Source of the DNA: Candidatus Cloacimonadota bacterium
GTDB taxonomy: Bacteria > Cloacimonadota > Cloacimonadia > Cloacimonadales > Cloacimonadaceae
Reading direction: 5' to 3'
Assembly: GCA_012522935.1 (NCBI GenBank)
Contig: JAAYJN010000007.1
Coordinates: 1-49,188 of the forward strand
DNA: 49,188 bases
The position numbers were made by a program, and so were the translations under genes. Under the pieces are notes generated by a model. The model was not told the origin of the DNA. It did no database searches and saw only the letters and a list, made by a program, of their open reading frames with translations. Below, in pieces: positions 1-49,188 of this stretch (positions are counted from its first letter, which is position 1; every line of letters starts with the position of its first letter).

Positions 1-802
1 GTCCCATCATCTCCTGGATGGCACGCAGATCAGCCCCCCGCTCCAAAAGATGGGTGGCAAAGCTGTGACGCAGCGTGTGGGGGGAATAGCCCTTCTGATT
101 GGCAATCAGCCGGATATACTTTTGCAACAGGATATATATCTGCCGGCTATCCAGTGCCTTGCCGCTTTTGGATAGAAAGAGGGTATCCTTGCTATCGGGG
201 CTCAGCAGGCTTTGCCGGATGGGCAGGTAATCGCTGATGGCTGCACAGGCATGCTTGCCCACAGGAACGATGCGCTGTTTATTCCCTTTGCCCGTCACCC
301 TGATCAGCCCCTTTTTAAGGTCCAAATCCTGCATCCGGATGGAAGCCAGCTCTGCCGCACGCAATCCGGAGGAATAAAGCAGCTCCAACATGGCACGGTT
401 GCGAATGCCAAACTTATTATCCAAATCAGGGATGCGCAGCAGCTGGCTGATCTCCTCTTCAGAAAAGAAGTTGGGCAGTTTGTTGCTATATTTGGGACGC
501 TTTATTTTATCCATCGGGTTGTGGGTGATGCGGTCGTTGTGTTTTAGCCACAGAAAAAAGGAATTGAGCGCAGACGTTTTGCGGGAGATGGAGCGGTTGC
601 TGTCGTTTTTTTCGTGCAGACTGCGCATAAAGCTGCGGATGTGCATGGGGGTTATCTGTTCGCTGTGTGGATTGTGTATTCCCAGGTCATGCACCAGGTG
701 GCTGTAAAGCTGATCCAGATCGCTGCGATAAGCCTGGATGGTGAGAGCGGATTTGCCCTCCAATCTCAAAAATGCAGCATAGCGGTCGAGATCGTTCATC
801 AT
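1..802 (-). CDS. Tyrosine recombinase XerC/XerD, 3' end off the window
   Basis: Site-specific recombinase of the phage-integrase family; the length and N-terminal SAM-like domain fit the housekeeping XerC/XerD enzymes that resolve chromosome dimers at dif. About 266 residues are visible. The N-terminal core-binding domain spans roughly 1-100 and the catalytic domain begins near 110. Catalytic residues visible (counting from the second ATG) are Arg147 in SSGLRAAEL, Lys171 in GKGNKQR, and His241/Arg244 in HTLRHSF. The second His/Trp and the nucleophilic Tyr lie beyond base 1, so activity cannot be confirmed here. An AAAGGAG ribosome site precedes a double ATG at 802. It is divergent from the acyltransferase gene at 895. 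XerC and XerD cannot be told apart from this part. Confidence 0.93.
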   Translation of the reverse strand, partial: MMNDLDRYAAFLRLEGKSALTIQAYRSDLDQLYSHLVHDLGIHNPHSEQITPMHIRSFMRSLHEKNDSNRSISRKTSALNSFFLWLKHNDRITHNPMDKIKRPKYSNKLPNFFSEEEISQLLRIPDLDNKFGIRNRAMLELLYSSGLRAAELASIRMQDLDLKKGLIRVTGKGNKQRIVPVGKHACAAISDYLPIRQSLLSPDSKDTLFLSKSGKALDSRQIYILLQKYIRLIANQKGYSPHTLRHSFATHLLERGADLRAIQEMMG

Positions 803-894
803 CTTTCTACTCCTTTTTTCGTCTTAGGTTCATTTTTTCCTTGCCTGAATTCTTGTCGAGAAAAAAATGGCATAAACATTTGGGGAGGTTCCTT

Positions 895-1653
895 GTGAAT
901 CAATTTATAGCCAAAAGTGCCCGGCTGGGAGACAGCGTGAATATAGGCATCAATTGCGTGATAATGGATGATGTGGTCATTGGCGATGGTTGCTTGATTG
1001 GCAACAATGTGGTGATCCATCCCGGCAGTGTGATTGGTGACGCCGTGAGGATAGACGATAATACCGTAATAGGCAAAAAGCCGCTCTCCTCTCCGCGCAG
1101 CATCTTCAAAGTGCCGGATGATCTGGAGCCTGCCCACATTGGCAGCTACTGCCAGATAGGTGCAAACGTGGTCATCTATTGCCAATGTACAATCGGCAAA
1201 AGAAACCTGATTGCGGATCTGGCAACAGTGCGCGAAAACGTCACCATTGGCGATCTGAACATCATCGGCCGCAATGTGGCAATAGAGAATTTTGTATCCA
1301 TCGGCAGCCGCAACAAGTTTGAAACCAATAGCTATATCACCGCCTACTCTGAGGTGGGAGATTATTGCTTTGTGGCTCCCGGCGTGATCACGAGCAACGA
1401 TAACTATATGGGACGCGATCCCGAACGATTCAAACACTTTAAGGGTATCATCATGCAAAACGGAGCACGCATCGGCGCCAATGCCACCATCCTTCCCGGA
1501 AAGGAGCTGGCAGGTGACGCCTGCATTGCCGCGGGTGCCGTTCTCACCAAAGACGCCCCTGAAGAGATGATCCTGGTAGGCAGCCCTGCCAAGCCATTCC
1601 GCACCGTGCCGGAAGCACAACTGATGAAGAACAACCTGGATAAACAATCATGA
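895..1653 (+). CDS. Left-handed beta-helix (hexapeptide-repeat) acyltransferase
   Basis: A 252-residue protein made almost entirely of [LIV]-G-x4 hexapeptide repeats (IGINCVIMDD, IGDGCLIGNN, IGANVVIYCQ, IGKRNLIADL), the signature of the LpxA/WbbJ/sugar O- or N-acyltransferase superfamily. It ends with the usual cap GSPAKPFRTVPE. The start is taken as GTG at 895 because a GGGGAGG ribosome site lies 6 bases upstream; the frame is open further upstream but has no ribosome site. Its stop overlaps the next gene as ATGA, and the following glycosyltransferase, flippase and asparagine-synthase-like genes point to a role in surface glycan or nucleotide-sugar modification. LpxA itself is unlikely: the protein lacks the LpxA C-terminal helical domain. 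The substrate is unknown. Confidence 0.82.
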   Translation: MNQFIAKSARLGDSVNIGINCVIMDDVVIGDGCLIGNNVVIHPGSVIGDAVRIDDNTVIGKKPLSSPRSIFKVPDDLEPAHIGSYCQIGANVVIYCQCTIGKRNLIADLATVRENVTIGDLNIIGRNVAIENFVSIGSRNKFETNSYITAYSEVGDYCFVAPGVITSNDNYMGRDPERFKHFKGIIMQNGARIGANATILPGKELAGDACIAAGAVLTKDAPEEMILVGSPAKPFRTVPEAQLMKNNLDKQS

Positions 1654-2363
1654 AGACACTTATAATCATCCCCACCTATAACGAACGGGAAAACATAGGA
1701 CGCATGCTGGATTATGTATTAAGCCACAATCCAGAGCTGGAAATCCTTGTGATCGAAGACAATTCCCCCGATGGCACCGCCGCAATCGTTAAAAAAGCGA
1801 TGGAATCCAATCCCCGCATCCACCTCATAGAACGCAGTGGCAAGCTGGGGCTGGGCTCGGCTTATGTTACCGGCTTCCGTTATGCCTTGGAAAGAGGCTT
1901 TTCCTATATCATGGAAATGGATGCTGATTTTTCTCATAATCCAGACGATATCCCCCGGCTTTTGGAAGCAGCCAAAAAGTATGATCTGGTAATAGGCTCC
2001 CGCTATGTGCAGGGCGTGAATATCGTCAATTGGCCGTTCAAGCGGTTGTTGATCAGCTATTTTGCCTCCAAGTATGTGCGCGTGATCACGGGAATGCCCG
2101 TCAAAGACCCCACCGGCGGCTTCAAATGCTTTAACCGCAGGGTGCTGGAAAGCATCGATCTGGATGCCATCCTCTCCGATGGCTATGCCTTCCAGGTGGA
2201 GATGAACTTCCGCGCCTGGGTGAAAGGCTTTCGCATCAAAGAAGTCTCCATCGTCTTTACAGACAGGGTGGATGGCGTATCCAAGATGTCTCGCCGCATT
2301 GTGTGGGAAGCTGTCTGGATGGTGTGGCGCCTCCATTTTATGCGTCTGTTTAAGAAACTCTAA
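1650..2363 (+). CDS. Polyprenol-phosphate sugar synthase, GT2 family (DPM1-like)
   Basis: A 237-residue cytosolic GT-A glycosyltransferase of the DPM1 type, which moves a hexose from a nucleotide sugar to polyprenyl phosphate on the inner face of the membrane. Landmarks in order are the nucleotide-binding start [12 protein letters not shown], the DNSPDGTA loop, the metal-binding MDADFSHNP (DxD-like), GSRYVQGV, and DPTGGFKCF. There is no C-terminal membrane domain, so it is the short soluble form, like bacterial Ppm1 synthase domains. It overlaps the acyltransferase gene by 4 bases and ruvB follows after 2 bases, so it is surely cotranscribed. The sugar (mannose or other) cannot be read from sequence. 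Confidence 0.88.
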
Positions 2364-2365
2364 AT

Positions 2366-3382
2366 ATGCTGCAACGCATCAACGACCCCGTTTTGCAGGT
2401 GCCGGATCAAGAGTTTGACCGCGCCCTGCGTCCCCGCACGTTAAACGAGTTTATAGGTCAAAACCACCTCAAACAGCTGCTTGATATCTCCATCAAAGCC
2501 GCCAAGCTGAGAAAAGAGCCCCTGGATCACGTTCTCTTTTATGGACCTCCCGGCTTGGGCAAAACCACCCTGGCAAGCATCATCGCCAGAGAGATGGGCG
2601 TGAATATCACCGTGAGCAGCGGTCCCGTGATGGAAAAGCCCGGAGACCTGGCAGGCATCCTCACCAATCTGCAGCGGCATGAGGTGTTTTTCATTGATGA
2701 AATCCATCGCCTGTCCCATGTGATTGAGGAGTATATCTACCCCGCCATTGAAGACTTTGAGATGGAGATCATCCTGGATAGCGGGCCCAGCGCACGCACC
2801 CTCAAGATAGATATAGAGCCCTTTACCCTGATAGGTGCCACCACGCGGGCTGGCCTCTTGACCCCTCCCCTCAGAGACCGCTTTGGCATCGTGTTGAGGC
2901 TGGATTATTATGATCAGGAATCCATCCAGCGCATCATCCAGCGCAGCGCCCGCATCTTGGATGTAAAGGCCGATGAGGAAGGCATCTTCGAGATGGCAAG
3001 CCGCAGCAGAGGCACGCCACGGATAGCCAATCGCCTCCTGCGCCGGGTGAGGGATTTTGCCCAGATCATGGGAGATGGCACCATCACCAGAGATATCGCC
3101 TGTGAAGCCCTGGAAATGCTGCAGGTGGATCATGCCGGGCTGGATGAGATGGATAAGCGCATCCTGCTCACCATCATGGAAAACTATCGGGGCGGACCCG
3201 TGGGCATCAAGACACTGGCAACCGCCATTGGCGAGGATGCCGGCACCATAGAGGAGATCTTCGAGCCCTATTTGGTGCAACAAGGCTTCCTGGACCGCAG
3301 CCCCCAAGGCAGGCGCGCCACACACAAAGCATACAAGCATCTGGGAATCACCCCCACAGACACTCAAATAGATATCTTCTAA
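2366..3382 (+). CDS. ruvB: Holliday junction branch migration ATPase RuvB
   Basis: The 338-residue AAA+ motor of the RuvAB complex that drives Holliday junction branch migration. Visible motifs are Walker [12 protein letters not shown] near residue 60, Walker [10 protein letters not shown] near 110, sensor 1 [19 protein letters not shown] with the arginine finger near 165-175, sensor 2 [16 protein letters not shown] near 215, and the C-terminal winged helix ending in [13 protein letters not shown]. Length matches the family. It sits inside a surface-glycan run with no ruvA or ruvC nearby. It follows the previous stop by two bases, so translation is probably coupled. Confidence 0.98.
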
Positions 3383-3389
3383 TCTCGGT

Positions 3390-4661
3390 ATGAAAAGAGG
3401 TTATAAAGCCAATATCACCAGCAACCTGATCAACCAAGCCACCCATTTGGTTTTGGGTCTGTTCACTTCCATCCTGATAGCTCGCGTCTTGGGTCCCGAA
3501 AGACATGGCTATGTAACATACATCCTTCTCTTTTTCACGCTGATGACCAGCTATGGACACCTGGGCTTAAACAATGCCGTGATGTATTTCCACAAGCGCA
3601 AGAACGTGGATGCCCAGCACCTATTTAACGTAAATATCACCTGTCTGCTACTCATATTTGCAGGGCTCACGGTGCTCACTGTGGGAGGCTGGAAGCTGGG
3701 GTTGTTCCTGGTGGATTATCCCCTGCCCATGATAGCAGGTGGCTTGGTCTTTGTCTTGGCTGGCTTCTTTTATTACAATAACAATGCCTGGTTTATCGCC
3801 TCGGAGAGAATCCGGGAATCAAACCGCTATAACCTCTCGGTTTTCCTCCTAAAAACAGCCTCCATCTTTGCTTTCTGGATGATGGGCTTTCTGGTAGCCG
3901 GCACCAATTTTTGGATAGCTGTTGTTACCATGATTCTGAATGCCCTCCTACTGCAAATCCGCCTCAAACGTGGGCTGCGCCTGGCTTGGGATGCACCCCT
4001 GCTCAAAGCGGAGTTTCGCTATGGGGGCATCCTCTATCTGGCTGCTGCCTTCGATCATCTGCACTTGCGGGTGGATCAGCTCTTTATTAAAGGCATGCTG
4101 GGTCTGGAACACCTGGGGGTTTACAGCATGGCAGTGGTGATCAGCGAGCTGATGTTTCTGATCCCCCTCAGCATCAATTCTGCCCTCACAGGCAGGCTAT
4201 ACAATATAGAGGGGGAAGATGCGGGACGCACGGTGCTTACCCGCACCCTCAAGTTAAGTTTTTATGTGTGCATGGGCTTAACTCTGGTGGGCATTCCCCT
4301 GGCACTCCTGATCCCTTATGTGTATGGAATAGCCTTCAAGGGCGCCATCCTACCCTCTATGATACTGCTGTTGGGCGCTGCCTTTGCCTCTGTTGCCCGG
4401 GTATCCGCACCTTATTTCTTTACTTCTGGCAGGCCTTTGGTGCACCTGCGCATCACTTTCTTTTGTCTGATCACAAACACCCTGCTCAATTGGATCATGA
4501 TCCCCATCTGGGGCATCAATGGAGCCGCCATCTCCTCTGCCATCTCCTACTTTATCTATGGCTCATATTACATCACGGTTCTGGTGAAAAAAGAAGGCTT
4601 CCAGCTGCGCGATCTCTTTGCCCTTTCACTGGATGATATCAGGATGATCTTACCGCAATGA
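3390..4661 (+). CDS. Polysaccharide flippase-like membrane protein (MVF/Wzx type)
   Basis: A 423-residue integral membrane protein with about 12 hydrophobic segments. It begins with the charged-then-hydrophobic pattern of Wzx/MurJ-type lipid-linked oligosaccharide flippases (NLINQATHLVLGLFTSILIARVLGPERHG, here split over the first helix and loop). The phrase ARVLGPERHGY is typical of the family's first loop. It probably moves an undecaprenyl-linked glycan across the inner membrane. It lies 7 bases after ruvB and overlaps the next gene as ATGA. The neighbouring glycosyltransferase and acyltransferase support a glycan export role; the cargo is unknown. Confidence 0.85.
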   Translation: MKRGYKANITSNLINQATHLVLGLFTSILIARVLGPERHGYVTYILLFFTLMTSYGHLGLNNAVMYFHKRKNVDAQHLFNVNITCLLLIFAGLTVLTVGGWKLGLFLVDYPLPMIAGGLVFVLAGFFYYNNNAWFIASERIRESNRYNLSVFLLKTASIFAFWMMGFLVAGTNFWIAVVTMILNALLLQIRLKRGLRLAWDAPLLKAEFRYGGILYLAAAFDHLHLRVDQLFIKGMLGLEHLGVYSMAVVISELMFLIPLSINSALTGRLYNIEGEDAGRTVLTRTLKLSFYVCMGLTLVGIPLALLIPYVYGIAFKGAILPSMILLLGAAFASVARVSAPYFFTSGRPLVHLRITFFCLITNTLLNWIMIPIWGINGAAISSAISYFIYGSYYITVLVKKEGFQLRDLFALSLDDIRMILPQ

Positions 4662-6244
4662 TACATATCAAACTCTCTTCCCAGCGCCAACCACAGTGGT
4701 TCTCCCTGGCGGGAATCCACACCCGGGGATACGTCTTTGATGCCCAGGGCAAGCTGTGGCAAGGCGCATCCCTCTGTAATCTCTTGCATGGCGTACAGGA
4801 TGCCGTATCTCTGGAGACCATCGTCAGCCGACTAAACGGCTGTTTTGCCATTATCATCGAGGCAGAAAGCGGCACCCTGGCAGCCGTCGACAGGACGGCA
4901 TCCATGCCCCTTTATTGGGTGCAAGAGCCGGGCATACAGCTCATTAGCGACGATCCCCAGGAAGCAGCCAGCCGGTTCCCCCATAAAGATACAGATGCCA
5001 GACGCATCTCCGAATACCTGCTCTCTGGCTTTTGCAGCGGGAATGACACCTTGCAAAAGGGGCTAAACCTCCTGCAGGCAGGCCAGATACTGGAAATCAG
5101 AGACGGCAAAAGCAGGATCATCCAATACTACAGATACAAACACCTGGAAAGCACCCCCACCAATCCAGCCACCCTCTATGAAGGGCTGGATACTGCCCAC
5201 CTGAATAGCATCCGCCGTCTCATCCAAAGCCTGGATGGACGCCCCGTCGCCATCCCCCTTAGCGGCGGCTATGATTCCAGATTGATTGCCATCCTCCTCA
5301 AGAGATTGGGATATAAACATATCAGTGCCTTTTCATACGGACAGCGCCACAGCCGTGAGGTCAAGATATCCCATCAGGTTGCCCGTCTGCTGGAAATCCC
5401 CTGGACCTTTGTGGAACACCGCCCTCAAGACTGGTATCAAGCCTATCAATCCCCTTCCAGAAAGGAGTTTTATGCCTATGCTGGCAACGTGAGCAGCCGC
5501 CCCCACATCCAGGATTGGCTGGCAGTACGAGAGCTTTCCCAGAGTGGACACTGGCACAAGGATACGGTATTTATACCGGGGCATTCGGGTGATTTTGTAC
5601 AGGGTTCCAATATCCCGCCAGCTTTTTGTGAAAAGCCCATTATCACACGGGAGATATTACTACAGAATATCTGGAAGAGTGTGTATCGCCTCTGGCATGC
5701 AGTGGATGAAGAGGTATATCAAAGGCTCAGCCAGCTTGTGCCCTCGGAAGAGGAGATGGATCAGGAGACTGCCGCCAGCCTGTTGGAAGGCTACCTATGG
5801 CAACAGCTTCAGCCCCGCTATATCTTGAATTCCCTACGTGTGTATGAATACTTTGGTTATGAGTGGCGCATACCCTGGTGGGATGCGGAGATACTGGATT
5901 TTTGGCAAAAGGTGCCCATCTCTGTACGCAGTGGCCGCCAGCTTTATAAGGCTTACATCGCCACAAAGCGTAATACCGGCATAGGCGTGTATCACAAAGA
6001 AACCATGCCTCGCCGTATCCGGGAGAGATTGATCCGCCAAAAATGGGGATACATATACGATCCTCGCTTCAGCCGCTTTGCCCCGTTCTATTTGGGCAAA
6101 GCCCACCGCCACAGCCAGCTTGGCGCCCTGCTACCTCAAAATCTGGAGTTACCAGAATATATCAGGGCAAACCAAGCCATCGCCAAGTGCAACATCAACG
6201 CAGTATCATCCTTGGTTGCCCTCAAAGAGTGGTGGGAAGGCTAA
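4658..6244 (+). CDS. Asparagine-synthase-like ATP pyrophosphatase
   Basis: A 528-residue homologue of asparagine synthetase B. The N-terminal 170 residues resemble the glutaminase (Ntn) domain but begin MIHIKLSS, so the catalytic Cys2 needed for glutamine hydrolysis is absent. The C-terminal half carries the ATP-binding PP-loop PLSGGYDSRL, with the serine at residue 202, and GHSGDFVQGS, which resembles the AsnB substrate/ATP loop. Loss of Cys2 is typical of AsnB relatives in capsule and natural-product clusters that form amides using another nitrogen source. It is the last gene of the run starting at 895 (ATGA overlap). I infer amidation or aminoacyl modification of a glycan component rather than plain asparagine synthesis; the substrate is unknown. 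Confidence 0.8.
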   Translation: MIHIKLSSQRQPQWFSLAGIHTRGYVFDAQGKLWQGASLCNLLHGVQDAVSLETIVSRLNGCFAIIIEAESGTLAAVDRTASMPLYWVQEPGIQLISDDPQEAASRFPHKDTDARRISEYLLSGFCSGNDTLQKGLNLLQAGQILEIRDGKSRIIQYYRYKHLESTPTNPATLYEGLDTAHLNSIRRLIQSLDGRPVAIPLSGGYDSRLIAILLKRLGYKHISAFSYGQRHSREVKISHQVARLLEIPWTFVEHRPQDWYQAYQSPSRKEFYAYAGNVSSRPHIQDWLAVRELSQSGHWHKDTVFIPGHSGDFVQGSNIPPAFCEKPIITREILLQNIWKSVYRLWHAVDEEVYQRLSQLVPSEEEMDQETAASLLEGYLWQQLQPRYILNSLRVYEYFGYEWRIPWWDAEILDFWQKVPISVRSGRQLYKAYIATKRNTGIGVYHKETMPRRIRERLIRQKWGYIYDPRFSRFAPFYLGKAHRHSQLGALLPQNLELPEYIRANQAIAKCNINAVSSLVALKEWWEG

Positions 6245-6255
6245 AGCCAAAGCGT

Positions 6256-6900
6256 TTATTTCTTGCGTGTTCTGGGTTTGGCTGGCTTGATGGGATCCGG
6301 GGTCACCTCCTCAATGGGAGCCGGTTCTGCCGGAGCTTCCGCATCTTTAAATTGCATCGGCTCTTTGATTACGTGACGCTTTAGCTCCACCTTCACGATG
6401 GGCTCTATGCGGTGGGAAACGATAAAGAGGGTTTTCCCTCTGGATAGTGCCAGCTTTTCTTCAATGGTCAAAGCCTGGATTTCACTAAGGGTGGTTACGC
6501 GCTCGATAGCGCCGGTAGCGGTGTCCACTATTTGGACAAAGTGCTGTTTTTCAGCCATGAAGGATACCTCCATCTGATATTTTTCGGGGAATTTTTTTAC
6601 GATATCAACCACAAAATCCACGTAATCTCCCTTATGAACACGATACCATGCCCTGAAGGAGCGGCATTTCTCCAAGCGTGGGCACACCGCACACAGAGGT
6701 GCCTCCACCTTTCTGTGGCGCTTCAATTCGCATACGTAGATTCTGGATTTTCTCATGAAGTGCCAATCGTGCCAAGGGCTCTGTTTGTCAAGAGATATCG
6801 CCTTTTGCATACTTCCCCATCCAGCCGGATGCTCATATTTTGCTTGACCTCCCAGCCCTTTTTTATCCATAATGCCAAAAAGCTTGATCGAATTTGCCAA
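6256..6900 (-). CDS. Unknown protein with a Cys cluster and Pro/Ala/Lys-rich tail
   Basis: I do not recognise this family. The frame is open for 214 codons from a TTG at 6900. Likelier starts are ATG at 6810 (weak GGGGA site just upstream), ATG at 6870 or ATG at 6756. After residue 49 the protein reads as a compact domain with a C-x13-C-x2-C-x5-C pattern (VCELK...LCAVCPRLEKC), which could bind zinc or an iron-sulfur cluster. An alpha/beta stretch follows (KGDYVDFVVDIVKKFPEKY), then a charged low-complexity tail ending KPAKPRTRKK. The tail is Lys/Arg-rich and could bind nucleic acid. The gene is convergent with 4658-6244 (11-base gap) and divergent from 6948. It is real in my judgement, but its role is unassigned. 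Confidence 0.62.
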   Translation of the reverse strand: MANSIKLFGIMDKKGLGGQAKYEHPAGWGSMQKAISLDKQSPWHDWHFMRKSRIYVCELKRHRKVEAPLCAVCPRLEKCRSFRAWYRVHKGDYVDFVVDIVKKFPEKYQMEVSFMAEKQHFVQIVDTATGAIERVTTLSEIQALTIEEKLALSRGKTLFIVSHRIEPIVKVELKRHVIKEPMQFKDAEAPAEPAPIEEVTPDPIKPAKPRTRKK

Positions 6901-6947
6901 GTTACTGCTATTGCAACATATAGCTACAGCAAAAATAAGAGGTTAAA

Positions 6948-7847
6948 ATGTATTTAGACAGTTTTTTGGATGCACGTGATATCTGCGTAAATCCTGATAT
7001 CCAAAACAAAGAACAAGCATACAGCATGCTTGTGGATTTGATTTGTCGCAATCATAAATTGCCCATCTGTGGCGAAGACCTCTTGCAAAGGCTCTTACAG
7101 CGGGACGCGGAGGCACCCACCGCCTATCCCTCGGGCATCGCCATCCCCCATATCCGCATGGATGATTTTGATGACATTCTGGTGGCGATGATGTTTTTGC
7201 CCCAACCGCTTATGTTTGGCACAACCAAGGTCTCCTGGGTGGTTTTGATTATCACAGACAAGACCAGCTCCAAAATCTATCTCAATCTCGTGGCTGCCCT
7301 GATGGCACTTTCCAAGGATACCGCCTCTGTGCAAGCACTCACCACCGCAGAAGATGCTCATGCCGCCTTCAGCATCATCAAAAAACTGGGCATCTCCATC
7401 AAAATAGACCTTTACGTGGCAGACATTATGAATATCAACACCGTCACCATCCCACCGGAAGCCACGCTCCGGGAACTGATCCGCCTGATGGGAATGCACA
7501 GCCTCGCCGGCTTGCCCGTGGTGGATGAAACTGGCTTGTTTGTGGGAGAGGTGAATATCCTCAGCCTGCTCAAAGTGGGCATCCCAGAATACCTTACACG
7601 GATGGACAACCTCGATTTTCTGGTATCTTTTGAACCTCTGGAACGACTTTTGGAACAGCAGGACGAGCTGCAGGTGAAAGATATAATGACCCTCCAGCCC
7701 ATCATCCTAAAGCCGGAAACCTCCATCATGGAGGCAGTGAGCGAAATGATCAAGCACGACAAACGCTATATGAGCGTAGTTAAAGACAACAAACTGATGG
7801 GCGTGGTGACGGCAAAAGACATATTTCATAAGGTAATTCAGGCATAA
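6948..7847 (+). CDS. PTS EIIA (PtsN-type) domain fused to a CBS pair
   Basis: A 299-residue fusion. Residues 1-150 resemble the fructose/nitrogen-type EIIA domain (PtsN), with the phospho-acceptor histidine expected at His68 in GIAIPHIR. Residues 155-298 form two CBS motifs (VADIMNINTVTI... and VKDIMTLQPIIL... ending GVVTAKDIFHKV), which usually sense adenine nucleotides. A ribosome site AAGAGG precedes the ATG. A transporter starts 4 bases after its stop, so the two are translationally linked. With hprK, ptsH and ptsI elsewhere in this window and no EIIB/EIIC, it is a plausible output of a regulatory PTS acting on the transporter. That regulatory link is inference. Confidence 0.88.
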   Translation: MYLDSFLDARDICVNPDIQNKEQAYSMLVDLICRNHKLPICGEDLLQRLLQRDAEAPTAYPSGIAIPHIRMDDFDDILVAMMFLPQPLMFGTTKVSWVVLIITDKTSSKIYLNLVAALMALSKDTASVQALTTAEDAHAAFSIIKKLGISIKIDLYVADIMNINTVTIPPEATLRELIRLMGMHSLAGLPVVDETGLFVGEVNILSLLKVGIPEYLTRMDNLDFLVSFEPLERLLEQQDELQVKDIMTLQPIILKPETSIMEAVSEMIKHDKRYMSVVKDNKLMGVVTAKDIFHKVIQA

Positions 7848-7851
7848 AACA

Positions 7852-9135
7852 ATGACCATAATGATGTTAATCACCCTCTTTGTCTTCGTGATGACTTATA
7901 TATTTATCATCATGGAGTGGATGAACAAAATGCTCGCCGCCATGATAGGCGGTTTTTTGATTGTACTCACGGGCATAATCCACCAGCAAGATGCCCTGAT
8001 GGCGGTGGATTGGAATGTCATCTTTTTCTTGATCGGCATGATGCTGGTCATCTCCGTGCTCAAAAAGACCGGTGTCTTTATGTACATCGCCATCCGCACA
8101 GCCAAAATCGCCAGAGGCAAACCCATAGTAATTATGACCCTGATGTTCGTGATCACGGCGGTGCTCTCAGCATTTTTGGGCAGTGTGACCACGGTGATGA
8201 TCTTGGTACCCATCGTGCTCTTGATCTGTGGAGAATTGAAGATTACGCCCATCCCCTTCATCATCACCATGGCAATCGCCTCCAATATGGGTGGTACCGC
8301 CACAATGGTGGGCGATCCTCCCAATATCATGATTGGCTCTGCCACAGATTACACTTTCATGGATTTTCTCTTCAATCTCACCCCGCCCGTGGTAATCATC
8401 ACATGCGTAAGCGTGGCAATGATCTGGCTGATGTATCGCAATAAGATGAAGGTGAGCATGCAAAACCGCGCCCGCCTGCTCAGCTATCGTGAAGACACCC
8501 TTATCACAGACAAGAAATTGCTCCTTCGCAGCAGCATCGTCTTGCTGTTGATGTTGATAGCATTGATATTGCAGAGCGTTTTGAAAATAGAAACAGCCAC
8601 CATCGCCATGACCGCCGGACTCAGCCTTTTATTGATGAGCAACCGCAATCAGGTGGAAAACGTGTTGATAAACGACGTGGATTGGGTGACCATCTTCTTT
8701 TTCATCGGATTGTTTATGATCGTGGAAAGCCTTGTGGTAACTGGCTTTATCGATATCATGGCAAAGGGCATCATAGATGCCTCAGGAGGCAGACCCAAAA
8801 CCGCCTCCATGCTCATCCTCTGGCTTTCCGGCGCCCTTTCCGCCATCATCGATAACGTCCCCTTCGTGGCTGCCATGATTCCCATGGTGCAAAAAATGAG
8901 CACTTATATCAACAACCCCACAGCCATGCACCCCATTTGGTGGTCTTTATCCCTGGGAACCTGCCTGGGTGGTAATGGAACCTTAGTGGGAGCCTCTGCA
9001 AACATCGTGGCAGTGGGCATAGCCAGCCGCAATGGATTTCGGATATCTTTTAGGCAGTTCACTCAAATCGGCATTATTTTCACCTTCAATTCCCTCTTGA
9101 TTTCCTCTGTATATCTGCTGGTGAGGTATTTCTAA
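7852..9135 (+). CDS. ArsB/NhaD-type ion or anion transporter
   Basis: A 427-residue membrane protein with 10-12 hydrophobic segments of the ion transporter superfamily (ArsB, NhaD, SLC13 and P-protein relatives). Two family hallmarks, one per inverted half, are visible: GGTATMVGDPPNIMIGSA near residue 150 and GGNGTLVGASANIVAVGIA near residue 378. These loops resemble the re-entrant substrate and sodium sites of the superfamily. It directly follows the EIIA-CBS gene with only 4 bases between. The substrate (sodium/proton, citrate or dicarboxylate, oxyanion) cannot be told from sequence; no ars genes lie nearby, which argues against arsenite. Confidence 0.87.
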   Translation: MTIMMLITLFVFVMTYIFIIMEWMNKMLAAMIGGFLIVLTGIIHQQDALMAVDWNVIFFLIGMMLVISVLKKTGVFMYIAIRTAKIARGKPIVIMTLMFVITAVLSAFLGSVTTVMILVPIVLLICGELKITPIPFIITMAIASNMGGTATMVGDPPNIMIGSATDYTFMDFLFNLTPPVVIITCVSVAMIWLMYRNKMKVSMQNRARLLSYREDTLITDKKLLLRSSIVLLLMLIALILQSVLKIETATIAMTAGLSLLLMSNRNQVENVLINDVDWVTIFFFIGLFMIVESLVVTGFIDIMAKGIIDASGGRPKTASMLILWLSGALSAIIDNVPFVAAMIPMVQKMSTYINNPTAMHPIWWSLSLGTCLGGNGTLVGASANIVAVGIASRNGFRISFRQFTQIGIIFTFNSLLISSVYLLVRYF

Positions 9136-9174
9136 AACCCCCATTATATCAGACTCTAAGGCGCCCAATCCCTT

Positions 9175-10155
9175 TTAAAACATCAAGCCCAGGATATCAT
9201 CCACCTGCACGGGACCAAAGTAATCCTGCAAAGGCTTTTGAGAGAGCAGAGATTGGATGATATTCCTTTCATGAGGCAGCCCCGTAAGCGCCGCCTCCAG
9301 CTCCGAGCTATCCTTGAGTCCAAAATAATCCCCATAAAAGCGGATTCCAGTGATAATCCCTTGTTTCACTTGCAAATACATCTCTATGGTACCCGCCCCG
9401 GTGCGCACCCCCTGGTGAGTGGCATAGCTGGGTGAATGGCCATAATTCCATTCCCAGCTTTCATATTTCCGCTCGCTCAATTCCTGGATGGCGGCTCTTT
9501 CTGCCCCGGAAAAATGATAGTCCACAGATTCCGTGTATAGCTCGCGCACCCGTTGTTGAATCAAACCAATAAACTCATCCATACCAAGCGGTTGGCTGAG
9601 GTGATCGCTCACGTTGGTCACGCGGGAACGGATGGATTTGACGGCTTTATCTTTGAACTTTAGGGGATTTGTCTTCAGCGATTCCGAGAGGTCTGAAATC
9701 TGGGATTCAAAGAGGATGGTGCCATGCTGCAAGGTTCTGCCATTGATGATGGCTTTGGCATTGCCGCTAAATTTCATCCCCTCGATGGTGAGGTCATTGC
9801 GCCCTTCCAAGCGTGCATCCACCCCCAGGCTGTTGATCACATCCAAGATTGGGCGTGTGTATTTGGCAAAGGCAAAGGGCTTGTCTTCCTCATCTTTCAC
9901 GATAAAGCTAAAGTTGAAATTGCCCAGATCATGAAATACGGCACCGCCACCCGTGAGCCTGCGCACCACTGGTATGCCACGTTTTTGCACATAATCCTGA
10001 TTGATTTCTGCTAATGTATTCTGGTGTTTGCCCACGATGATGGAGGGAGCATTGATATAAATCAGGAAAACATCCTCAAAGATGTTCTCCAAGACATACT
10101 CCTCAGTGGCTATGTTGTATGGTGCATAATTGGAATCACTTACGATAAAGAGCAT
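9175..10155 (-). CDS. lplA: Lipoate-protein ligase A
   Basis: A 326-residue ligase that activates lipoate with ATP and attaches it to lipoyl domains. It shows the full set of family motifs: RRLTGGGAVFHDLGNFNFSFI near residue 65-85, RNDLTIEGMKFSGNAKAI with the conserved lysine near 130, and a C-terminal accessory domain after about 250. The length fits the two-domain bacterial LplA. A strong AAGGGGAG site precedes the ATG at 10155, directly after the stop of the GerW-like gene, so both are one transcript. The lpd gene at 17825 provides a consumer of lipoylated enzymes. It converges on the transporter gene, with no evident terminator in the 39-base gap. Confidence 0.94.
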   Translation of the reverse strand: MLFIVSDSNYAPYNIATEEYVLENIFEDVFLIYINAPSIIVGKHQNTLAEINQDYVQKRGIPVVRRLTGGGAVFHDLGNFNFSFIVKDEEDKPFAFAKYTRPILDVINSLGVDARLEGRNDLTIEGMKFSGNAKAIINGRTLQHGTILFESQISDLSESLKTNPLKFKDKAVKSIRSRVTNVSDHLSQPLGMDEFIGLIQQRVRELYTESVDYHFSGAERAAIQELSERKYESWEWNYGHSPSYATHQGVRTGAGTIEMYLQVKQGIITGIRFYGDYFGLKDSSELEAALTGLPHERNIIQSLLSQKPLQDYFGPVQVDDILGLMF

Positions 10156-10569
10156 CTATCTCCCCTTTTTGATGCGCAGAGATCTGATAAGACGATACAT
10201 CATCAGGGATATCGCCCCTGATATTAAGATCAATTCTCTCACGCCCAAAAGAGGATGAAAACTTACCTTATTATCTTTATCGATAGTATAAATGCCAAGT
10301 GGAGTAGTGCTTACATTGCCTCCTCCCCCTCCGCCTTCACTCTTTTCCTTCACGTCATCAGCGGGCTTTTCTTCCCCGGAATCAGTCTTGGCAGATTTCT
10401 TTGCCCGGGGTGTGGAGCTGCCTCCGCCTCCTCCAATGGACATCGATATCTTTGCCACGGGGATTACCGTGAGATCGTTTACCTGTGTGGCATCTCCAAA
10501 GGAAAGCTGAGCTCCAGCTCCCTTCACAAGTGCAGCGCGAATATTAGCAAGTATATCCAGAAATTTCAT
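10156..10569 (-). CDS. GerW/YtfJ family protein with C-terminal membrane helix
   Basis: A 137-residue protein. Residues 1-55 match the GerW (YtfJ, formerly spore protein) domain: FLDILANIRAALVKGAGAQ, then VNDLTVIPVAKISMSIGGGGG. A low-complexity linker rich in Gly, Ser, Lys and Glu follows, and near the end a hydrophobic segment LILISGAISLMMY followed by a basic tail. The start at 10569 is chosen for the GGGAGG site 5-6 bases upstream; an upstream in-frame extension lacks one. The family is best known from Bacillus spores but is widespread in non-sporulating bacteria with unknown function. It heads a two-gene transcript with lplA. Confidence 0.83.
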   Translation of the reverse strand: MKFLDILANIRAALVKGAGAQLSFGDATQVNDLTVIPVAKISMSIGGGGGSSTPRAKKSAKTDSGEEKPADDVKEKSEGGGGGGNVSTTPLGIYTIDKDNKVSFHPLLGVRELILISGAISLMMYRLIRSLRIKKGR

Positions 10570-10594
10570 TTCTACCTCCCATACTATGAATATC

Positions 10595-10623
10595 AATATA
10601 CCTGCCAAAGCCAATCTTGTCAA
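10595..10623 (-). promoter_or_regulatory. Predicted sigma-70 promoter for the GerW-like gene and lplA
   Basis: On the minus strand a perfect TTGACA (10618-10623) lies 17 bases from TATATT (10595-10600). The predicted start is near 10588, about 19 bases before the ATG at 10569, with the GGGAGG site between. Confidence 0.7.
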
Positions 10624-11046
10624 TCAAATAAAGCGTTATTGAGAATAATCCTCGTTTGTGTAAATCGATTTTTTGCCACACTTGGCTGCTAACCACCACC
10701 TATTTCATTGTGTAGCAGATATATGCCTGTCCAATAGTGAGGCTTATCTAAATGAATTTATTTTTTAATTAGAAACATGGTGCTTTGTAAGGACGGGGCA
10801 GCGCTTGCCCATTAGCCACCCTTGTACCACCCTTGTCTCACCCTTGTCGAGACAAAGGAGAGACAAGGGTGGTTAACAGGGAAGAGGACAGAAAATAAAG
10901 AGCAATTCACGTGGATACGATATGCAATCAGCAATGATGGGGAAACGTAACCACCTATAAGGGCAGACATAAGGGCACTGTCTGAGGAAATTAAATGTTT
11001 TTCATTGACAGGCTGGGCATCATCAAAAATGGTGTACTCTAAATGT
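10624..11046. other. Intergenic region with one palindromic repeat
   Basis: This 423-base spacer lies between the divergent GerW-like gene and tRNA-Lys. It holds the first copy of the palindromic element (10805-10882). A TTGACA at about 11007 lacks a well-spaced -10, so I do not call a promoter for the tRNA. I see no protein-coding signal here. Confidence 0.6.
10805..10882. repeat. Long palindromic intergenic element, copy 1 (degenerate)
   Basis: Left arm TTGCCCATTAGCCACCCTTG, then an extra CCCTTGTACCA-like unit, then ACCACCCTTGTCTC (10826-10839). The right arm GAGACAAGGGTGGT lies at 10860-10873. The centre has CCCTTGTCGAGACAAAGG. The outer right end reads TTAACAGGG instead of TTAATGGG, so the outermost part of the palindrome is lost. 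Related to the copies at 24471 and 47256. Confidence 0.85.
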
Positions 11047-11122
11047 GCATCTCTAGCTCAGTCGGCAGAGCAACTGACTCTTAATCAGTGGGTCCGGGGT
11101 TCGAATCCCCGGAGATGCACCA
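11047..11122 (+). tRNA. tRNA-Lys (CTT)
   Basis: A full cloverleaf: acceptor GCATCTC/GAGATGC, D-stem GCTC/GAGC, anticodon stem ACTGA/TCAGT with loop CTCTTAA (anticodon CTT), T-stem CGGGG/CCCCG with TTCGAAT, discriminator A and an encoded CCA. It lies just upstream of the metK leader, about 205 bases before metK. Confidence 0.97.
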
Positions 11123-11191
11123 TGTTTTTCTGTTTTCAATTGCCGGTATCCCATTGTGGATCTGGACCGGTAATGGGAGCAGTGGATAGAT

Positions 11192-11240
11192 TGCGGTAAT
11201 TTGCCCTTTGCTCCGCATGACAAATGTGCTAAAGTGCGGC
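11192..11240 (+). promoter_or_regulatory. Candidate SAM-II/SAM-V-like riboswitch in the metK leader
   Basis: P1 can form between TGCGG (11192-11196) and CCGCA (11213-11217). The enclosed loop holds ATTTG (11199-11203), which can pair with CAAAT (11221-11225) just after P1 to make an H-type pseudoknot. GTGCTAAA follows (11226-11233), matching the conserved GCUAAA ligand-site segment of SAM-II. The order and spacing of these parts match SAM-II, and the next gene makes SAM. Against it, the loop has GCCC where SAM-II usually has AACC, and the GG that should close the pseudoknot is about two bases too far. A second TGCGG (11235-11239) could compete for the 3' strand of P1. Not a certain call. Confidence 0.45.
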
Positions 11241-11256
11241 TGATTCATTTATGGAC

Positions 11257-11281
11257 GACCGGCTTTGGTGCCGGTCTTTTT
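11257..11281 (+). terminator. Intrinsic terminator or attenuator upstream of metK
   Basis: A perfect 7-bp hairpin GACCGGC-TTTGGT-GCCGGTC followed by TTTTT. It lies 47 bases before the metK start codon. It may end tRNA-Lys transcripts or act as a conditional attenuator of metK. The upstream segments GCCGGT (11142-11147) and GACCGG (11165-11170) are complementary to its two arms. Confidence 0.85.
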
Positions 11282-11327
11282 GCATTGGGTCCAAACAAAG
11301 ATATTTTAGTGTTTAAGGAGAATATAA

Positions 11328-12500
11328 ATGACAGCCCTGCACGCAAATTTGCCCTGTGACAAGAACGAATATGTGTTCACCTCCGAATCCGTGAGTGAGG
11401 GTCATCCAGACAAGGTTAGCGACCAGATATCAGACGCGATATTGGACGCCTTTTTAAAGCGGGATCCTTATTCCAAAGTAGCCTGTGAAACTCTGTGTAC
11501 CAAAGATTTTGTGCTGCTTTCCGGAGAGACCTCCTCCCCCTCCCATGTAAGTTTTGAAGTGGAGCCTTTGGTGCGCTCTATCATCAAAGAAATCGGCTAT
11601 GTTCATCCCGGCAAGGGTTTTGACCATAATTGCAAGATAGTCAATCTGTTGCATGATCAGGAAACTGAGCTGAGGGAAAACACCGGAGCCGGAGATCAAG
11701 GCCTCATGTTTGGCTATGCCTGCAGCCAGACCCATCAATTGATGCCATCCCCTATCGTGATGGCACACAACCTCTTGCTCAAGATGAGTCAACTGCGCAA
11801 AGACGGCACCATCCCCCAAATCCTGCCGGATTCCAAATCCCAGGTAAGCATGCGCTATTGTGGCAGAAAACCCATGGCTTTGGAAACTGTGGTGATTTCC
11901 ACCCATCATCAGCCCCTCAGTGATGCCCAGTTCAAAGACCTCAAGGCTGCCATCCAGGAGCTGGTGATCGTGCCAGTGGTGCAGGAAATGGAGCGAGACA
12001 GCATGTGCAGCTTTTGCTCTGGCGATTATGAGGTGAAAATCAACCCCCTGGGAATGTGGGAAGATGGTGGACCCGCAGCAGATACGGGGCTCACCGGCCG
12101 CAAGATTATCGTGGATACCTATGGCGGCTGGGCTCAGCATGGCGGTGGCGCATTTTCCGGCAAGGATGCCAGCAAGGTGGATCGCAGCGCCGCCTATATG
12201 GCGCGTCACATCGCCAAAAGCATTGTTGCCTCCGGATTGGCAGAAGAATGCCTGATTCAGTTTTCCTTTGTGATTGGCGAGCATGAACCGGTATCTTTGA
12301 TGGTGGAAACCTTTGGCAGCGGGGAGATGCCCGATAGTCAAATCGAAAAGCGCGTGAAGGCAAGTTTTGACTTGACAGTAAAAGGAATCATTGATTATCT
12401 GGATTTGAGAAGAGCGATCTACCTCCCAACCGCCAGTTATGGCCACTTTGGCAGAAGCGAAGATATCTTCAGCTGGGAAAAGATAAAAAAGCTCGTTTAG
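11328..12500 (+). CDS. metK: S-adenosylmethionine synthetase
   Basis: The 390-residue enzyme that makes SAM from methionine and ATP in the cytosol. Signatures include TSESVSEGHPDKVSDQISDA near residue 20-40, GAGDQGLMFGYA near 122-133, and GGGAFSGKDASKVDRSAAY near 265-283 (the P-loop-like and metal-binding motifs). Length is standard. The ribosome site AAGGAG lies before the ATG. The leader contains a terminator and a candidate SAM-sensing pseudoknot. kdsA starts 9 bases after its stop, so it heads the LPS/rpoN gene run. Confidence 0.98.
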   Translation: MTALHANLPCDKNEYVFTSESVSEGHPDKVSDQISDAILDAFLKRDPYSKVACETLCTKDFVLLSGETSSPSHVSFEVEPLVRSIIKEIGYVHPGKGFDHNCKIVNLLHDQETELRENTGAGDQGLMFGYACSQTHQLMPSPIVMAHNLLLKMSQLRKDGTIPQILPDSKSQVSMRYCGRKPMALETVVISTHHQPLSDAQFKDLKAAIQELVIVPVVQEMERDSMCSFCSGDYEVKINPLGMWEDGGPAADTGLTGRKIIVDTYGGWAQHGGGAFSGKDASKVDRSAAYMARHIAKSIVASGLAEECLIQFSFVIGEHEPVSLMVETFGSGEMPDSQIEKRVKASFDLTVKGIIDYLDLRRAIYLPTASYGHFGRSEDIFSWEKIKKLV

Positions 12501-12509
12501 GCGTGATTT

Positions 12510-13319
12510 ATGACACTTTTTGAAAAGCTAAAAGAAGCCAAGCCCTTCTTTTTGATTGCAGGACCCTGCGTGGTGGAAGACTTGGATACAATGAGGCACA
12601 CTGCCCAAACGCTGGTGAATCTGAGCGATGAATTAGGCTTGCCGTTGGTATTCAAATCCTCATATCGCAAGGCAAATCGCACAAGTGGAGACTCACCGGA
12701 AGGTCCCGGCTTGGAACAGGGCTTGACTATCTTACAAAAGCTGAAGCAGGATTTTGGCTTCCCCATTCTCACAGATGTGCATGAATGTGTGGATGTGCCT
12801 ATTGCCGCTGAAGTGTGTGACATCCTGCAAATACCCGCATTTTTGAGCAGACAAACTGCGCTCATCGAAGCTGTGGCATCTTCCGGCAGGATAGTAAATA
12901 TCAAAAAAGGGCAGTTTATGGCTCCTGAAGACATCATTTCTGCCGCCTCCAAAGCCCAAAATGCCGGGACGGATGAGGTGTTGCTCACAGAGCGGGGTAG
13001 CAGCTTTGGCTATCATAATTTGGTGGTGGATTTTAGGGGGTTTGCCATTATGGCACAATCCCAGCTCCCTGTGGTATATGACGTTACCCACTCCCTGCAA
13101 AGGCCATCTTTGGGCAAGGCATCCGGCGGCACACCCCAATATGCCGCCATGATGGCACGGGCAGCCATGGCTACAGGGATGGTGAAGGGACTCTTTATCG
13201 AAACCCATCCCCAGCCCTCAAAGGCCCTCAGCGATGCAGCCAGTATGTTGCCTCTGGATGAGATGCGAGGTTTGTTGACAGATGCCATCCGCGTGAGAAT
13301 GGCTTTGGATGAAACCTGA
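12510..13319 (+). CDS. kdsA: 3-deoxy-D-manno-octulosonate 8-phosphate synthase
   Basis: A 269-residue KDO-8-phosphate synthase that condenses PEP with arabinose 5-phosphate, the first step towards the KDO of LPS inner core. Family features visible are FFLIAGPCVVED near residue 11, FKSSYRKANRTSGDSPEGPGLEQGL near 50-75, TDVHE near 95, IPAFLSRQTAL near 110-120, NIKKGQFMAPEDI near 131, and VYDVTHSLQRP near 190. Length is typical. It is tightly linked to metK upstream and to kdsC 62 bases downstream, marking the host as LPS-bearing. Confidence 0.97.
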   Translation: MTLFEKLKEAKPFFLIAGPCVVEDLDTMRHTAQTLVNLSDELGLPLVFKSSYRKANRTSGDSPEGPGLEQGLTILQKLKQDFGFPILTDVHECVDVPIAAEVCDILQIPAFLSRQTALIEAVASSGRIVNIKKGQFMAPEDIISAASKAQNAGTDEVLLTERGSSFGYHNLVVDFRGFAIMAQSQLPVVYDVTHSLQRPSLGKASGGTPQYAAMMARAAMATGMVKGLFIETHPQPSKALSDAASMLPLDEMRGLLTDAIRVRMALDET

Positions 13320-13381
13320 GCGTAATATGTATAATCGGACTAAGTCATTAACCTATGTATGCACTATTAAAGGAGTAACTA

Positions 13382-14002
13382 ATGCCAGAACTGCGTTTTA
13401 AAGAGATACATCCTGGAGATTATGAGGCTTTTTCCAGGCAGGTAAATTTCTTGAAAAAATATGAAAAACCCCTCAAAACCAGAATTAGATGGGACAGGAT
13501 CAAACTCCTGATTTTCGATTGTGATGGAGTGATGACGGATGGGCGCATCATTTATGGGAACGAAGGGCAAGAACTGAAGAACTTTTGTGCCCAGGACGGA
13601 ATGGGTTTTATGCTCTTGCAGCATACCGATATCACTGTGGCAGTTATCACGGGCAGAGAATCCGAGGCGTTGACGCGGAGATGTAAGGACCTTAAGATCC
13701 AGTATGTGTATCAGAAGATCAGCAATAAACTGGAGCAGACGAAAGAGCTGTTGGCAGAGCTGAAGCTGGATTTTGACAATGTGCTCTTTATGGGTGATGA
13801 TTGGAACGACATCCCCACCATGTGTCACGCTGCAGTGGCGGTGGCGCCTGCCAATGTCCAGCGCGACGTGGCTGTTTATGCGGATTATGTGATGGTTTCC
13901 AGCGGTGGGCATGGAGCAGTGAGAGAGTGTATCGAGCTGGTGCTCAACAATATGAGCATCTATGAGCAGACGGTGGTGAGTTATCTTAACAAGATTTCTT
14001 AG
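13382..14002 (+). CDS. kdsC: KDO-8-phosphate phosphatase (HAD family)
   Basis: A 206-residue C0-type HAD phosphatase that removes the phosphate from KDO-8-P. Motif I is IFDCDGVMTDGRI near residue 43-55, motif II is AVITGRES near 88, and motif IV is FMGDDWNDIPTM near 136-147. It has about 38 extra N-terminal residues before motif I compared with minimal KdsC proteins. The start is supported by an AAAGGAG site 7 bases upstream. It follows kdsA and its 3' end overlaps the coding sequence expected for the lptC signal peptide. Confidence 0.93.
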   Translation: MPELRFKEIHPGDYEAFSRQVNFLKKYEKPLKTRIRWDRIKLLIFDCDGVMTDGRIIYGNEGQELKNFCAQDGMGFMLLQHTDITVAVITGRESEALTRRCKDLKIQYVYQKISNKLEQTKELLAELKLDFDNVLFMGDDWNDIPTMCHAAVAVAPANVQRDVAVYADYVMVSSGGHGAVRECIELVLNNMSIYEQTVVSYLNKIS

Positions 14003-14024
14003 GGCAGCTTGCCTGGCATGGCTG

Positions 14025-14531
14025 ATGCTTGCCTTTGCCTGTAAATCACAGGACCTGAACCAGAAGTTTGACACTCTGGATAGGAATCTGCCGGATGAGA
14101 GCAGTCTGGACGTGAAAATAGTGGAATTTGATGGAGATAAGGTGGATTATGAGCTATCGGCAAAGCGTATCGATCGCTTTTATGATCGCCGCATCCTGAA
14201 TGCCATCAGTGCCAGCCTTACTTCCTACAATCACGATACGGGCGGAGTCTCCTATCTGCAGGCGGATTCCACCATTGTGGATGATGCCCGCAACATGGTC
14301 TTTGCCTATGGGAATGTGAGGCTCAGCTCGCCCAGCGGCACGGTTCAATCCGCAAGTATGACCTGGGATAGAAATATGGATCAAATCATAGCTCCGGGGC
14401 AGGTGGTCTTGACCAAAAATGGCAATACCCTGCGCGGTAACCATCTGCGCACCAATTCCAATATAGATTATGCCCAAATGGAGACGGTTTCTGCCGATGG
14501 CATCTTTGACGCGTCTGATTTTGATTGGTAG
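14025..14531 (+). CDS. lptC: LptC-like LPS export lipoprotein, start uncertain
   Basis: A periplasmic protein of the LptC/OstA-like fold that relays LPS from the LptBFG transporter to LptA. From ATG 14025 it has 168 residues and begins MLAFAC, where LAFAC looks like a lipobox, leaving only five residues ahead of the lipid-modified Cys. The frame stays open upstream to 13980, encoding a credible signal peptide (TRFLRAACLAWLMLAFAC), but no ATG, GTG or TTG occurs there. ATC at 13983 or CTG at 14013 are the only options apart from 14025. OstA-like repeats (VSYLQADSTIVDDARNMVFA, then GNVRLSSPSG) follow. It lies between kdsC and lptA as in other diderms. Confidence 0.75.
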   Translation: MLAFACKSQDLNQKFDTLDRNLPDESSLDVKIVEFDGDKVDYELSAKRIDRFYDRRILNAISASLTSYNHDTGGVSYLQADSTIVDDARNMVFAYGNVRLSSPSGTVQSASMTWDRNMDQIIAPGQVVLTKNGNTLRGNHLRTNSNIDYAQMETVSADGIFDASDFDW

Positions 14532-15588
14532 CCTGCTCCTTTTGCTGCCACTTTGTATGCAAGCAGCGCAGGCGCAGGAGAAGTTTAAGCTGATTCACTC
14601 CGACCAGCTGAATTATAACAAGCTGGAAAACGAGCAAATCCTGGAGTTGAGGGGCAAGGTGCACTTTTGGTATGGGGATACGGAGTTTAAAAGCGATAGG
14701 GCGATGATCTTTGACGTGCAGAAGATTGCCCGCTTGATGGGTAATGTGACGGTTATCAACGACTCTTTGGAGCTGAAGGCCGATAGCGTGGCGTATTATC
14801 GCTTTAGTGAAGAGCTGAATCTGGGCGGCAAAGTGCGCGTAACGGAAAGGCGCCAGAGCGGCAGCCTGAGGTGGTTTGCCAGCCAATACGCCGTCTACAA
14901 CCGCAAAGAAGACAAGCTGACGGCATGGCAGGATGTATCTTCTTGGGATAAGGATGAAAACGCCCATGCCTCCTGTGGTTATGCCTTTTGGGATAGAGAC
15001 AATGGTTATGCCTATATGATCGAGAACCCCATGCTGAGCGCAGGGGAAGAAGACACTTTATATATCAAGGCGGATAAGATAGAGTATTTTGATGAGGGGC
15101 GCAAGATCGTAGCCACATTCAACGTGAATGTGCAATCCAGTGACTATCAGATTACAAGCGACTTCCTCATCTACCTGATGGATGAAGAGAAGGCAGTATT
15201 CACCGGCATGCCGGAGTTTGCCTCCGAATATGCCATCGCAACGGCTGATGAATTCTATCTCTTCTTTGATGAACGCAAGCTGGACAGGGCAGAGCTGCAA
15301 GACAATTGCAGGGTATATTTTGCCCAGGAAAAAGATGCACCCAAAGAGAGCTGGGTTACGGCAAACTATATCGCCATCAGTTTTCGAGAGGAGGGAATCG
15401 ATAACTTTAGTGCTGAGGAGGATGTGGAATACTTTTTCCATCAGACCAAAGAGCGTAAACAGGATGAGTTTTTTAACAGTGCGAAAGGCTTTTATTTGGA
15501 AGCTAAGTTCAATGATGATAACAAACTGGAATGGATGCAGATGAATCAGCAAGTGAAAGGCATCTACAAATTCCACAACAATCCTTGA
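14497..15588 (+). CDS. lptA: LptA/OstA-family LPS transport periplasmic protein
   Basis: A 363-residue exported protein with an N-terminal signal peptide (LTRLILIGSLLLLLPLCMQ, cleavage probably after AQA) and several OstA/LptA beta-jellyroll repeats such as LELRGKVHFWYGDTEFKSDRA and ARLMGNVTVINDSLELKADS. It is about twice the length of E. coli LptA, so it has more repeats and could form a longer periplasmic bridge. ATG 14497 is chosen because it starts the signal peptide; it overlaps lptC by 35 bases. A promoter for lptB overlaps its stop codon. Confidence 0.85.
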   Translation: MASLTRLILIGSLLLLLPLCMQAAQAQEKFKLIHSDQLNYNKLENEQILELRGKVHFWYGDTEFKSDRAMIFDVQKIARLMGNVTVINDSLELKADSVAYYRFSEELNLGGKVRVTERRQSGSLRWFASQYAVYNRKEDKLTAWQDVSSWDKDENAHASCGYAFWDRDNGYAYMIENPMLSAGEEDTLYIKADKIEYFDEGRKIVATFNVNVQSSDYQITSDFLIYLMDEEKAVFTGMPEFASEYAIATADEFYLFFDERKLDRAELQDNCRVYFAQEKDAPKESWVTANYIAISFREEGIDNFSAEEDVEYFFHQTKERKQDEFFNSAKGFYLEAKFNDDNKLEWMQMNQQVKGIYKFHNNP

Positions 15589-15613
15589 CAAATATAGCAC
15601 ACTTTAATATCTT
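15585..15613 (+). promoter_or_regulatory. Promoter for lptB, apparently leaderless
   Basis: TTGACA (15585-15590), which overlaps the lptA stop codon, is 17 bases from TATCTT (15608-15613). Six bases AGTAAT follow and then the ATG at 15620, so the predicted +1 is the A of the start codon. There is no ribosome site. Confidence 0.6.
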
Positions 15614-15619
15614 AGTAAT

Positions 15620-16366
15620 ATGGAAATGCATAAAATTCAAGCTAAGAACCTCGTAAAAATATATGGGCGCCGAACGGTGGTAAACGACCTTTCTATGGAG
15701 ATTAATCAGGGGGAAGTGGTGGGCATCCTGGGCCCCAACGGAGCGGGCAAGACCACCACCTTCTATATGATTATCGGCCTTGCCAAGCCCAATAAAGGCA
15801 GGGTGTTGCTCAATGATAGGGAGATCACCCGTTTACCCATGTTCAAGCGTGCCCGCTTGGGGCTGGGCTATCTGGCTCAGGCACCCTCCATCTTTGCCAA
15901 GCTGAGCGTGGAGGATAACGTCTTGGCTATCCTGCAGACCCTCAAACTGCCCCGGGCAGAGCAAAAAAGGCGTTTGGAAGAGGCGCTGGGCGAGCTGGGG
16001 CTCAGCAAACTATCCAAGCAAAAAGCATACACCCTCTCCGGTGGAGAACGCCGTAAGCTGGAGATTACCCGGGCTTTGGTTACCAATCCTTCCTTTATTT
16101 TTATGGATGAACCCTTTGCAGGGGTGGATCCAATTGCCGTGGCGGATATTCAGGATATCATTGCCAAACTGAGAGATAAGGATATCGGAGTAATGATTAC
16201 AGACCATAACGTGATCGAGACTTTGAAAATCGTAAATCGTGCTTATATTATTTATGAAGGAAAGATAATCGTTTCCGGTTCATCCAAGGAGTTGATAAAT
16301 GATGAAAAAGCCAGGCAATTGTATTTGGGAGAGCGGTTTATGTCCAATCCTTTTGATAATATGTGA
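15620..16366 (+). CDS. lptB: LPS export ABC transporter ATPase LptB
   Basis: The 248-residue ATPase that powers LPS extraction from the inner membrane with LptFG. Motifs are Walker A GILGPNGAGKTTTFYMI near residue 36-50, Q-loop LGLGYLAQ near 85, signature LSGGERRKLEITRAL near 138-152, Walker B SFIFMDEPFAGVDP near 158-170, and the H-loop MITDHNV near 195. These match LptB closely. No Shine-Dalgarno is visible, and a promoter sits so that transcription would start at the ATG. It overlaps rpoN (GTGA), as in many Gram-negatives where lptB-rpoN-hpf are linked. lptF and lptG are not in the window. Confidence 0.96.
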   Translation: MEMHKIQAKNLVKIYGRRTVVNDLSMEINQGEVVGILGPNGAGKTTTFYMIIGLAKPNKGRVLLNDREITRLPMFKRARLGLGYLAQAPSIFAKLSVEDNVLAILQTLKLPRAEQKRRLEEALGELGLSKLSKQKAYTLSGGERRKLEITRALVTNPSFIFMDEPFAGVDPIAVADIQDIIAKLRDKDIGVMITDHNVIETLKIVNRAYIIYEGKIIVSGSSKELINDEKARQLYLGERFMSNPFDNM

Positions 16367-17820
16367 CCACTATGCTTGATCAACACCTTTCCCTCCGCCA
16401 AAAGCAGGAGCTTGCTCTCAAGCCCAAGATGCTGCAATCTCTCAGGATGCTATCCCTGCCCATCCTGGAGCTGGAGAGCTATATCAAACAAGAGTTGATT
16501 GATAACCCGCTTTTGGAATTGCGTGAGGAAAAGGAAGATGAAGACCTGGATACCAGCAGCTATGACAGCCCACAGGAAGACAACCGCCCCCTTGAAGATC
16601 AGGATGCGCAGGAGGAGCATGACAAGAACATCTCTGAAGCGCGGGAACTTACCGAAATCCTGGATCAATGGAACGATTATCACAGCAGCTATGAATCCTA
16701 TCGAAGTGACAGCGAACAGGATCAGAGAGAAACCCTGATCCGCTATGAGGAAGACGGACGGGTGAAGTTTTTGGAGCAGCTCTATCCCCTGCAGCTCACG
16801 GAGGAAGAGTTTGACTTTTGTGCCGAACTTGTGGATAGCTGTGATAGCTACGGCTTTTTGCCCAAGGGATTTGACGTGGTGAAGACCGCACGTTATTTTG
16901 GGATTAACGCCCAGCGTGCACGCCAATTGCACGACACCATCCTGCAGCTAAATCCCAAAGGTATCACTGCCACGGATATTGGACAGTGCCTCTTGGCACA
17001 GCTTAGCCCCGAACAGCTCGAAAACCGCATCATCTGAGGGCTATGTCCCGACCCCTTTGAGGATCTCATCCATCGCCGTTATCAGAAACTAGCCTCTCAC
17101 TTTGGCGTTTCTGAGGATTCCATCCTCTTGGCACGAGAGCAGATTGCCCGCCTGGATCCCAAACCCGGGCTGCGCATCCTGCCCGGCAATGCCAGCTATG
17201 TATATCCCGATGTCACTTGGAAGAATATCGAAGGTGAGTATGTGGTAATCATCAACGACCACATCACCCCCAATATTATCATCAGCCCCCGCTATCGTAA
17301 GATGATCAACCGTGGTGCATTCGACAGGGAGACCCTGCAATACGTGAGAGAAAGGGTGAATTCTGCCAAGTTCCTCATCAAATCCATCTTTATGCGCATG
17401 CGCACCCTGGAGCGCGTGTCTCTTTCCATCATCAAGTTTCAATCAGATTTCTTTTATAAAGGCCTGGGCATCATGCAGCCACTCACTTATGCCACCATTG
17501 CCCAAGACTTGGGCGTTAGCGAATCCACCATCTCCCGCGTGGTGCGCCATAAGTATGCAGAAACCCCCTTTGGCACCTTTGCCCTCAGAGATTTCTTTAG
17601 CAGCACAGCAGGCATGGACGACAATCTGGAGACCATCTCCCGCCAACACGTCAAAAGCCACATCGTGCGCATGATAGACCAGGAAAACAAACAAAAGCCG
17701 CTCAGCGACCAGGAATTGGTGGATAACCTCAAAGAGCTGGGCATGACCGTATCCAGACGCATCATAGCCAAATACCGCTATGAAATGGGTATCTTAAACA
17801 GCCGTCTCAGAAGGAGCTAA
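16363..17820 (+). pseudogene. rpoN: RNA polymerase sigma-54 factor interrupted by one in-frame UGA
   Basis: The sigma factor for enhancer-dependent promoters. The reading frame from GTG 16363 (or ATG 16372) to TAA 17818-17820 is 485 codons, the normal RpoN length, but codon 225 (17035-17037) is TGA, in the sequence ENRII-stop-GLCPDPF. Both sides are well preserved and in the same frame. Upstream are the Gln/Leu-rich activator region (LSLRQKQELALKPKMLQSLRM) and the start of the core-binding domain. Downstream are NPKPG-like LDPKPGLRILPG, the HTH IAQDLGVSESTISRVV, and the RpoN box SRRIIAKYRY. UGA is a normal stop in neighbouring genes. It may be a fresh nonsense mutation, a sequence error or recoding. 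It overlaps lptB and lies 4 bases before lpd. Confidence 0.88.
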
Positions 17821-17824
17821 CTAT

Positions 17825-19225
17825 ATGCAGAATCATCAGGTTATCATTATTGGAGGAGGACCCGGAGGCTATGAAACCGCCATCCGCTTAAACCAATATG
17901 GGATAGATTGCGCCGTGGTGGAAGCCCAGCGCGTGGGTGGAGTGTGCCTCAATCAGGGATGCATCCCCACCAAAGCCTTGGTAAAGAGTGCCGAATTGTG
18001 GCATGAGATGCAGGAAGCCTCAGCTTTCGGACTGCCCACAGCGGATTTGAAGCTGGATTACAAGAACGTGGTGGAGCGCAAGGACAAGGTGGTGGATCAG
18101 CTTGTGGGCGGCATCGAATTCCTCTTTCGCAAACGCAATATCCCCATCTACAACCACAAAGCCACCAGCATCAACAAAGAAGGCGACCTGTGGAAGGTCT
18201 CCCTCGCCCAAGCCGATGCCATCACAGCGCCCTATGTCATCATTGCCACCGGCTCTGAATCCCGGTCTCTCCCCGGCATCAAGATCGATGAAGTGGATGT
18301 GCTTTCCTCCACCGGCATGCTACAGATGCAGGAGCTTCCCGCCAGCCTGGCTGTTATCGGCGGCGGTGTGATTGGCTGTGAGTTTGCCTCAATAATGAAC
18401 AGCTTTGGCGTAAAGGTGTATATCATCGAGTTCCTGCCCCGCATCGTAGCCTTGGAAGACGAAGAGCTTTCCAAGCGACTGGGAATGGCTCTTAAAAAGT
18501 CTGGCATCAAGATCAGCACCGGCGTGGGGCTCACCTCCATCAATAAAACCGAGGCTGGGCTGGAGCTTACCCTTTCCAACGATAGCACCCTCACCGTGGA
18601 TAAGGTCTTGATGAGCGTGGGCCGCAGCCCTGTGATGAATATAGATTGGCAGCAGGGTGCCCCCGATATGGAGAGGGGCGCCATAGTGATAGATGACTAT
18701 ATGCACAGCTCTTTGGATGGCGTATATGCCATCGGAGACGTTACCAACAAGCTGGCTTTGGCACACACCGCCAGCAAGCAGGGCATGATAGCCGCAGAGC
18801 ATATTCACTGTCGGATACTGGGCAAACAGTGTGATATCCCTGCCTTGGAGTATGCCAACATCCCCCGCTGCACCTTCACCAGCCTGGAGCTGGCATCTGT
18901 GGGGCTTAGCGAAGCCGATGCCAAAGAGCGTTTTGGTGAAATCATCGTGGGCAAATTCCCCTTCACGGCATCCGGCAAAGCCCTCGCCATGGGTAATGCC
19001 AATGGACTTGTCAAGACCATCGCCCGAGCAGACACCCAGGAGCTGGTGGGAATGCACATCCTGGGGCCCAACGCTGCCGAATTGATAGCCCAGGGTGCCA
19101 TCCTCATTGCCCAAGGCGCCAAAGCAGAGGCAGCGGAAGCCATCACCTTTGCCCATCCCACTTTATCTGAAGCAATCAAGGAATCCATCGAGGATATCCG
19201 CAAGCTTTCCATACATAAAATTTAA
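17825..19225 (+). CDS. lpd: Dihydrolipoyl dehydrogenase
   Basis: A 466-residue FAD enzyme that reoxidises dihydrolipoamide in 2-oxoacid dehydrogenase or glycine cleavage complexes. It shows FAD-binding IIGGGPGGYETA at the N terminus, the redox disulfide GGVCLNQGCIPTKAL near 38-52, NAD-binding VIGGGVIGCEFAS near 178, FAD-binding GVYAIGDV near 300, and the C-terminal His-Glu pair in FAHPTLSEAIKES near 441-453. A strong AAGGAG site precedes the ATG, 4 bases after the rpoN stop. Its substrate complexes are not encoded nearby; lplA at 9175 supplies lipoylation. Confidence 0.96.
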   Translation: MQNHQVIIIGGGPGGYETAIRLNQYGIDCAVVEAQRVGGVCLNQGCIPTKALVKSAELWHEMQEASAFGLPTADLKLDYKNVVERKDKVVDQLVGGIEFLFRKRNIPIYNHKATSINKEGDLWKVSLAQADAITAPYVIIATGSESRSLPGIKIDEVDVLSSTGMLQMQELPASLAVIGGGVIGCEFASIMNSFGVKVYIIEFLPRIVALEDEELSKRLGMALKKSGIKISTGVGLTSINKTEAGLELTLSNDSTLTVDKVLMSVGRSPVMNIDWQQGAPDMERGAIVIDDYMHSSLDGVYAIGDVTNKLALAHTASKQGMIAAEHIHCRILGKQCDIPALEYANIPRCTFTSLELASVGLSEADAKERFGEIIVGKFPFTASGKALAMGNANGLVKTIARADTQELVGMHILGPNAAELIAQGAILIAQGAKAEAAEAITFAHPTLSEAIKESIEDIRKLSIHKI

Positions 19226-19242
19226 TCAAAAAAGGAGGTATC

Positions 19243-19779
19243 ATGCAGATTACGATTACTGCCCGCCACTTTGAGCTAACCAAGGCCATTAGGGATTATG
19301 TGGAATCTTCCTGCCTTAAAATCCAGAAGTACTTTGACCACATCATCTATATGCACATCACTCTGGCTTTGGAAAACAACCGCAACCTCTGCGAAATTTC
19401 GCTGGGTGCATCCAGATTCAACCTGCAAAGCCAAGCTGAGGAGATGGATATGTATCTCTCCATTGATACAGCTTTGGACAGAATGGAAGCCCAGATCAAA
19501 AAGCTCAAAGACCGTGTGACCGACCACCAAAAGAAAGCTCTCAAAGACCACTTCCGAGACTTCTCCCGAGCCACTGAAATCGAAGTGAATACCGAAAGTC
19601 GAGCCCGTAAAACTGTCAAAACCAAACGCGTCGTACCTGAAAGCATGGACATTCAGGAAGCGATGGAGAAAATTGATGGCATGAAAGAGGAATTCCTCAT
19701 CTTTAGAAATGTAGAAACTGACCGCTTGAACGTCTTGGTAAAAAAAGACGCCGAGCATTATAAACTGTTTGAACCATAA
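19243..19779 (+). CDS. hpf: Ribosome hibernation promoting factor, long form
   Basis: A 178-residue protein that binds the 30S decoding site in stationary phase. Residues 1-105 are the S30AE domain (ITITARHFELTKAIRDYVES). The C-terminal 55 residues (EAMEKIDGMKEEFLIFRNVE then LNVLVKKDAEHYKLFEP) are the dimerisation domain of long HPF, so it should form 100S dimers without RMF. The site AAGGAGG lies 6 bases before the ATG. It sits downstream of rpoN as in many proteobacteria, here with lpd inserted between. A long hairpin follows. Confidence 0.95.
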   Translation: MQITITARHFELTKAIRDYVESSCLKIQKYFDHIIYMHITLALENNRNLCEISLGASRFNLQSQAEEMDMYLSIDTALDRMEAQIKKLKDRVTDHQKKALKDHFRDFSRATEIEVNTESRARKTVKTKRVVPESMDIQEAMEKIDGMKEEFLIFRNVETDRLNVLVKKDAEHYKLFEP

Positions 19780-19785
19780 ACTCTT

Positions 19786-19850
19786 GCTGGCATATCCTCC
19801 CTCCGCCAATGGCCTGATAGCCTCACACGGAGGGAGGATGCCCAGCAGCT
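19786..19850 (+). other. Long hairpin between hpf and hprK
   Basis: GCTGGCAT-AT-CCTCCCTCCG pairs with CGGAGGGAGG-ATGCC-C-AGC, giving a stem of about 18 bp with two small bulges and a loop of about 22 bases. No U-run follows, so it is not a simple intrinsic terminator. It could be an mRNA processing or stability element setting hprK expression relative to hpf. Confidence 0.75.
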
Positions 19851-19866
19851 ATCATGGAGATATAAT

Positions 19867-20853
19867 ATGCGGGAACTTACTGTAAAAGAACTGTTTGACT
19901 ACAAAAAGAAAGACCTCGCCCTTTCCATCGTCACCGAGCCGGAAACCCTAAACAAAAAGATCAACTCTCCCCACGTAAACCGTCCCGGCCTTGCCATCAC
20001 CGGCTGGCTGGAGGTTTTCACCCCGGAGCGCATCCAGATCTTTGGCGAGGCAGAAGTGCGCTATCTGCAAAGCATCAGCAAAGACCTGATGTTGGAGCGC
20101 CTGGGCAATCTCTTCAAGACGGATATCCCTTGCGTGATTATCAGCAAGGGGCTCACCCTGCCTCCGCTGGTGGAACACCTGGCAAACGACCTCAATATCG
20201 CCCTTCTCTCCAGCCGCCTTTCCACCCTGCAATTGATTTACCAGCTCAACCGCTTTCTGCAGGATATATTCGCCCTGGAAAAGACCATCCACGGCACCCT
20301 GGTGGACGTATTTGGTTTGGGCATACTGCTCACCGGCAAAAGCGGCATTGGCAAAAGCGAATGTGCCCTGGATTTGGTGAACCGCGGCCACAGCCTCGTG
20401 GGCGATGATTTGATCGCCATGCGCCTCATAAACGACCAATTGATAGGCAAAAGCGGCAGAGACTTTGGCTTCTTTATGGAAATCCGCGGCGTGGGCTTTG
20501 TGAATGTGGACAAGATGTTTGGCATCGAAAGGGTGCGCCACCAAAAGACAATCGACATGCAGATTGAGCTGATGCCCTGGCAGGAAAACATGGATTACGA
20601 ACGCATCGGACTCACCAGCAACTATGTGGAACACCTGGGCATCAAGCTCCCCATCATCTACCTGCCCGTATCTCCGGGAAAAAGCGTCTCCGTGGTGGTG
20701 GAAGTTGCCGCCAAAAACCAACTGCTGAAAGGCGTTGGCTATGATGCTGCGGAAGATTTTAACCGCAGGCTAAACGAAGAAATCCGCAAACAGACACTAT
20801 TTAAGAAGAACAAGGCTATGGACGATGATCAGCAAAACGGTAAAGATAACTAA
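19867..20853 (+). CDS. hprK: HPr kinase/phosphorylase
   Basis: A 328-residue bifunctional enzyme that phosphorylates and dephosphorylates Ser46 of HPr. The N-terminal regulatory domain covers about 1-130. The catalytic domain has IHGTLVDVFG (the conserved His of the family near 142), P-loop LLTGKSGIGKSECALDL near 154-170, LVGDDLIAM near 178, and the HprK signature MEIRGVGFVNVDKMFG near 203. Length is standard. Its 3' end overlaps ptsH by 29 bases, so kinase and substrate are translationally coupled. Confidence 0.97.
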   Translation: MRELTVKELFDYKKKDLALSIVTEPETLNKKINSPHVNRPGLAITGWLEVFTPERIQIFGEAEVRYLQSISKDLMLERLGNLFKTDIPCVIISKGLTLPPLVEHLANDLNIALLSSRLSTLQLIYQLNRFLQDIFALEKTIHGTLVDVFGLGILLTGKSGIGKSECALDLVNRGHSLVGDDLIAMRLINDQLIGKSGRDFGFFMEIRGVGFVNVDKMFGIERVRHQKTIDMQIELMPWQENMDYERIGLTSNYVEHLGIKLPIIYLPVSPGKSVSVVVEVAAKNQLLKGVGYDAAEDFNRRLNEEIRKQTLFKKNKAMDDDQQNGKDN

Positions 20854-21091
20854 CCGCCTGGGTTTGCACGCACGTCCCTCTGCCCTCCTGGTAAAGGCAG
20901 CCACCAAATATCGCTCCGAATTTCACATCGAAAAAGACGGCATGAAGGTGAACGGCAAAAGCATCTTGGGCGTGATGATGCTTGCTGCAGAGCATGGCAG
21001 CACGCTGGTTTTAACCGCCGAAGGAGTGGATGCCGAATACCTTTTGGAAGAAATCTCCGCCCTCATCGAACAAGGCTTTGGAGATGAATAA
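20825..21091 (+). CDS. ptsH: Phosphocarrier protein HPr
   Basis: An 88-residue PTS phosphocarrier. Both regulatory sites fall at canonical positions: His15 in NRLGLHARPSA (phosphorylated by enzyme I) and Ser46 in NGKSILGVMML (target of HprK). This makes it a Ser-regulated HPr like those of Firmicutes rather than NPr. It overlaps hprK upstream and ptsI downstream (8 bases). No EIIB or EIIC is encoded in the window, and only an EIIA-CBS fusion is visible as an acceptor. Confidence 0.97.
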   Translation: MISKTVKITNRLGLHARPSALLVKAATKYRSEFHIEKDGMKVNGKSILGVMMLAAEHGSTLVLTAEGVDAEYLLEEISALIEQGFGDE

Positions 21092-22808
21092 AGTATATAA
21101 AGGGAATACCATCAATGCCGGTATCCATATCGGCAAAGCCCGGTTTTTATCCTCCCTGTCCCAGATAGTCCCCTCCCACAAAGTCACTGCAGATGAGGCT
21201 GCCGAGGAATTTAACCACCTCACCGCTGCCCTGCAAAAGGCTTCCGCCCAGATTGCAGATATCCTTGCCACACTGCCCTCTGATGGGGCTGAACGTGAAA
21301 TCTTCGACGCCCATCAGATGATCCTCCACGATCCGGATCTCCTTGCCAGATTGGAGCATCTGGTACATACGGATGGATACAATTCCGCCCAAGCCATCCG
21401 CACCGCCTTTGAAGAGGTGATTCACACATTTAATGGGATGCAAAACGACTTTTTTGCCCAACGTGCTGCCGATTATAAAGACTTGCAACAGCGCATCCTG
21501 GTGATTCTTTTGGGAGATGTGGCTGATCCCCTTGCCGCCTTCCAGCCCTCCGAGGTGCTCTTTGCCTCGGAGACCAGCCCCAGCCTCGTGATCGCCATGG
21601 CAGATAAAGGCATCCCCGCTTGGGTGAGCCAGAAAGGCGCTTACACCTCTCATGCCGCCATCCTTTCCCGTGGCTTGGATATTGTGGCGCTCTCTTCCAT
21701 ACACGATCTGCCAGACTTGGTGAAAGACGGAGATATGGTGGTGGTGGACGCCATCGAGGGCAAGCTGATTGTGGCTCCCGATGAGGATACCCTCCGGCAC
21801 TATCAACAGCTGCAACAGCGCTTGCAATCTGCCGATGCTTTGGATCAGGCAGCTGCTCTCAAACCCGCCATCACCCAAAATGGACGCACCATCAAGGTCT
21901 TGGCAAATATAGAATTACCCTCGGAATCTGCCACCCTCAAGGATGCCGGAGCAGAAGGCATAGGGCTATTCAGGACAGAATTTCTGTATCTGGATCAAAG
22001 CTCCCTGCCCTCTCAAGAGCAGCAATACCACCATTATCTCACCGTTGCCCGCCAGATGGCGCCCCATCCCGTCACCATCCGCACCTTCGATTTGGGTGGA
22101 GACAAGCTTTCCCACCTCATCCCCTCAGAGCGGGAGGACAACCCCTATTTGGGCTGTCGTGGGCTCAGGTTTTCACTTTCCCGCAAGGATATCTTCAAAA
22201 CCCAGCTCAAAGCCGTTTTGCGCGCTGCTCTTCACGGCGATCTGCGCCTGATGTTTCCCATGGTCAATGATGTCACAGATTTACGTGCAGCCAGAGAATT
22301 GGTGCAAAAATGCAGTGAGGAATTGACTGAGGAGGGGGTTGGACATAAGGCAGACATCCCCTTGGGAGTGATGATTGAAGTGCCTTCCGCTGCCTTGTGT
22401 GCCTATGAATTGGCGCAAGAGGCAGATTTCTTTAGCCTGGGCACCAACGATCTTGCCCAATACACCCTGGCTGTAGACCGCAATTCCGATGCCCTTGCCA
22501 AGAAATATATCCAACACCACCCCGCCGTCATCCGCTTGATAGCCTTCACCATAGCCGCTGCCAAAGAGGCGGGCATCCCCGTGGCAGTATGTGGTGAAAT
22601 GTCTTCCATTCCCAAATACATCCCGCTTTTGGTGGGCATGGGCATAGATGAGCTCAGCGTTCCTCCCCGCAGGGTTGCCCGTTGCAAAGCGATTATCCGC
22701 GCTTGTGATCAGGCGTTGGAAGACACCCTGCAAAGCACCCAGCCACACAGTTTGACGGCATTGGAAAAACTGATAAACCAAGACTTTAAAAAATACTACC
22801 AGATTTGA
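21084..22808 (+). CDS. ptsI: PTS enzyme I (PEP-protein phosphotransferase)
   Basis: A 574-residue enzyme I that takes phosphate from PEP and passes it to His15 of HPr. It has the phosphohistidine motif GAYTSHAAILSRGLDIVAL near residue 185, FRTEFLYLDQ near 298, FDLGGDK near 337, GCRGLRFSL near 360, and the C-terminal GTNDLAQYTLAVDRN near 452 plus the catalytic Cys in AVCGEMSS near 500. It lacks an N-terminal GAF, so it is not the PtsP nitrogen type. ATG 21084 is preferred over an upstream frame extension because the family start KVYKGNTINAGI follows. pgi begins 7 bases after its stop. Confidence 0.97.
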   Translation: MNKVYKGNTINAGIHIGKARFLSSLSQIVPSHKVTADEAAEEFNHLTAALQKASAQIADILATLPSDGAEREIFDAHQMILHDPDLLARLEHLVHTDGYNSAQAIRTAFEEVIHTFNGMQNDFFAQRAADYKDLQQRILVILLGDVADPLAAFQPSEVLFASETSPSLVIAMADKGIPAWVSQKGAYTSHAAILSRGLDIVALSSIHDLPDLVKDGDMVVVDAIEGKLIVAPDEDTLRHYQQLQQRLQSADALDQAAALKPAITQNGRTIKVLANIELPSESATLKDAGAEGIGLFRTEFLYLDQSSLPSQEQQYHHYLTVARQMAPHPVTIRTFDLGGDKLSHLIPSEREDNPYLGCRGLRFSLSRKDIFKTQLKAVLRAALHGDLRLMFPMVNDVTDLRAARELVQKCSEELTEEGVGHKADIPLGVMIEVPSAALCAYELAQEADFFSLGTNDLAQYTLAVDRNSDALAKKYIQHHPAVIRLIAFTIAAAKEAGIPVAVCGEMSSIPKYIPLLVGMGIDELSVPPRRVARCKAIIRACDQALEDTLQSTQPHSLTALEKLINQDFKKYYQI

Positions 22809-22815
22809 GGTCCAC

Positions 22816-24150
22816 ATGATTCAATTCGATTATCGCAATATGCTATATTCCCCGCAACTTAAGCGGGCTCTCAGCCCCCAGCAGATTGAGGATATGCAAG
22901 GCGCCATCCAAGAGGCACATCAGGAAATAGAGGCACAGCGCAAAGCCGATATCCTGGGCTTTTATGCCCTGCCTGAGCAGGATACCGGTCATATCGATAG
23001 CTTTATCCGGCAAATCGATCCCCGTTTTGATACGATGCTGATTTTGGGCATCGGCGGCTCTGCATTGGGCAATAAGGCACTGTATTCAGCACTGCGCACG
23101 GAGCGCAAGCTGCCCCGCCGTGTATTGGTGTATGACAACGTAGATCCCGTCTTTTTGCATGAGATCTTAGCTGAAATCAATCTGGAAACCACCCTCTTCA
23201 ATGTGATCACCAAAAGTGGCACCACCGCCGAAACCATGGCTGGCTACATGATTCTCACGGATATCATCAAACAGCGTTTCCCGGATGATTATACCCGGCG
23301 CATCATCATTACCACAGACCGTGAAAAGGGCTTTTTGCGCCAGGTAATCCAGAAGGAAGGCTATCATTCTTTTATCGTGCCAGACAACGTGGGCGGACGC
23401 TTCTCTGTTCTCACGGATGTGGGGCTGCTCTCTTCTGCCTTTGCCGGCATGGATATTGCCCAGCTTCTCAAAGGTGCGGCTGCCATGAGAGAACGCGCGG
23501 AAAACAGCGATATCTGGGCAAACCCTGCCTACCTCAATGGCGTGATGCACTTTCTTTATATGCGCCAGGGCAAAAATATCAGCGTGATGATGCCCTATTC
23601 CAATTCCCTGTATGATATCGCGGATTGGTATCGCCAGCTGTGGGCGGAAAGCCTTGGCAAGCGTAAAGACACCAGGAATAGAGACATCTATGTGGGGCAA
23701 ACCCCCGTCAAGGCGTTGGGCAGCACAGACCAACATTCACAGGTGCAGCTTTATGCTGAGGGACCTTTTGACAAGGTCTTCACCTTCCTCAAGGTGCAAA
23801 GCTTCAATCACGATTACACGATCCCCAACCTGCATCCAGACCGCGAGGAGGTCAGCTATTTGGGTGGCAAAAAGCTATCTGAACTCCTTAATGCAGAAGC
23901 CCTTGCCACAGCCGTTGCCCTCACCAATGCCGGGCGTCCCAATGCCAGCATCACCTTCCCCACTCTGGATGAATACCATGTGGGCGAATTCGTGATGATG
24001 TATGAGATTCAGACCGTTTTCACCGGCATGCTGCTGCACATTGATCCCCTTGATCAACCCGGTGTGGAAGCCGGCAAAATAGCCACTTATGCCCTGATGG
24101 GTAAAAAGGGTTATGAAGAGGAGTTGGAGCGGATCAAGAGCCTGCTGTAA
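22816..24150 (+). CDS. pgi: Glucose-6-phosphate isomerase
   Basis: A 444-residue isomerase interconverting glucose 6-phosphate and fructose 6-phosphate. Motifs are LGIGGSALGNKALYSAL near residue 76, VITKSGTTAETMAGY near 132 (the phosphate-binding loop), VGGRFSVLTDVGLL near 192, and STDQHSQVQLYAEGP near 305 with the catalytic His. The short length matches the bacterial Firmicutes-like PGI rather than the 550-residue E. coli form. It ends the metK-to-pgi gene run, next to PTS genes and consistent with a link to sugar status. Confidence 0.96.
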   Translation: MIQFDYRNMLYSPQLKRALSPQQIEDMQGAIQEAHQEIEAQRKADILGFYALPEQDTGHIDSFIRQIDPRFDTMLILGIGGSALGNKALYSALRTERKLPRRVLVYDNVDPVFLHEILAEINLETTLFNVITKSGTTAETMAGYMILTDIIKQRFPDDYTRRIIITTDREKGFLRQVIQKEGYHSFIVPDNVGGRFSVLTDVGLLSSAFAGMDIAQLLKGAAAMRERAENSDIWANPAYLNGVMHFLYMRQGKNISVMMPYSNSLYDIADWYRQLWAESLGKRKDTRNRDIYVGQTPVKALGSTDQHSQVQLYAEGPFDKVFTFLKVQSFNHDYTIPNLHPDREEVSYLGGKKLSELLNAEALATAVALTNAGRPNASITFPTLDEYHVGEFVMMYEIQTVFTGMLLHIDPLDQPGVEAGKIATYALMGKKGYEEELERIKSLL

Positions 24151-24190
24151 AGACATTTTGAGTTTGGCAATCCTCAGCGTATGGAATTGC

Positions 24191-24241
24191 ATACCTGGGA
24201 ACAGGGTGCCGTTAGCTGGCTAAATTTCATGTGCCAGGTAT
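24191..24241. repeat. Imperfect inverted repeat downstream of pgi
   Basis: ATACCTGG (24191-24198) and CCAGGTAT (24234-24241) flank a small central dyad TTAGC-TG-GCTAA (24213-24224). There is no T-run, so it is a weak candidate for a pgi terminator. Confidence 0.5.
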
Positions 24242-24261
24242 CAGCTTCAGTATTATTTGAT

Positions 24262-24370
24262 TCATCGCGAGCGCAGCGAGCTCCCTAAGAGAGTCTCAGC
24301 AGAGACGCTATTTCAGGTCAATTCCTATTATATCTATACATTAGGAGTCTCACCAGAGACGGCATATTTG
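24262..24370. repeat. GAGTCTC-type intergenic repeat, copy 1
   Basis: The block runs TCATCGCGAGCGCAGCGAGC, a GAGTCTCAGCAGAGACG unit, TTTCAGGTCAA and, after about 30 bases, GAGTCTCACCAGAGACGGCAT. The same order of parts recurs at 39673-39780. Each GAGTCTC...GAGACG unit is itself a short hairpin. Confidence 0.8.
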
Positions 24371-24470
24371 GCTCGCAGCGCGAGAGCATAGAGGTGCTAA
24401 AGCGCCTGTTGATTGCCCACTGTGTTTACGGTTGAGGTTCGTTTTGCTCAAGTCGAGTCCCTGCTTCTTC

Positions 24471-24547
24471 CCCATTAGCCACCCTTGTCTCTCCCTTGTC
24501 TCGACAAGGGAGAGACAAGGGAGAGACAAGGGTGGTTAATGGGCAAG
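24471..24547. repeat. Long palindromic intergenic element, copy 2 (expanded)
   Basis: CCCATTAGCCACCCTTGTCT on the left and AGACAAGGGTGGTTAATGGG on the right. The centre has additional CTCCCTTGTCTC / GAGACAAGGGA units compared with copy 3, so the internal unit number varies. It sits between pgi and a convergent lipoprotein gene. Confidence 0.88.
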
Positions 24548-24578
24548 GAGTGCCCAGACCTTAAATTGGCTGACGCCT

Positions 24579-24962
24579 TTATCTGTTCTCTTCCTCTTCT
24601 TCCTTGATCTTGAGCACAGTGCGCAACATCTTGGGATTGCCAGTATTAAAGGTACATTCCCACATTCCGTCTGCTTTTTTTTCAAAGACAAGCTTGCCGG
24701 GAATATCAACAGAAAGTACAGAATCATGAGAATGCGCCAGGTCAAAACCAAATTCAACCACATATATTGTGGGATCATCGTCGCAATATTCCTCATTTTT
24801 GATTCTGATTCTCTTTACCTTATACCTTTCTCCCAACAGCTCCACCACGTTTTCCTTCAGGATGGCAAACTGTTGTTTCTTCAGACGAGAAATCTTGGGA
24901 TTACATGCTGATAACAGCATCATACATAGAACGATAATGATAAAGCCGCTAAGCGTCTTCAT
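24579..24962 (-). CDS. Small hypothetical lipoprotein
   Basis: 127 residues with a clear lipoprotein signal (MKTLSGFIIIVLCMMLLSAC, lipobox LSAC) so that Cys20 would carry the lipid. The mature part starts with a basic segment (ISRLKKQQF) and ends in an acidic run EEEEENR. A GGAGGG site precedes the ATG at 24962. I recognise no domain. It stands alone between repeat elements and a 397-base gap, convergent with pgi. Confidence 0.75.
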   Translation of the reverse strand: MKTLSGFIIIVLCMMLLSACNPKISRLKKQQFAILKENVVELLGERYKVKRIRIKNEEYCDDDPTIYVVEFGFDLAHSHDSVLSVDIPGKLVFEKKADGMWECTFNTGNPKMLRTVLKIKEEEEENR

Positions 24963-25359
24963 TTTCCCTCCATAAGTCCAAATGCTTTTTTAAAACCTTA
25001 TCGAAAATGGCCTTCATAACACTTGTCATAGATTTATCCTCCATCAGAAAGATATCTTATGCCTGCGATGGATGCCGGTGCAAAGTGGATAAAATCCGCA
25101 GAGCCAAACAATTCACATGCCGTTTTAGCCATAAAGTCAAACATAAGAATCTTGAAAACCTCGAATGTGTGTATTATAAATTATTTTTATTGGACTCAAT
25201 GTATTGGTGTTATGGTTTTATGTCAACAAAAAAGTAGTTTTGATGTAGCTTCAGAATAAGTAATTGACAAAAAGACATGTTGGATTTTATGTGAAGAATC
25301 TCGTGTATACATAAGCATATCAATAGATTAGCAAACCAATCAAGTACAAGGAGCCAGGA
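24963..25359. other. Intergenic region between the lipoprotein and macrodomain genes
   Basis: This is AT-rich towards its end. Short open frames occur (for example 25007-25237 plus) but have no ribosome site and no family features. The only signal I can support is the promoter at 25264-25292. Confidence 0.5.
25264..25292 (+). promoter_or_regulatory. Predicted promoter for the macrodomain gene
   Basis: TTGACA (25264-25269), a 17-base spacer and TTATGT (25287-25292). The predicted start is near 25299, about 60 bases before the ATG at 25360. Confidence 0.5.
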
Positions 25360-25875
25360 ATGATTCATTTAATTAAAGGAGATATCTCCACCTTCGCGGG
25401 CGATGCCATTGTGAACGCTGCCAATACCAGTCTCTTGGGCGGAGGCGGTGTGGATGGGGCAATTCACCGGGCTGCAGGTCCAGAGCTTTTGGCAGAGTGC
25501 AAAACCCTGGGCGGCTGCCCAACCGGTGAGGCAAAGATCACCTCTGGATACAAGCTTACCAGCCGTCATGTAATCCATACTGTTGGTCCCATCTGGCGTG
25601 GTGGCAGCCAGAATGAGGCAGCCCTTCTTGCATCCTGCTATCAAAATTCCCTGCAGCTTGCCCTTAGCCATGGGCTCACCTCCATAGCTTTTCCCAACAT
25701 ATCCACGGGAGTATATGGCTTTCCCAAGGATCTGGCTGCTGAAATTGCCCTCCGCAGCGTGCGGAGATTTTTGGATAAAAATCCTGACGTGGAGGTGAGT
25801 TTTTACTGCTTTGATGATGAGAATTATAGTCTGTATCGAGGGCTGATTGAGGATTTGGACGAAGCTGCAAGATAA
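25360..25875 (+). CDS. Macrodomain protein, O-acetyl-ADP-ribose deacetylase type
   Basis: A 171-residue stand-alone macrodomain of the YmdB/MacroD class, which hydrolyses O-acetyl-ADP-ribose and mono-ADP-ribosyl esters. It shows [36 protein letters not shown] (given here in parts: [11 protein letters not shown] near 14-24, [14 protein letters not shown] near 27-40) and the diphosphate-binding loop ISTGVYGFP near residue 111. The Asn-Asp/Gly-rich features of active MacroD enzymes are present. An AAGGAG site precedes the ATG. It is monocistronic, followed by a tRNA cluster. Confidence 0.94.
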
Positions 25876-25947
25876 TACAACCATGATACTTTCGGTTAAT
25901 TGAGGTTGATTTCGTGATGCTTGGCAGCACATGAAACAAGAATTTAA

Positions 25948-25976
25948 TTGACAAAAAAGCCCCTTTGGATTTGAAG
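25948..25976 (+). promoter_or_regulatory. Candidate promoter for the Ser/Gln tRNA cluster
   Basis: TTGACA (25948-25953), a 17-base spacer and a weak -10 TTGAAG (25971-25976). tRNA-Ser begins at 25992. The -35 is perfect but the -10 is poor. Confidence 0.4.
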
Positions 25977-25991
25977 GAACAAACTTGCAGT

Positions 25992-26077
25992 GGAGGATTA
26001 GTCCTAATTGGTAAGGCAGCGGTCTTGAAAACCGCCGGGTTCTGCCCTTGGGGGTTCGAATCCCTCATCCTCCGCCA
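25992..26077 (+). tRNA. tRNA-Ser (TGA)
   Basis: Acceptor GGAGGAT/ATCCTCC, anticodon stem GCGGT/ACCGC with loop CTTGAAA (anticodon TGA), a class II long variable arm GGGTTCTGCCC, T-loop TTCGAAT, discriminator G and an encoded CCA. First of four tRNAs in a row. Confidence 0.97.
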
Positions 26078-26108
26078 CTTAGATGTTTATAGCGTGTTCC
26101 CGATTTGG

Positions 26109-26202
<94 letters not shown>

Positions 26203-26215
26203 AGATATTTGTGAT

Positions 26216-26290
26216 TGGGCAGTCGCCAAGCGGTAAGGCAGCGGGTTTTGGTCCCGCCATCCGGGGGTTCGAATCCTCCCTGCCCAGCCA
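26216..26290 (+). tRNA. tRNA-Gln (TTG)
   Basis: Acceptor TGGGCAG/CTGCCCA, anticodon stem GCGGG/CCCGC with loop TTTTGGT (anticodon TTG), T-loop TTCGAAT, discriminator G and CCA encoded. Nearly identical outside the anticodon stem to the next tRNA. Confidence 0.97.
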
Positions 26291-26344
26291 CTTATCTTCT
26301 TAACATATATGTTTTGTGAACGGGAACAGTGATTCCGATAATGC

Positions 26345-26419
26345 TGGGCAGTCGCCAAGCGGTAAGGCAGCAGGTTCTGGCCCTGCCATACGGGGGTTCG
26401 AATCCTCCCTGCCCAGCCA
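26345..26419 (+). tRNA. tRNA-Gln (CTG)
   Basis: Same body as the preceding tRNA-Gln, with anticodon stem GCAGG/CCTGC and loop TTCTGGC (anticodon CTG). CCA is encoded. It is a clear tandem duplicate that has changed its anticodon arm. Confidence 0.97.
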
Positions 26420-26687
26420 ATACCATTGGCACATACATTCTTTTTAATATCCCCAAAAGTCATGTAATCAATGGGATTTTTGCATCTCTTTTTCTCCTCT
26501 TCTTTTTTGGTGGCTACGGTTGATGAAAGCCCATGAAATCAAGATAAGGGCAGCATACTTGAATGTCAGAGATATACGTACACACCAAGAATATCATAAT
26601 ATTTAGCAATAACCTACTTTTTCCCTTGCCAAAAAAAGCCTGTTTGGTTTTATGGTGATCGATAAAATAATTATAAGGATAACACCA

Positions 26688-27407
26688 ATGAAACGCTTGA
26701 TACCCGCTCTGATTGCGCTGCTGCTCTTGGCAGGCTGCGTGGAATATGATGAAGAATTGTGGATAAATTCTGACGGATCCGGTAAAGCCACCTTGCGGAT
26801 TGTGCATCGCTCGTCTTATGCAAATGCTGATGAAGTGATGCGTAAGGCAAACCTTCCCGGCATTACCCTCACAGAGCAGAAGATATCAAAAGTGGGACCT
26901 GACGTTGTGTATCAAATCAGTTTCACTTTCAAAGATGTGGAATCCTTTAATAATGTAAACGACCAAATCGGAACGGCTGATTTCTGGGGCAAAATCACTA
27001 TCAACCGTGAACCTGGTGGCAAGATCGGCTTCAAGCGCAGGATTGCTTTGGGATCGCAAGATTCCGGAGACGATCTGGAGAATCTATTTAGCCAGGCGCA
27101 GGTGGATCATCCCGTGTGGAAGTATAAGGTGCATTTGCCTTGGAAAGTACTGTCTGCAAACGCTGATGAGCTCTCCATCGATAGAGCTTCCAAGACCGTG
27201 TCTTGGGAGTTTGACACCCGTCAATTGTGGAATAGAGATGAATATATGACGGTGGATATGGAAAAAGGCACGCCCTGGATACCCATGATTCTGGTGGCTG
27301 TGGCTGTTATTCTATTGGGATTCCTGGCGTTTTGGATGATCCGTATCTCCAGAAGATCACATCTCTTGGAGAGAATCGAACACGAAAGCGAAAAGAAAGA
27401 AGAATAG
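26688..27407 (+). CDS. Hypothetical lipoprotein with C-terminal membrane helix
   Basis: 239 residues. A lipoprotein signal KRLIPALIALLLLAGC precedes a mature domain starting VEYDEELWINSDGSGKATLR, whose repeated short beta strands resemble LppM-like domains. Near residue 198 a hydrophobic segment (MILVAVAVILLGFLAFWMI) is followed by a basic, then acidic tail. So both ends would be held at the membrane, with about 170 residues exposed outside the cytoplasm. The start is set by AAGGAT 7 bases before ATG 26688. It is isolated between the tRNA cluster and convergent rarA. Function unknown. Confidence 0.8.
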   Translation: MKRLIPALIALLLLAGCVEYDEELWINSDGSGKATLRIVHRSSYANADEVMRKANLPGITLTEQKISKVGPDVVYQISFTFKDVESFNNVNDQIGTADFWGKITINREPGGKIGFKRRIALGSQDSGDDLENLFSQAQVDHPVWKYKVHLPWKVLSANADELSIDRASKTVSWEFDTRQLWNRDEYMTVDMEKGTPWIPMILVAVAVILLGFLAFWMIRISRRSHLLERIEHESEKKEE

Positions 27408-27469
27408 CCCGAAAGCTTATACCCAGAGTGCTACATAGACAATAGACCAAAACTCTTGTTGGGAGTAAT

Positions 27470-28774
27470 CTACTCCTCATCCCTTAGCTTTTTCCACCAC
27501 TCCAAACGCTTGGCGATTTCCTTTTCAAAACCGTATTCTCCGGGGGTGTAGTAGGTTTTTTCATCCATGGCATCGGGGAAGTATTTCTGATAGCTATAGC
27601 GGTTTTTGTGGTCATGATCATATTGATATCCCTTGCCATAATCGAGGTCTTTCATCAGCTGGGTGGGAGCGTTGCGGATATGGAGGGGAACGCCGTAGTG
27701 GCTTGTTCTACGGGCATCCTGAGCGGCTTGAAAATATGCGGAATCAGCCGTGTTGCTCTTGGGCGCCGTTGCCAGATATATCACCAGTTGAGACAAGGCA
27801 GCGGCTGCTTCCGGCATGCCGATAAAGAGCAGGGCATCTTTGGCGGCAATCGCCACTCCAAGGGCATGGGGATCTGCCAAACCCACATCCTCACTGGCAA
27901 AACGAATCAGCCTGCGCACGATATATCTGGGGTCTTCCCCACCTTCCAGCATCCGTGCCAGCCAATATAATGCGGCTTGGGGATCGGAGCCACGCAGGGA
28001 TTTGTGCAGGGCGGAGATGAGGTTGAAATGCTCTTCCCTGCCCTTGTCGTAAAACATCGTTTTCTTTTCCAGAATGGCTGCCAATTGCTCTATCTGGGGA
28101 TGAGGATTGTCTTTCAGGAAGCTTTCCACCAGCTCCAGATAGTTTAGCGCTCGGCGGGCATCGCCTCCCCCCTGCCTTGCCAGCCAACCGCACACGTTTT
28201 CGTCCAGCTCCAGCTCCAATGCCTCAAATCCCCTGCGCAGGATTGCCTCCAGATCTTCCTCTTTAAGCATCTGCAATACAAACACATGACAGCGGGAAAG
28301 CAGGGCGGGGATCACCTCAAAAGAAGGGTTTTCTGTGGTGGCGCCAATCAAGACCACGGCTCCGCTCTCCACATAGGGCAAAAAGGCGTCCTGCTGGGAT
28401 TTGTTGAACCGGTGGATTTCATCGATGAAGATGAGGGTGGGCTGTCCCTGCATGCGGTGAGAATAATCGGCATCCTTCATGGCTGCCTTGACATCGTTGA
28501 TACCGGTGAGCACGGCGCTGAACTGGATAAACCGCAGTTTAGTGCTTTTTTCGATGATGCGGGCAATGGTGGTTTTGCCGGTGCCGGGAGGACCCCACAG
28601 GATGAAGGAGCGGTATTCATCGGTGGTAAGCATCTGGCGCAGGATGGAATTCCCATCGATAAGCTTGTGTTGACCCAATACCTCGTCAATGCTATTTGGG
28701 CGCAATCTTTCTGCCAAGGGAACCTTGCGCTCAGCAGCGGCTTTGCCTTCAAAGATATCGCTCTGGTGGCTCAT
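27470..28774 (-). CDS. rarA: Replication-associated recombination ATPase RarA/MgsA
   Basis: A 434-residue AAA+ clamp-loader-like ATPase acting at stalled replication forks. It shows PLAERLRPNSIDEVLGQHKL near residue 20-40, Walker A FILWGPPGTGKTTIARII near 58-74, Walker B LIFIDEIHRFNKSQQD near 113-128, and sensor 1 IGATTENPSFEV near 141. The C-terminal tetramer domain includes DPRYIVRRLIRFASEDVGLADP and the late GYQYDHDHKNRYSYQKYFPD region (quoted in part). Its start overlaps the stop of the upstream Nudix gene (ATGA), so the two are cotranscribed. Confidence 0.96.
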   Translation of the reverse strand: MSHQSDIFEGKAAAERKVPLAERLRPNSIDEVLGQHKLIDGNSILRQMLTTDEYRSFILWGPPGTGKTTIARIIEKSTKLRFIQFSAVLTGINDVKAAMKDADYSHRMQGQPTLIFIDEIHRFNKSQQDAFLPYVESGAVVLIGATTENPSFEVIPALLSRCHVFVLQMLKEEDLEAILRRGFEALELELDENVCGWLARQGGGDARRALNYLELVESFLKDNPHPQIEQLAAILEKKTMFYDKGREEHFNLISALHKSLRGSDPQAALYWLARMLEGGEDPRYIVRRLIRFASEDVGLADPHALGVAIAAKDALLFIGMPEAAAALSQLVIYLATAPKSNTADSAYFQAAQDARRTSHYGVPLHIRNAPTQLMKDLDYGKGYQYDHDHKNRYSYQKYFPDAMDEKTYYTPGEYGFEKEIAKRLEWWKKLRDEE

Positions 28775-29637
28775 GATTGCATCCTTTCAGCCAGTGTGTT
28801 CTGGCTTTGCTGTGCCCAGGCATCGCCATCCCTCAAATACACAAACGCCGCATACAGCGCTGCCTTGCCAATCGGCGCCACGGGGTTGTCTGCTATAAAC
28901 TGAGGAATATCCTCAAGGGCAATGGTGAGCAGCGCACTGTGCTCTCCCTGCAAAATAGCGTGTGTGGCGCAGTTGCGCAATTGCTTTGCCGTGAGCTTGA
29001 CCCTGGTGATATAAAGCATCTCCGGCTTGCCAATCAAGAGATTCATCCCCAAACCCAGGCAGATGGAATGATCCACTTGACGGGGCGTCAATCCCAACTC
29101 CTCTTTTAGCTCTTTCATAATATGGGAATAGGGGCTTGTGTCAATCGCAATCCGACTGCCGAAGTTTGGTCTCTGGGCGTTATCGTGATAAGTGTGGCGA
29201 TTCAAATCCATCGTGCCGCCAATAACGTGCCACATTTGCTGGGATTCTGCCACGCTGCTGCTGCGTTTGCCCAAGAGAATGGCATTGTCTTTGGAAATCA
29301 CAACCGTGCAGACGGCAAGGGCATTTGCCAGCTCTGTGGCGGGTAATGTGGCATGATTGCAGACGTTGGTGCCGTAGAAGGATTTGAAATCGGTCATTTG
29401 GGTTTTGACGATGAGGCATCCACCCTTTGTGGTGTAGCCCAGATAGCTGAAGACAAGGTTGTTGGTCAGCTTCAGATCAGGATTTTGCTGTGCCTGTTTC
29501 CAGGCGGCATCAATCATCTTTTGCGTGGTTTTGGCATATTCCTTCTTCTTTGGGATGGCATCGATGACAACATCCAAGGGAAGCCATTTACCACGCTTGA
29601 TGTAGGAGAATTCCTGATCCAAGCCAAGCAAGCTCAA
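28771..29637 (-). CDS. Nudix protein resembling NUDT22 (split Nudix box)
   Basis: 288 residues. The Nudix fold region is about 105-250. The usual GX5EX7REUXEEXGU box appears as IGGTMDLNRH, then about 25 extra residues, then IMKELKEELGL, so the catalytic EELKEE-like half is separated from the GG half. From memory, the human NUDT22 (UDP-glucose/UDP-galactose pyrophosphatase) has the same split, and the N-terminal part with LGYTTKGGCLIVKTQMTDFK could match its N domain. I therefore infer a nucleotide-sugar diphosphatase. It lies between a ferritin-like gene (4-base overlap) and rarA. Confidence 0.72.
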   Translation of the reverse strand: MSLLGLDQEFSYIKRGKWLPLDVVIDAIPKKKEYAKTTQKMIDAAWKQAQQNPDLKLTNNLVFSYLGYTTKGGCLIVKTQMTDFKSFYGTNVCNHATLPATELANALAVCTVVISKDNAILLGKRSSSVAESQQMWHVIGGTMDLNRHTYHDNAQRPNFGSRIAIDTSPYSHIMKELKEELGLTPRQVDHSICLGLGMNLLIGKPEMLYITRVKLTAKQLRNCATHAILQGEHSALLTIALEDIPQFIADNPVAPIGKAALYAAFVYLRDGDAWAQQSQNTLAERMQS

Positions 29638-30104
29638 TCCTCCATAAAGCCGGTAAGCTCGGAAGGATCATACCATGTGTATGCACCCTGCAAGCTTTGC
29701 AGCTGCTCTTGCAATAGTTCCTTGTGCTGCTCTTCTTCTGCGGCAAATGTTTTTAGCATCATCTTCAATTGACCGTCCTGGGTGCCTTCTGCCAGATCCA
29801 GATAGTGGTCACGCGCCACATCCTCGCGCTCAATGGCATATTCCAATACCACGGCGGGATCGCTGTAATCCAGCTTCTTAAACTCCGGTTCAAGAACGGG
29901 GTCAGGATAGGCGTCTGCATTGGGGAATTCCTGCAAAAAGGCTGCTCTTACCTTTTCTTCATGGTTTTTTTCCAATACCACCAGCTGTTGGAAAACGGCG
30001 CTGTTTTCTGGCCTGCGAAAGCTCTTTGCCATTGCTTTGTATAGTTTTTGAGAGCGGATTTCGGCTTCCAAAACCATCAGGTAGATTTCTTTGCGAGTCA
30101 TCAT
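29634..30104 (-). CDS. Ferritin-like diiron protein
   Basis: 156 residues forming a four-helix bundle with two E-x2-H type metal motifs: VLEAEIRSQKLYKAMA near 12-27 and LEKNHEEKV near 45-52, then EREDVARDHYLDLAEG near 92 and FAAEEEQHKELL near 119. These match rubrerythrin-like diiron sites without a rubredoxin domain. It resembles the stand-alone protein at 35351. A double ATG opens the gene; the second (30101) is better spaced from AAGGAG. It probably handles peroxide or iron. It is cotranscribed with the Nudix gene. Confidence 0.85.
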   Translation of the reverse strand: MMTRKEIYLMVLEAEIRSQKLYKAMAKSFRRPENSAVFQQLVVLEKNHEEKVRAAFLQEFPNADAYPDPVLEPEFKKLDYSDPAVVLEYAIEREDVARDHYLDLAEGTQDGQLKMMLKTFAAEEEQHKELLQEQLQSLQGAYTWYDPSELTGFMED

Positions 30105-30114
30105 ATTCTCCTTG

Positions 30115-31383
30115 TTATGTTGTTTGCCTGATCAATGCGATGGGATCCACCTCTTTCAGGCGTTTAAGAGGCAGCATCACGCTCAGAAGGGTGAGCGCAT
30201 AAGATACCAAAATTACGATTATAAAGTCACTTGCCATCATCTTTACGGGCAGGGTGATGGGGTTGGCATCTGAAACGCCTAACTTGATCAGACCAGTGTT
30301 TGCCTGTATGATCAAGAGCAGGCTTGCCACCACTAATCCCAAAATGATGCCGGTGCTGCTGAGGATGAGGGATTGCCTCAGGAAAAGCTGGCGCAGGTCA
30401 TGATCTGAAAAGCCGATAGATTTTAAGAGTCCCAACTCGCGTTTCTTTTGGGCGATGCTGCGCAGCATATTGCCGGTAAGGTTGAAGGATGCGATCACAT
30501 ACATCAGGAGCATAATTACAAACATCAGAAACTTTTCAAAGCGGATGGCGCTGTAGAGGCTGGCATCAAAGCGGCTCCATGGCTCCACCTTTAGAAGAGG
30601 ATATTCGCTTTGCAGCTGGCGGGCGTATTTTTCTGATTTTACAAAATCATCGGTGCGCAGATCCAGCTGGTCTATACCCTGATGCCCAGAGAAAAAGCGG
30701 GCATTATCCAGGCTGATATATGAATAGCTCATCTGATAATCTGGCATGGCAGATTCGGAGATGGCAATCACCCGCATGCCCATCACCCGGGGAATCATGC
30801 CAAAAGCGGTGGGGATACTCATGCGCGGGGAGATGATATTCACCACATCCCCAAGATTGGCGCCCAAAGAGATTGCCAGGCCAGTGGAGAGGATGATGCC
30901 GTTATTATTAAGTGCAGCTTCGCTTATTTCACCGCTCAGGATGCCCTGACGAATACCGGGCATGGCATCCTTGAGGGGACCCAAAGCGGGGCTCACGCTG
31001 GCATGATATTGCGGGTCTATGCCAAAACTGATGGTGGGCAAGGCGGCAGAACCGTATTTGATCAGGAGTTCGTTGCGAATCACCGGCGAGCAGGCAAAGC
31101 CCTTTTGGCGCAGTTGCGCCGCCATTTCCTCATAATCCACAAGCGGTTTGCCACCCCCGGAGCTGATCTTGATTTCAGATTGAGTGCCGGCAATGCGCAG
31201 CCCGATATCCTGTCTGAATCCATTCATCACACTGGATACACACAGCAGGGCTATCACTCCCAGGGTGATGCCTGCCAGCGTGAGGTAATGATTGGGGCTG
31301 ATCAGCCTCTTGCCTCTGCCACGCAGGTATCTGAAAGCTAAAAATGCTACACCGTGATTCTCTTTCCTTTTCATAAATGCCAT
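30115..31383 (-). CDS. LolC/E-family ABC transporter permease
   Basis: A 422-residue membrane protein with the FtsX/MacB/LolCE arrangement: one N-terminal helix after a basic segment (LISPNHYLTLAGITLGVIALL), a long periplasmic domain of about 220 residues, then three C-terminal helices (FVIMLLMYVIASFNL, LILSSTGIILGLVVASLLLI, FIIVILVSYALTLLSVMLPL). The cytoplasmic KRELGLLKSIGFSD segment is the coupling region of LolC/E proteins. It probably releases lipoproteins from the inner membrane, but its ATPase LolD is not in the window. Neither ATG 31383 nor ATG 31374 has a ribosome site. It is divergent from a lipoprotein gene. Confidence 0.88.
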   Translation of the reverse strand: MAFMKRKENHGVAFLAFRYLRGRGKRLISPNHYLTLAGITLGVIALLCVSSVMNGFRQDIGLRIAGTQSEIKISSGGGKPLVDYEEMAAQLRQKGFACSPVIRNELLIKYGSAALPTISFGIDPQYHASVSPALGPLKDAMPGIRQGILSGEISEAALNNNGIILSTGLAISLGANLGDVVNIISPRMSIPTAFGMIPRVMGMRVIAISESAMPDYQMSYSYISLDNARFFSGHQGIDQLDLRTDDFVKSEKYARQLQSEYPLLKVEPWSRFDASLYSAIRFEKFLMFVIMLLMYVIASFNLTGNMLRSIAQKKRELGLLKSIGFSDHDLRQLFLRQSLILSSTGIILGLVVASLLLIIQANTGLIKLGVSDANPITLPVKMMASDFIIVILVSYALTLLSVMLPLKRLKEVDPIALIRQTT

Positions 31384-31439
31384 GCTGTGGATGGCTCAGG
31401 ATTCGTCAAGAATAAAAGCCGTGCCAGGCAATTTTGTGG

Positions 31440-31467
31440 TTGACACTATTTATAGTTTTGCTATCTT
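31440..31467 (+). promoter_or_regulatory. Promoter of the lipoprotein gene, apparently leaderless
   Basis: TTGACA (31440-31445), a 16-base spacer, TATCTT (31462-31467), then six bases GGTAAT and the ATG at 31474. The -10-to-ATG block TATCTTGGTAATATG differs from that of lptB by one base. No ribosome site is present. Confidence 0.6.
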
Positions 31468-31473
31468 GGTAAT

Positions 31474-32034
31474 ATGAGCCGTTTTACACTTTTGCTGATG
31501 CTGGGCTTGCTCCTTGGTGGATGCCAGCTCTTTGAGGTGAGGGAATCTGAGCCCCCCACCAAACCACCCTTGTGGAACAATCTTACCACAAGCTGGGATT
31601 TGTGTATGCAAAATCTGGAGTATTGCTACAACGACGCCCGCAATGTGGTGAAATACGCCGGCATCTTTAGTGTGGATTATGGCTTCAGCTTTGCCCCGCA
31701 GGATATGAATGATTATGGCATCACCGGCACTTGGGGCAGGGCAGATGAACAGGATATGCTGATTTCCGTGCACGGACAATGTGACAGCTTGCGGCTCAGC
31801 CTGAACCAGATAGAGGGGCAAAACGACGATGTGGGCGCAAATCATGCCACCATCTACCGATCTTATTTACTTAATGTTTACAAGCGTGGCAATCCACAGC
31901 CAGAGCAATACTCCGGTAGCTTGGACCTGCGCTTTCTGAAGATTGAAGGCTATTGGTATATTGATAAATGGTACGATTATCGCGGTACCGAGCATCCATC
32001 CTGGGGAAAGCTGAAATATGACAATTCGCAATAG
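31474..32034 (+). CDS. Hypothetical lipoprotein, first of a pair
   Basis: 186 residues with lipoprotein signal MSRFTLLLMLGLLLGGC (lipobox LGGC) and a mature domain rich in Trp and Tyr, ending in LRFLKIEGYWYIDKWYDYRG. The spacing of aromatic residues and the closing 'YWYIDKWYDYR' resemble the end of NTF2-like folds and the equivalent RWYIAVWRDE in the next protein, so the two may be distant paralogues. It probably starts leaderless from the promoter just upstream. It overlaps the next gene by 17 bases. Function unknown; divergent LolC/E permease suggests an envelope role. Confidence 0.78.
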   Translation: MSRFTLLLMLGLLLGGCQLFEVRESEPPTKPPLWNNLTTSWDLCMQNLEYCYNDARNVVKYAGIFSVDYGFSFAPQDMNDYGITGTWGRADEQDMLISVHGQCDSLRLSLNQIEGQNDDVGANHATIYRSYLLNVYKRGNPQPEQYSGSLDLRFLKIEGYWYIDKWYDYRGTEHPSWGKLKYDNSQ

Positions 32035-32602
32035 CATCAGCATCCTCATCCTTGCCATCAGCTTGCTATTATCCGGCTGCTGGAACCCATTTCGCCCGGC
32101 ATTGGTGGATGAATCCAGCGATTTGATCCACAACCGCAGCCCCATAGAGCTCTTGCAAAATCTGGAACGCTCCTATCGCGAACGTAATATCAATATCTAC
32201 AAAAGCCTGCTGGCGCCAGATTTTAGGTTTGAATTGATCTCCTCCGAAGTGGGGCAAATTGGCTTGGACGTAAATGGTGATGGCATCCGCGATTCCTGGT
32301 GGGGCTTTGATGAAGAGGTGATGATGACGGACAACCTCTTTAACCATGGCTCCAGCGATGGCCTCTATGATTCCCCTGATCAAATCAGCCTCCGCCTGCA
32401 TATCCCTCCTGAAGAGAACTGGGAGAAAGACCCGGAAGTGGGGCATGAAGATTGGATCGTGATAGCCTGCAATTTTGACCTCAGCCTGCAATATATCACC
32501 TCCAATACTATCATTAACGCTGGAGGCGTAGCCAGGTTTTACTTCAAGCCCATGGACAACCGCTGGTATATCGCCGTCTGGAGAGATGAATCCTTCATAT
32601 GA
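32018..32602 (+). CDS. Hypothetical lipoprotein, second of a pair
   Basis: 194 residues with signal ISILILAISLLLSGC (lipobox LSGC). The mature part has SPIELLQNLERSYRERNINI followed by YKSLLAPDFRFEL, the characteristic opening of an NTF2-like/SnoaL-type fold, and ends DNRWYIAVWRDESFI. It overlaps the previous gene by 17 bases and the following ruvX by 4 bases, so the four genes up to mltG are one transcript. Ligand or partner unknown. Confidence 0.78.
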   Translation: MTIRNSISILILAISLLLSGCWNPFRPALVDESSDLIHNRSPIELLQNLERSYRERNINIYKSLLAPDFRFELISSEVGQIGLDVNGDGIRDSWWGFDEEVMMTDNLFNHGSSDGLYDSPDQISLRLHIPPEENWEKDPEVGHEDWIVIACNFDLSLQYITSNTIINAGGVARFYFKPMDNRWYIAVWRDESFI

Positions 32603-33012
32603 AAAGGCTCTTGGCTCTGGATCATGGCAGTGTGAGGATAGGCACCGCTATCAGTGATCCCCTCCATATCTTTGCAAAACCGCTGAAGGTGATCCAAAAC
32701 CGTGGGTTCAAGCCGGTGCTTTCCGAGCTGCAAGATATCATCCAGGCTCAGGATATAGGCATGATCATCCTGGGTTTGCCATTGGCAATAGAAGGGGGCA
32801 AAACCCAGCGCACGCTGGAGGTGGAAAGCTTTGGAGAAAAGCTGAAGAAACATCTGGATATCGAGCTGATCTATTGGGACGAGCGTTACTCCAGCGCAGA
32901 GGCTGATACAGAGCTCATCAAACTGGGCTATTCATGGCAGGAATCCCGCAATCTCAAAGACGCCATGGCTGCCGCCCTCATCCTAAAAAGTTATCTGGAA
33001 TCTTTATCATGA
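32599..33012 (+). CDS. ruvX: Putative Holliday junction resolvase / 16S rRNA processing nuclease RuvX
   Basis: A 137-residue RNase H-fold protein of the YqgF/RuvX family, essential in many bacteria and linked to pre-16S rRNA maturation. Motifs are LALDHGSVRIGTAIS at the N terminus with the catalytic Asp (normally LGLDxGxxRIGVA), IILGLPLAIEGGKTQR near residue 54, and the late WDERYSSAEAD near 94. The final DAMAAALILKSYLE carries the last acidic residue. It overlaps its neighbours on both sides (ATGA), typical of an operon with mltG. Confidence 0.93.
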   Translation: MKRLLALDHGSVRIGTAISDPLHIFAKPLKVIQNRGFKPVLSELQDIIQAQDIGMIILGLPLAIEGGKTQRTLEVESFGEKLKKHLDIELIYWDERYSSAEADTELIKLGYSWQESRNLKDAMAAALILKSYLESLS

Positions 33013-34001
33013 AGCTTATCCATCAAATCCTGCTCATTATCGTCACTTTACTGCTGGTAGTAATAGTATATCTGGCGTGGCTGGTGTGGATGCCGCTCAA
33101 ATCCGAACAGGCTGTGTTTCACATCAAAAGTGGAGACAGTGCCTCCACCATTGCCAACACCCTTAGCAGCCAGGGCATCATCCGCAGCCGCAATATGTTT
33201 GTGATGATGGCTCGCTTGCGACACAGCCAAAATAAGCTGAAAGCAGGCACTTACAGCTTTGGCGGGAACTATAACCTGATCCAAACCCTGAAGATGGTGG
33301 AAAAAGGCAACACCTCCGCCATCAGCATCACCATCCCACCTGGTTTTAACCTACACCAGACCCTGCAGAGGATGGAGCGCAGCGGAATGGCAGCTTACGA
33401 CAGCCTGCTGGTGCGTGCCAACGACCCCAAGCTGATTTACAAGCTCACAGGCAAGGAACTGCCCAGCTTGGAGGGTTACCTCTTCCCGGATACCTATCAT
33501 TTTGATCTGGGTAGCTCTATGGAGACTTTGCTTTCCATACCCGTGCAAAACTTCTTTCGCCAGTTGCACAAGGCAGGGATAGAGCCTGATAGCATCCCGG
33601 ATTTTGACCAGAAACTAATCCTGGCATCCATCGTGGAAAAAGAAAGCGCCCACCCTGATGAACGCCCCATCATCGCCGGAGTGTATTGGAACAGGATGCA
33701 AAAGGGAATGCGCCTGGAATCCTGTCCCACCGTGAATTACCTCCTCCTGCAAGAGGGGATCAAGCGGGAGGTGCTCACCAATAGAGACCTCAGCATCCAA
33801 TCTCCATACAACACCTATCTTAATGCCGGCTTGCCCCCCACTCCCATCAGCAATCCCTCCTTGCAAGCCATACAGGCTGCCATCTCACCCCAAAAACACA
33901 ACTACCTCTTTTTTGTGAGCAACCGCAAAGGGCGCAACGATTTCTCTGCAACCTATCAGGAACACCTGCAAAAAAAGAGGAACTATGAAAAGTCTGATTG
34001 A
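33009..34001 (+). CDS. mltG: Endolytic murein transglycosylase MltG
   Basis: A 330-residue inner-membrane enzyme (YceG) that cuts growing glycan strands and so sets their length. One N-terminal membrane helix (LLIIVTLLLVVIVYLAWLVW, quoted approximately) is followed by a LysM-like stretch (FHIKSGDSASTIANTL), LEGYLFPDTYHF, and the catalytic ILASIVEKESAHPDERP with its Glu. The signature SPYNTYLNAGLPPTPISNP lies near residue 270. ATG 33009, overlapping the ruvX stop, is chosen because the membrane helix begins right after it. The ruvX-mltG neighbourhood is common in bacteria. Confidence 0.95.
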   Translation: MKLIHQILLIIVTLLLVVIVYLAWLVWMPLKSEQAVFHIKSGDSASTIANTLSSQGIIRSRNMFVMMARLRHSQNKLKAGTYSFGGNYNLIQTLKMVEKGNTSAISITIPPGFNLHQTLQRMERSGMAAYDSLLVRANDPKLIYKLTGKELPSLEGYLFPDTYHFDLGSSMETLLSIPVQNFFRQLHKAGIEPDSIPDFDQKLILASIVEKESAHPDERPIIAGVYWNRMQKGMRLESCPTVNYLLLQEGIKREVLTNRDLSIQSPYNTYLNAGLPPTPISNPSLQAIQAAISPQKHNYLFFVSNRKGRNDFSATYQEHLQKKRNYEKSD

Positions 34002-34066
34002 GTTTGTGAGGCAACTATATAGACCATAGATTGGAGGCATTATTTTCAAGATTAGGAAGATTTCAT

Positions 34067-34095
34067 TTGACAAAAGATAGAGGTATCCTTTAGAT
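34067..34095 (+). promoter_or_regulatory. Promoter of the oxygen-defence cluster
   Basis: TTGACA (34067-34072), a 17-base spacer and TTAGAT (34090-34095), with a predicted start near 34102. The same TTGACA-17-TTAGAT pair occurs before serA. Confidence 0.6.
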
Positions 34096-34126
34096 TGATT
34101 TACGAAGAATATAACAGGAGGTTATA

Positions 34127-34507
34127 ATGACAAAACTACGTGAGATATACCATTGCGCCCTTTGTGGCAACGTAACTGAAGTGGTTTTCACGGGTGGCGG
34201 AGAATTGGTTTGCTGTGGCCAGCCAATGAACCTGTTGGTGGAAAACACCGAGGAAGCTGCTTATGAAAAACATATCCCCGTTATTACCGATATGGGTGAT
34301 AAGATCAAAGTGGCTGTAGGCTCTGTGCCTCATCCCATGGAAGAAAAGCATTATATTGCCTTTGTGGAAGTTATCACCGAAAAATGTGTGTACCGCCATG
34401 AATTCAAACCCGGAGACGCTCCGGAAGCCATCTTCCCCGTCAGCATGGATAAAGTGCTGTATGCCCGTGAATATTGCAACCTGCACGGGCTGTGGAAAAG
34501 TGATTGA
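34127..34507 (+). CDS. dfx: Desulfoferrodoxin (superoxide reductase)
   Basis: 126 residues of class I desulfoferrodoxin, which reduces superoxide to peroxide in anaerobes. The N-terminal desulforedoxin centre I is complete (Cys10, Cys13, Cys29, Cys30). The C-terminal centre II iron ligands are His49, His69, His75, Cys117 and His120, all present. An AGGAGG site precedes the ATG. It is followed by rubrerythrin and rubredoxin, which together can pass electrons to superoxide and peroxide without making oxygen. A terminator closes the cluster at 35290. Confidence 0.97.
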   Translation: MTKLREIYHCALCGNVTEVVFTGGGELVCCGQPMNLLVENTEEAAYEKHIPVITDMGDKIKVAVGSVPHPMEEKHYIAFVEVITEKCVYRHEFKPGDAPEAIFPVSMDKVLYAREYCNLHGLWKSD

Positions 34508-34531
34508 AGATACCCGATAAAGGAGAACAAC

Positions 34532-35122
34532 ATGTCTTTTAAAGATTCACGCACAGCTCAGAATCTCCTCAAATCCTTCGCCGGCGAGAGCCAGGCACGG
34601 ATGCGCTATGTGTATAGCGCCAAAACTGCCAAGAAAGAAGGCTTTGAACAGATCAGCAACATCTTTATGGAAACTGCGGAAAATGAGAAGGAACACGCCA
34701 AGGTCTTTTTCAAACACCTGCTCAAACGCGGTATGGAAGGCGAGATGATCGAGATCACCGCCGGCTATCCCGTAGGCTGGAGTCCTGATAGCACACTCAA
34801 AAACCTGCAATACGCTGCAGATGGAGAGCAGGAAGAATGGGAAGAGCTCTATCCCACATTTGCAGACATCGCCGAGGAAGAAGGCTACAAAGACATCGCC
34901 ACTTCCTGGAGGATGGTGGCAAAGGTTGAAAAGGAACACGAAAAGCGGTTCCGCAAGCTCTATGAAAACGTCAAAAACTTGCGTGTCTTTGAAAAGGAAG
35001 GCAAGGTCTTTTGGAAGTGCCTCAACTGTGGATATATCCACGAAGGAGCCACTGCTCCCAAGATCTGCCCCGCTTGTGATCATTCCCAAGCTTATTTCGA
35101 AGTACATCTTGAAACCTACTAA
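34532..35122 (+). CDS. rbr: Rubrerythrin
   Basis: A 196-residue peroxide reductase. The N-terminal diiron bundle shows [16 protein letters not shown] near 14-30, [12 protein letters not shown] near 48-59, and [12 protein letters not shown] near 128-139. The C-terminal rubredoxin-like domain has [11 protein letters not shown] and [13 protein letters not shown] with four cysteines. Length and domain order match classical rubrerythrin. It lies 24 bases after dfx with an AAGGAG site, and 11 bases before rubredoxin. Confidence 0.97.
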
Positions 35123-35133
35123 GGGAGGAAATC

Positions 35134-35277
35134 ATGCAAAAATGGCAATGCATCGCGTGTGGCTGGATTTACGATCCGGCTCAGAACGACAACATCACGT
35201 TCGAAGATCTGCCTGAAGACTTTGTCTGCCCGGAATGCGGCGTTGGCAAAGATATGTTCGAACCCTACGAAGACTAA
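35134..35277 (+). CDS. Rubredoxin, short form
   Basis: A 47-residue electron carrier beginning [15 protein letters not shown] and ending [16 protein letters not shown], with all four iron-binding cysteines in two CxxC pairs. It lacks the usual 7-residue loop (GDPDNGV region) between the pairs, as in the short Desulfovibrio rubredoxins. A GGGAGG site lies 5-6 bases upstream. It is likely the electron donor to desulfoferrodoxin and rubrerythrin, and it is the last gene before a terminator. Confidence 0.96.
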
Positions 35278-35289
35278 ATCAAACAAAAC

Positions 35290-35329
35290 GAGGCCGGCAG
35301 CCATATTTCAGGTTTCCGGCCTCTTTTCT
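35290..35329 (+). terminator. Intrinsic terminator after rubredoxin
   Basis: GAGGCCGG (35290-35297) pairs with CCGGCCTC (35316-35323), followed by TTTTCT. The 18-base loop is long but the 8-bp GC-rich stem is perfect. Confidence 0.85.
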
Positions 35330-35350
35330 ATAAATACTTTTTGAGGTACC

Positions 35351-35803
35351 ATGACTATCCAAGAATTTAATGAAATCCTGGATTTTGCCGTTGCGCGCGA
35401 GCGGGAAGCGGTGGAGTTTTATAGAGACCTGCAAACCCAAGCCAAGTTTGCCGCCCAGAAAGAGCTATTAAAAGAGCTGGAATTGATGGAGCTGGGGCAT
35501 ATCAAAGTAATTGAAAATATCCGCAAGCAAGGCGTGCAAGATAGCCAAATACCCAAGGTGCAAAACCTGAAGATAAGTGAATACCTGAGTGTGGATGCGG
35601 ATCAGCTGGATCTCAGCTATCAAAACATCCTCATCAAAGCCATGAAACGGGAAGAGGCTTCCCAAAAGCTTTACCAAGAGATGAGCCGCAGATTTGCAGA
35701 TGGTGAAATAGCCACCCTCTTTCGCAAACTGGCTGCCGATGAGGCTGGCCACAAGCTCATCTTTGAACGCCTTTATGATGAATGGATAAGCGCGGGCAAT
35801 TGA
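35351..35803 (+). CDS. Ferritin-like diiron protein
   Basis: 150 residues, a stand-alone rubrerythrin-type four-helix bundle. Metal motifs are AREREAVEFYRDL near 14-26, LELMELGHIKVI near 42-53, MKREEASQKLYQEM near 97-110, and LAADEAGHKLIF near 126-137. It has no rubredoxin domain. It lies just after the dfx/rbr/rubredoxin terminator and overlaps tsaB by 22 bases, so it may be transcribed with tsaB. It is a second copy of the class seen at 29634. Confidence 0.85.
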   Translation: MTIQEFNEILDFAVAREREAVEFYRDLQTQAKFAAQKELLKELELMELGHIKVIENIRKQGVQDSQIPKVQNLKISEYLSVDADQLDLSYQNILIKAMKREEASQKLYQEMSRRFADGEIATLFRKLAADEAGHKLIFERLYDEWISAGN

Positions 35804-36501
35804 CCCTGGCGCTGGATGCATCCCAGCCCTCTGGTTCTTTGGCTCTGGGCAGCGCCACAGGGATTATCTACGCTGCCTCGTTTGATATTGGCATCACCCA
35901 CAGCGAGACGCTGATGCCCCAGATCGATCATGCCCTGCGCTTTTGCGGCTATCAACCCCGGGATATCACACGCATCCTGCTGGCAAATGGCCCCGGTTCT
36001 TTCACCGGTTTGCGCATTGGGCTTGCCACTGCCAAGGGCATTGCCTATGCCAATCTCTGCCCCCTGGAGGCATATTCTTCCCTACAGCTTGCCGCTTTGC
36101 CACGAAAGGCTTGTGGCAAAAAGATCCTCACGGTGATCGACGCCCGCATGAAAGAAGTGTATGCAGCTCTGTGGGATGAAGACCTGCAAATGCTAAGGGA
36201 GCCATCCGTGTGCCTGCCAGAGGAGATTATGGCTTGGGATGTGGATGGTGCCTGGCTGGTGGGCAATGGCAGCCACTTGATCCCCGATAGTGAACGTCTG
36301 ATCCCCGTGGACACCTCCGCCTATCTGTCTGCTGCCGGACTCTTTGCCCTCTCAGCCCTCCATGCAACCCCCGCAGAATACGATTTTGATTATTTGGCTG
36401 CCCTCCAGCCTTTTTATCTGCGGGATGCCTCTGCCCAGATTAAAAGCGCCGAAAAACACCGCCTAGCCATTGCAAAAACCATCCCCACGGATACAAGGTA
36501 G
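35782..36501 (+). CDS. tsaB: tRNA t6A modification protein TsaB
   Basis: A 239-residue ASKHA-fold protein (YeaZ) that partners TsaD in making t6A37 of tRNAs. It opens LTLALDASQPSGSLALGS and has the family hallmark ANGPGSFTGLRIGLATAKGIAYA (in parts: NGPGSFTGLRIG near 71-82) and VIDARMKEVYAALW near 117. Length is typical. It overlaps the ferritin-like gene; the ECF sigma gene follows after 8 bases. tsaD and tsaE are not in the window. Confidence 0.95.
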   Translation: MDKRGQLTLALDASQPSGSLALGSATGIIYAASFDIGITHSETLMPQIDHALRFCGYQPRDITRILLANGPGSFTGLRIGLATAKGIAYANLCPLEAYSSLQLAALPRKACGKKILTVIDARMKEVYAALWDEDLQMLREPSVCLPEEIMAWDVDGAWLVGNGSHLIPDSERLIPVDTSAYLSAAGLFALSALHATPAEYDFDYLAALQPFYLRDASAQIKSAEKHRLAIAKTIPTDTR

Positions 36502-36509
36502 TAACATAG

Positions 36510-37007
36510 ATGCACCCCAGTGAATTTGAAGAATTCTTGAGCACAAACGAGCGGCGTATTTTCAACTATCTGCTCTCGCTCTTGGGCAACGAGGCAGACG
36601 CCCAGGATGTGTTTCAACTGGTCTTCATCGCTTTTTATGAACACATCCACCGCATCGAGAGGGCAACAGCCGTAAACTATGTATATAGAATTGCTTACAA
36701 TAAAAGCATGACATTTTTGAAGCAGAAAAGCCGCTTTGTGGATGCCGATCCCAAATCCTTTGAATACATCCCGGATACCAGCAAACCACCCGAAGAACCG
36801 GACTACACGGCGCTCAACGAAGCCATCCGCAGCCTGCCCCCGCGCTTGGCTGCCGTGATCCAGCTGCAATACTATGAAAAACTAAGCTACAAAGAGATTG
36901 CCGAAGAGCTGGGAACCACGCTCAAAGCAGTGGAATCCCTCCTCGTGAGAGCCAAAAAACATCTTAGAAAAAAACTTATGCAGGAAACCGGCGGGAGAGG
37001 AGTATAA
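36510..37007 (+). CDS. ECF-type RNA polymerase sigma factor
   Basis: A 165-residue sigma factor with only regions 2 and 4. Region 2 has RIFNYLLSLLGNEADAQDVFQLVFIAFYEHI near 16-46 (quoted in part: NEADAQDVFQLVF) and region 4 has LPPRLAAVIQLQYYEKLSYKEIAEELGTTLKAVESLLVRAKKHL (in part: LSYKEIAEELGTTLKAVESL). The next gene encodes a zinc-finger anti-sigma, and the three after it are Spy/CpxP-like exported proteins, so this looks like an envelope-stress regulon. It is likely controlled by release from the anti-sigma. Confidence 0.94.
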   Translation: MHPSEFEEFLSTNERRIFNYLLSLLGNEADAQDVFQLVFIAFYEHIHRIERATAVNYVYRIAYNKSMTFLKQKSRFVDADPKSFEYIPDTSKPPEEPDYTALNEAIRSLPPRLAAVIQLQYYEKLSYKEIAEELGTTLKAVESLLVRAKKHLRKKLMQETGGRGV

Positions 37008-37063
37008 AGTATGAAAACGAAACCGTTGGCGCCTTTGGGGTGCCACACAAAAAGGACAATACA

Positions 37064-37498
37064 ATGAGATGCAACAAAATTAGAAAACAGCTTGACCTGT
37101 TGATGGACCGTGCGCTGGATGCCAATTCCACCGCCAAGCTGGAGGAGCATCTCAAATCCTGTATCAAATGCCGCAACTATCACCAGGCAAACACGCGCCT
37201 CCAAGAGCTCATGAACCAGCCCTTGCCTCCTTTTCCCAAGCACATCCACCACCAGGTATTAGAGCTCTGCAAAGAGCATGACGCCAAGCGGGTAAGATTG
37301 CAAAAGAGGGCTCGCCTGCAGCTGGTTCCCGCCACTTTGGCTGTTATGCTCAGCCTCTTCATTGGTTCTCTGGTGGGCAAGACCATCTTCACGCCCCTGC
37401 CCTTCACTGCTCCGGAAAGCGTTCCCACCGAAGAGCTTAGCTTTGGAGATGTAACCTTGGTGGATTATGAAACCCTGCTGGAGGCGGACAATGAATAA
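37064..37498 (+). CDS. Membrane anti-sigma factor with zf-HC2 domain
   Basis: 144 residues. The N-terminal zinc-binding anti-sigma domain has MRCNKIRKQLDLLMDRALD, then HLKSCIKCRNYH with the H-x3-C-x2-C pattern (near 33-40). A single membrane helix (LVPATLAVMLSLFIGSLVG near 84-104) splits the cytoplasmic and periplasmic parts. The 35-residue periplasmic tail ends TLVDYETLLEADNE. The start is chosen at ATG 37064 for AAGGA upstream. It lies 56 bases after the ECF sigma gene and overlaps the next gene by 8 bases. Confidence 0.88.
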   Translation: MRCNKIRKQLDLLMDRALDANSTAKLEEHLKSCIKCRNYHQANTRLQELMNQPLPPFPKHIHHQVLELCKEHDAKRVRLQKRARLQLVPATLAVMLSLFIGSLVGKTIFTPLPFTAPESVPTEELSFGDVTLVDYETLLEADNE

Positions 37499-37976
37499 AC
37501 GTTGGCTGACAATCCTACTTTTTATCTCAATCGCCTTCAACCTGGCGATATTGGGCAGCTTTGTGTATCTACACTATATTCGCCCTCCCTATCCCCGCAG
37601 CATGCGTCAACACTGGCAGCAAAGGACGTCTTCCACACCCAATGGGCAATTCCGTCCCGATTCTCGCTTTATGTTTAGCGATAGCACCCGGGCACATCGC
37701 CGCGAATTTGAGGATGCCAAAAAGGAACTGATGCTTGAACTGGCAAAAGACCCCGTGGATACCGCCAAGATCAACGCCATTGTGGAGCGCTCGCTGGCGG
37801 CACAAGGCAAGCTGGAGCGAGATCTGGCAGAGCATCTGCTGCGCTATCGGGAAAACATGAGCCCTGAAGAAGCCAAAGAACACTTTACCAGCCGCGCCCA
37901 GCGCATGGATAGGCGCCGTAGCGATAGACGGCGCACCCACCCAAGCACAAACACAAATACAAGGAGGAGAAGATGA
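37491..37976 (+). CDS. Membrane-anchored Spy/CpxP-like sensor protein
   Basis: 161 residues: an N-terminal membrane anchor (LTILLFISIAFNLAILGSFV) and a periplasmic alpha-helical domain with RREFEDAKKELMLELAKDPV, KINAIVERSLAAQGKLERDL and MSPEEAKEHF. This is the heavy-metal-resistance/CpxP-like (RsmX/ZraP-type) pattern. It ends in a very basic tail (RRRSDRRRTH...NTRRRR). ATG 37491 overlaps the anti-sigma stop. In analogous ECF systems such proteins sit beside the anti-sigma and tune its release; that role here is inference. Confidence 0.8.
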   Translation: MNKRWLTILLFISIAFNLAILGSFVYLHYIRPPYPRSMRQHWQQRTSSTPNGQFRPDSRFMFSDSTRAHRREFEDAKKELMLELAKDPVDTAKINAIVERSLAAQGKLERDLAEHLLRYRENMSPEEAKEHFTSRAQRMDRRRSDRRRTHPSTNTNTRRRR

Positions 37977-38695
37977 CTAAAAAGATATCTTTAATTTTCA
38001 TAGTAGGCTTGATGCTCTTTGGGCTGTTCTTTGCCCAAAACCCCAACCTGGTGGAGCGTCCCAAATCCAAAGACACACCCCAGTATGGAATCGATGCCCT
38101 GTTCCTTAGCCAAGCCCAAAAAGATGCAATTAATACCATTGAGTTCAATCACCAAAAACAGATGATCGATCTGAAAGCCGCTGTGGATAAAGCCAATTTG
38201 GATATCCAACAAGCCATCCGTAAAGAAAACTTTGCCGATGCCAAAAAGCATTATGCCACCCTTTTTAATAAAATGAAAGAGATGGCTGATGCACGCATGG
38301 ACCTGATGCAGGCTGTGTTGAAAGAGCTGAATGACCAACAAAAACTGATGATGAAAGCCAAGGATGAACATTTCGACTTTTCCGGCTGGGAAAGCTATGG
38401 AATATGGGGTGGTACCCAGTGGATGCAAGGTGTTGGGTGGCCAGGCGTATTCGGGCAACGCCTTGGTATGTCAAACCCAAATGTTAAGGTCACGGAAGAG
38501 AGCAAGACAGAAGAACAACTCGCAGCCGAAGAGGCAGAAGCAGCGCAGAGGGCAATAGATGCACGGAACAGGCTGATTAGATCGTCTAACACAGGAGGGA
38601 CATATATCCCAACCCAAGGAACGAGAGAACAAACCTATCGTGACAGCCTTATGCAGCAAATCCTAAATAAAAACGAGAAAAAGGATGAAGAATGA
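37973..38695 (+). CDS. Secreted Spy-like protein, tandem copy 1
   Basis: 240 residues with signal peptide KISLIFIVGLMLFGLFFAQ, then a helical domain DALFLSQAQKDAINTIEFNH, KQMIDLKAAVDKANLDIQQA, NDQQKLMMKAKDEHF. The last 100 residues differ from its neighbour: a Trp/Gly-rich segment (WGGTQWMQGVGWPG) and a long charged tail. It overlaps the previous gene by 4 bases. Spy-like proteins are holdase chaperones induced by envelope stress; here the ECF sigma/anti-sigma pair would control it. Paralogue of 38888-39544. Confidence 0.85.
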   Translation: MTKKISLIFIVGLMLFGLFFAQNPNLVERPKSKDTPQYGIDALFLSQAQKDAINTIEFNHQKQMIDLKAAVDKANLDIQQAIRKENFADAKKHYATLFNKMKEMADARMDLMQAVLKELNDQQKLMMKAKDEHFDFSGWESYGIWGGTQWMQGVGWPGVFGQRLGMSNPNVKVTEESKTEEQLAAEEAEAAQRAIDARNRLIRSSNTGGTYIPTQGTREQTYRDSLMQQILNKNEKKDEE

Positions 38696-38871
38696 AGTTT
38701 GTAAAACGAGAGAATGAACACGTTGTCATAGCCAAGAGAGTGAAGTTCCAAGCTAAGACAAATATCATCATAGCACCAACCGTAGAACGACACCTTGAAC
38801 AAGTGTCCATAGCCCAAGACATAGACATAAATTCTAAACATATAGACCATTACGCTACTACCTTCATATAA
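38692..38871 (+). CDS. Possible 59-residue small protein
   Basis: A short frame starting ATGA-overlapped with the previous stop and encoding MKFVKRENEHVVIAKRVKFQ, ending HYATTFI. It is rich in Val, Ile and His, with no signal peptide and no recognisable domain. The only support is the overlap and lack of another gene in this 192-base gap; the sequence may be a decayed remnant from the tandem duplication of the flanking paralogues. Confidence 0.3.
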   Translation: MKFVKRENEHVVIAKRVKFQAKTNIIIAPTVERHLEQVSIAQDIDINSKHIDHYATTFI

Positions 38872-38887
38872 ACACAAGGAGAAGAAG

Positions 38888-39544
38888 ATGACCAAAAAGA
38901 CAATCACATTTGCCCTCGTAGGCTTGATGCTCTTTGGGCTGCTCTTTGCCCAAGGCACCACTCCCCAAAAGAAAACCACCGTTCCTGCAGACCCCAATGC
39001 AGACCCCAAACTGGTGGATCGCCCAATACCCATCGGTGTGCCAGAGCACGCCATCGATGCCCTCAACCTCAGCCAGGCTCAAAAAGACGCTTTTGGCACC
39101 CTGAGAACCGACCATCAAAAACAAATGATTGATTTTAGAGCAGCTATCGAAAAGATAGAACTGGATATCAAAGAAGCCATTAAAAATGAAAACTTTGCCG
39201 AAGCGAAACGCCTCAATACATCTCTGTATAACAAAAAGAAAGAGATGGCAGATGCACGCATAGACCATATACAGGCCATTTACAAAGAATTAAACGCCGA
39301 ACAAAAGACAATGATGAAAGCCAATGGCGGACATTTTGGCTTCTTTGGCAGAGGCGGACATGGCATGAAAAGGAGCCCTGGCCACTTCAGGAGCCGCAAA
39401 GATAGTGAACACCATTGGGGCGAAGCTCGTGGAATGAGACAGAGAATGAGAAACCCTGAAGATTGTTGGGATCCGGATGGAGAAAAGCCTGAAACTCCAA
39501 CCAAACCCCGTCCTTCCACACCAGATACCCCAATGCACAAATAA
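38888..39544 (+). CDS. Secreted Spy-like protein, tandem copy 2
   Basis: 218 residues with signal peptide TITFALVGLMLFGLLFAQ. The helical core DALNLSQAQKDAFGTLRTDH, KQMIDFRAAIEKIELDIKEA and MADARIDHIQAIYKELN is clearly paralogous to the protein at 37973. Its tail differs: a Gly/His/Arg-rich stretch (GHFGFFGRGGHGMKRSPGHF) that could bind metal, then a Pro/Thr-rich end. The ribosome site AAGGAG lies before the ATG. It is the last gene of the ECF cassette, followed by a terminator. Confidence 0.85.
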   Translation: MTKKTITFALVGLMLFGLLFAQGTTPQKKTTVPADPNADPKLVDRPIPIGVPEHAIDALNLSQAQKDAFGTLRTDHQKQMIDFRAAIEKIELDIKEAIKNENFAEAKRLNTSLYNKKKEMADARIDHIQAIYKELNAEQKTMMKANGGHFGFFGRGGHGMKRSPGHFRSRKDSEHHWGEARGMRQRMRNPEDCWDPDGEKPETPTKPRPSTPDTPMHK

Positions 39545-39573
39545 CAACGCTTCCCTAAACATATAAATCCCAA

Positions 39574-39604
39574 AGATACCGTGGCACAAGCTGCGGTATC
39601 TTTT
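39574..39604 (+). terminator. Intrinsic terminator after the Spy-like cassette
   Basis: AGATACCG (39574-39581) pairs with CGGTATCT (39594-39601), with a T-run TTTT at 39601-39604 and AAA before the left arm, so it may work in both directions. Confidence 0.8.
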
Positions 39605-39622
39605 CAGGTTTCAGGTTTCAGG
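39602..39622. repeat. Heptamer tandem repeat TTTCAGG x3
   Basis: Three perfect copies of TTTCAGG (39602-39608, 39609-39615, 39616-39622) directly after the terminator T-run. Confidence 0.9.
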
Positions 39623-39672
39623 TTCGCTTGCAGCGGAACATAGCTCCATTATTCGTCATTCATTATTCTTAA

Positions 39673-39780
39673 TTCATCGCTCGCAAAGCGAGCACCCTGA
39701 AGAGTCTCGGCAGAGACGGTAGTTTAGGTCAAATACGGGTTATAGATACCTACCGAGTCTCGGAGAGACGGCATTTTTAG
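39673..39780. repeat. GAGTCTC-type intergenic repeat, copy 2
   Basis: TCATCGCTCGCAAAGCGAGC, GAGTCTCGGCAGAGACGG, TTTAGGTCAAA and then GAGTCTCGGAGAGACGGCAT, in the same order and spacing as 24262-24370. The rest of the 39545-39993 spacer holds degenerate ACGAATT-type repeats and a heptamer array. Confidence 0.8.
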
Positions 39781-39900
39781 TTAGCCACAAAAGGTTTTTC
39801 ACCACGAATTACCCGAATTTACACGAATTTTAAGCTCGCTACCGCTCACGATTATTAAGAAGGAAACTCCAATTCAAAATAGACTCAGTTTTAGCGAAGC

Positions 39901-39935
39901 CCTAAAACCTAATACCTAACACCTATCACCTAAGC
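39901..39935. repeat. Heptamer tandem array CCTAANA-type x5
   Basis: Five 7-base units: CCTAAAA, CCTAATA, CCTAACA, CCTATCA, CCTAAGC. These precede a GC-rich inverted segment (CAGCCAGCGGCTGGC) and the GCGGCGCAAGCCGC hairpin near 39966. Confidence 0.85.
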
Positions 39936-39993
39936 CAGCCAGCGGCTGGCGCCCCCTGTCCCCTGCGGCGCAAGCCGCCCCTTCCCTATGAGC

Positions 39994-41481
39994 CTAAAAC
40001 TGGAAATAGATGAAAGGCTGGATATCGCTGCTTTTGGCTTGGAAGAGTATCCAGATAATTACTGCCAGGCAGGTGGCTTGCAAATACCAGGGTATTTTGC
40101 GCAACAGCCATTCCCAGCCTTGGTCAATTCTCTTGGGTAGAAAGTGCAGCAAATAGCCGATGCCGATGAGGAGGGCAACAATCTGATAACCTTGGATCCA
40201 TTGCCAGAATATCGGGGCATTAAACGAATAAATAATCCTGCCCAAGATAACGCCTGCCTGTTCAAACCCTTTAGCGCGGAAGAATATCCAAGTAAAAGAG
40301 ACGAAGTTAAAGGTGACAATCCAGCCCAAGGCCTTGGCAAGATAATGCTTCCAATCCCGTTTCACCTCACCCTTTCTGCCAAAGAGGGTCATCCTGAGTT
40401 TATCAATCGCCAAAGCCACGCCATGCAAGCCGCCCCATAGCACAAAGTTCCAACTGGCGCCGTGCCACAGCCCGCCCAAGAGCATGGTGATCATCAGGTT
40501 CAGGTATTGACGCACTTTCCCTTTGCGATTGCCGCCCAAGGGGATATAAAGATAATCCCGCAGCCAGGTAGAGAGCGAGATATGCCAGCGCCTCCAGAAA
40601 TCGGTGATGGAGGTGGCGATATAGGGCACGTTGAAGTTGAGGGGCAAATCAAAGCCCATCAGGGTTGCTAAACCGATGGCAATATCCGAATAACCGCTAA
40701 AATCACAATAAATCTGCAATCCATAGCCATACACCGCCATCAGGTTTTCCACCCCGCTAAATAGCTCCGGGCTGTCAAACACCCTATCCACAAAGTTGAT
40801 GCTGATATAATCTGCTATCACCCCTTTCTTGATGAGCCCGGCAAAAATCAATACCAATGCCTTGGCAATCTGGTCTTTATTGATCTCCAGTTTGCTGAGG
40901 ATTTGGGGGATAAACCAAGTGGCGCGCACAATGGGACCCGCCACCAATTGCGGGAAGAACGACACAAAGAATACAAAATCGGCAAAGTTCCTGAGTGGCT
41001 TGAGCTTGCCAAAATAGATATCCAGGGTATAGCTCATGGTTTGGAAGGTGAAAAAGGAGATGCCCACGGGCAGGAAGATATCCATCAGGGGGAGGTTTCC
41101 GCCTGCCAGGTGATTGATGGTATCGATGATGAAATTGGTATATTTATAATAGCCCAAAGAACCCAGATTCCAGATGAGGCTGGCAAAGAGGAGCCAGCGT
41201 TTGGAGGCCTTGCTTTGGCTTTTGTGGATGGCAGCACCCAAGCCAAAATTCACCCCTGCAGTAATGATGAGCAGCAGCACAAAAATCCCGCTGGTCTTGT
41301 AGTAAAAATACAAGGAAACCAGCATCAGATACCAGGTGCGCACCCGTACTTTCTTCACCATAAAGGGATAAAACGCCATCACTGCCAAAAAGAAAAAGAG
41401 GAAGAATCCGCTATTGAACAAGAGCGGTTGGGCAGGATCGTAAGCCAGCCGGGAGAGAATGGACTGTAGCACCTGGATCAT
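39994..41481 (-). CDS. MBOAT O-acyltransferase, AlgI-like
   Basis: A 495-residue polytopic membrane protein that passes acyl (usually acetyl) groups across the inner membrane for polysaccharide or peptidoglycan O-acylation. It has FNVPYIATSITDFWRRWHISLSTWLRDYLYIPLGGN (in part: DFWRRWHISLSTWLRDY near 290-306) and the catalytic-His region MLLGGLWHGASWNFVLWGGLHG (in part: GLWHGASWNFVLW near 338-350). Both are diagnostic for AlgI/DltB/PatA. It overlaps the upstream SGNH gene by 4 bases; the pairing with SGNH partners is the classical O-acetylation layout. Confidence 0.95.
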   Translation of the reverse strand: MIQVLQSILSRLAYDPAQPLLFNSGFFLFFFLAVMAFYPFMVKKVRVRTWYLMLVSLYFYYKTSGIFVLLLIITAGVNFGLGAAIHKSQSKASKRWLLFASLIWNLGSLGYYKYTNFIIDTINHLAGGNLPLMDIFLPVGISFFTFQTMSYTLDIYFGKLKPLRNFADFVFFVSFFPQLVAGPIVRATWFIPQILSKLEINKDQIAKALVLIFAGLIKKGVIADYISINFVDRVFDSPELFSGVENLMAVYGYGLQIYCDFSGYSDIAIGLATLMGFDLPLNFNVPYIATSITDFWRRWHISLSTWLRDYLYIPLGGNRKGKVRQYLNLMITMLLGGLWHGASWNFVLWGGLHGVALAIDKLRMTLFGRKGEVKRDWKHYLAKALGWIVTFNFVSFTWIFFRAKGFEQAGVILGRIIYSFNAPIFWQWIQGYQIVALLIGIGYLLHFLPKRIDQGWEWLLRKIPWYLQATCLAVIIWILFQAKSSDIQPFIYFQF

Positions 41482-42389
41482 CCGCCATTCTCCGTTTGAG
41501 CCTTATAGCCGTGGATCATGGCATGGTAAAAGAGATAGCCTTGCAGCATATATCCTTGGGGGCTAAAGTGAATGAGATCCCGGGAAGCCAAATCCTTCTG
41601 TTTCCACTTGAAGATGGAACGGCTGCCGCCCATCACCTCATACAGATTCCACCAGGCAAAGCCACGCTCACTCGCATAAGCCATAATCTCTGCCGCCACT
41701 TTTTCCACATTTGTATTATGGGTTCCATTCTTGGCACAATCCGCTGGCAAACCAAAAATCACCGTTGGGTTGGGCTGTTTCTCAAACACCTTGGCCATAA
41801 AGCCATTCATCGCTTTGCGGAAATTGGCGGCGTTGTATCTGCCTTGGGCGTCATTGGTGCCCAAAGAGATAATCAACAAATCTGGTTGCAGCGTTTCAAT
41901 CTTCTCAAAAATGGTAGCGTTTGACTGCAGATTGGTATAGGATGCGCCATTGATGCCGGTATAATGATATTGGATGAGGGCATTGGAAACAGGAGTATCG
42001 GGTTGGAAAAACTTGAGCAGGGAGCCCCTCACAGTGGTGGATACATAGCCGGGCTTGATGTGGGAATCGCCTATCTGGTAGATGGTTATGGGTTGGTTTG
42101 CCCCATTGCGAACTGCCATTAGCTTGTTAAAAAAAGCTGCCAGCAGCGGCTGCGGGTTATGCAGCCGGTTTGCCTCATGATTCAAAAACGTGAATTGCTT
42201 TAAGTAGTTTTCGCTTTCCAACAATTCGTAATAGCTTTGGATAAACTCCTCCAGACAATCTATTTCCACGGGAAATTCCTCACTAATCTCTATCTCTTCC
42301 AGATCATCCAAAGGCAAGGATGGGGGAGCGAACAAGGGAATCACGACCAGTAAAATGGATACAGCTATTAGTGCCAGGTAGCGTTTCAC
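41478..42389 (-). CDS. SGNH/GDSL hydrolase, O-acylation partner
   Basis: 303 residues with one N-terminal membrane helix (YLALIAVSILLVVIPLFAP) and a periplasmic SGNH domain: ITIYQIGDSHIKPGY (nucleophile Ser), LIISLGTNDAQG (oxyanion Asn), and DLIHFSPQGY (catalytic Asp/His) near the C terminus. GTG 42389 is chosen as start because AGGGGAG lies upstream and the frame before it is inside the previous gene. It overlaps both neighbours by 4 bases. Such AlgJ/AlgX- or PatB-type partners move the acyl group onto glycan. Confidence 0.88.
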   Translation of the reverse strand: MKRYLALIAVSILLVVIPLFAPPSLPLDDLEEIEISEEFPVEIDCLEEFIQSYYELLESENYLKQFTFLNHEANRLHNPQPLLAAFFNKLMAVRNGANQPITIYQIGDSHIKPGYVSTTVRGSLLKFFQPDTPVSNALIQYHYTGINGASYTNLQSNATIFEKIETLQPDLLIISLGTNDAQGRYNAANFRKAMNGFMAKVFEKQPNPTVIFGLPADCAKNGTHNTNVEKVAAEIMAYASERGFAWWNLYEVMGGSRSIFKWKQKDLASRDLIHFSPQGYMLQGYLFYHAMIHGYKAQTENGG

Positions 42390-43813
42390 TCTTTCTCCCC
42401 TTTCAGCGAGCCTTTTTTGATTACATCCAACAGCATCTCCCCCACCTTTTTGGCGCCGGCAATGGAGAAGTGTGTGTAATCCTTGGCGGCAAGGGGTGGT
42501 GAGGCATTCACCCAATCTGGCATGGAATTCAGCCCGCCCATTTCGGCAAAGAGGTTCCAGAATGCGGAGCCGGTCTCTTTTGCCATATCGCTTTGAGCCT
42601 TGATGAGGATGGGTATATCGGGGGAAGTCTTGAGTCCCTCTGCCGTGCGGATGCTGCGGTCATGGGCACTGATAATCAGGATGGGCACACCAGGCATTGC
42701 CTTTTTGATATGCTCCACGCTTTTCACCATTCCCTTTTGATAAAAATCATAATTGGTGTTTTTGGGGCTGGTGACGTTTTCTCCATATTGCAGGATCACC
42801 AAATCATATTTGAGGTGTCTATGGAAGCCTTGGAGTATATCCAGGGGTATCCGGGAAAAGTACATGCCGGAATAGCCCCGGATGGAGATATTATCCACAT
42901 ATACACCGCTGTGGGCATCAAAGCTGACCCCATACACACGAATGGGATGGTGGGAATCAAATTCCAGCCTGATGCGGCTGATGGGGCTCTGGGGGCTAAG
43001 ATTCAGCATTTGCAGGCTTTCTCCGGATGTAAGGGCAAAGCGCTGCAATTCAGTTCCATCATAGCTTACCCTCACCTCGGAGCCAGCAGCGGCATGGCTG
43101 TAAAAGAGGCGGATATGCTCAAAATTGGGCATGCCTCCGGGATGGTTGGCTCCGCGATATTCCACCCAGGCGGGGCCGCTCACGTTTTGCCTCACGGTCA
43201 CCTTTTGGGGAGCCTCCGGTGTGTGGGTGATTGTGCTATCAGCCGCAGAGGTGTCCGCTTTCACGGGCTCTGGTTTGACGGTGGTTTCCACCATTTGCCA
43301 AGACCTGGGGATATAGGTGTGTCCCATGATGCCCAAATCATTGCCACTCTTGCTCATAAAGGAAACGCTCTCCCAATTGCGGGAAAAGCTGTGGCCAATG
43401 GTTTTGCGAAATTCATTCACTATGGAGGTGATGCCCACCAGGCCTACCCCTCTGCCGCCATATTCCCTTTGCAAATCATGACGCAGGGTGCCCGTGACCA
43501 AGTCTCCTTCAATGATGGAATCCCCAAAATAAGCGATGCGCAACTTGCCGGATTTGTTGTGTTTGAGGTTTTGGAGTTTGGTGCTAAAGGCATCCAGGGG
43601 AATCAATTCCTCCACGGTTGCCACCTTTTCTGCCACCTCCATTGCCAGAGAATCCACGTTCACGCCATCACCGCCTGTGAGGGAGGTAATGATATCCATC
43701 CGTTTCAGAGGCAGAAAGCTGTTATCCCACTCCGGTAAAAGAGGTGCTACAAATAGAACAAGCAGGGCTGCCACCAGCACGATGAGCAAAGGCCTAAAAA
43801 ACCTCTTGTCCAC
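42386..43813 (-). CDS. SGNH/GDSL hydrolase with N-terminal anchor and extra beta domain
   Basis: 475 residues. An N-terminal helix (PLLIVLVAALLVLFVAPLLP) anchors it. The SGNH block I is LRIAYFGDSIIEGDLV near 95-110, the conserved LILQYGENV near 340 stands in place of the usual GTND, and DYTHFSIAGAKKVGEML gives the catalytic Asp/His near 445. Between blocks lies a 150-residue insertion with beta-rich sequence (WVEYRGANHPGG; RIRLEFDSHHPIRVYG), perhaps a carbohydrate-binding module as in AlgX. It heads the three-gene O-acylation unit. Confidence 0.88.
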   Translation of the reverse strand: MDKRFFRPLLIVLVAALLVLFVAPLLPEWDNSFLPLKRMDIITSLTGGDGVNVDSLAMEVAEKVATVEELIPLDAFSTKLQNLKHNKSGKLRIAYFGDSIIEGDLVTGTLRHDLQREYGGRGVGLVGITSIVNEFRKTIGHSFSRNWESVSFMSKSGNDLGIMGHTYIPRSWQMVETTVKPEPVKADTSAADSTITHTPEAPQKVTVRQNVSGPAWVEYRGANHPGGMPNFEHIRLFYSHAAAGSEVRVSYDGTELQRFALTSGESLQMLNLSPQSPISRIRLEFDSHHPIRVYGVSFDAHSGVYVDNISIRGYSGMYFSRIPLDILQGFHRHLKYDLVILQYGENVTSPKNTNYDFYQKGMVKSVEHIKKAMPGVPILIISAHDRSIRTAEGLKTSPDIPILIKAQSDMAKETGSAFWNLFAEMGGLNSMPDWVNASPPLAAKDYTHFSIAGAKKVGEMLLDVIKKGSLKGEKE

Positions 43814-44009
43814 TTTGTTTACACCTCCGGCAGGAACGGGTCATCCCAATTCCAAGCGCTGTATATTAGGGTTATCATCTTATTTTGCATCGTTATAATT
43901 CCATCTTGAAGCCTCATATTTAAAGAGGCTGTTTTGGACAAGTATTATTTTGTATTCCAGCAACTAACGCCCTAACCACGGCATTCCCGCAGCAAAACCA
44001 AAATATGCA

Positions 44010-44038
44010 TTGACATCTTTGGCTGTGGTATTTTAGAT
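44010..44038 (+). promoter_or_regulatory. Promoter of serA
   Basis: TTGACA (44010-44015), a 17-base spacer and TTAGAT (44033-44038), with a predicted start near 44045, about 29 bases before the ATG. Confidence 0.6.
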
Positions 44039-44073
44039 GGCATTATTATAATAATCACATAATGGAGGTTCTC

Positions 44074-44997
44074 ATGCCCAAAGTTCTCATCGCCACCGAA
44101 AAGCCTTTCGCAGCAGGTGCTGTGACCAAGATTAAGGCAGAACTGGAGCAAGCCAAGTATGACTATGCTTTCCTGGAAAGCTACACCGATCCCGCCGACC
44201 TGCATGCCGCAGTGAAAGATGCGGATGCCCTTATTATCCGCAGTGACATTGTGGATGAAGCCGTTTTCAACGCTGCCCCCAACCTGAAAATAGTGGTGCG
44301 TGCCGGCGCTGGATACGACAATATCGATCTCAAAACCGCCACCGCCAAAAACGTGGTAGCCATGAACACACCGGGTCAGAATTCCAACGCTGTGGCAGAG
44401 CTTGCCATCGGAATGATGATCTATATGGCAAGGGGCAAATTTAACGGCAAATCCGGCACCGAATTGGCTGGCAAAAAGCTGAGTCTATATGGCTATGGCT
44501 ATGTGCCCCGCTTCCTTGCCAAAATGGCAAAAGGCATCGGCATGGACGTATATGCCTACGATCCCTATCTGAAAGATGAACAATTTGCCCAAGACGGCGT
44601 CACCCGCCTGCAGAGCGTGGAAGATGTGTTCAAAACAGGAGACTATATCTCCCTGCACATCCCCGCCACTGCCGACACCAAGAAATCCATCAACGACCAG
44701 CTCTTTGCCCTCATGAAAGACAATGTGATCATGATCAACACCGCCCGCAAGGAAGTGATCGATGAAGAAGCATTGGTGAGAGCTCTGGAACAAAAAGCCA
44801 AGTTCCGCTATGCCAGCGACGTTGCCCCCGATAATACCGCTCTTTTGGAAGAGAAGTTTGGCGAGCGCGTATATTGGACTCCCAAAAAGATGGGCGCCCA
44901 AACAGCTGAAGCCAACGACAATGCCGGCGTGGCATCAGTGCGCCAGATCGTGGGCTATTTGGAAAATGGAGACAAGACCTTCCAGGTCAACAAATAA
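44074..44997 (+). CDS. serA: D-3-phosphoglycerate dehydrogenase-like (SerA subfamily)
   Basis: A 307-residue NAD-dependent 2-hydroxyacid dehydrogenase, expected to start serine synthesis. It has VVRAGAGYDNIDL near 71-83, NTPGQNSNAVAELAIG near 98, an altered nucleotide motif LYGYGYVPRF, and NTARKEVIDEEAL with the catalytic Arg. The usual catalytic His of HxGAxTxEA is replaced: the sequence is TPKKMGAQTAEA. From memory the same TPKKMGAQTAEAN occurs throughout a Bacteroidota SerA subfamily, so this is subfamily-typical, not damage. There is no ACT domain. ATG 44074 has a GGAGG site. Confidence 0.88.
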   Translation: MPKVLIATEKPFAAGAVTKIKAELEQAKYDYAFLESYTDPADLHAAVKDADALIIRSDIVDEAVFNAAPNLKIVVRAGAGYDNIDLKTATAKNVVAMNTPGQNSNAVAELAIGMMIYMARGKFNGKSGTELAGKKLSLYGYGYVPRFLAKMAKGIGMDVYAYDPYLKDEQFAQDGVTRLQSVEDVFKTGDYISLHIPATADTKKSINDQLFALMKDNVIMINTARKEVIDEEALVRALEQKAKFRYASDVAPDNTALLEEKFGERVYWTPKKMGAQTAEANDNAGVASVRQIVGYLENGDKTFQVNK

Positions 44998-45024
44998 TCT
45001 CACACCATTTTAACCCATAAAGTA

Positions 45025-45052
45025 AAAAACCCGTCAGCTGACGGGTTTTTTT
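45025..45052 (+). terminator. Bidirectional intrinsic terminator between serA and the M3 peptidase
   Basis: AAAAACCCGTCA-GC-TGACGGGTTTTT: a 9-11 bp stem with A-run and T-run on either side, serving both convergent genes. Confidence 0.93.
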
Positions 45053-45066
45053 AGTATTATTTAAGA

Positions 45067-47160
45067 TCAGGCGGGGAGCAGACCATCTCTTTTGAGCAGG
45101 GCATCAGCATCCGGCTTGCGCCCGCGGAATGCCACAAATAGCTCCATCGGATGGAAGGAATTGCCGCGCTCCAGGATGAACCTGCGGAAGTTGTTGGCAG
45201 TCTGGGCATCAAAGATACCCTTTTCCTTAAAGAGACTCCAGGCATCTGCTTCCAGTGCCTCCGCCCATTTGTAGCTGTAATATCCGGCGGAGTATCCTCC
45301 GGCAAAGATATGGGCAAAGGCGCAGGAGAAATTGGCACCGGGAACGGGGGGCAGCAATTGGAAGGGCTTGGAAGCCTGGGTTTCAAAGGCATCCACATCG
45401 GTAATCTGAGCAGGCTCCGTGGTGTGCCATGCCAAATCTATGCTGGCATATCTCACCTGGGTGATATTGGCGATGCCTGCCTGGAAGTTTTTGGCTGCCA
45501 ATACCTTGTCCAACAATTCCTGGGGCAGCGCCTCGCCAGTTTGGTAGTGCTTGGCAAACAGCTCCAGAGCTTCCTTTTCATTCAGCCAGTTTTCCATGAT
45601 CTGGCTGGGCAGCTCCACAAAGTCCCACAACACATTGGGGCTGGCAAGGCTTTGGTAATAGCCATCCGCCATCAAGCCATGGATGGCATGCCCAAATTCG
45701 TGGAAAATGGTGCGTACTTCATCCATCCGCAGGAGGGAGGGTTGATCCGGAGTGGAAGGCGTGAGCGATGCCACAATAGAAATCATGGGGCGGCGCACAC
45801 CATCTTTAAATAATCCTTGGGATTGGAGGGTACTCATCCAGGCTCCACCGCGTTTGGTATCCCGCGGGAAGAGGTCCATATACATCAGCCCCAGATACTT
45901 GCCATCGCCATCGTGAACCTCCCAGGTGGTGACGTCCGGGTGGTATACAGGAACGTCTGTCACCTGCTTCACCTTCACGCCATAGATGCGCTCTGCCACC
46001 AAGAAGAGGCCTTCCAACACGTTTTCCACCTTGAACCAGGGACGCAACTCCTCAGGATCATAGGCAAAGAGCTTTTCTTTCAGTTTATTGGAATAATATG
46101 CCAAATCCCAGGGCTTCAGCTCTTCCAAACCATCCAGCTCACGGGCAAAATCTGCCACTTCCTGGATTTCCTTTTCGGCGGCAGGCATTGCCACCTGATG
46201 GATTTTTTCCAAGAATTCTTTTACGTTTGGATAGCTCTCTGCCATCCGCTCGGAAATCACATAATCGGCATGAGTGTCATAGCCCAAGAGCATTGCACTT
46301 TCTTTGCGTAAAGCCAGGGTCTGTTTGATGATTTCCTGGTTGTCATATTCATCCTTGAAGGCGCGCGAACCGTAGGCGCGATGCATCTTTTCCCTGAGAG
46401 AGCGGTTTTTGCAGTAGGTAACCAAAGGCACCATGCTGGAGGGCTGGAGGGTAAAAACCCAGCCGTCTTCCTTGCCCTTCAATTTGGCGGTGTGAGCGGC
46501 GGAGACCAGCACTCCTTCCGGCATTCCCTCCACATCCGCGGGATCGGTGATATGCAGTTCAAAAGCATTCATGGCGGAAAGGACGTTATCGCTGAACTGG
46601 GGATTGAGCTTGGAAAGCTCCATGGAAATCTCGGTAAAACGTTTCTTATCTTCATCAGAGAGCAGGGCACCGCCACGGATAAAGCTCTTGTAGCTGCGTT
46701 CAATCACGCGATAGCGTTCGGCTTTGATCATGGCATCCTTATCATCAAGATCTTTGGGCAGCGTGGGTTTGGGTTTGTCCGCCACCTCCGCCTCATACAC
46801 GGCTTTCACGCGGGCAAAGATGGCGGGATCGGTGGAAATATTAGCGCCAAATTGAGCAAGCATGGGAGAGATTTGCTGTGCCAATGCTTTGAACTCGGCA
46901 TCAGACTCTGAAGAATGCAAATTGAAGTAAATCCTGGAAACATAGTTCAACTGTTCGCCCGCCAATTCCAACGCCAAAATGGTGTTTTCAAAGGTTGGGG
47001 ATTCAGGGTTGTTTTTGATGGCTTCGATTTCTTCCTTCGCTTTTTCCAATCCTACCTTGATAGCAGGCAAGAAGTGTTCTGTTTTGTAATCTGGGAAAGG
47101 GATGGCTTTGAGACGATGGGGGTTCTCTTCACGTAAGAGAGGGTTTTGAGGGTTTGTCAT
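45067..47160 (-). CDS. M3 family metallopeptidase (peptidyl-dipeptidase Dcp / oligopeptidase A type)
   Basis: A 697-residue zinc oligopeptidase that trims short peptides. The zinc motif HEFGH is at residues 487-491 and the third ligand Glu lies in LWDFVELPSQIMENW about 28 residues later. The C-terminal substrate-binding stretch GYSAGYYSYKWAEALEADAW is also conserved in Dcp/OpdA. There is no signal peptide, so it is cytosolic or leaves by another route. Length matches Dcp. AAAGGA lies before the ATG and a promoter is at 47196-47223. It fits an organism that lives on amino acids or peptides. Confidence 0.95.
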   Translation of the reverse strand: MTNPQNPLLREENPHRLKAIPFPDYKTEHFLPAIKVGLEKAKEEIEAIKNNPESPTFENTILALELAGEQLNYVSRIYFNLHSSESDAEFKALAQQISPMLAQFGANISTDPAIFARVKAVYEAEVADKPKPTLPKDLDDKDAMIKAERYRVIERSYKSFIRGGALLSDEDKKRFTEISMELSKLNPQFSDNVLSAMNAFELHITDPADVEGMPEGVLVSAAHTAKLKGKEDGWVFTLQPSSMVPLVTYCKNRSLREKMHRAYGSRAFKDEYDNQEIIKQTLALRKESAMLLGYDTHADYVISERMAESYPNVKEFLEKIHQVAMPAAEKEIQEVADFARELDGLEELKPWDLAYYSNKLKEKLFAYDPEELRPWFKVENVLEGLFLVAERIYGVKVKQVTDVPVYHPDVTTWEVHDGDGKYLGLMYMDLFPRDTKRGGAWMSTLQSQGLFKDGVRRPMISIVASLTPSTPDQPSLLRMDEVRTIFHEFGHAIHGLMADGYYQSLASPNVLWDFVELPSQIMENWLNEKEALELFAKHYQTGEALPQELLDKVLAAKNFQAGIANITQVRYASIDLAWHTTEPAQITDVDAFETQASKPFQLLPPVPGANFSCAFAHIFAGGYSAGYYSYKWAEALEADAWSLFKEKGIFDAQTANNFRRFILERGNSFHPMELFVAFRGRKPDADALLKRDGLLPA

Positions 47161-47195
47161 ACTAATTCCTTTTTAATTTTACTCTATCTTGATAT

Positions 47196-47223
47196 ATAAT
47201 ATTCCAGATGCCAATTTTGTCAA
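47196..47223 (-). promoter_or_regulatory. Promoter of the M3 peptidase gene
   Basis: On the minus strand TTGACA (47218-47223) is followed after 16 bases by TATTAT (47196-47201), or after 17 by ATTATA. The predicted start is about 30 bases before the ATG. Confidence 0.6.
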
Positions 47224-47255
47224 CTAAAAGAGGGGTTGGTCACTCCTTTGTCACT

Positions 47256-47327
47256 CCTTGCCCATTAACCACCCTTGTCTCACCCTTGTCGAGACAAAGG
47301 AGAGACAAGGGTGGTTAATGGGCAAGG
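47256..47327. repeat. Long palindromic intergenic element, copy 3 (perfect arms)
   Basis: Arms of 26 bases, CCTTGCCCATTAACCACCCT plus TGTCTC on the left and the exact complement ending GGTTAATGGGCAAGG on the right. The 20-base centre is ACCCTTGTCGAGACAAAGGA, itself partly palindromic. It is the most complete of three copies. The rest of the 47161-47529 gap has an AT-rich stretch, a GGGCGGCATTTGCCGC hairpin and no gene. Confidence 0.95.
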
Positions 47328-47488
47328 AACAGGGGACAGGTGGGCGGCATTTGCCGCAGGGAGGGGTGATCAGTGAACTGTGGACAAGGCAATTCCAAAT
47401 CTTTTTTCAATTAGTGAAATTCTTATAATTAGAGTAATTCGTGGTTAACTAAACAAGTTCCCCAGTCCAGCAGAGCCCCAAAAAGTTC

Positions 47489-47517
47489 TTGACAAAAAAA
47501 CCAATCTTATTTTATTG
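47489..47517 (+). promoter_or_regulatory. Promoter of the Met/Arg/His tRNA cluster
   Basis: TTGACA (47489-47494), a 17-base spacer and TTATTG (47512-47517). The first tRNA starts at 47530. Confidence 0.55.
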
Positions 47518-47529
47518 GTAAAACATCGT

Positions 47530-47605
<76 letters not shown>

Positions 47606-47648
47606 TTTTTTATCCGGCAATTTGCCGGGTTACACAGAAGCAAGCTGT

Positions 47649-47725
47649 GGCGGTGTAGCTCAGTTGGTTAGAGCGTCGGAATCATAATCCGCAGGTCCGG
47701 GGTTCAAGTCCCTGCGCCGCTACCA
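47649..47725 (+). tRNA. tRNA-Met (CAT), elongator (or Ile2)
   Basis: Acceptor GGCGGTG/CGCCGCT, D-stem GCTC/GAGC, anticodon loop ATCATAA (CAT), T-loop TTCAAGT, discriminator A and CCA encoded. No initiator features. Elongator Met and lysidine-type Ile cannot be told apart for certain from sequence alone. Confidence 0.9.
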
Positions 47726-47754
47726 GTTTTTTTTTGACCCTGTGTTAAGCTAAT

Positions 47755-47831
47755 GCGCCAGTAGCTCAGTAGGATAGAGCAGCAGCCTTCTAAGCTGCGG
47801 GTCAGGGGTTCGAATCCCTTCTGGCGTGCCA
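47755..47831 (+). tRNA. tRNA-Arg (TCT)
   Basis: Acceptor GCGCCAG/CTGGCGT (terminal G-T), anticodon stem GCAGC/GCTGC with loop CTTCTAA (anticodon TCT), T-loop TTCGAAT, discriminator G and CCA encoded. Confidence 0.96.
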
Positions 47832-47868
47832 GATTTTTAAAACACTAATATATAATTACCCCGTTTGT

Positions 47869-47944
47869 GGTGGGTGTAGTTCAATGGCAGAGCACCGGAT
47901 TGTGGTTCCGGGCGTTGTGGGTTCGAGTCCCATCACCCACCCCA
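47869..47944 (+). tRNA. tRNA-His (GTG)
   Basis: Acceptor GTGGGTG/CACCCAC with an extra genome-encoded G(-1) at 47869 facing C73, as expected for histidine. Anticodon stem CCGGA/TCCGG with loop TTGTGGT (anticodon GTG). CCA encoded. Confidence 0.96.
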
Positions 47945-48082
47945 CCTATTTATAGTGATAGATTCAGCGTTTCCAATGATTATTGCCAATGCAATTTGCC
48001 ATCCCTTTCTTCTCCCCGGATGGCGTTTTTATATCTTGAGGCAAAATGCCCAAAACGAATTTATGAAAAAGGATTTATAGCC

Positions 48083-49009
48083 ATGTCTTCTGTGCAACCC
48101 CTGTATTTGGGATTTGATATTGGTGCTTCTTCGGTTAAGTGGGGCTATGGCAATTGTAAACAAGGTTTACTATCTTTTGCCAGTATAGCCATCCTGCAAA
48201 GGGATTTGGCAGGGCTACGGGCTATATTCCACAATGTGATAGAACAAGTGGACAAGAGCGTGGGACTGTACAATATCCATGGCATTGGAATTGGAACACC
48301 GGGCACGATTGATCTGGCAAGCGGCAAAATCCAGGGTGTAAACCCCCACCTTGCCTTTTGGAGTGACCTCTCCCCCACCATCCTTATCCCCACAGGCATC
48401 AATAAACCAGTGTTTTATGACAACGATGCCAATTTGATGTGTTTGGGAGAAAGCACGCTGTGGGAAGCGGCAGACCACATCTTGGGCATCACGGTGGGCA
48501 GCGGGATAGGCTCCGGATTTGTGAGTGGTAAAAAGGTGTATCGAGGGGCGCATGGCTATGCCCTGGAATTGGGACATATCACCATGGTGGAGAGCGGCGT
48601 GATGTGCAATTGCGGGCGTGCCGGATGTTTGGAGGCATACAGCTCTGTGGATGGCATCAAAAGGCGCGCTCTCAGCTTGGGGAGATATCCCGATGCCATA
48701 GGTTGGAATTTGCAAGACATCCTCAATAATGCACTACATGACAGTGAATTGGAGGGTTTTATCGCAGAAGGGGAACGGCTGTTGGCAATGGCGCTGATGC
48801 ACGCCACCATGATCTTGGATCCCCAGCTTATCATCTTGGGCGGAGGCGGCATGGATGGGGGGCTGTATGATGCCCAGAGGATCGACCAAATGCTGCAAAA
48901 CGCCCTTCCCAAGGTCAATAAAGGACAAACCAGGGTTCAAAGAGCCAAAGCCGGCAACCGCGCCGGTGTGTTGGGTGCCCTCACTCTTGCCGAAAGGAAT
49001 CTTTCCTAA
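48083..49009 (+). CDS. ROK-family sugar kinase (glucokinase-like)
   Basis: 308 residues. ATP-binding GFDIGASSVKWGYG at the N terminus, IGIGTPGTIDLASGKI near 71, sugar-binding FYDNDANLMCLGES near 110, GITVGSGIGSGFV near 132, and the ROK zinc motif ELGHITMVESGVMCNCGRAGCLEA (in part: CNCGRAGCLEA near 180). The C terminus has LIILGGGGMDGG. No DNA-binding domain, so it is a kinase rather than a NagC/XylR regulator. The frame is open back through tRNA-His, but ATG 48083 with AAGGA upstream fits the family start. It could feed glucose 6-phosphate to pgi. Confidence 0.94.
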   Translation: MSSVQPLYLGFDIGASSVKWGYGNCKQGLLSFASIAILQRDLAGLRAIFHNVIEQVDKSVGLYNIHGIGIGTPGTIDLASGKIQGVNPHLAFWSDLSPTILIPTGINKPVFYDNDANLMCLGESTLWEAADHILGITVGSGIGSGFVSGKKVYRGAHGYALELGHITMVESGVMCNCGRAGCLEAYSSVDGIKRRALSLGRYPDAIGWNLQDILNNALHDSELEGFIAEGERLLAMALMHATMILDPQLIILGGGGMDGGLYDAQRIDQMLQNALPKVNKGQTRVQRAKAGNRAGVLGALTLAERNLS

Positions 49010-49078
49010 CATTAAGCTTGCGGTGGTTTCGGAACGAAATGTGCATATATGATATGTATCAATTTAGAGGAGTTTCAA

Positions 49079-49188
49079 ATGAACAAGGCATTTATTAGAT
49101 TGGCAGTTACCGCATTGTTGCTGCTCTTGGCTTTTGGCTTGTTTGCCAAGCAGCTGAGCGTGGTGGATGGTGTGGATATCAAACCTAA
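49079..49188 (+). CDS. Secreted protein, 5' end only
   Basis: Starts after an AGAGGAG site. The visible 36 residues are a signal peptide (NKAFIRLAVTALLLLLAFGL then FA) and the first mature residues KQLSVVDGVDIKP. The gene runs off the window, so the family cannot be named. Confidence 0.7.
   Translation, partial: MNKAFIRLAVTALLLLLAFGLFAKQLSVVDGVDIKP

Follow-up and report, generated by a model that had tools for sequence, protein, structure and literature searches.

The metK leader of this Candidatus Cloacimonadota bacterium very probably contains a divergent riboswitch of the SAM-II type, which would control metK by transcription attenuation, as judged from sequence comparison and predicted folding. 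The whole element, including its terminator, occupies positions 11192-11281 of the window (the complete analysed stretch of 49,188 nucleotides) and is located between a tRNA-Lys gene and metK, the gene of SAM synthetase. Its parts are listed in Table 1. An earlier note, made from the letters of the window, had proposed a SAM-II-like pseudoknot and a terminator at this place, and this proposal is well supported: the element is conserved, P1 covaries, the nucleotides of the binding core do not vary, and model matches are reciprocal. P1 (TGCGG/CCGCA), ATTTG (11199-11203) and GCTAAA (11228-11233) are all in place and, as claimed, a perfect 7-bp terminator GACCGGC/GCCGGTC (11257-11263/11270-11276) followed by T5 begins 17 bases after GCGG.

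Table 1. Features of the metK leader and its surroundings, in window coordinates.
Feature	Position	Strand	Evidence or remark
tRNA-Lys (anticodon CTT), first gene of the probable transcript	11047..11122	+	Rfam RF00005, 71 bits; ARAGORN (positions 1220-1295 of locus L001)
P1 5' strand UGCGG	11192..11196	+	pairs with 11213-11217; outer pairs covary
L1 third strand AUUU	11199..11202	+	invariant in 44/44 sequences; UUU corresponds to SAM-II U10-U12 and SAM-V U8-U10 (PMC6061858)
P2a 5' strand GC	11203..11204	+	pairs with 11236-11237; 2 bp, moderate support
P2 5' strand UUUGC	11207..11211	+	pairs with GC-AAA of 11228-11233; invariant in metK leaders of alignment A1
P1 3' strand CCGCA	11213..11217	+	covariation with 5' strand
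L3: variable 5' part, then AAAUGU	11218..11227	+	A-rich linker to P2, SAM-II-like
P2 3' strand GCUAAA(G), proposed ligand-binding and switching strand	11228..11234	+	invariant in all metK-linked copies
GCGG: GC as P2a 3' strand, CGG (11237-11239) as inner strand of the putative antiterminator	11236..11239	+	pairing/folding
Putative antiterminator: 11226-11234 (GUGCUAAAG) with 11263-11271 (CUUUGGUGC); CGG 11237-11239 with CCG 11259-11261	11226..11271	+	
Intrinsic terminator: 7-bp stem, 6-nt loop, U5	11257..11281	+	sequence; -15.1 kcal/mol
metK Shine-Dalgarno AAGGAG	11315..11320	+	sequence
metK, regulated gene	11328..12500	+	Pfam S-AdoMet_synt N, M and C: PF00438/PF02772/PF02773

The initial leader set comprised 30 metK loci from the window and its relatives, with protein identity of 62-100%. 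All 30 leaders share the block NGCGG-URAUUUGCYCUUUGCUC-CCGCN-variable-AAAUGUGCUAAAGUGCGG-spacer-terminator. A covariance model (R1), built from 29 distinct metK leaders with P1 only and without any SAM-II sequence, disclosed the aptamer in 43 of the 50 genomes of the window's Cloacimonadota family, and metK lies downstream of it in every family leader examined. Within the order, R1 also matched a single genome from a second family, again before metK, and it gave no convincing match elsewhere in the phylum. Weak matches in other Cloacimonadota families and at locus L074 (together L070-L074) were dismissed as degenerate and without metK downstream. In metK leaders of the other Cloacimonadota families the aptamer was not found, and mostly the gene closely follows an apparent upstream reading frame.

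Core pairs of P1 are kept in all 44 aligned sequences, and covariation occurs in the outer two pairs (C-G/A-U/U-G/G-C/U-A and G-C/A-U/G-U). Alignment of metK leaders from relatives, suggested in the earlier note as a check, has in this way revealed covariation in P1. It lends support to the helix and falls short of proof because the counts include shared ancestry; slid controls agree in direction. None of 500 shuffles and none of the slid registers reaches the paired cells or the covariation score of the whole structure. P2 (UUGC/GCUAAA) and the third strand UUU are invariant in all metK copies. All cells of P2 are paired (100%) and variation is limited to one side of two pairs; being invariant, P2 cannot be confirmed by covariation. 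The 2-bp P2a is paired in 92% of cells, with few changes, on both sides (G-C to G-U/U-A, and C-G to A-U).

A search for the pattern ATTT-TTGC-GCTAAA in SAM-II order found it once in the window, compared to a shuffle mean of 0.09. The same pattern search, used as the control of genome-wide uniqueness, disclosed seven copies in the 2.13 Mb genome, and the P1 helix accompanies only the one at metK (5 bp, as opposed to 3 bp or fewer). Outside Cloacimonadota the pattern matched four times (Helicobacter, two Nitrosopumilus and Bacteroidales); these matches were set aside, as their number is at chance level and no terminator or metK context was seen.

One pairing in the earlier description has to be revised, and another gains no support from covariation. 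ATTTG had been taken as a pseudoknot strand that pairs with CAAAT by a compensatory change. The G-C pair in question is G-C in 8/44 sequences and unpaired in 26, and covariation is not above that of shuffles. Both SAM-II models of Rfam have AUUUG as consensus, and the counterpart Us in SAM-V belong to a triplex, as its third strand (PMC6061858). It is UUGC/GCUAA that forms the pseudoknot helix. A second TGCGG, suggested as a competitor for P1, is indeed present downstream and may compete, but does not covary with it: in three species P1 changes to ACGG/CCGU and TGCGG stays.

The order of P1-enclosed AUUU, UUGC and then GCUAAA in Cloacimonadota is that of SAM-II and SAM-V, the layout of an H-type pseudoknot. 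At threshold, no Rfam family, SAM-II and SAM_alpha included, matches the leader. RF01726 gives 14.8 bits on the window (cut-off 44) and RF00521 at best 17.6 bits, on locus L078 where it is the top Rfam match (cut-off 36). The gathering score is a detection threshold and not a biochemical property, and admission to Rfam depends on model revision. Scores below threshold, named in the earlier note as evidence against its candidate, are thus what the RF00521 model returned, and the SAM-V model RF01826 gave no match to the leader even at E 10. The weak matches of both SAM-II models lie on the aptamer and agree in register. Within the window's genome the SAM-II model does not favour the metK site over others, and none of the relatives' genomes has a match above the RF01726 cut-off. 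Evidently, the Rfam SAM-II models do not cover the Cloacimonadota branch.

In the opposite direction, R1 matched 16 of the 30 accepted SAM-II sites in Bacteroidales loci at the correct place and strand, with five other matches in 90 kb; the best match to a Bacteroidales SAM-II reached 23.1 bits (E 7e-5). The earlier note had stated that SAM-II is usually not found before metK. This does not apply to these loci (L142, L150-L178), as metK is just downstream in 29/30 of them, which makes the metK context typical for the Bacteroidales part of the SAM-II family. In the remaining locus, L171, the N-terminus of the next gene looks metH-like.

The Bacteroidota long-loop SAM-II, RF01726, shares with the Cloacimonadota leader the order P1, AUUUG, UUGC, A-rich L3 and GCUAAA, and is also located before metK. 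In Cloacimonadota the L1 and P2 joins are a few bases shorter, with CUUUGCUC instead of GAUUGCAA and AUGUGCUAAAG instead of AAAUGCUAAA, and a terminator overlaps the switch; the Bacteroidales loci were compared by aptamer and downstream gene. Common to RF00521 (SAM_alpha) and the leader are P1, GAUUUG, GCUAAAG and the register, whereas the P1 sequence and the loop differ. Alphaproteobacterial examples of SAM-II precede metA and metZ (PMC9373788). RF01826 (SAM-V) has the same core by structure, but the Cloacimonadota RNA is without the extra P3 helix, and SAM-V is translational in contrast to the terminator platform of the Cloacimonadota leader. SAM/SAH and SAM-Chlorobi RNA elements also directly precede metK (PMC2864571); the leader has no match to these Rfam families. 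On comparison of sequences, the metK leader RNA looks like a far-diverged branch of SAM-II and not like a new riboswitch class, and SAM is inferred as its ligand.

The earlier note had drawn attention to upstream GCCGGT and GACCGG, complementary to the terminator arms, as a source of alternate folds. They are limited to the window's species and a near-identical sister, and partly to one more. A U-tailed hairpin is present in all 41 metK leaders, and in 39 of them the terminator contains, across its 5' arm and loop, a complement (CUUUAGC) of GCUAAAG, the 3' strand of P2. This 7-nt complement, kept in 39/41, compares with a mean of 0.64 over 420 permuted 7-mers, only two other arrangements being about as high. 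On the terminator side, the complement is CCGGCUUUAGC in most leaders, and in the window it is CUUUGGUGC, which involves wobble pairs. Such regular complementarity suggests that aptamer and antiterminator compete for GCUAAAG, and GCUAAAG/CUUUAGC appears, from the aligned leaders, to be a better-supported switch than the upstream alternate fold.

For window transcripts ending at 11270-11274, the MFE fold comprises P1 and the antiterminator (-19.8 to -22.5 kcal/mol), and once the second arm of the terminator is complete in the growing transcript, the terminator becomes the fold. Across the family the two folds differ little in energy: the antiterminator is more stable than the terminator in 32/39 leaders, with a median of -1.7 kcal/mol. 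These are nearest-neighbour energies of the ligand-free folds, and the method cannot model the pseudoknot.

According to the proposed mechanism, P1 would fold first in the nascent RNA. Abundant SAM would then bind to the triplex formed by L1 (AUUU) and P2 (UUGC/GCUAAA), locking GCUAAAG in the pseudoknot, and with this strand locked, CCGGCUUU...GCCGG could fold only as the terminator, turning metK off. When SAM is scarce, GCUAAAG and the adjacent CGG would instead pair with CUUUGGUGC and with CCG of the terminator 5' arm and loop. The paired antiterminator would block the terminator, and metK would be transcribed. We infer that the ligand is SAM, that its binding stabilises P2 and that the direction is OFF. 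Attenuation of this kind would agree with the association of SAM-II and terminators in Proteobacteria, where SAM-II is the class most often linked with them (PMC2258182), and with the predicted SAM-II mechanism of metZ in Sinorhizobium (PMC9373788).

Additional copies of the aptamer were found beside the regular metK leaders. One of them (L064, G029:C36:8362-8417, minus strand; 56.5 bits) reads GCUAAGG, has a terminator-like hairpin and precedes a 99-aa ORF without Pfam match, followed by an McrB-like protein (MrcB_N and AAA_5). Another (L065, G073:C20:19087-19142, minus strand) also reads GCUAAGG, with no ORF of at least 80 aa in the next 1.6 kb, and is possibly a decayed or orphan copy. The genome of the second family carries a diverged aptamer before metK (L069, G053:C278:770-827, minus strand) with a possible 5-bp P2a (UCACA/UGUGA); its terminator stem differs, yet still contains CUUUAG. 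One assembly has two metK loci whose aptamers are identical (L067 and L068, on G072:C61 and G072:C111), and its bin is probably mixed or duplicated.

The crystal structure of SAM-V shows a ligand core composed of U8-U10 (third strand of the triplex), U19-U20-G21 and U47-A48-A49-A50; SAM-II is nearly superimposable on SAM-V and has the same ligand-binding core (PMC6061858). Positions of the metK copies that match the SAM-contacting core of SAM-V are all invariant, with the exception of the base facing A47, which is U. A47, in SAM-II numbering, we take to be equivalent to A50 of SAM-V, the facing base being A19 in SAM-II and A18 in SAM-V. The U is found in all metK copies, as against A in SAM-V, and in the listed Bacteroidales SAM-II sequences the base is A or C; A at this position is for this reason not a strict criterion of the SAM-II family. 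Combined with the two extra copies in which A47 is changed to G and which do not adjoin metK, the U could be read as a sign of changed recognition at the amino-acid end, in an offshoot of SAM-II with a retuned pocket that would sense another ligand (e.g. SAH or another SAM-derived metabolite), at least in some copies. A precedent exists in spermidine-binding variants of SAM-I, some of them before metK (PMC10853860). We consider this reading unlikely, both for the fold in general and for a retuned offshoot, because the remaining core is invariant, including the adenine-pairing U and the two Us close to the sulfonium, the occurrence of C in some Bacteroidales SAM-II indicates that the position facing A47 tolerates change, and the association with metK fits feedback by SAM.

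The sub-threshold Rfam scores and the tRNA-Lys gene just upstream would also be compatible with a metK attenuator under other control (protein, tRNA or translation), its likeness to SAM-II being a coincidence. This is very improbable, given that the genome has only one ordered AUUU/UUGC/GCUAAA with P1 and that R1 recognises Bacteroidales SAM-II; moreover, the leader has no match to the Rfam T-box or other known leaders, and two leaders keep the aptamer though no tRNA is nearby. Equally improbable is control at the level of translation, as in SAM-II of metX and in SAM-V, with a terminator that is constitutive or unrelated: the Shine-Dalgarno sequence is about 76 nt past the aptamer and also past the terminator, and translation does not require the complementarity of the terminator to the ligand-binding strand. 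A SAM-responsive transcription attenuator of the SAM-II type is the reading preferred here.

Nearly all family members (L001-L030) have the tRNA-Lys (CUU) gene just ahead of the metK leader. The 3' end of the tRNA is 6-13 nt from P1 in 13/28 leaders, and in these 13 the tRNA is probably transcribed together with the riboswitch and metK, because such a gap leaves no room for a separate promoter. If SAM-induced termination takes place as proposed, the tRNA would be released without metK. On the 3' side of metK (12510-15588), genes of KDO/LPS-transport type follow (DAHP_synth_1 family, HAD hydrolase, LptC-like and LptA/OstA-like), and owing to this arrangement the switch may also affect an envelope operon.

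Among the open papers searched, no relevant report on riboswitches in Cloacimonadota was found, and no S-box riboswitch was detected in 46 genomes of relatives. Undetected riboswitch variants of such a kind were foreseen by Barrick and Breaker (PMC2258182), and with the sequences of alignments A1 and A2 the SAM-II model could be widened. The metK leader would extend switches of the SAM-II type to Cloacimonadota, where Rfam cut-offs detect none, and would be a compact and conserved example of a ligand-binding strand that is itself the proposed switching strand for the terminator.
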